Source: an uncultured Alphaproteobacteria bacterium (lineage in GTDB: Bacteria; Pseudomonadota; Alphaproteobacteria; UBA8366; JADFVY01). Taken from it: a stretch of 33,743 bases of DNA. The position numbers were made by a program, and so were the translations under genes. Numbering within the stretch: the first letter of the stretch is position 1; each line of letters starts with the position of its first letter. The stretch spans positions 1 through 33,743 of the forward strand of contig CAMYNJ010000073.1 of NCBI GenBank assembly GCA_947259795.1. Direction: 5' to 3'. Positions 1 through 33,743 of the stretch are shown one piece after another. The notes beneath the pieces were generated by a model. It was not told the origin of the DNA, searched no databases, and saw only the letters and a list, made by a program, of their open reading frames with translations.

Positions 1-337
1 CCTTCTTGCCCAGGCTCTTGATCAACTGGATCGTGCGATGCACATGCGGCGTGGCCTCCACATGCACCGTGATGATGTCGGCGCCGGCCTTGGCGAAATC
101 CTCGATAAAGGGGTCGACGGGCGCGATCATCAGATGCACGTCGAAGACCTTGTCGCTATGCGGACGCAGGGCCTTGGTAACGCCGGGGCCGATGGTGATG
201 TTCGGCACGAAATGGCCATCCATCACGTCGACATGGATATAGTCGGCGCCGGCGCTGTCTATGGCGCGGACTTCCTCGCCCAGCTTGGCGAAGTCGGCAG
301 AGAGGATCGAGGGGGCGATTCGGATCGGCTGTTGCAT
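1..337 (-). CDS. rpe: ribulose-phosphate 3-epimerase, C-terminal part outside window
   Basis: Minus-strand translation from ATG at 337: [53 protein letters not shown]..., the classic Rpe N-terminus with the DxHVDVMDG motif; runs off the window edge. Confidence 0.93.
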
Positions 338-391
338 GCTATTTTCCTAGAGGCTTTCCCCCGCTCGCGCAAGCGGCGAACCGGCGGGTTA

Positions 392-1675
392 TCACGACAC
401 GCGGCGCAGCCGTGCGACGAAAAAACCGTCCATGCCGCCGCGCGCCGCCCAGTGGCAGGGCAATGTCCGCAAGTCCCCTGCGGGCGTGATCGCCTCGGTC
501 AGGTCGGGCACCTCGTCGGGCCCGACCGGCACGCGCTCCGCGGCGGCGCCGGACGCCAGCAGCGCGTCGATGCGTTCCGCGCCCTCGCGCGGCTGCAGCG
601 AGCAGGTGGCGTAGACCAGCAGCCCGCCTTGCTTCACCAGCGCCAGGGCGGCCGCCAGCAGGCGGTCCTGCACGGCGGTCAGCCTGGCGACATCCTCCGG
701 CGTCTTGTTCCAGGCGATATCGGGATGGCGGCGCAGCGTCCCAGTCGACGAACAGGGGGCGTCCAGCAGCACCGCGTCGAAGGGTGCGTCCGGCGTCCAT
801 TTGGCCACATCGACGGCGACGGTCTCGGCGGCGAGCCCCAGGCGCTCGAGATTTTCCGACAGGCGCTGCAGGCGTCTGCTGGAAATATCGACGGCGGTGA
901 CTTGCGCGCCGGCCGCCGCGAGCTGCGCCGTCTTGCCCCCCGGCGCGGCGCAGAGGTCGGCAACCCGCAGGCCGGATACATCGCCGAGAAGGCGGACCGG
1001 CAGGGCGGCGGCGGCATCCTGCACCCACCAAGCACCATCGGCAAAGCCGGGCAGGGCGGTCACGTCCCCACCCGCCATGCGGCGCAGCGTGCCGGTGGGC
1101 AGGATTTCCGCTTCCAGCCGTTCGGCCCAGAGTTCAGCCTCGCCGCGTGATTTCAGGGTGATGTCGAGCGGCGCCTCGGCGAGATTGGCCGTGGCGATGG
1201 CGGCGGCGGTCTCCGGCCCGTAAGAGTCTTCCCAGTCCCGCCACAACCAGGCGGGAACGTTCAGATGTTCGGGATCGTCGGGCGGGATCGGGCCGACCTC
1301 GGCGATGCGCCGCAACACCGCGTTGACCAGCCCTTTCATGCCGGCCTGCCCGCCGCGGCCGACCAGCTCGACGGAGGTGTTCACAGCAGCGTGGGGGGCG
1401 AGGCCCAACAGGGCGATCTGCGCCACGCCCAACCGCAATATGTCGCGCACGGCGGCGCGCTTGGCGGTTAGCGGGCGCTCCAGCCGCTCGTCGATGGCCG
1501 CGTCGATTTGGCCCAGGCGGCGCAGCACGGTCGCGGTCAGCAGCCGGGCGAAGGCGCGGTCGCGCGCCTCCAGTCCGGGCAGATCCGTGTTCGCGGCCAG
1601 TGCCTCGTCAAGCGGCCGGCCGCGCCGCAGCACGTCTTGCAGCAGGTCGAGGGCGATGGTGCGGGCGTCTTTCAT
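392..1675 (-). CDS. rsmB: RsmB/NOP-family RNA (cytosine-5) methyltransferase (NusB-like N-terminal domain plus SAM MTase)
   Basis: 427 aa ORF; motifs VADLCAAPGGKTAQLA, VLLDAPCSSTGTLRRHPDIAW, LVYATCSLQPREG are diagnostic of RsmB/RsmF. Confidence 0.9.
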   Translation of the reverse strand: MKDARTIALDLLQDVLRRGRPLDEALAANTDLPGLEARDRAFARLLTATVLRRLGQIDAAIDERLERPLTAKRAAVRDILRLGVAQIALLGLAPHAAVNTSVELVGRGGQAGMKGLVNAVLRRIAEVGPIPPDDPEHLNVPAWLWRDWEDSYGPETAAAIATANLAEAPLDITLKSRGEAELWAERLEAEILPTGTLRRMAGGDVTALPGFADGAWWVQDAAAALPVRLLGDVSGLRVADLCAAPGGKTAQLAAAGAQVTAVDISSRRLQRLSENLERLGLAAETVAVDVAKWTPDAPFDAVLLDAPCSSTGTLRRHPDIAWNKTPEDVARLTAVQDRLLAAALALVKQGGLLVYATCSLQPREGAERIDALLASGAAAERVPVGPDEVPDLTEAITPAGDLRTLPCHWAARGGMDGFFVARLRRVS

Positions 1676-1734
1676 CGGGCGGGTTTAGGGGAAACTGCGC
1701 CGCGCGCCAAGCACTGAGACGGCAGATGTGGCAA

Positions 1735-2625
1735 TCAACCCCACGGGCCGCCGCGCGGCGGCGCGCCCTGGCCGGCCATTTCGCGCAGGCGCTGGATGCG
1801 TTCGCCGATCGGCGGGTGAGTCGAGAACAGCCCGTCGATGGCGTGGGCGTGCAGCGGATTGACGATGAACATATGGGCGGTAGCCGGGTTGTCCTCGGCT
1901 TGCGGGTTGTCGATGGCTGCCGCACGGGTGGCCATCTTGTACAGCGCGTCGGCCAGCCAATCGGGGTGGCCGCAGATTTCGGCCCCGATGCGGTCGGCCT
2001 CGTATTCGCGAGAGCGGCTGATCGCCATCTGGACCAGCGCAGCGGCCAGCGGCGCCAGGAACATCACCAGCAACGCGCCGACGATGCCCAGCGGGCTGTT
2101 GCGCCGGCCGCGGAAGAACAGCGCGAAGTTCGCCAGCATCCCAATGGCGCCCGCGATGGTCGCGGTGATCGTCATGGTCAGGGTGTCGCGGTTCCTCACA
2201 TGGGCCAATTCATGCGCCATCACGCCGCTGACCTCGGTGGCGGTCAGATTGCGCAGCAGCCCGGTGGTCGCCGCGACCGAGGCGTTGTCCGGATTGCGGC
2301 CGGTGGCGAAGGCGTTTGGCTGGTCGTTCTCGATGATATAGACCTTCGGCATGGGCAGGTCGGCATTGCGGGCCAGTTGCGAGACCACGGCATGCAGCGA
2401 ATGGTCCGGTCCGACTTCGCGCGCGCGATACATGCGCAGCACTACCTTGTCCGATTTCCACCAGGCGAAGAGGTTCATGCCGGCGGCGATGGCGAGCGCG
2501 ATAAACATCCCGCCCGTGCCGCCCAGCAGCCAGCCGCAGGCCATGAAAAGCGCGGTCATGGCGGCCAGCAATATTCCGGTCCTGAAGTAGTTCACGGTCC
2601 CTGTCTCCGATGGGTCATGCGACAA
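1735..2625 (-). CDS. htpX: protease HtpX homolog (M48 zinc metalloprotease)
   Basis: 296 aa ORF; membrane segments, [18 protein letters not shown] (HExxH), [27 protein letters not shown]. Confidence 0.95.
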
Positions 2626-2696
2626 GCGATAAATAAGGTTTCGCCAGCAGCCTTTAAAGACTTGGCTGCCGGGGCCGGATGCGGCATATCTCAGAC

Positions 2697-2906
2697 ATGG
2701 CGAAGCAGCAAAATCAGACCGAATCAGAGGTCAAGGGCATCGATTCGCGCCGCAAGGCCGACATGGTCGCCGAGGAGGCCGGCCGCAAGGCCCGCGCAGA
2801 AGCCGCCGCCCGCGGCGAGATGCCGGCCGAAACCGGGGGACCGGAAGGGCTAGAGCCGACCCGCTACGGCGACTGGGAAAAGGCCGGCCGCTGCAGCGAT
2901 TTCTAG
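2697..2906 (+). CDS. DUF1674 / SDHAF4-like succinate dehydrogenase assembly factor
   Basis: In-frame ATG at 2697 within ORF 2679..2906; C-terminus [23 protein letters not shown] matches the DUF1674/SDHAF4 signature ([17 protein letters not shown]). Confidence 0.88.
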
Positions 2907-2916
2907 TATAGCGTTT

Positions 2917-3918
2917 CTATCCGTCGTGAATTTCCGGCCGGAAGGGCCGGGCAAGCAGTTCGGCGATGGTATCGCCGACATCGGCGCCGTGATTGACGAT
3001 CAGGTCGACGGACCGGGCGATCGGCATATCCGCCCGATGGCGCGCTGCAAGCTCCATCACCGACTCCGCCGTGGCGACGCCTTCGGTGACCGCGCGCCGT
3101 TCGCCCAGGATGTCCTGCAGCGACCGTCCTTCGCCAAGCGCCACGCCCAGGGTCAGGTTGCGCGACAGCATGCCGTTACAGGTCAGCGACAAATCCCCGA
3201 CGCCCGACAGCCCCATCAGCGTCTCGCCCCTTGCACCCAGCTTGTGACCCAGCCGCCGGATTTCGGCCAGGCCCCTCGTCATGGTGGCGGCGCGCGCATT
3301 GTCGCCCAGGCCGCGCCCAACCATGATGCCGCAGGCGATGGCAATTACATTCTTGACCGCGCCGCCGATCTCCGCGCCGACGGGATCGTCCGACAGATAG
3401 GGCCGGAAAGCGGGCGAGCCAATCATCTCGACCAGCCGCGCGCCCAGCGCGGCGTCGGCCGTGGCCAGGGTAATCGCCGTCGGCAGGCCGGCCGCCACCT
3501 CCTTCGCGAAAGTCGGGCCGGACATTACCGCGACCGGCGCGTCGGGCAAGGTTTCGGCCACCACCTCGGTCATCAGGGCGCAGGTTCCGCGCTCGATCCC
3601 CTTGGCGCAGAGGATGACCGGGACATCGGCGGGCAGCAGGGGCGCCAGCTTTTCGGCGACGGCGCGCAGGAACTGCGACGGCACCACCAGCAACGCCGCG
3701 TCTGCGCCTTCCAGGGCTGCCGCCAGGTCCGTCGTAGCCGCGATGCCGGCCTCCAGCGGGATGTCCGCCAAATAGACCGGGTTGCCTTTGCCCGACGCGA
3801 TCGAGTCGGCGATTGCCGGGTCGCGCGCCCAGATGATGGCCTGCGACCCGGCGCGGCGTACAACGCAGGCCAGGGCCGTGCCGAAAGCGCCGGCGCCGAT
3901 GACGGCGACGCGGCTCAT
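2917..3918 (-). CDS. gpsA: glycerol-3-phosphate dehydrogenase [NAD(P)+]
   Basis: 333 aa; [67 protein letters not shown]. Confidence 0.96.
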
Positions 3919-4991
3919 CGCGCCTGCCCCAAGGCTACGCGCCCGGACGGGTTGGCGCTCTCGTCCAGCGGCCAGCGCGGCCGCGCGGCGAAGGTCAGGT
4001 CGTCGGTCATGCCCAGGCGCAGCCGTTCCAGCCCGGCCCAGGCGATCATCGCCGCATTGTCGGTGCAGAGATCAAGCGGCGGCGCGGTGAAACGCATGCC
4101 CTCGTCCTCGGTGGCCCTCGACAGGACTTCGCGGATCTGGCGGTTGGCGGCGACCCCGCCGGCGACCACGAAATGCCGTCCTTCGTGGGATTCGGACGGG
4201 AATTTGGACAGGAACCGGTGGATCGCATGGCGCGCGCGATCGGCCAGCACATCCGCAACCGCCTGCTGAAAGCCCGCGGCGATGTCAGCAGAGTCCCTGT
4301 CGTTAGCCTCTCCGCCGGGCAGGGCCGCGACCGTATGGCGAACCGCTGTCTTCAGGCCCGAGAAGGAAAAATCGCAGCCGGGCCGTCCAGCCATCGGGCG
4401 TGGCAGGGCGAAGCGGCCGGCGTCGCCCCGCTGTGCGGCCTCCTCGACGGCGGGGCCGCCCGGATAGCCCAGGTTCAGCAAGGCGGCGGTCTTGTCGAAG
4501 GCCTCGCCGGCGGCATCGTCCACTGTACCGCCATAGCGGCTGTACCGGCCGACACCTTCCACGGCGAGCAACTGGCAATGCCCGCCGGAAATCAGCAGCA
4601 GCAGATAGGGGAAGTCGAGCCCGTCCGACAGCCGGGCGGTCAGCGCGTGCCCCTCGAGATGATTGACCGCGAGCAGCGGCAGGCCGCGCACCATGGCGAT
4701 GGCCTTGGCCGTTGTCAGGCCGACCAGCACGCCGCCGATCAGCCCCGGCCCGGCCGTTGCCGCAACGCCGTCCAGACCGTCCCAGCCTATCCCCGCCGCC
4801 GCCATCGCCTCGCCGATCAGCCGGTCGGTATGGTCCAGGTGGCTGCGCGCAGCGATCTCCGGCACCACGCCGGCATAGGGCCGGTGTTCCTCGACCTGCG
4901 ACAGCACGATATTCGACAATATGCGCCGGTCGCCCGTCACCACGGCGGCGGCCGTTTCATCGCAGGAAGTCTCTATGCCCAGCACATTCAT
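3915..4991 (-). CDS. tsaD: tRNA N6-adenosine threonylcarbamoyltransferase TsaD
   Basis: Start set at 4991 ([18 protein letters not shown]); [44 protein letters not shown]; 4-nt ATGA overlap with gpsA. The ORF-track extension to 5624 is antisense to hemC. Confidence 0.96.
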
Positions 4992-5082
4992 GGGCTTGGA
5001 TGTACCCTTTGCGCACGAGACTTTCAATGAGCGCATGTCCCGCTTGCGCAAAACCGCCCTCTGCGGGTACACACTGACCCCC

Positions 5083-6006
5083 ATGACCGTATCTTCTTCT
5101 AAACTGAAAATCGGCACGCGCGGCTCGCCGCTGGCGCTGGCCCAGGCAAATGAGGTCCGCGACCGCCTGCTGGCCGTCCATGATGGGCTGGACGTGGAAA
5201 TCGTCATCATCAGCACCACCGGCGACCAGGTGCAGGACCGGCGGCTTTCCGAGGTCGGCGGCAAGGGCCTGTTTACCAAAGAAATCCAGGAGGCGCTGAT
5301 CGACGGGCGGATCGACCTCGCCGTCCATTCCATGAAGGATGTCGAGACCTGGCTGCCGGACGAAACCATCATCGCCGTGGTACTGGAGCGCGAGGACCCG
5401 CGCGACGTCTTCCTGTCGCCGCGCGCCGGGACGCTCGACGAACTGCCGGCAGGTGCAGCGATCGGCACCTCGTCCCTGCGGCGCCAGGCGCAGATCCTGC
5501 ACCTGCGGCCCGAACTCAGGGTGGAAACCTTGCGCGGCAATGTGCAAACCCGCTTGCGGAAACTGGAGGAAGGCGTTGTCGACGCAACGCTTCTGGCGCT
5601 TGCGGGGTTGAAGCGTCTGGGCAATGAGGGGTTGGCGCAAAGCTATATCGCGACCGATGTGATTCTGCCGGCTGTGGCGCAGGGCGTCGTCGGGCTGGAG
5701 ACAAGGCGCGACGACGGCGCGGTGCGCAACCTTGTCGCGCCGCTGAATCACGCGCCGACCTGGACGCGGGTCACGGCCGAGCGCGCCATGCTGGCGGCGC
5801 TCGACGGGTCCTGCCATACGCCGATTGGCGGGCTGGCGGAACTGTTGCCGGACGGTCGGCTGACACTGACCGGCCTGGTCGCCATGCCGGACGGCAGCCA
5901 GCTGCACCGGATGAGCGAGGAGGGGTCCGCGGGCGCCGCGGAGGCGCTGGGAACGACGCTGGGGCAGGCGCTGCGGGCGCGGATGCCGGCCGAATTCTTC
6001 ACCTGA
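5083..6006 (+). CDS. hemC: hydroxymethylbilane synthase (porphobilinogen deaminase)
   Basis: [67 protein letters not shown]; start chosen at [15 protein letters not shown]. Confidence 0.96.
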
Positions 6007-6059
6007 ACGCGAGAATTTCGGATGCACCCTCCCCCGCAATCGAGGAGAAGGGAACGGGA

Positions 6060-6767
6060 ATGCGGGTCCTGGTAACTAGGCCGAAGGAAGATTCCGCCGC
6101 GCTTCAGCGGGAACTGCGCAGGCGCGGGATCGAAGTGTTGCTCGACCCGATGCTGGTCATCCGGCGCATGGAGGATGCCGCCATCGACCTGGACGGCGCA
6201 CAGGGTCTGCTTTTTACCTCCAGCAACGGCGTAAGGGCTTTCGAGAATACCAGCGGCGAGCGCGGCTTTCCCGTCTGGTGCGTTGGTGACGAGACCGCGC
6301 GGACCGCCCAGGCTGCTGGCTTCACGGACATCCACAGCGCGGCGGGAAATGTCGATACGCTGGCAAATTATGTCATCGCCCACGCCCGGCCGGAGAACGG
6401 ACGGATGGTCCATATTGCGGGCAGCGTAAACGCCGGCGATCTGGCGGGCGCATTGCGCGCCGCTGGGTTTTCCATCGATCGCATTCCGCTCTATGAGGCT
6501 GTTCCCGCGACTGCGCTGGGGGAAGACACGAAAAACGCCTTCAAGCAGGGACTTTTGGGTGCGGTGTTGTTTTTCTCTCCCCGTACCGCGGCGACCTTTG
6601 TTAGTCTGGCGAAATCGGCCGGGCTGGAAAACAGCTGCCAAACTGTGAACGCCTATTGCCTCAGCCCGGCTGTGGCCCGCCCGGTCGGCGAACTGCCCTG
6701 GCGGCGCATCGTTATCGCGGCCGACCCGACCCGGGCCGCACTGCTTGCCGCGCTCGACCAGGGATAG
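6060..6767 (+). CDS. hemD: uroporphyrinogen-III synthase
   Basis: 235 aa; MRVLVTRPKEDSAALQRELRRRGIEV, LLFTSSNGVRAFE, VLFFSPRTAATFVSL; immediately after hemC. Confidence 0.9.
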   Translation: MRVLVTRPKEDSAALQRELRRRGIEVLLDPMLVIRRMEDAAIDLDGAQGLLFTSSNGVRAFENTSGERGFPVWCVGDETARTAQAAGFTDIHSAAGNVDTLANYVIAHARPENGRMVHIAGSVNAGDLAGALRAAGFSIDRIPLYEAVPATALGEDTKNAFKQGLLGAVLFFSPRTAATFVSLAKSAGLENSCQTVNAYCLSPAVARPVGELPWRRIVIAADPTRAALLAALDQG

Positions 6768-6792
6768 AACAGTAGCTTAAGAACGGACAAAG

Positions 6793-8301
6793 ATGACAAG
6801 CGAAGCAGAATCCTCGAACGGCAGACCCCCCATTCCGGACGGCGAAATAATCGAGCGCTTCGGCGGCATTCGCCCCATGGCCTCGAAACTGGGCGTTGCC
6901 GTCACCACGGTCCAGGGATGGAAGGAGCGCGGCCATATCCCGGAAGGCCGCTTCCCGCAGATTGTTGCAGCGGCGGCCGAGCACGGAGTCGATATCGGCG
7001 TGGAAACGGTGTTTGTGCCCGAACCGGTGAAGGCTGCGCCGGAGAAACAACCGGAACCGAAGCCGGCAACGGAAGGAAAGCCGGAGGAGAGGGAGCCGAA
7101 ACCGGCGCCTGAGCCCGAATCGGAACCCGCGCCCACGCAGACGGAAGAGATACAGCCGACCGTGGCGGAGGCTGCTACTGCCCCGCCACGGCCTACGGCC
7201 GGCGTGTCCTGGCTCGCGCTGGTCGTCGTTATCGTGCTGCTGGGCGGCGCGATTTTGACGCGTCCCCTGTGGGAATCAAAACTCTATCCCGGCGTTGGGA
7301 GCGGCCCCTCGACAGCCGACAACGCCCGGCTTGAAGAGATCGTTGCCAGCCTAGCCGCGATCGAGGAGTCGACGAAGGCACTGGCGCGCGAGCTGGATGC
7401 GGGAGACCGGGACCTTTCCGACCGCATCGGCGCGCTTGAGGCCGGCGGCGGCGAAACCGGCGCCGCCTTCGCCGAACAGCTTTCGGTGGTCGAGCAAGGC
7501 GTGAACGATCTCGCCGGCATACTGAACACGCTGGATGCGGGCCTTTCCGGCATCGAGTCGCGGATCGCCAGGCTGGAGGCCAGCGAAGGACAGGTGCCGG
7601 AAAGCGTGAAAACCGGCCTGGACGCGGTGAACACCGCGATCGGCGAACTGGGCGAAAGGGCCGGCGCCCTGAAGGACGGCCTGGCGTCGATCGGCGCCAA
7701 TATCGGCGATCTGGAAGGCCGAGTGACGGCGCTGGAAACCCGCCCGGTACAGACCGGCGAGAAAATCGCCGCCATGGTGCTGGCGCTGGGCCAGGTAGAG
7801 GCCGCCATGAATTCGGGCAAGCCTTACCGTGCGGCCCTCGACCGGCTGGAAATTCTGGGGCGGGACGATCCTGTCATATCGGGGGGCGCGGCGGTGGACA
7901 CCCTGTCGCCCTGGGCGGACTACGGCATTCCCGGCCGCCTGACGCTGCGCCGCGATTTTGCCGGACTGGCGCCCGACATAGACCGCGCGCTTTCCGGTGC
8001 GGATGAGCGCAGCTGGCTGGATAGCGTGTGGAACAGCGTGACCGGGCTTGTGACCATTCGCAGGCTCGACGGCAGCGATCTGACGCCCATCGGGCAGGCG
8101 GAAAAGGCACTGGAGGATGGCGACCTGGCCGCGGTCGTGGCTGCCTTTGAAGGCAAGGGTTCTCTTGGGCCGGAGGGCGATACCTGGCTGAACCGCGTAA
8201 AGGCCCGCATCGATGCCGAGCGGGAGATCGAGGCCCTGTATGGACAGATTATCCTGCCTCTCGCCGGCCACGTCGGCAATGACGGAGCGGTGGGCCAATG
8301 A
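6793..8301 (+). CDS. mitofilin / Mic60-family inner-membrane protein with N-terminal small HTH (carph-isopro-like) domain
   Basis: 502 aa; N-terminal IERFGGIRPMASKLGVAVTTVQGWKERGHIP, Pro/Glu-rich linker, one TM (WLALVVVIVLLGGAIL), coiled coil, mitofilin-like C-terminus; between hemD and hemY as in other alphaproteobacteria. Confidence 0.82.
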   Translation: MTSEAESSNGRPPIPDGEIIERFGGIRPMASKLGVAVTTVQGWKERGHIPEGRFPQIVAAAAEHGVDIGVETVFVPEPVKAAPEKQPEPKPATEGKPEEREPKPAPEPESEPAPTQTEEIQPTVAEAATAPPRPTAGVSWLALVVVIVLLGGAILTRPLWESKLYPGVGSGPSTADNARLEEIVASLAAIEESTKALARELDAGDRDLSDRIGALEAGGGETGAAFAEQLSVVEQGVNDLAGILNTLDAGLSGIESRIARLEASEGQVPESVKTGLDAVNTAIGELGERAGALKDGLASIGANIGDLEGRVTALETRPVQTGEKIAAMVLALGQVEAAMNSGKPYRAALDRLEILGRDDPVISGGAAVDTLSPWADYGIPGRLTLRRDFAGLAPDIDRALSGADERSWLDSVWNSVTGLVTIRRLDGSDLTPIGQAEKALEDGDLAAVVAAFEGKGSLGPEGDTWLNRVKARIDAEREIEALYGQIILPLAGHVGNDGAVGQ

Positions 8302-9653
8302 TCCGTTCCCTCTTTCTGTTCGCTCTGATCGCGGCCGCAGTTTTCGCCGCTGTCACCCTGGCAGATAACCCAGGCCGGGTCTCGGTCGACTGGCGGGGCT
8401 GGCGCATCGACATGTCGACCGGGGTTCTGGTCCTGCTGGTCTGGGGCGCCATTCGCCGCGCGCCCGGCCGTTTCCTGGACATGCGGCGAGGCAGCCGGCG
8501 CGACCGGGGATACAAGGCGCTGACGCAAGGCATGGTGGCCGTCGCAGCCGGCGATGTGGGCGAAGCCCGGCGCTGGGCGCGCAAGGCCGACGCCCTGCTG
8601 GACGATCCGCCGCTGACCATGCTGCTATCGGCCCAGGCCGCTCAGTTGGGCGGCGAGGAAGCCGCGGCCAGGCGATATTTTGAGGCGATGCTGGACCATC
8701 CCGACACGGCTTTCCTGGGCCTGCGCGGGCTGTTGATGCAGTCGATCAAGGCCGGCGACAAGGTTGAGGCGCTGCGCCTTGCCGAGCGCGCCTATAAGCT
8801 GCGCCCCGAAACCGGCTGGGTGGTCGACCAGCTGTTCGAGTTGCAGGTCGAATCGGGGCTGTGGAGCGAGGCCAACGAATTGATCGCCTCGGCCATCCGC
8901 CGCAAAACCCTGCCGGCGGCGGGCGCACGCAGCCGCCGCGCCGCCGTGCTGGTAGAGCACAGCCGCGCCGCGGAAGCGGAGGGGGATGCAGATACCGCAT
9001 TCGCCCGGGCCGGCGAAGCGCATAACCTGGATCCGACGCTGGTCCCCGCGACCTTGGCGTTGGCGCGGCTCTATAAGGCGCGCGACCGCGCCGCCAAAGC
9101 CGAGCGGCTGATAGAGGAAGCCTGGGCGCGCGCGCCAAATCCGGAACTGGCTACGATGTACGGGAAGGTTATCTCCGCTACCGAGCCGCTGGCCCGGGTC
9201 AAGAGATTCCAGCGGCTTTTCAGTTTCCGGCCCGACCATCCGGAAAGCCATATCGCGCTGGCCGAGGCGGCGCTGGCGGCCCGCTTGTGGGGCGAGGCGC
9301 GCAAGCATCTGAATGCCGCGGCCGGGCAGTCGCCGACTGCCAGGGTCTGCCGGCTGATGGCCGAACTCGAGGAAAGCGAGAACGGCGATATGGAGTCGTC
9401 GCGCAAATGGCTGGCCAGGGCGACGACTGCGGCACCGGACGAAGCCTGGGTGTGCAACGATTGCGGTGCGGTCGCCGGCGCCTGGACGGCGCTGTGCGGC
9501 AATTGCGCCTCGTTCGGTTCTCTTGCCTGGCAGGCGCCGCCACGCGCCGTCAGGCTGACGGCGCCCGGCGCGGTCGCCAGGTCCAGGACGGCGGCGCTGC
9601 CCGCAAAAGCGAAGTCCGGGGCGTCCGCCCCGGCCAGGAAGAACACCGGATAG
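8298..9653 (+). CDS. hemY: HemY-family TPR protein with C-terminal zinc-ribbon-like CxxC pair
   Basis: MIRSLFLFALIAAAVFAAVTLADNPGRVSVDWRGWRIDMS (HemY N-terminus), TPR-like helices, C-terminal WVCNDCGAVAGAWTALCGNCASFGSLAW; ATGA overlap with the upstream gene. Confidence 0.87.
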   Translation: MIRSLFLFALIAAAVFAAVTLADNPGRVSVDWRGWRIDMSTGVLVLLVWGAIRRAPGRFLDMRRGSRRDRGYKALTQGMVAVAAGDVGEARRWARKADALLDDPPLTMLLSAQAAQLGGEEAAARRYFEAMLDHPDTAFLGLRGLLMQSIKAGDKVEALRLAERAYKLRPETGWVVDQLFELQVESGLWSEANELIASAIRRKTLPAAGARSRRAAVLVEHSRAAEAEGDADTAFARAGEAHNLDPTLVPATLALARLYKARDRAAKAERLIEEAWARAPNPELATMYGKVISATEPLARVKRFQRLFSFRPDHPESHIALAEAALAARLWGEARKHLNAAAGQSPTARVCRLMAELEESENGDMESSRKWLARATTAAPDEAWVCNDCGAVAGAWTALCGNCASFGSLAWQAPPRAVRLTAPGAVARSRTAALPAKAKSGASAPARKNTG

Positions 9654-9803
9654 GCCGTTCGCCGGGACAGACGCAAAGCCGGCCCCACCAAGTCCGTTGG
9701 GAAGAGCCGGTGCGCCGACAAAGAGCGGCGGGCGGTTCCGAAGGTCGTCGATAACGACCCCTTGCACTCCGCCGAACTTGGCCTTATGTTCCCGGCGCCT
9801 CGT

Positions 9804-9878
<75 letters not shown>

Positions 9879-10085
9879 TTAACCCCCCAATCACTGTCCC
9901 GCCCGGCACGGTCAGGCCGATCGTCAGCGTGCGCCGGCGATGATTTTTCTGTCCTTCGCCCGCCCGCTACCCGAAAAACATGCCAAGTGCGGCAAAAAAC
10001 CCGTTTCAATTCCCCGGAAACCGGAGCACATTAGCGTTTCCTGCAAGTAAGAATAAGGTTTGGGGAAGGACTCCTCCTTTCCGAT

Positions 10086-11612
10086 ATGGAGCATAATTCA
10101 AGCGGTAGCCTCACCCGGGCCGCCATGGCTACGGGACAGAGGACATTGAACAAGGGATGGCGGCGCATTTCCGCGATTCCCCTTCGCGCTTGGCTATCCT
10201 ACCTGCTTGCCCGGCGCTGGCTTTTCGTTGCCGCAGCGGTCGGCGTGATCCTGCTGCAGCTTCCTACCCCGGCCGGCCTCACCCATGAGGGCCATATCGT
10301 ACTCGTCATGTCGGTTGTGGCGACCATCCTGTTCGTGACCGAACCCATCCCGCTGCCGACGGTGGCACTGCTGATCATCGTCGGCGAGGTGTTGCTGATC
10401 GGGCTCGACTCGTCCGACGTGGCGCGCAGCCTGATGAGCGATTCGGTGCTGTTCATCATGGGTTCGCTGATGATCGCGGTGGCCGTGGTGAGGCAGAAGC
10501 TGGACCGGCGGCTGGCTTTCCTTATCATCCGCTTTACCGGAACCAAGACGGCGAATGTCTGCATGGGCATATCGCTGGTGTCGGGGGTGCTGGCCTCCTT
10601 TATCGGCGAACATACCGTGGCCGCGATGATGCTGCCGGTCGGAGTCACCCTGATCCGCCTGACGTCCGAGGATTCGCGCCAGGTGCGCAGCCTGGCGGCA
10701 GTATTGCTGTTTTCCATCAGCTACGGCGCCTCGATCGCAGGCGTCGGCACGCCTTCCGGCGGTGCACGCAACGCCATCATGATCGGCTACTGGCGCGAAT
10801 TCTTCTACGATCCGGCGAACCCAGAAACCTGGAAATACGCCATCGACTATTTGCGCTGGATGGTCTTCGCCTATCCGTTGTTCCTGATCCAGGTGCCGTT
10901 CGTCACCGCCGTCCTGTTCTATACCTTCAAGCCGAAACAGAAGAATATCGCCCGCGCCGTCGTGCGCCTGCGCGCGCAGCTGGCCGACCAGGGCCCGATG
11001 AAGATTTCCGACTGGACCACGATCCTTATTTTCTTCGCGATCCTGCTGAGCTGGATTTTTCTTTCCGACGGCATCGGGCTTGGCACGGTGGCGATTTTCG
11101 GCGCCGCGGCCTTCCTGATCTTCGGCCTGGTCGAGTGGGACGAAATCAACAACGGCGTCAACTGGGGCGTCGTCCTGCTTTACGCCGCGGTGATCTCGCT
11201 GGGCGTGGAGATGAAGGATACCGGCGCGGCCCTGTGGGTGGCCGAGAACTTCCTCGCCCTTCTCAAACCCCTAGGCGGCGACAGTGGCCTTGGCCTGTGG
11301 GCGGCGGTCATAGCGCTGACGACGACGGTCACCAACACCATGTCGAACGGCGCCGCCGTAGCGGTGCTGGGGCCGATCGTCCTCAATCTGGCGGTGGCAG
11401 CCGGCGAGGATCCGCTGATTCTCGGATTCCTTACGGCCGTGGCCTCCGCTTTCGCTTATTTGACGGTTGTCGGCACGCCGGCCTGTACAATCGTCTATTC
11501 GTCCGGTTATCTGCGCACGACAGATTTCTTGAAAGCAGGCTGGAAAATGGTGATCGTTTCGACCATTCTTTCTCTGATTGCGGCATCGGCTTACTGGCCG
11601 CTGGTCGTATAA
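10086..11612 (+). CDS. SLC13/DASS-family (divalent anion:Na+ symporter-like) permease
   Basis: 508 aa polytopic protein; VTEPIPLPTVALLIIVGEVLL, SYGASIAGVGTPSGGARNAIMIGYW, NTMSNGAAVAVLGPIVLNLA, VVGTPACTIVYSSGYL. Confidence 0.85.
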   Translation: MEHNSSGSLTRAAMATGQRTLNKGWRRISAIPLRAWLSYLLARRWLFVAAAVGVILLQLPTPAGLTHEGHIVLVMSVVATILFVTEPIPLPTVALLIIVGEVLLIGLDSSDVARSLMSDSVLFIMGSLMIAVAVVRQKLDRRLAFLIIRFTGTKTANVCMGISLVSGVLASFIGEHTVAAMMLPVGVTLIRLTSEDSRQVRSLAAVLLFSISYGASIAGVGTPSGGARNAIMIGYWREFFYDPANPETWKYAIDYLRWMVFAYPLFLIQVPFVTAVLFYTFKPKQKNIARAVVRLRAQLADQGPMKISDWTTILIFFAILLSWIFLSDGIGLGTVAIFGAAAFLIFGLVEWDEINNGVNWGVVLLYAAVISLGVEMKDTGAALWVAENFLALLKPLGGDSGLGLWAAVIALTTTVTNTMSNGAAVAVLGPIVLNLAVAAGEDPLILGFLTAVASAFAYLTVVGTPACTIVYSSGYLRTTDFLKAGWKMVIVSTILSLIAASAYWPLVV

Positions 11613-11633
11613 GCGCTGGGGGGCGCCCTGGGA

Positions 11634-12578
11634 ATGGAACGTGCCGACGAAAAACGATTCCGGATACTGGTCTGTATCGACGGTTCCGAGGAGTCCTATC
11701 GGGGCCTGCGTTATGCCGCGCGCCTGGGCGGTGGCGTCGACGCCGATATCTGCCTGCTTTATGTGCGGCCGGTCGACCAGGGATTGCGGTCGGGCGGCCT
11801 GCAGGCACGGGTCGTGCGCGAAAACCTTCTGGAATGGGGCCTGGAGCTTCCCGGCACCAAGCATCTGATGAAGGGCAAGGAAATCCTGACCGAGCTTGGC
11901 CTGATGAGCGATGAATGGGGCCAGAAAATGATCCATGTCGACAAGCTTGGCGACCCGCTTGGCGACAATTCCATCGAATACAGCAGCGAGGGCGGCAAGA
12001 AGGTGACCCTCAAACTTGAAGTGGCGCCGGACATTGTCGGCGGCATTCTGGAGGAATGCGAGGGGGGCAATTACGACCTGCTGATCATAGGCGCCTCCGA
12101 ACGCTGGAACTCCCGCTCCTACAAGACCTTTTGGGATCCTGCGGTCGCGCAAAAGGTGGTGACGCGCGCGCACTGTTCCGTGATCGTCGCGCGCGAGCTT
12201 GAATCCGGCCACGGCCACCTGATCTGCACCGACGGCACCGAAAACGCCATCGACGTCGCCCGCAAGGACGCTATCCTTGCGGCCCGCTGCAACTGCCCGA
12301 TTTCGCTCATCACGGTGGTTCCCGAAGATGTGGGAGAAACCGAGGCGGCGGACATCCTGTCGCGGACCAAATCCGCGATCGAGGAAGAGGGGCTGGAGGT
12401 CGTCGAAAGCCTGCTCAGGACCGGCGACCCCGTCGAGGGCATCGCGAAAGCGGGCGCCGACTATTCCGTGATCGTCATCGGCCGGTCGAAAAAGCGGCGC
12501 AGATGGTGGCTGTTCGAAACCGATATCTCGGACCAGATCCTGGAACGCGCCAGCAATTCGGTGATGATCGTCCGCTGA
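11634..12578 (+). CDS. tandem-domain universal stress protein (UspA family)
   Basis: 314 aa; FRILVCIDGSEESYRGLRYAARLG and second half DLLIIGASERW... / SVIVIGRSKK...; two Usp-like repeats; 21 nt after the SLC13 permease. Confidence 0.82.
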   Translation: MERADEKRFRILVCIDGSEESYRGLRYAARLGGGVDADICLLYVRPVDQGLRSGGLQARVVRENLLEWGLELPGTKHLMKGKEILTELGLMSDEWGQKMIHVDKLGDPLGDNSIEYSSEGGKKVTLKLEVAPDIVGGILEECEGGNYDLLIIGASERWNSRSYKTFWDPAVAQKVVTRAHCSVIVARELESGHGHLICTDGTENAIDVARKDAILAARCNCPISLITVVPEDVGETEAADILSRTKSAIEEEGLEVVESLLRTGDPVEGIAKAGADYSVIVIGRSKKRRRWWLFETDISDQILERASNSVMIVR

Positions 12579-12646
12579 TCCGGTTGCGGTCTGCGCAATA
12601 TCCGTTAAATCCGCTCTGGCCGCTTCCACGTAAGTGGATAACGCCG

Positions 12647-13456
12647 TTAATCCGGCAAGGGCATCGTATAGAGCTTTCCAAATTCAGGCTGCGCGTCGTC
12701 GATGCCGGCGAGCCGCAGGCAGTGCCAGGCCATGGCGTGGTTGCTGGATGTTACGGGCTTGCCGATTTCCTCCTCCAGTTGCCCGGCGAGGGCGCCAAGG
12801 CGGATGCCGGTGCAGGACACGAATACGGCGTCTATGCCGTCCACCGCACCCAGTTCGGCGGCGGCGGATCGGATCGACTTCTGGTCGATGCGGGCTGCAA
12901 CATTGTCGTCTTCCTCGTTGAACGACCCGAAGACCGGGACATTGTATCCGGCGCCTTCAATATAGCCGCGGACCCGCTGGTTCACATCGTCGCGGTAGGG
13001 CGTCAGGACCGCGATATTGCGGGCGCCGAACGCGTCGAAGGCAGCAAAGGCCGCGGTGATCGGCGTGGTGCAGGCCACACCCGGGCGCACTTCGTGGATG
13101 CGATCGAAGACGGCCTGTTCGCCCAGTACGATGCTGGCCGAGGTGCAGCCATAGGCCATAACATCCAGCCCAATGCCGGGCAGGATCAGTTCGGCCGTGG
13201 GTGCGATGCGCGATTCCATGTCGGCCAGGGTTTCCGGGGTGATTTGCGCATCGTTGCGGATTCTCGCCGCGTAGAACGCCACGCCAGGCAGCGCCAGCAA
13301 TTGCCGGAACTCATGCTCGATGGTGTGATCGCTGGCCAGCACGATGACGCCGATCGCCGCGCGCCCGGCGACGCCGCCATCGGTCTTGAAGGCTATGTGG
13401 GTGCGATTGACAAAACCGGCTTTCGCGCCGGTGCTTGTGCTCGCGGCTTCAGCCAT
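12647..13456 (-). CDS. Asp/Glu racemase-superfamily protein (maleate isomerase / EutA-like)
   Basis: 269 aa; paired catalytic cysteines in LDVMAYGCTSASIVLG and VFVSCTGIRLG; IAVLTPYRDDVNQRV. Confidence 0.82.
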   Translation of the reverse strand: MAEAASTSTGAKAGFVNRTHIAFKTDGGVAGRAAIGVIVLASDHTIEHEFRQLLALPGVAFYAARIRNDAQITPETLADMESRIAPTAELILPGIGLDVMAYGCTSASIVLGEQAVFDRIHEVRPGVACTTPITAAFAAFDAFGARNIAVLTPYRDDVNQRVRGYIEGAGYNVPVFGSFNEEDDNVAARIDQKSIRSAAAELGAVDGIDAVFVSCTGIRLGALAGQLEEEIGKPVTSSNHAMAWHCLRLAGIDDAQPEFGKLYTMPLPD

Positions 13457-13545
13457 GGTCGATTCCTTTCCTCAACGTAGTGTCTGCCGTCCCGCTGCCG
13501 CCGGGCTGCCGTCCGGCCCGCAACACACAGTATTTTCGCGGGGTG

Positions 13546-13899
13546 CTACAAGGCGGCGACGACCTGGATTTCGACCGTGTAGTCGGGCGACGCCAGCCTT
13601 GCCGATTCGACACAGGCGCGGCAAGGCGTATCGCCGGGGGTCACCCAGGCGTCCCATACAGTGTTCATTTCGTTGTAGTCGCGCATGTCGGACAGCCAGA
13701 TGGTGGCCGTGATCAGCCCGGATTTGTCAGCCCCAGCCTCGCCGAGCAGCGCGTCGATCCGGTCCAGGATGTTTTTCGTCTGATCCGTGACCGAACCGCC
13801 CGGCGCGTCCAGCGCGACCTGCCCGGCCAGATAGACCGTATCGCCATGGATAACGGCCTGGCTCATGCGCGGTCCAACCTGAATTCTCATCGGCGCCAT
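13546..13899 (-). CDS. RidA family protein (enamine/imine deaminase-like)
   Basis: MAPMRIQVGPRMSQAVIHGDTVYLAGQVALD..GSVTDQTKNILDRIDALL...ATIWLSDMRDYNEMNTVWDAW...RACVESARLASPDYTVEIQVVA. Confidence 0.9.
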   Translation of the reverse strand: MAPMRIQVGPRMSQAVIHGDTVYLAGQVALDAPGGSVTDQTKNILDRIDALLGEAGADKSGLITATIWLSDMRDYNEMNTVWDAWVTPGDTPCRACVESARLASPDYTVEIQVVAAL

Positions 13900-14235
13900 G
13901 CGAAATCCTCCCTGAAATATGTCGCTACACTGTAATCCCAAGGGTCGTTATTCGCGATCCTTGGCGTAGAGCGATGTCTTGAAGATGCCGTGTTTCCCGA
14001 CCTCTCGCCACTCCAAAATGAATCCGTCCGCCGGACTCCGGACCTCTTGCAAGATTTGCAGACAATTCGGCCAGACCAGTCCATTGAAGTTTTTTATTGA
14101 TTTAAAGATTCGTGCAGCGCATTTTAATGAAAAATAAACCTTATTTGGGAAAACTCCTCTTTTTGTTGGTGGTTCGCTAATAATGCCCGCAGCCTCTATT
14201 CAAGAAGGGTTGGGAGACGAGCGAGTCTGTAGGTC

Positions 14236-15828
14236 ATGCCCTTTGTCGTCGTCATAGACGATCGCCCGGCGAAACGGCGCCAATATCTCGAGTTGGCGGC
14301 CTCGATCGAGGCGGACGTGAATATCGAAGGCTTCGCCAACCCGCAGGCCGCCATAGAGGCGTCCGCGGACATACCGCCTGATCTTGTCGTTATCGGACGG
14401 ACGCCGCCGGCGCTGAACGGCATTCGCGCCATCCGTCGCTTCCGCCGCATACCGGAATGCGGAGACGTCCCGGTAATCGTCCTGGTGGAGCCCGAAGATC
14501 GGCGCCAGCGGTTCCAGGCCCTGGAGGCCGGCGCCTCGGATGTCCTCGCAGATCCGGTTGACCAGGGCGAATTTCATTTGCGTGCGCGCAACCTTCTTGC
14601 CGCCTGGGTCCGCGTCAAGAAAATCCAGATGCGCGCCGACCTGCTGGAACGCAGCCTGGCTGCCAAGGAACGCCGCTATCGCCGCGATTTGCAGGCAACG
14701 CGGAACAGCCTTCGGGGCATCGTCGATACGGTCCCGGCGATGGTTTCGGTATCGGACCGCGACGGCAACTACGTGTTCGTCAATCAATATATGGCCTCGT
14801 TCTATGACAAGGGCCCTGAGGAGACGATGGGCATGCCGATTGTCGAAGTTCTGGGGAAGAGCCAGGGCGAGCGCGAAATCGCCGCCAACCGGGAGGTCTT
14901 CAGTGGCGCGGGCACGCTGTCCGGATATGAAGAGGACATCACCGACCTGCACGGGATGGCGCGGACCTTCCTGTCCACCAAATCGGCGCTGCGGGATGAC
15001 GCGAACCGCATCGTCAATATCATCACCGTTTCACAGGACATCACTTTTCGCAAATGGGTCGAGGCGGAATTGCGCGAGGCGAAAAATGCCGCGGAGGCGG
15101 CCAGCAAGGTCAAAACGGAATTCCTGGCTAATGTCAGCCACGAACTGCGCACGCCGCTCAACGCGATCATCGGTTTCTCGGAGGGCATGAGCGGCGATCT
15201 TTTCGGCGAACCCAGCCTGGACCGCTATCGCGACTATGCCGGCCATATTTCGGAAAGCGCACGGCACCTCAAGGCAATCATCGACGATATACTGGATATC
15301 GCCAGTATCGAAGCTGGCGGACTTGACGTGCTGGAAGGCGAGACGGATGCCGCCTCGGTGGTGATGCATACGGTCGCGTCACTGAAGGACTTGGCCGCCC
15401 AGGCCCGGGTGACGGTCCATGTCGAACGCAGCGGCTCTCTGCTGCCGGTCAAGACCGACGAAGAGCGTTTCGGCCAGATTCTCAAGAATCTGATGTCCAA
15501 TGCCGTCAAGTTCAGTCCAGAGGGCGGCAAGGTCCGTGTCGAGATCGGCGAGTCGCCGGATGGCGGCGTCTGCATCAAGGTTCAGGACAGCGGCGCCGGA
15601 ATCGCCACCGAGGATCTGCCGCTTGCGACGGACCGGTTCGGCCAACTCGTCGGCGATCCGATGAGCGATCCGATCGGCGGCATGGGGCTGGGCCTGCCAT
15701 TGTCGATCGGCCTTGCCGAGTTGCTTGGCGCGAGTGTCGAAATCGACAGTCAAAAAGGTAAGGGCACGACGGTCAGCCTGATCTTCCCGCCGGAACAACT
15801 GGCGCGCCGCAGCCGCATGACTGGATAA
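14236..15828 (+). CDS. sensor histidine kinase with degenerate N-terminal receiver domain and PAS domain
   Basis: 530 aa; receiver-like N-terminus VVVIDDRP...PDLVVIGRTPPALNG; PAS VPAMVSVSDRDGNYVFVNQYMA; His[24 protein letters not shown]; HATPase NLMSNAVKFSPEGG, VQDSGAGI, GMGLGLPLS. Confidence 0.9.
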   Translation: MPFVVVIDDRPAKRRQYLELAASIEADVNIEGFANPQAAIEASADIPPDLVVIGRTPPALNGIRAIRRFRRIPECGDVPVIVLVEPEDRRQRFQALEAGASDVLADPVDQGEFHLRARNLLAAWVRVKKIQMRADLLERSLAAKERRYRRDLQATRNSLRGIVDTVPAMVSVSDRDGNYVFVNQYMASFYDKGPEETMGMPIVEVLGKSQGEREIAANREVFSGAGTLSGYEEDITDLHGMARTFLSTKSALRDDANRIVNIITVSQDITFRKWVEAELREAKNAAEAASKVKTEFLANVSHELRTPLNAIIGFSEGMSGDLFGEPSLDRYRDYAGHISESARHLKAIIDDILDIASIEAGGLDVLEGETDAASVVMHTVASLKDLAAQARVTVHVERSGSLLPVKTDEERFGQILKNLMSNAVKFSPEGGKVRVEIGESPDGGVCIKVQDSGAGIATEDLPLATDRFGQLVGDPMSDPIGGMGLGLPLSIGLAELLGASVEIDSQKGKGTTVSLIFPPEQLARRSRMTG

Positions 15829-15840
15829 GGCTGCAGGCGG

Positions 15841-15863
15841 AATAAAATCCGGTTGAACCGGAT
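15841..15863 (-). terminator. Rho-independent terminator candidate for the MscS gene
   Basis: Perfect dyad ATCCGGTT-G-AACCGGAT (15847..15863), followed on the minus strand by TTTTATT; 12 nt past the MscS stop, between convergent genes. Confidence 0.6.
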
Positions 15864-15874
15864 CGAATTTCGCC

Positions 15875-18097
15875 CTAACTGTCCCCCTTCAGATCCGCCT
15901 GCGGCGGTGCGCTCGTCGTGCCGGTCTTGCGTGCAGGCGTCTTCTCTCCCTTCGGCCGGTCCGCATTGGCGTCGGATTCCTCGGCGAACCATATGGTCCG
16001 CTGCGGGAACGGTATTTCTATGCCCTCGGCATCGAACCGGCGCTTCAGCAGCCGGTTGAACGCCCGCTTGATCGCCCACTGCATGCCTGGCGCGGTCTTC
16101 ATGCGCACCTTGATCACAACGGCCGAATCGTCGAAGCGGTCGAGGCCCTGCACCTGCAGGTCGTCGAGGATATGGATCTGCTGGTCCGGATCCTGGCGCA
16201 GTTCCCGGCCGACCTCTTCAATGACCTGCGTCACCCGGTCCACGTCCTCCTTGTAGGCCACGCCGATCTCCAACACCGCGTAGGCGAACTCCCGAGTGTA
16301 GTTGATGACCGTGGTGACGTCGCTGAAGGGAATCGTATGGACGGTCCCGGACGGGTCGCGCAGCCGGATGGAGCGGATGGATAGCGCCTCGACGGTGCCG
16401 CCATGGCCCGCCAGCGCTACGTAATCGCCGACGGAAACGGTATCCTCGATCAGGATGAACAGCCCGGTGATGATATCGCGCACCAGGGTTTGCGCCCCGA
16501 AGCCGACCGCCAGGCCGACGACGCCGGCGCCAGCCAGAAGCGGCGCGATGTTGATGCCCAGTTCCGAAAGCACGGTAAGCCCGACCACCACGGTGAGGGC
16601 GACCAGGATCACCTTGCGGATCAGCGGCAGCAATGTACGCGCCCGCTGGCTGTTCGCCGCATCCTTGCTGGCGAGATACCTTTCGACGGCGGCACTCAGC
16701 GCTTCCCAGCCGACAATGGCCATCAGCAGGATGGCGCCGATGCTGGCCAGCCGCGACAACAGGGCGCGGCCCGCCGGCTCGCTTAACCACAGCAGGATAT
16801 CCACGCCCCAGGCTTGCAGCACCGCAAGAACGGCGACCGTTGCGATAATGCCCCGCAAGACCGTTTTGACGATCGGCAGATAACGATTGACCCGGTCCTC
16901 GAGTCCCGGCAACTGCGCCTGCAATTCTGCAGACAGCGAAAACGTCCTGTCGATCAGACGGCTGGCGAAACTGCCGGCGGCGACCCCGAGGAATATGGCC
17001 AATGCGCTAAGCAGGGTAGAGCGCGTGATATAGGCGAACCCGCCCGGCATGCCGATCACCCACACCAGATAGACGATCGCGACATAGAGGATGGCGAGCA
17101 CATGCCAGAGATCGGCCAGCCGCCGCCGCAGCAGCAGCAACCGGGCGTCGTCCTCGCCGCCGATGAACCGGGCGACACCCTGGCGGTTCTGCATGATCAG
17201 CATCACGGAAAGCAGCGCCAGAACCAGCCCGATCAGCTTGAAGAGGAAAAATTGCGCCGGCGCGTCCAGCCCCAGGAATCCGGCGGCCTGGACGGCGAAG
17301 TAGCCGAATACACCCACAACCGACACCCGCTTGATCCAGATATAGAGATACTGCGCGGTCTCGTCGCCCAGACTGACGGGCCGGACCGCCGCGGCCGCGG
17401 GCGCCAGCACCGTGCGGGCGATAGCGTTGATCGCGCCCACGATCGCCACCGCGTAAACCACCGACAGGGTGACCGGCCGGGCAATACCGGCCTCGCCAAA
17501 GAGGCTGACCAGTATGCCGCCAGCGGCAGCGAAGGCGGCCGGCGGAATCAGGATCAGAATCAGCCGGGCCACCAACAGGGGAATCTGCACCAGCAGGCCT
17601 TCGCCCTCGCGCCAGGCGATCGAGGACAGCGGCCTGGCGAGAAGTCTCTTGACGACGCTTTGTGCCACGAATCCCGCCGCGATAACTGCAATCAGCGCCA
17701 GGATTCCCTCTGTCCAGCGGGCAAGAACGGCGGGGTCCGCCAACCCCTCGCGAAGGCCCGCCAAACCATCGGGGATGTTGAGAAGTGCGTCGGCAAGCAC
17801 AGAAAGCTGCTTGCCCAGCGCCTCGCTGTGCGTTGAAAGCTGATCGATCACGATGGCGCCCAGCGTCCGCTGTTCGGATTCCGGCGCCCCTTCCTCACCC
17901 CTCTTGACCTCGATCAGCGTGTTCAGGCGCCTGATGAGTTCCTCGCGCTCGGTGTCGTCCTCTATCGCCGCGACCAGGTCTTCCAGATCCGCCGCGGTGA
18001 CGGTGCCATGTTCCTCGGCCATGGCCCGACCGTCCAGATAGCCACAGGTCAGCACGACGCTACCGGCCACCAACACCAGTTTCAACAATCTGAGCAT
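15875..18097 (-). CDS. large MscS-family mechanosensitive ion channel
   Basis: 740 aa; signal peptide, many TM segments, MscS core PLLAGAGVVGLAVGFGAQTLVRDIITGLFILIEDTVSVGDYVALAGHGGTVEALSIRSIRLRDPSGTVHTIPFSDV. Confidence 0.93.
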   Translation of the reverse strand: MLRLLKLVLVAGSVVLTCGYLDGRAMAEEHGTVTAADLEDLVAAIEDDTEREELIRRLNTLIEVKRGEEGAPESEQRTLGAIVIDQLSTHSEALGKQLSVLADALLNIPDGLAGLREGLADPAVLARWTEGILALIAVIAAGFVAQSVVKRLLARPLSSIAWREGEGLLVQIPLLVARLILILIPPAAFAAAGGILVSLFGEAGIARPVTLSVVYAVAIVGAINAIARTVLAPAAAAVRPVSLGDETAQYLYIWIKRVSVVGVFGYFAVQAAGFLGLDAPAQFFLFKLIGLVLALLSVMLIMQNRQGVARFIGGEDDARLLLLRRRLADLWHVLAILYVAIVYLVWVIGMPGGFAYITRSTLLSALAIFLGVAAGSFASRLIDRTFSLSAELQAQLPGLEDRVNRYLPIVKTVLRGIIATVAVLAVLQAWGVDILLWLSEPAGRALLSRLASIGAILLMAIVGWEALSAAVERYLASKDAANSQRARTLLPLIRKVILVALTVVVGLTVLSELGINIAPLLAGAGVVGLAVGFGAQTLVRDIITGLFILIEDTVSVGDYVALAGHGGTVEALSIRSIRLRDPSGTVHTIPFSDVTTVINYTREFAYAVLEIGVAYKEDVDRVTQVIEEVGRELRQDPDQQIHILDDLQVQGLDRFDDSAVVIKVRMKTAPGMQWAIKRAFNRLLKRRFDAEGIEIPFPQRTIWFAEESDANADRPKGEKTPARKTGTTSAPPQADLKGDS

Positions 18098-18391
18098 GAT
18101 AAATTCCCGTTTGCCCCCGGAACGGATCGCGATTGATCGTCGTCATGATCGATTGCGCAAATCCGCTTTAAATCTTGAAGATAGAGCCGATAAATCCGCG
18201 GGCACTCTAGCGACATGAAGCGGACAAGTCACACCCAATAAGCCGAGCCTATGGCCGTAAAATCAATCGCCCGCGCCCGATCCGGACAACGGCGCAGGGG
18301 CAAGATTTCACATAAGCGGATTTTGCCGATGCCTCTTTCGCGCGGACCGGCTATTATCGGGGCCGATTCGATTCGCCAGCCTGTTGGGGCC

Positions 18392-18868
18392 ATGAAGTCC
18401 AGCCGATCCATATACGCTGTAATTCTTTCCGTTCTCCTGTTGCTTGCCGGGTTTTCCGCCCAGGCGCAGGAAATCACCGGCATCGCCGAGGTGCGGTCGG
18501 GGAATGAAATTGCCCTGAACGGAACCGTCGTCAGGCTTTTCGGTCTCGAAGCGCCGGCCCCGGACGAGCGGTGCGATCTGACCGAAGGGCGATACCGCTG
18601 CGGCATCGTGGCCTGGGCCGAGCTGGTCAAGCTCGCCGACGGGCGCGACCTGTCATGCGATATCGAGTCGCGAACCGGCGACGGACTGCCGGTCGCCACA
18701 TGTTATCTGGGCGAGCGCGATATAAACGAAGCGCTGGTGCGCAGCGGCTGGGCCGAGGCGCGGGCCGATGTCGAGCGCTATCAGGTCGACCAGGCCGAGG
18801 CGCGGCGCGCAAGGCGCGGGCTGTGGGCGGAACGAATCAGGCCGCCCGATCGCAGGCAGGCGCCGTGA
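18392..18868 (+). CDS. thermonuclease (SNase-like) family secreted protein
   Basis: Start MKSSRSIYAVILSVLLLLAGFSAQAQ (signal peptide); EVRSGNEIALNGTVVRLFGLEAPAPDERC...VATCYLGERDINEALVRSGWAEA...YQVDQAEARRARRGLWA. Confidence 0.82.
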   Translation: MKSSRSIYAVILSVLLLLAGFSAQAQEITGIAEVRSGNEIALNGTVVRLFGLEAPAPDERCDLTEGRYRCGIVAWAELVKLADGRDLSCDIESRTGDGLPVATCYLGERDINEALVRSGWAEARADVERYQVDQAEARRARRGLWAERIRPPDRRQAP

Positions 18869-19022
18869 ATTTGCGGACTGGTCATAATCTCGTTTAACCG
18901 ACAGGTTGCAGAACGCGGATATTGCAATCCGCAACCGTCGGATTCGCATCCTGCAATGGGAGTTCCAACCCATGACAAGGGGCCTGGTGGTTGGCCGCGC
19001 CGGAAACCCCCGATAATTCAAC

Positions 19023-19094
19023 AAAGAAAAGGCCCCGGCGTCGGATTTCATCAATCAAGCGCCGGGGCCAAGTTGGCATAAGGAAGGGTTGCAC
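19023..19094 (-). ncRNA. putative sigma-54-dependent small RNA, copy 1 (~72 nt)
   Basis: Predicted transcript GTGCAACCCTTCCTTATGCCAACTTGGCCCCGGCGCTTGATTGATGAAATCCGACGCCGGGGCCTTTTCTTT; -24/-12 element correctly placed upstream, 10-bp terminator stem (19031..19040 / 19060..19069) with U-tract; 5' block identical to copy 2. Confidence 0.75.
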
Positions 19095-19104
19095 CATTAA
19101 ATTA

Positions 19105-19120
19105 AGCAATTAGCGTGCCA
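19105..19120 (-). promoter_or_regulatory. sigma-54 (-24/-12) promoter, copy 1
   Basis: Minus-strand TGGCACG-CTAA-TTGCT: full match to TGGCACG-N4-TTGCW; predicted +1 near 19094. Confidence 0.8.
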
Positions 19121-19177
19121 ACATGATCTTGACAGCCAATGCGTGTACTAAGGCGTCTTCCTCCATCTCGGGGTCAG

Positions 19178-19235
19178 AAAAAAGGCCCCGATGCACAAGG
19201 CGTCGGGGCCAAAGTTGGCATAAGGAAGGGTTGCA
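19178..19235 (-). ncRNA. putative sigma-54-dependent small RNA, copy 2 (~58 nt)
   Basis: Predicted transcript TGCAACCCTTCCTTATGCCAACTTTGGCCCCGACGCCTTGTGCATCGGGGCCTTTTTT; 8-bp terminator stem GGCCCCGA/TCGGGGCC plus six U. Confidence 0.75.
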
Positions 19236-19245
19236 ATTTCATATA

Positions 19246-19261
19246 AGCACATTTCGTGCCA
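19246..19261 (-). promoter_or_regulatory. sigma-54 (-24/-12) promoter, copy 2
   Basis: Minus-strand TGGCACG-AAAT-GTGCT: one mismatch to TGGCACG-N4-TTGCW, GG/GC spacing preserved; predicted +1 near 19235. Confidence 0.75.
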
Positions 19262-19285
19262 AAATGTTAAAGTGCGCGCGAAAAC

Positions 19286-19978
19286 GTGATGGACGCGATC
19301 GTGATGCAGTTGTCCCGCCAATCTCGCAGTTTCTACTCATGGCCCGCCGCCATCGCGGTGGCGGCGGGCCTCGCTTTGGGCGTCCCCGGCTGGCAGATCG
19401 ACCCCCATGTCATGGCGGCGATGGGAACGGTTCCGCGGCATGAATTCGTGCCGGACGAACTCCGCCCACTCGCATACCTGGACATGCCGCTCCCGGTGGG
19501 CTGGGAGCAGAACATAGCGCAGCCCTACCTGGTTGCCCTGATGACGCATCTCGCCGGGATCGAGACCGGCGATGTCGTTTTCGAGACCGGCACGGGTGCC
19601 GGCTATCACGCGGCCGTCCTGTCGCTGCTGGCGGCCAGGGTCGTCAGCGTCGAGATCGTCTCGCCGCTGGCGCTCAGGGCCTCGGCGAAACTCAAGGCGC
19701 TGAACTACGACAATGTCGAGGTGATGGCGTCCGACGGCTATTACGGTGCGCCGGGTAAGGGGCCGTTCGACGCCATGATCGTAAAGGAAGCGTTGGACCA
19801 TGTGCCGCCGCCGCTGCTGGCGCAATTGAAGCCCGGCGGCCGGCTGATTCTGCCGCTGGGTCCGCTGGAGGGCCCGCAGTTCCTTACCGTGGTCGAGAAA
19901 TTGTCGGATGGCCGTACCCGCGGCACGCGCATCCTGCCCGTGATCTTCACGCCGCTCCAGGGCGGCGAGCGAATCTAG
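19286..19978 (+). CDS. protein-L-isoaspartate O-methyltransferase family protein
   Basis: 230 aa (ATG at 19304 also possible); AMGTVPRHEFVPDELRPLAYLDMPLPVGWEQNIAQPYLVALMTHLA, VVFETGTGAGYHAAVLSLLA; hydrophobic N-terminal segment. Confidence 0.85.
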   Translation: MMDAIVMQLSRQSRSFYSWPAAIAVAAGLALGVPGWQIDPHVMAAMGTVPRHEFVPDELRPLAYLDMPLPVGWEQNIAQPYLVALMTHLAGIETGDVVFETGTGAGYHAAVLSLLAARVVSVEIVSPLALRASAKLKALNYDNVEVMASDGYYGAPGKGPFDAMIVKEALDHVPPPLLAQLKPGGRLILPLGPLEGPQFLTVVEKLSDGRTRGTRILPVIFTPLQGGERI

Positions 19979-20033
19979 AATTTTGCCCACTTATACAGAG
20001 CGAATTTGACGGCAGGGTCGCCGCAAAGCGAAA

Positions 20034-20058
20034 GGCCCGCGCGAATTCTCGGCGGGCC
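20034..20058 (-). terminator. hairpin terminator candidate downstream of ORF 20089..20343
   Basis: GGCCCGC...GCGGGCC 7-bp stem; minus strand continues TTTCGCTTTG; lies between convergent genes. Confidence 0.5.
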
Positions 20059-20088
20059 GTCAATTTCGGAATCTTGATGACCGGGACG

Positions 20089-20343
20089 TCAGTGTATCGA
20101 CACCGAGCCCTGCTCGAAGTCGCTGCCGTTTACCGAAACCTGGGTTGCCGCCCAGTCCATGGCTTCCGAGAGATTGTCGCGGCCGACCTCGTCGGCGATG
20201 ATGTCCACGAACTCGCGTAGCGCAGCCTCGAAATTTTCGGCGTGCAAGCTCCGCCCGTGTGCCTTGAGGAGTTTTACGCAGGCCGTACCGTGCACAATCC
20301 ACAATGCGGCCATCCGTGCGTTGTTGTTTTCCTGTCCAATCAC
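20089..20343 (-). CDS. hypothetical protein, 84 aa
   Basis: MIGQENNNARMAALWIVHGTACVKLLKAHGRSLHAENFEAALREFVDIIADEVG...; plausible helical protein with a terminator downstream; no family recognised. Confidence 0.6.
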   Translation of the reverse strand: MIGQENNNARMAALWIVHGTACVKLLKAHGRSLHAENFEAALREFVDIIADEVGRDNLSEAMDWAATQVSVNGSDFEQGSVSIH

Positions 20344-20544
20344 GTTTCATTTCTCCCGATTGCCCGACTGCCGGACGCGGCAGGCGACTTACCACCGGGG
20401 CATGGTAGCAGCCGTAGGTTAACGATCCGTTTACGGCGGTTAAGCCGAAAAACGCAGATCGGCGCTTTCGGTTCCGCGAACCTTTTGCATGGGCTATGCT
20501 CCGACGGCGTTCATCTGTCGGCCAGCTTGAAATCAACTGCTTCA

Positions 20545-21417
20545 ATGTTCACCCCCGCCCTGCCGGTCCTCTTTATTCTGCTCTGGTCCAGCGCCTTCAT
20601 CAGCGCCAAATACGGGCTGCCCGACGCCGGGCCGTTCAGCTTCCTGCTGACCCGCTTCGTTATCGTCTTCCTGCTGTTCGGGGCGATCGCCGCCGCCTTG
20701 CGGCGGCCCTGGCCGCGCGGCCCGATGCTGGCCAATCTGCTGTTCGTTGGGGTCCTGATGCATGGCTTCTATCTGGGCGGCGTGTTCTTCGCCATCGCGC
20801 AGGGCATGCCCGCCGGCCTGTCCGCCCTGATCGTGAGCACCCAGCCGGTGCTGACCGCGGCGCTGGGCGTCCGGCTGTTGGGCGAAAGTCCGGCGCCGGC
20901 ACAGTGGCTGGGCATCGCGCTGGGCGCAGTGGGGGTCGTGCTGGTGTTGTGGCCGCGGCTGGGCAGCGATGTCCCGCTTACCGGCCTCGCCGCCTGCATC
21001 GTCTCGCTGCTGGCCATCACCTTCGGCACGATCTGGCAGAAGCGGCACGGCGGCGGCATGGACCTGTTGAGTGGTAACGCCATGCAGGCGCTGGCCGCGG
21101 CCCTGTTCTATGGCGTCATCGTCCTCGTCTTCGAGCCCTACCGCGTGGATTGGACCGTCGAATTTTCTCTAGCGATGGGCTGGCTGATACTCGCGGTATC
21201 ACTGGGCGCGGTCAGTATTCTGATGGTGCTGATCAAGCGCGGCAGCGCGGCGGCGACCACCAGCCTGTTCTTCCTTGTGCCGCCCGCTTCCGCCATCATG
21301 GCCTGGATGGCTTTCGGCGAAGAGCTGGGCCAGCTGGGCCTGGCGGGCCTGGGCATTACGACGGCAGGCGTTTGGCTGGTAAATCGGCGGGCCGGCGACA
21401 CACTGGAAAGGCGTTGA
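20545..21417 (+). CDS. DMT superfamily (EamA) transporter
   Basis: MFTPALPVLFILLWSSAFISAKYGLPDAGPFSFLLTRF; ten hydrophobic segments; ALIVSTQPVLTAALG...LGIALGAVGVVLVLWP duplicated EamA pattern. Confidence 0.9.
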   Translation: MFTPALPVLFILLWSSAFISAKYGLPDAGPFSFLLTRFVIVFLLFGAIAAALRRPWPRGPMLANLLFVGVLMHGFYLGGVFFAIAQGMPAGLSALIVSTQPVLTAALGVRLLGESPAPAQWLGIALGAVGVVLVLWPRLGSDVPLTGLAACIVSLLAITFGTIWQKRHGGGMDLLSGNAMQALAAALFYGVIVLVFEPYRVDWTVEFSLAMGWLILAVSLGAVSILMVLIKRGSAAATTSLFFLVPPASAIMAWMAFGEELGQLGLAGLGITTAGVWLVNRRAGDTLERR

Positions 21418-21824
21418 AATGAGAGAACACGTCATTGTTCTAGCGATCGCCGCCTTCACCAGGGACGCCTAGCAGGCAATCCTGTTCGACAAGGGAAACA
21501 CGACCGTTAGGCAAGCACATTGAGCAACCGGCAGCAGCACCCATAGCGCCGCAAAATCCATAGGCCCGGCCACTAATTGAAGCACGTATCAAGAAATCAA
21601 CTTGCGGGGTGCGGAATCAAGCACAGAAATTCCTGTGCAGCGGCGATAAATCAATACAAAAAACCTATCAATAAATTGATTAATGGCGTATTTTAGAAAT
21701 TATTATTTCAATATATCATGTCATTAAATCAATCGTAACTTCGCTAAGTTGAAAAAACAGGTAATATATGCACACAACATTTTGCAAATGAATATACTGC
21801 GGCTAATTAAAGGATTTGCATAGT

Positions 21825-21971
21825 TTGAAAGGCAACTGGAAAGCGTATGCTGCATGGCGCGCCTGCTTCTTGTTTGCTGTTTGTGTGGCATTGACCGGAT
21901 GTGCCCGCGTAATCGACGATAAGCAGGGGCCGGCGTATCTTACCGCCGCCGGCATACTGGCAGGGCGCTAA
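21825..21971 (+). CDS. putative 48-aa lipoprotein (TTG start)
   Basis: Below ORF-track cutoff: (M)KGNWKAYAAWRACFLFAVCVALTGCARVIDDKQGPAYLTAAGILAGR*; lipobox LTGC; AAAGGA upstream; stop directly abuts the next ATG. Confidence 0.5.
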   Translation: MKGNWKAYAAWRACFLFAVCVALTGCARVIDDKQGPAYLTAAGILAGR

Positions 21972-22292
21972 ATGCCTGCCGAATTTACACCGGCGTTAGC
22001 CCGCGCCAGTGCGATCGTCACCGAAATGGGCGGCCGGCTGAGCCAGACATCGACCCTGGTGCGCGAGACTGATGTCATGACCGTGGCCGGTGCAAAAAAC
22101 GCCGACGGCGGGATTGCGGACGGCGAAGCGGTTCAAGCCGAGCTCAGATTGCTCGACGACTATAAGGAAAGCAGAATCGTTGAATTTTCGTATATCACTG
22201 CAGCCAGAAAGGCCGGAAAGGTATTTGGGAAACAGAACACCGCGTGCGACTGCGATGCGCCGGCTACCCCAAAACGGGAGACGTTACAATAG
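21972..22292 (+). CDS. hypothetical protein, 106 aa
   Basis: ORF starting immediately after the small lipoprotein stop and ending 12 nt before the PhnD-like gene; no recognised family. Confidence 0.45.
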   Translation: MPAEFTPALARASAIVTEMGGRLSQTSTLVRETDVMTVAGAKNADGGIADGEAVQAELRLLDDYKESRIVEFSYITAARKAGKVFGKQNTACDCDAPATPKRETLQ

Positions 22293-22304
22293 AGGCCTGA
22301 GGAC

Positions 22305-23177
22305 ATGAGAACGCTGCTGCAAACCTGTGCATTTCTGTTCGTGGTAACGCCGTTCCTGGGCGCCATCCCCGCGCAAGCCGAGGTGATGCTCTCGTTCGGC
22401 GTTTATGCAAGTGACAAGCCGTCGGCCATGGTGCGGCAATTCCGCCCGATCCTGAACGTTATCGAGGTGCGGATGACCGAGATGCTCGGAGAGCCGGTCG
22501 AAATCCGGTTGCAGGTGGCGAAAACCTATGAACAGGGTATCGCCGACCTCGTTGAGGGCAAAGTCGACTTCGCACGTCTCGGCCCGGCATCCTATATCGA
22601 AGCCAAGCGAGCCGACCCCGAAGTTACGATACTTGCAGTCGAGAGTAATGACGGAACCAAGATTTTCAACGGCGTGATAGGTGTCGCCAGCGAAAGTCCG
22701 ATTAAATCCGTGGACGATTTGCACGGTAGAAGTTTCGCCTTCGGCAATCAGCGCTCCACGATCGGCCGCTATCTGTCGCAGCTTTTCTTGCTCCGCAGCG
22801 GCGTGCAGGCATCCGACCTGAAATATTACGAATATCTGGGGCGTCACGACAAAGTCGGTTACGCGGTGGCGTCGGGCCAGTTCGACGCCGGCGCGTTGAA
22901 GGAAAACACCTTTGACGAACTCGTCGCCAGTGGTGTGCCGCTACGTGCTATCGGGCGGTTCCCGAGCGTCACCAAACCCTGGATCGCGCGAAGCGGGCTG
23001 GCCGGGAACCTTCGGGACGCACTGCGCGACGTGCTTCTGCAGATCAAGGACGGGGAGACGTTTATGAAAATCGGCTTCCTGGAAGGCGACGACCGAGATT
23101 ACACATACATTCGCGAAGCCATTCAGAGCAATCACCTTTTTACCGCGAATCAGCAGGGCGCGGAACAAAATAACTGA
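22305..23177 (+). CDS. PhnD-like phosphate/phosphite/phosphonate-type periplasmic substrate-binding protein
   Basis: Signal peptide; LSFGVYASDKPSAMVRQFRPILNVIEVRMTEMLGEPVEIRLQVAKTYEQGIADLVEGKVDFARLGPASYIEA...SPIKSVDDLHGRSFAFGNQRSTIGRYL. Confidence 0.87.
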   Translation: MRTLLQTCAFLFVVTPFLGAIPAQAEVMLSFGVYASDKPSAMVRQFRPILNVIEVRMTEMLGEPVEIRLQVAKTYEQGIADLVEGKVDFARLGPASYIEAKRADPEVTILAVESNDGTKIFNGVIGVASESPIKSVDDLHGRSFAFGNQRSTIGRYLSQLFLLRSGVQASDLKYYEYLGRHDKVGYAVASGQFDAGALKENTFDELVASGVPLRAIGRFPSVTKPWIARSGLAGNLRDALRDVLLQIKDGETFMKIGFLEGDDRDYTYIREAIQSNHLFTANQQGAEQNN

Positions 23178-23220
23178 TCCATGCGGGTCAGTCTGAACAT
23201 GCGTATTTGGAGCTGTCTCG

Positions 23221-24681
23221 ATGTCGCTACGCGATAAACTGGGATTAAAGGGACCAATGCCGCTGCGTCTCCAGGTCTTTCTGGCCTTGGGAATCGCGGC
23301 GGTCGTGATCGCCTTTGCTTCGGGTGAGCTGTTCCGACAGTTTGAGACTGGTTATCAGATGGATCGGCTCTACAAGCAGAGCGAGAGTACGTTCGATGTG
23401 CTTTCCGGCGCGGCGATCGAGGCGGTTATAACCGAGGATGGTCCGGTTCTTCAGTCTATCGTTGAGGAAATGGTGCGCAGCGACCGTAATGTCGCGGCGG
23501 TCATCATAGAAAATGAGTCACGCACCAAGCTGGCGCACTGGACCAACCAGGAAATTGCCGAATCGGTTTCACCGCTGTCCTTTACCAAGCTGCTCGTCCT
23601 CGAGGGCGAAACGTTTGGGCGAATCACGGTCGAGTGGGATATCGCACCCCTTCAGCGAGAAATCAGCCAGCATGTGCTGGTCATCCAGATATACGCCGCG
23701 CTTATCGTTTTTCTGTTGACGGCGGTCATTCTCCTGCTGGTCCATATTCTGGCGGTGCGCCCCGTCAACCAGATAAACGACAGGCTGATCCGCTACGCCC
23801 AGGGTGAATATGGCGAGCCGAAAAAATTTTCCGGTTTCGCCTCCAGCGAACTGAGAAGACTCTACATATCGTCGACCAACCTGGGCAAGGCGCTGGAAGT
23901 AAAACATCAAGGCGAGAAGGAGCTGAGGCGCGCCAAGGAACAGGCGGAGCTCACCAACCGTGCGAAATCGGAATTCCTGGCGAATATGAGCCACGAGCTA
24001 CGGACCCCGCTGAACGCCATTATCGGCTTTTCCGAAGTATTGGCCAGAGAGGTATTCGGGCCCATCGACAATCCGAGATACAGGGATTATGTCGGCGATA
24101 TCCATGATTCGGGCCAGCACCTGCTGTCGATCATTGCCGATATTCTGGATCTATCCAAAATAGAGTCGGGCAATGCAGCGCTGAACGAAGAGGTTGTGGA
24201 CCTCTGTGATCTGAGCCGGGCCTGTGTGCGGCTGGTGAAGGTGCGCGCGCAAGAAAACGGCCTGCAAGTTGGCGAAATTTACCCCAGCGAACCGCTGTAC
24301 ATCCTGGCGGATATGCGGATGATCAAGCAGATCATAATCAACCTGCTGTCGAACGCGATCAAGTTTACGCCTTCCGGTGGGCGCGTTAATCTCGTCATCA
24401 AGCGAGACCGGCAAGGCGGCGTGCGTATACAGGTTATCGACAACGGCATCGGCATGGATACCGAGGATATCGGTGAAGCCTTCTCTCCGTTTGGGCAGAT
24501 CGACAGCGCACTCGACCGGAAATACGAAGGCACCGGCCTCGGCCTGCCGTTGGCGAAGTCCATGGTCGAGCTCCATGGAGGCCAGCTCTTGCTGGAGAGT
24601 AAACTGGAGGAAGGCACTATCGTGACCATCCAGCTCGGGCCAGATCGCACAGTCGCGACATCGCCGCGCAAGGCGGGGTAA
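23221..24681 (+). CDS. membrane sensor histidine kinase
   Basis: Two TM segments flanking a ~130-aa periplasmic region; [69 protein letters not shown]. Confidence 0.92.
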
Positions 24682-24876
24682 AAGTCCAGGACGCGATCGG
24701 GAACGATTGCCAAGCCGAACGGCTGACCGTATCGGCCGAACACCCACCAAAATTGGCGACGGCGCCAGCCTACAGACTGTTCCTGAGCGCCCGGAGAGAT
24801 CAGGAAACAATCCGGCCACCCGTTTCGTGGTGAGGCGTCCTGTCCGGTTGCGTTGCGGGGATTCGTTGCGAGGAAT

Positions 24877-24953
24877 TGGCGCGCCCGGGAAGATTCGAAC
24901 TCCCAACCTCCTGATCCGTAGTCAGACGCTCTATCCAGTTGAGCTACGGGCGC
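24877..24953 (-). tRNA. tRNA-Arg (anticodon ACG)
   Basis: Reverse complement gcgcccgtagctcaactggatagagcgtctgactACGgatcaggaggttgggagttcgaatcttcccgggcgcgCCA; acceptor GCGCCCG/CGGGCGC. Confidence 0.95.
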
Positions 24954-25080
24954 TTGCTAAAATTTGCCAGCATGGGCCGGCAGCGGCGCGGACAGTACTC
25001 AAAGCGGGTGGCGATGGCAAGCCCGGAAACGCCGCGCGCAGTGCATATAATTGATTGGTCCGCCGACCGCAAGCCCGGGA

Positions 25081-26919
25081 TCAGCCGGCTGGCAATTCCG
25101 TACCGCCGACGACCGCCGTAAGCTGATGTTCGGTCAGCGTTTCCGACTCCAGCAGCGCCGCTGCGCCCTTCTCCAGGTCGGCGCGCCGCCGGGTCAGGAT
25201 TTCCTTTGCCTTGGCGTAGGCCGCATCGAGAATTTCGCGCACCGCGCAATCGATTTCGCGCGCAGTCTCCTCGCTGTATTGCCGCTCCAGCATGGTCGGG
25301 CGCTGCTGGACATCCAGGAACGAGCGCGGCTCCGTGTCGTAGGTCACGTGGCCCAGCTTCTCCTCCATGCCGTAGCGCGTGACCATCGAGCGCGCGATGT
25401 CGGTCGCCTTCGACAGATCGTCGGCCGCGCCGGTGGACAGATGGCCGAAGATCAGCGATTCCGCGGCGCGGCCGCCCAGCAGTACCGCCATCTTGTTCTC
25501 CAGCTCCTCGCGGGTCATCAGGTAGCGTTCCTCGGTCGGGCGCTGGATGGTGTAGCCCAGCGAACCGATGCCGCGTGGGATGATCGACACCTTGTGCACC
25601 CGCTCGACCCCGCCCAGCGACAGCGAGACCAGCGCATGGCCCATCTCGTGATGGGCGACGACCTTGCGTTCCAGCGGGTTCAGCAGGCGGTTCTTCTTCT
25701 CCAGCCCGGCGATGATGCGCTCGATGGCGGCGTTGAAGTCCTCCATGGTGACGTTCTCGCCGCCACGCCGGGTCGCCAGCAGCGCCGCCTCGTTGGCCAG
25801 GTTCGCCAAGTCCGCGCCGGTGAAGCCGGGGGTCAGCGACGCCAGCACCTCCGGATCGACATCCGCGCCCAGGCGAATCTTCTTCAGATGGATGTTCAGG
25901 ATCGCCACCCGGCCGATCTTGTCGGGCCGGTCGACCAGCACCTGTCGGTCGAAGCGCCCGGCGCGCAGCAGGGCGGGGTCCAGGATTTCCGGCCGGTTGG
26001 TCGCCGACAGCAGGATCAGCCCGGTGGAGGGGTCGAACCCGTCCAGTTCGGCCAGCAGCTGGTTGAGCGTCTGTTCCTTCTCGTCGTGGCCGCCGCCGCC
26101 CATCGGCGACAGGCCGCGCGCCCGGCCCAGCGCGTCCAGCTCGTCGATGAAAATGATGGCGGGCGCCTTCTTGCGGGCCTGGTCGAACAGGTCGCGCACC
26201 CGCGCCGCGCCGACGCCGACGAACATCTCGACGAATTCCGACCCGTTGATCGAAAAGAACGGCACCCCGGCCTCCCCAGCCACGGCGCGCGCCAGCAGCG
26301 TCTTGCCGGTGCCCGGCGGGCCGACCAGCAGCACGCCCTTGGGCACGCGCCCGCCCAGCCGACCGTATATCTGCGGGTTCTTCAGGAAGGCGACGATTTC
26401 CTGCAGTTCCAGCTTGGCCTCGTCGACGCCGGCGACGTCCTCGAAAGTCACCTTGACGTCGGTTTCCATATAGACCTTGGCCTTGCTCTGGCCGACCGAC
26501 ATGAAGCCGCCGCCTCCGCCGCCAAACCCGCCGCGCTCGAACAGGCGGCGCATGACGAACATATAGAGCCCGAAGAAGATCAGGATCGGGACGAGCCAGG
26601 ACAGGATATTGCTCAGTAAGGTGCTTTCCACCTTGCCGGCATATTCGACGCCGTATTTTTCCAGGTCGTCGGCCAGGCCCGGTTCGACCCGCACGGCGAC
26701 GACTTCCCGGGGGCCGTCCTGCGCGTCGCGCAGCGTACCGCGGACCGTGGTCTCGGATACCACGACCTCCGCGATGCGGCCTTCCTCCAGATACTGCCGG
26801 AACTCGCTGTAGGGGATGTGCTCCACGGTCGCGGTTTCCGTCCACAGGCTCTGCAGGAACAGCACAAGCAGCATTGCCAGGATGAAATACCAGATGCTCA
26901 GCTGCGTCTTCTTTTCCAT
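25081..26919 (-). CDS. ftsH: ATP-dependent zinc metalloprotease FtsH
   Basis: 612 aa; two [51 protein letters not shown] region [31 protein letters not shown]. Confidence 0.95.
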
Positions 26920-26962
26920 GTGGGTCCTCGCGCGTCAGCGATGTCTGGTTTACGCCGCTAGC

Positions 26963-28915
<1,953 letters not shown>

Positions 28916-28934
28916 GGTTCGGCTTGCCCCGTTT

Positions 28935-29219
28935 TCAGCGGACCGCGCGGAACGGCCGGATGGTCACGTCCCGCCAGACATCGCCCTTGGTGTAGGGGTC
29001 CTCGGCAACACATTTTTCGACCGATTCGCGGTCGGGGAAATCCAGGATTACGGTGGATCCAATCATATTGCCGTCATCGTTCAGGATCGCGCCGCCGGCG
29101 ATGAGGTGGCCCTGTTCCTTCAGTTTCCTGATTCCGGCCAGATGGTCCTCGCGCGCCGCCATGCGGCGGTCCAGCGCGCCGCTATCGGCCCCGTCCAGTG
29201 CGATCACCAGAAAATCCAT
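28935..29219 (-). CDS. YciI family protein
   Basis: [82 protein letters not shown]. Confidence 0.9.
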
Positions 29220-29289
29220 GATGCTACCTGCTCCCGAAAAACGTGGATATAGGATGCGCGGGCGTGGATGCCCTCGCGACAGCGGCAGC

Positions 29290-29661
29290 TTATTCGCGCA
29301 AGTGCTCCGCGTCGAGTGCTTCGGCGGCCTTCTGGCGATGTTCCTCGGTGATATGGCCCGACAGCAGCTGCCAGACGGCCCAGAACATCGACGCATCGTC
29401 CAGGAAGCCCAGGGCCGGCAGGAAATCCGGCAGGGCGTCCATGGGAACTATCAGATAGGCCAGCGCCGCCAGCACAACGGCCTTGATATGGCTGGGGGTC
29501 TTGGGATCGCGGGCGCAGAACCAGGCGGTCACCGCCTCCTCGACGAAGGGGATGCGTCTGGCATGGCGGCGAATCTTGGGCCAGAAGCCCTCGTTTACGC
29601 GGGATTCGTTCCGCCTCTGCTGCTCGGGGTCCGGCAGCTTCATAGGCAGCTTTTCGCTCAT
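29290..29661 (-). CDS. DUF1232 (YkvA-like) family protein
   Basis: IPFVEEAVTAWFCARDPKTPSHIKAVVLAALAYLIVPMDALPDFLPALGFLDDASMFWAVWQLL matches the DUF1232 core (YL..P.D..PD..P..G..DD). Confidence 0.9.
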   Translation of the reverse strand: MSEKLPMKLPDPEQQRRNESRVNEGFWPKIRRHARRIPFVEEAVTAWFCARDPKTPSHIKAVVLAALAYLIVPMDALPDFLPALGFLDDASMFWAVWQLLSGHITEEHRQKAAEALDAEHLRE

Positions 29662-29727
29662 GAATCTTCATATGGTGACGTTTTTCGCCTTCTGCTATAC
29701 CGAATTGAACCGACAGGGAGACAATTA

Positions 29728-30489
29728 ATGAATATCAAGGGGATAGCGGCAGTCGTCACGGGCGGCGCCTCGGGCCTGGGGGCGGCGACGGCCCGTGCGC
29801 TGGCCGACGCCGGCGCGAAGGTCACGGTGCTGGACCGTGACGGCGACGGTGCCGCCGCGGTGGCCAACGGGATCGGCGGGCTGGGCCTGAACTGCGACGT
29901 CGCCGATGGTGAAGCCGTGGAGGCTGCGCTGGACGAGGCACGGGCGGCGCATGGCCCCTGCGGCATTCTGGTTAGCTGCGCCGGGATTGCCCCGGCCAGA
30001 CGCATCGTCGGCCGCGACGGCCCGATGAGGCTAGAAGATTTCGAGGCCGTCATCCGGGTCAATTTGATCGGCAGCTTCAATCTGATGCGCCTCGCCGCGG
30101 TGGAAATGGCCGGCCGCACACCCAACGAGGATGGCGAGCGCGGGGTGATCGTCAACACCGCTTCGATTGCGGCCTTTGAGGGCCAGGTCGGCCAGGCGGC
30201 CTACGCGGCCTCGAAAGGCGGAATCGCCGCGCTGACCCTGCCGGCGGCGCGCGAATTCGCGTCAATCGGCGTGCGCGTTCTGGCCATCGCGCCCGGCCTG
30301 TTCGGCACGCCGCTGTTGCTCAACATGCCGAAGGAAGTACAGGACAGCCTCGCCGCCACGCTGCCTTTCCCGAAACGCTTCGGCAAGCCGGAGGAATTCG
30401 CTGCCCTGGTCCTGCATATGGCCGGCAACCCGGTCATGAACGGCGAGGTCGTCCGCCTCGACAGCGCGCTGAGGATGCAGCCGCGTTAG
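29728..30489 (+). CDS. SDR family oxidoreductase, 3-hydroxyacyl-CoA dehydrogenase type-2 (HSD17B10)-like
   Basis: [84 protein letters not shown]. Confidence 0.92.
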
Positions 30490-30797
30490 TCGCCTGCCGC
30501 CTTGTCCATGAATTTTGCGAGCCTTACGTCCAGTTCGCTCAGGCCGCCGCAGTCGTGGGTGGTCAGCGTCACTTCGACCCGGTTGTAGACGTTGAACCAT
30601 TCTGGATGGTGGTTCATCCGCTCGGCCTTCAACGCGGCTCTGGTCATGAAACCAAAGGCCTCGTTGAATGTCTTGAACTTGAATGTTCTGGCAATGGCAT
30701 CGCGGTCGGCCAGCGCTGTCCATTCCATCAATTCATCGAGCGCCGCCTGGCGCGCCGCGCCTTCAAGTCTTTCCGCCATGTCTCGGTTCACTTCCAT
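30486..30797 (-). CDS. 4a-hydroxytetrahydrobiopterin dehydratase (pterin-4-alpha-carbinolamine dehydratase)
   Basis: [61 protein letters not shown]: full PCD signature. Confidence 0.95.
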
Positions 30798-32341
30798 TTC
30801 GGCTCAAACGGTTTTGGCCGGGGCCAGCGGGAGGTGATGTCTACCGCCGCCACGTCCATATGGCTTCTCGTATATTCCTCCGTCGCGTCGCGCCGGGGCT
30901 GCCACTCCCAGTTCCGGTAGCGGCCCTGGCGCAGCGCGCCGGACAGGATCCGGCGGCGGCGCTGGCTGTCCAGCACGGCCTCGCGCACCGTATCGGCGTC
31001 CCAATGGGCCCCTGCCTGCGCCCGGAAAGAGGCGATGCGGTCCGCCTGCACGGTGTCCGCTGCCAGATCGCGCGTCTCGTCCGGGTCATGGGCGAGATCG
31101 AACAGCTGCTCCGGGTCGCCGGGACAGCAGGTGTATTTCCATTGGCCATCGCGAATCATCAGCATTGGCTGGCCCGTTCCCTCGCCGAGATATTCCGAGA
31201 TCGTCAACCCGGCTCCCGCCTTGTCATTCCCGGCAATGTCGATCAGGTCGTGCCCGTCCAGCGGGTCGACCGGCTCGGGGATCGGCGCGCCAGTCGCCTC
31301 CGTCGCAATCCTCGTCAGCGTCGGCAGCACATCGACCTGGCTCACCGGCGCCGCCACGGCCTTACCCCCGGGCTCGCCCGGCCGGTGCAGGATCATCGGG
31401 ATCCGCACCGACCATTCGTAAAGGCTCATCTTGTACCACAAGCCGCGTTCGCCCAGCATGTCGCCGTGATCGGAGAGGAACAGCACCGCTGTATCCTCCG
31501 CCAGCCCGCATTCATCCAAAGCATCGCGCAGGCGCCCCAGCCAGTGGTCGACATAGGAGGTGTTGGCGAAATAGGCCCGCCGCGCCCGCCGCACGTCTTC
31601 ATCGGTGACATTTGCTGCATCCCGGGCGATGACCTTTTCCAGGCGCAGGCTGTGCGGGTCGTTGTCGGCCGCCGCGGGGCGGGGCACGCGCGGCATCGGA
31701 ATTTCCACATCCTCGTACAGGTCCCAGAATCGTTTCGGCGCTGCGTAGGGATCGTGCGGGTGGGTGAAGCTCGCCACCAGGCACAAGGGACGCTCGTCCG
31801 TTCCGCGCGCATGGTCGTAGATGGCGCGCAGGGCTTGCACGCCGACCTCTTCGTCGAAGGCGAGCTGGCTGGTCGTAGCCGCGACGCCGGCCTGCGCCAC
31901 CGAGGACATGTTGTGATACCACAGATCGATGCGCTCGTCGGGCCGTGTCCAGTCCGGCACCCAGCCGAAATCGGCGGGGTAGATGTCGGTCGTATGGCGC
32001 TCCTCGAAACCGTGCAGCTGGTCGGGGCCGATGAAATGCATCTTGCCGCTGAGCGCGGTGCGGTAGCCCATCATCCTCAGGTAATGGGCGAAGGTTGCGA
32101 CGGTGCTGGGCAGATAGGCCGCGTTGTCGTAGCCGCCGCAGCGCGAGACATATTGCCCGGTCATGAAGGCGTAGCGCGCCGGCGTGCAGAGCGGGCTGCT
32201 GCTATAGGCCGCGTCGAAGCGGATGCCTTCTTCCGCCAGCCGATCGATATGCGGGGTCCGCGCCGCGGCGCTGCCGTAACAGCCGACCGCGAAGGGGTTC
32301 AACTGGTCGGCCATGACGATCAGGATATTGCGGGCGGCCAT
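30788..32341 (-). CDS. betC: sulfatase, choline-sulfatase-like
   Basis: Start at [23 protein letters not shown]; formylglycine motif [17 protein letters not shown] (CxPxR); [32 protein letters not shown]-terminal [17 protein letters not shown]. Confidence 0.78.
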
Positions 32342-32483
32342 TGCGGGTCTCCGTGCGGGTTGGGTTTGGCCGAACCGTATCGGCCATGGCCGGGGCATGC
32401 TCGCGCGACTGCGACGTGGAAATGCCGCCTGTGCGCCAATGGGAGGCTGGCGTCCTCCGTCCTGCCGCCTTATCTTCCACGCC

Positions 32484-32882
32484 ATGGACCTGTTGCACGC
32501 ACCGACGCTCGACGATATCGAAGCCCTGGCTCGCACGGCCTATGAATCGATCCCCGAAGAACTGCGCCGCCATGTCGGCGATGTGGTGATTCGCATCGAC
32601 GAATTCCCCGACAAGGAAACCTGCCGCGATTTGGAACTGGAGTCCGAGTTCGAACTGCTCGGCCTCTACCAGGGCGTTTCGCTGGACCAGAAGGACGCCG
32701 CCGGCAGCCGCCAGGAAGTCAATATGATTTTCCTCTACCGCCGCCCGCTGCTCGATTACTGGTGCGAAACCGGCGAGGAGCTGGGCCACCTCGTCCGCCA
32801 TGTGCTGATCCACGAAATAGGCCACCATTTCGGCCTGTCCGACGACGACATGGAAGCGCTGGAGCGGCTGGCCGACGAATAG
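32484..32882 (+). CDS. zincin-like metallopeptidase family protein
   Basis: 133 aa; IFLYRRPLLDYWCETGEELGHLVRHVLIHEIGHHFGLSDDDMEALE with HExxHH. Confidence 0.9.
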   Translation: MDLLHAPTLDDIEALARTAYESIPEELRRHVGDVVIRIDEFPDKETCRDLELESEFELLGLYQGVSLDQKDAAGSRQEVNMIFLYRRPLLDYWCETGEELGHLVRHVLIHEIGHHFGLSDDDMEALERLADE

Positions 32883-32966
32883 CTGCCGCAGGCGCTACCT
32901 TGAAGGGCAAAAATTGACATAAATTGACTTTTTCGATACCTTAGGAGGGTGGGGAGGCATGTTGCC

Positions 32967-33209
32967 ATGAATGTATCGTTAACACCGCGCCTTGTTGATT
33001 ATGTCCGCCAGAAGGTCGATGCGGGTCTCTACGGATCCTCCAGTGAGGTCATCCGCGCTGCCTTGCGCCTGATGGAGGAACGCGACCGCCAGAGGGAGGC
33101 CGCGCTTACCGTGTTGCGCAGCGACGAGCCGCGGGCGGGCGATGACGACGTCATCGATCCGGTCGACCTGTTCGACAAGCTGAAGGACGCCGTCGGCGGC
33201 AGAATGTAG
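32967..33209 (+). CDS. type II toxin-antitoxin system ParD-like (CC2985-type) antitoxin
   Basis: MNVSLTPRLVDYVRQKVDAGLYGSSSEVIRAALRLMEERDRQREAALTVLR: ribbon-helix-helix ParD signature; SD gggagg upstream. Confidence 0.88.
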   Translation: MNVSLTPRLVDYVRQKVDAGLYGSSSEVIRAALRLMEERDRQREAALTVLRSDEPRAGDDDVIDPVDLFDKLKDAVGGRM

Positions 33210-33371
33210 CGGGATATTTAATCCCGCCTGAGCAGGAACACCGCCTGTTCGGCCTGGACCGGATTAAGCCTGTTAGGTTTCGCTGCCAACCTAACTGACA
33301 ACCGATGCTGTTTGATAGCTGCGGATATCCTTACGGACGCGATGTTCGCAGTTTCATCGAAAGTCGAAAGT

Positions 33372-33725
33372 TTAAAGAAACCAAAGCACGGCGAAGCTCA
33401 GCGCAAAAAACCCGACTGCCAGTCCTAGCGCAAAAAATGTCGAAAGTTGTTGGCGGAAAGGCTGTAATATTCGCAATACTGTTCTGACAATTTTCCACTC
33501 GTTCGGGTGAATAGCTCCTGTGAGCCAAAGGATAAGAAAAATGCCCGATATTACAGTCACAGCGCTCTCGACTGGTCGAGTTATAAAAATGTCTGCGACT
33601 ACTACTAGAACTCTCGCGGGTTTGGATGAAGGTTGAAAATCCGAAATTGCCAGCAACGATACAAAGGCCAAAAACAAACCGATTACCGATATCACGGTGT
33701 TTCTAAATTTTTCAGAACCACCCAA
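33372..33725 (-). CDS. small hypothetical membrane protein (may extend beyond window)
   Basis: 117 aa with three hydrophobic segments; putative TTG start, reading frame remains open to the window edge. Confidence 0.5.
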   Translation of the reverse strand: MGGSEKFRNTVISVIGLFLAFVSLLAISDFQPSSKPARVLVVVADIFITRPVESAVTVISGIFLILWLTGAIHPNEWKIVRTVLRILQPFRQQLSTFFALGLAVGFFALSFAVLWFL

Positions 33726-33743
33726 ATTTCGCTCATTGCGCCA

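Follow-up and report, generated by a model that had tools for sequence, protein, structure and literature searches.

What are the two similar units that follow one another on the minus strand at this locus, what might switch them on, and on what might their products act? They lie in a window of 33,743 nt (the whole stretch of DNA that we analysed) from an uncultured Alphaproteobacteria bacterium (UBA8366; JADFVY01; assembly GCA_947259795.1, contig CAMYNJ010000073.1), whose genome is referred to here as G000. Units a (19261-19178) and b (19120-19025) are arranged in tandem and are predicted to be of sRNA type: in each, a -24/-12 element is followed by the same 24-mer and this by an intrinsic terminator. 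A preliminary description of this DNA had claimed two minus-strand -24/-12 elements, the same 24-mer after each promoter and a separate hairpin with a U-tract in each unit, and we find all three at the positions given below.

19246-19261, minus strand: putative sigma-54 -24/-12 promoter of unit a, TGGCACGAAATGTGCT, kept in 5/5 genomes
19178-19235, minus strand: predicted sRNA a, ~58 nt, 89 bits with covariance model R1
19235-19212, minus strand: 24-mer of sRNA a, TGCAACCCTTCCTTATGCCAACTT, forming its 5' block
Ending at 19178, minus strand: terminator hairpin of sRNA a, GGCCCCGA/TCGGGGCC, then a U-tract (U6 to 19178)
19105-19120, minus strand: putative sigma-54 -24/-12 promoter of unit b, TGGCACGCTAATTGCT, kept in 5/5 genomes
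19025-19094, minus strand: predicted sRNA b, ~69 nt, 99.9 bits with model R1
19093-19070, minus strand: 24-mer of sRNA b, TGCAACCCTTCCTTATGCCAACTT, the same as in a, forming its 5' block
Ending at 19025, minus strand: terminator hairpin of sRNA b, which is longer, GGCCCCGGCG/CGCCGGGGCC, then a U-tract to 19025

The promoter pattern TGGCAYN6TGCW matches the 33.7-kb window twice, at these two promoters and nowhere else, against 0.28 matches expected, and two or more matches arose in 3 of 100 shuffles of the window. The two predicted RNAs have folding z-scores of -4.6 and -3.3, and in both predicted folds an unstructured head is followed by the terminator. Even with 3 mismatches allowed, the 24-mer has only two copies in the 3.04-Mb assembly (none for a reversed control), and thus it is no dispersed repeat. 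The 5' block contains an ATG, and comparison of genomes revealed neither conserved reading frames nor a conserved peptide; as the frames are not kept between genomes, we rejected a small-peptide reading of the block.

The same pair, with exactly two units in each case, is found in four relatives of one family (G002, G004, G005 and G006), all of them MAGs (e.g. CP070634.1). Across these five genomes a 21-nt block, TGCAACCCTTCCTTATGCCAA, is invariant in 10 of 10 copies, as is the TGGCA...TGC of the promoter, whereas identity is 51% over what else can be aligned of the intergenic DNA. Covariation is seen in the terminator stem, where in four of ten pairs both partners have been altered in one sequence or more. 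RNA lengths are specific to the copy (57-59 nt for a and 68-70 nt for b), the short hairpin always belonging to copy a and the long one to copy b, showing that the duplication predates the split of the five genomes. As the preliminary description had proposed, the block is thus held by selection and not by recent copying. The locus is flanked in synteny by SNase, MscS-like and kinase genes in 4/4 relatives, so inheritance is vertical; next to the promoters, only some relatives have the methyltransferase gene. We also noted a conserved 84-aa protein without a Pfam match, encoded at 20089-20343 (minus strand) of the window. In G002 and G004 its gene is the immediate upstream neighbour of the sRNA pair, and in the window a PCMT-like gene sits between the two, in the same position as in G005. 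The pair has no match in G001 and G003, which belong to the same genus. The contig of G003 stops just before the locus and G001 is without an assembled MscS-like orthologue, so that the missing pair is compatible with assembly gaps and absence from these genomes is not shown.

Two near-identical blocks with GC-rich hairpins could be a REP-like or other mobile repeat whose resemblance to promoters is accidental, the outcome that the preliminary description had named as fatal to its proposal. The genome-wide search refutes this reading, to which we give next to no credence: each genome has two copies, always at one syntenic locus, and promoters are kept in every copy. A second possibility is that the 24-mer serves mainly as a protein's DNA-binding site in the initially transcribed region, with short transcripts as by-products. 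The conservation is seen at the DNA level and the block begins TGCAAC, resembling half of the LuxO-type dyad described below, but the block is strand-asymmetric and begins at the predicted +1, and in 10/10 copies a covarying intrinsic terminator comes after it, as sRNA genes are built; we consider a DNA site very improbable. Collectively, these comparisons support tandem sRNA genes, as predicted from sequence, each with a sigma-54-type promoter and a terminator of its own, and both with a 5' block under selection.

Neither unit matched Rfam release 15 at the gathering threshold. A permissive Rfam scan returned matches at chance level only, none of them to Qrr; the match to MmgR (RF00519), at 13 bits against a gathering threshold of 41, was among these. 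Covariance model R1, run over the order, returned weak matches of 23-28 bits that were mainly terminator look-alikes without promoter and block, and we set these aside. A class-wide pattern search of 385 genomes found only the window's own genome, the other carriers lying outside that sample. A scan of 84,980 species recovered four family members and two further pattern matches, which we discarded as probable chance hits, being unrelated sequence without the promoter-block-terminator anatomy. The family was not found in viral contigs. Judged by sequence, this RNA family is new; it resembles Qrr in its predicted working and is not a member by sequence.

The preliminary description had hinted at nitrogen control. 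This hint, and NtrC with it, is not supported: searching 18701-19700 for TGCACC-N5-GGTGCA with up to 3 mismatches gave one weak match, on both strands, and no convincing NtrC site lies nearby. Conserved LuxO-type dyads suggest a LuxO-like activator instead. These two dyads are located downstream of unit b (18956-18922), outside the segment that the preliminary description covered:

18944-18956, minus strand: LuxO-type dyad 1, TTGCAGGATGCGA, at +137 from the start of unit b
18922-18934, minus strand: LuxO-type dyad 2, TTGCGGATTGCAA, at +159, 22 bp from dyad 1

For LuxO, the literature gives the site TTGCAW3TGCAA, with ttgcaaaatgcaa at V. cholerae qrr1 (PMC11443567, PMC10328515, PMC10162802). 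The dyads fit this consensus and not an NtrC site, and from the motif resemblance we predict that they are bound by a LuxO-like protein. The location of the pair, +137 to +164 from the start of b, is conserved in 5/5 genomes, with a spacing of 22-23 bp in those keeping both dyads (TTGCAAAATGCAA in G005 and TTGCAAGATGCAA in G006). Dyad 2 is clear in four genomes and degraded in G004, which counts against a LuxO reading. TTGCAN3TGCAA is exact at the locus in G005 and G006 and carries mismatches in the other genomes; genome-wide, exact matches number 4 in G005 (3.86 Mb) and 2 in G006, one in each being at the sRNA locus. No other plausible promoter was found near the dyads.

Among at least four clear enhancer-binding proteins in G000, one resembles LuxO much more strongly than NtrC, scoring 631 bits with NCBIfam LuxO and 416 with NtrC. 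Its domains are REC, AAA+ with GAFTGA and a Fis-type HTH; the G000 copy of the gene is cut by the contig end before the HTH, and the relatives' copies are complete. The full-length proteins of the relatives, with the C-terminal helix-turn-helix present, reach 680-697 bits, so that across all LuxO-like proteins (631-697 bits for LuxO, 416-434 for NtrC) LuxO is the best model by more than 200 bits. Against the LuxO structure 5EP0 the LuxO-like protein scores 512 bits, the next non-LuxO chain giving 331. Two observations count against the LuxO reading: the equivalog cut-off of NCBIfam NF041946 (800 bits) is not reached by any of these proteins, and luxO, present in 6/7 genomes of the family, was not found in G002 (81% complete). 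The luxO gene is unlinked to the sRNA locus. Beside it, in opposite orientation, a PAS-REC-HPt protein is encoded, which could be the phosphodonor of the LuxO-like protein.

The sRNAs may be real and yet have another enhancer-binding protein as their activator (NtrC, NtrX or the HydG/ZraR-like protein of contig C162), with the dyads serving something else. Such proteins are available in the genome, the dyads lie downstream of the units, and in V. fischeri the sites of LuxO may also be used by SypG (PMC10162802). Against this stand the match of the dyads to the LuxO consensus, their position kept in five genomes, the lack of another plausible promoter nearby for them to serve, and the up to 3 mismatches in the sole NtrC-like match near the locus. 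We regard a different activator as unlikely, if worth keeping in view.

In f4, a neighbouring family of the same order, several genera have LuxO-type dyads ~100-140 bp ahead of luxO, an arrangement that is consistent with autoregulation and lends support to the motif. At four of these loci (L084, L085, L087 and L088) we observed TTGCATTTTGCAA conserved before luxO, ahead of a plausible -10. In G014, G017 and G038, LuxO-type dyads also lie upstream of a different structured RNA near tadA (L126:3003-3330, L127:3424-3725 and L124:2957-3277; ~125-150 nt, single copy). This RNA comes with a -24-like element and has three hairpins, the last of them with a C-rich loop (GCCCCUUCCCCCCA / GACCCUCCCCACCCUCA; C-rich segment CCCUUCC/CCCUCCCC); its fold z-score is -6.6 in G014, and no Rfam match was found for it. 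As its -12 is non-canonical (TTGGA/TTGTA), we treat it as a lead and not as a result. It shares LuxO-type dyads, a -24-like element and a C-rich segment with the twin sRNAs, but is single-copy, has three hairpins, carries its dyads upstream and its C-rich segment in the last loop, and has no evident sequence homology to them. Double sites linked to HxlR in G017 and G038 were rejected as LuxO targets and taken as the HxlR regulator's own sites. Elsewhere, a sigma-54-like TGGCATGGTAATTGCT lies ~50 bp from TTGCAGGATGCAA in G006 (L133:3132-3196), possibly a further LuxO-linked promoter, and in G015 (L129:2920-2961) TGGCGCGAGGGTTGCA shares bases with a TTGCACGATGCAA dyad, and after it comes a short hairpin resembling a terminator.

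If the twin RNAs pair with mRNAs, then targets may be recognizable by complementarity to the block. A search for near-complete complements of the block gave no conserved target. A second search, with a G:U-tolerant 17-mer and at most 2 mismatches in seven genomes, gave no conserved start-region target and match counts not above a reversed control; inspection covered 60 of ~84 non-self sites and those returned as loci. The upstream regions of luxO have no strong complementarity to the block, which leaves luxO a weak candidate target. In G000, the ribosome-binding region of coq7 (L168:700-740; GGCATAAGGAGGGCATG) is strongly complementary to the block, a match in the SD region that did not recur in other genomes at the threshold used. 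That no conserved target of strong complementarity emerged counts against a base-pairing LuxO circuit, and would fit a sponge or a protein-titrating RNA of the CsrA/RsmY type. However, the GGA motif is absent from both predicted RNAs, and base pairing agrees better with a 5' block that is conserved, rich in C and U and unstructured. The RNAs may yet act as a sponge for another sRNA; taken as a whole, we consider titration in place of mRNA pairing distinctly unlikely.

We thus favour, at a probability of roughly two in three, a reading in which the locus encodes two sibling base-pairing sRNAs, transcribed by sigma-54 polymerase under a LuxO-like activator and Qrr-like in working without being homologous to Qrr. 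The LuxO-like response regulator (REC-AAA+-Fis-type HTH) would probably be fed by the neighbouring PAS-REC-HPt phosphorelay protein. Once phosphorylated, it would bind the two phased dyads, reach the sigma-54 RNA polymerase of either promoter through a DNA loop and activate both. Enhancer action from downstream is possible in principle, if unusual in nature. Each transcript would open with the same unstructured block, UGCAACCCUUCCUUAUGCCAAC, and end at its own intrinsic terminator, leaving a U-tail available to Hfq. With an anti-Shine-Dalgarno-like CCCUUCCUU inside it, the block would pair with mRNAs, most likely at ribosome-binding sites, the predicted pairing segment being CCCUUCCUUAUGCC. 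Having two siblings would serve to set dose or response, as Qrr1-5 do in Vibrio. The promoters, invariant block, covarying terminators, conserved dyads and LuxO-like protein are legible in the genome itself; transcription, LuxO binding, activation from downstream, base pairing, Hfq and the signal are what we infer.

The LuxO-sigma-54-Qrr wiring is known from Vibrionaceae. In the literature we searched, mostly without subscription papers, no description of it was found outside that family, including in Alphaproteobacteria; that other bacteria have LuxO homologues had been noted in 2004 (PMC524169). More broadly, and only tentatively, as we see it as slightly more apt to fail than to hold, Rhodospirillales-related alphaproteobacteria may have a complete LuxO-sigma-54-sRNA phosphorelay, with an HPt donor beside luxO, dyads acting from downstream and an RNA output that has an origin separate from Qrr and was exchanged for another one or more times between families. 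On that view the LuxO-sRNA wiring would predate the Qrr RNAs themselves or be the more convergent of the two. If true, a non-homologous RNA output under a LuxO-like activator would mean that activator and enhancer persist as the RNA is replaced. The promoters, the dyads and the invariant 21-nt seed are directly testable.

NrsZ/CrcZ and GlmY/GlmZ are sigma-54-dependent sRNAs. They share this dependence, predicted here, with the twin sRNAs, but their activators differ; Rfam scans gave no homology between them and the twins, which have no convincing NtrC site and no CsrA GGA. The alphaproteobacterial siblings Sis/alphaR8 MmgR and AbcR are, like the twin sRNAs, multicopy with C-rich anti-SD-like seeds. 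AlphaR8 and Qrr have been compared (PMC12559287), and SisA-D in Caulobacter, unlike the twins, have no common promoter motif (PMC12559287). From Vibrio Qrr the twin RNAs differ in being shorter (58-69 nt), with an unstructured 5' block and no Rfam sequence match, and their genes in standing in tandem at one locus, unlinked to luxO, in Alphaproteobacteria. Their dyads lie downstream, whereas those of Vibrio qrr genes lie upstream, which counts against the LuxO reading. Nevertheless, with Qrr1-5 and their LuxO/sigma-54 control the twins share several siblings, sigma-54 promoters, LuxO-type dyads, a LuxO-like protein in the genome and intrinsic terminators, and the conservation of the pair beside LuxO-type sites is suggestive of a Qrr-like circuit that was assembled independently, a long way from Vibrio.
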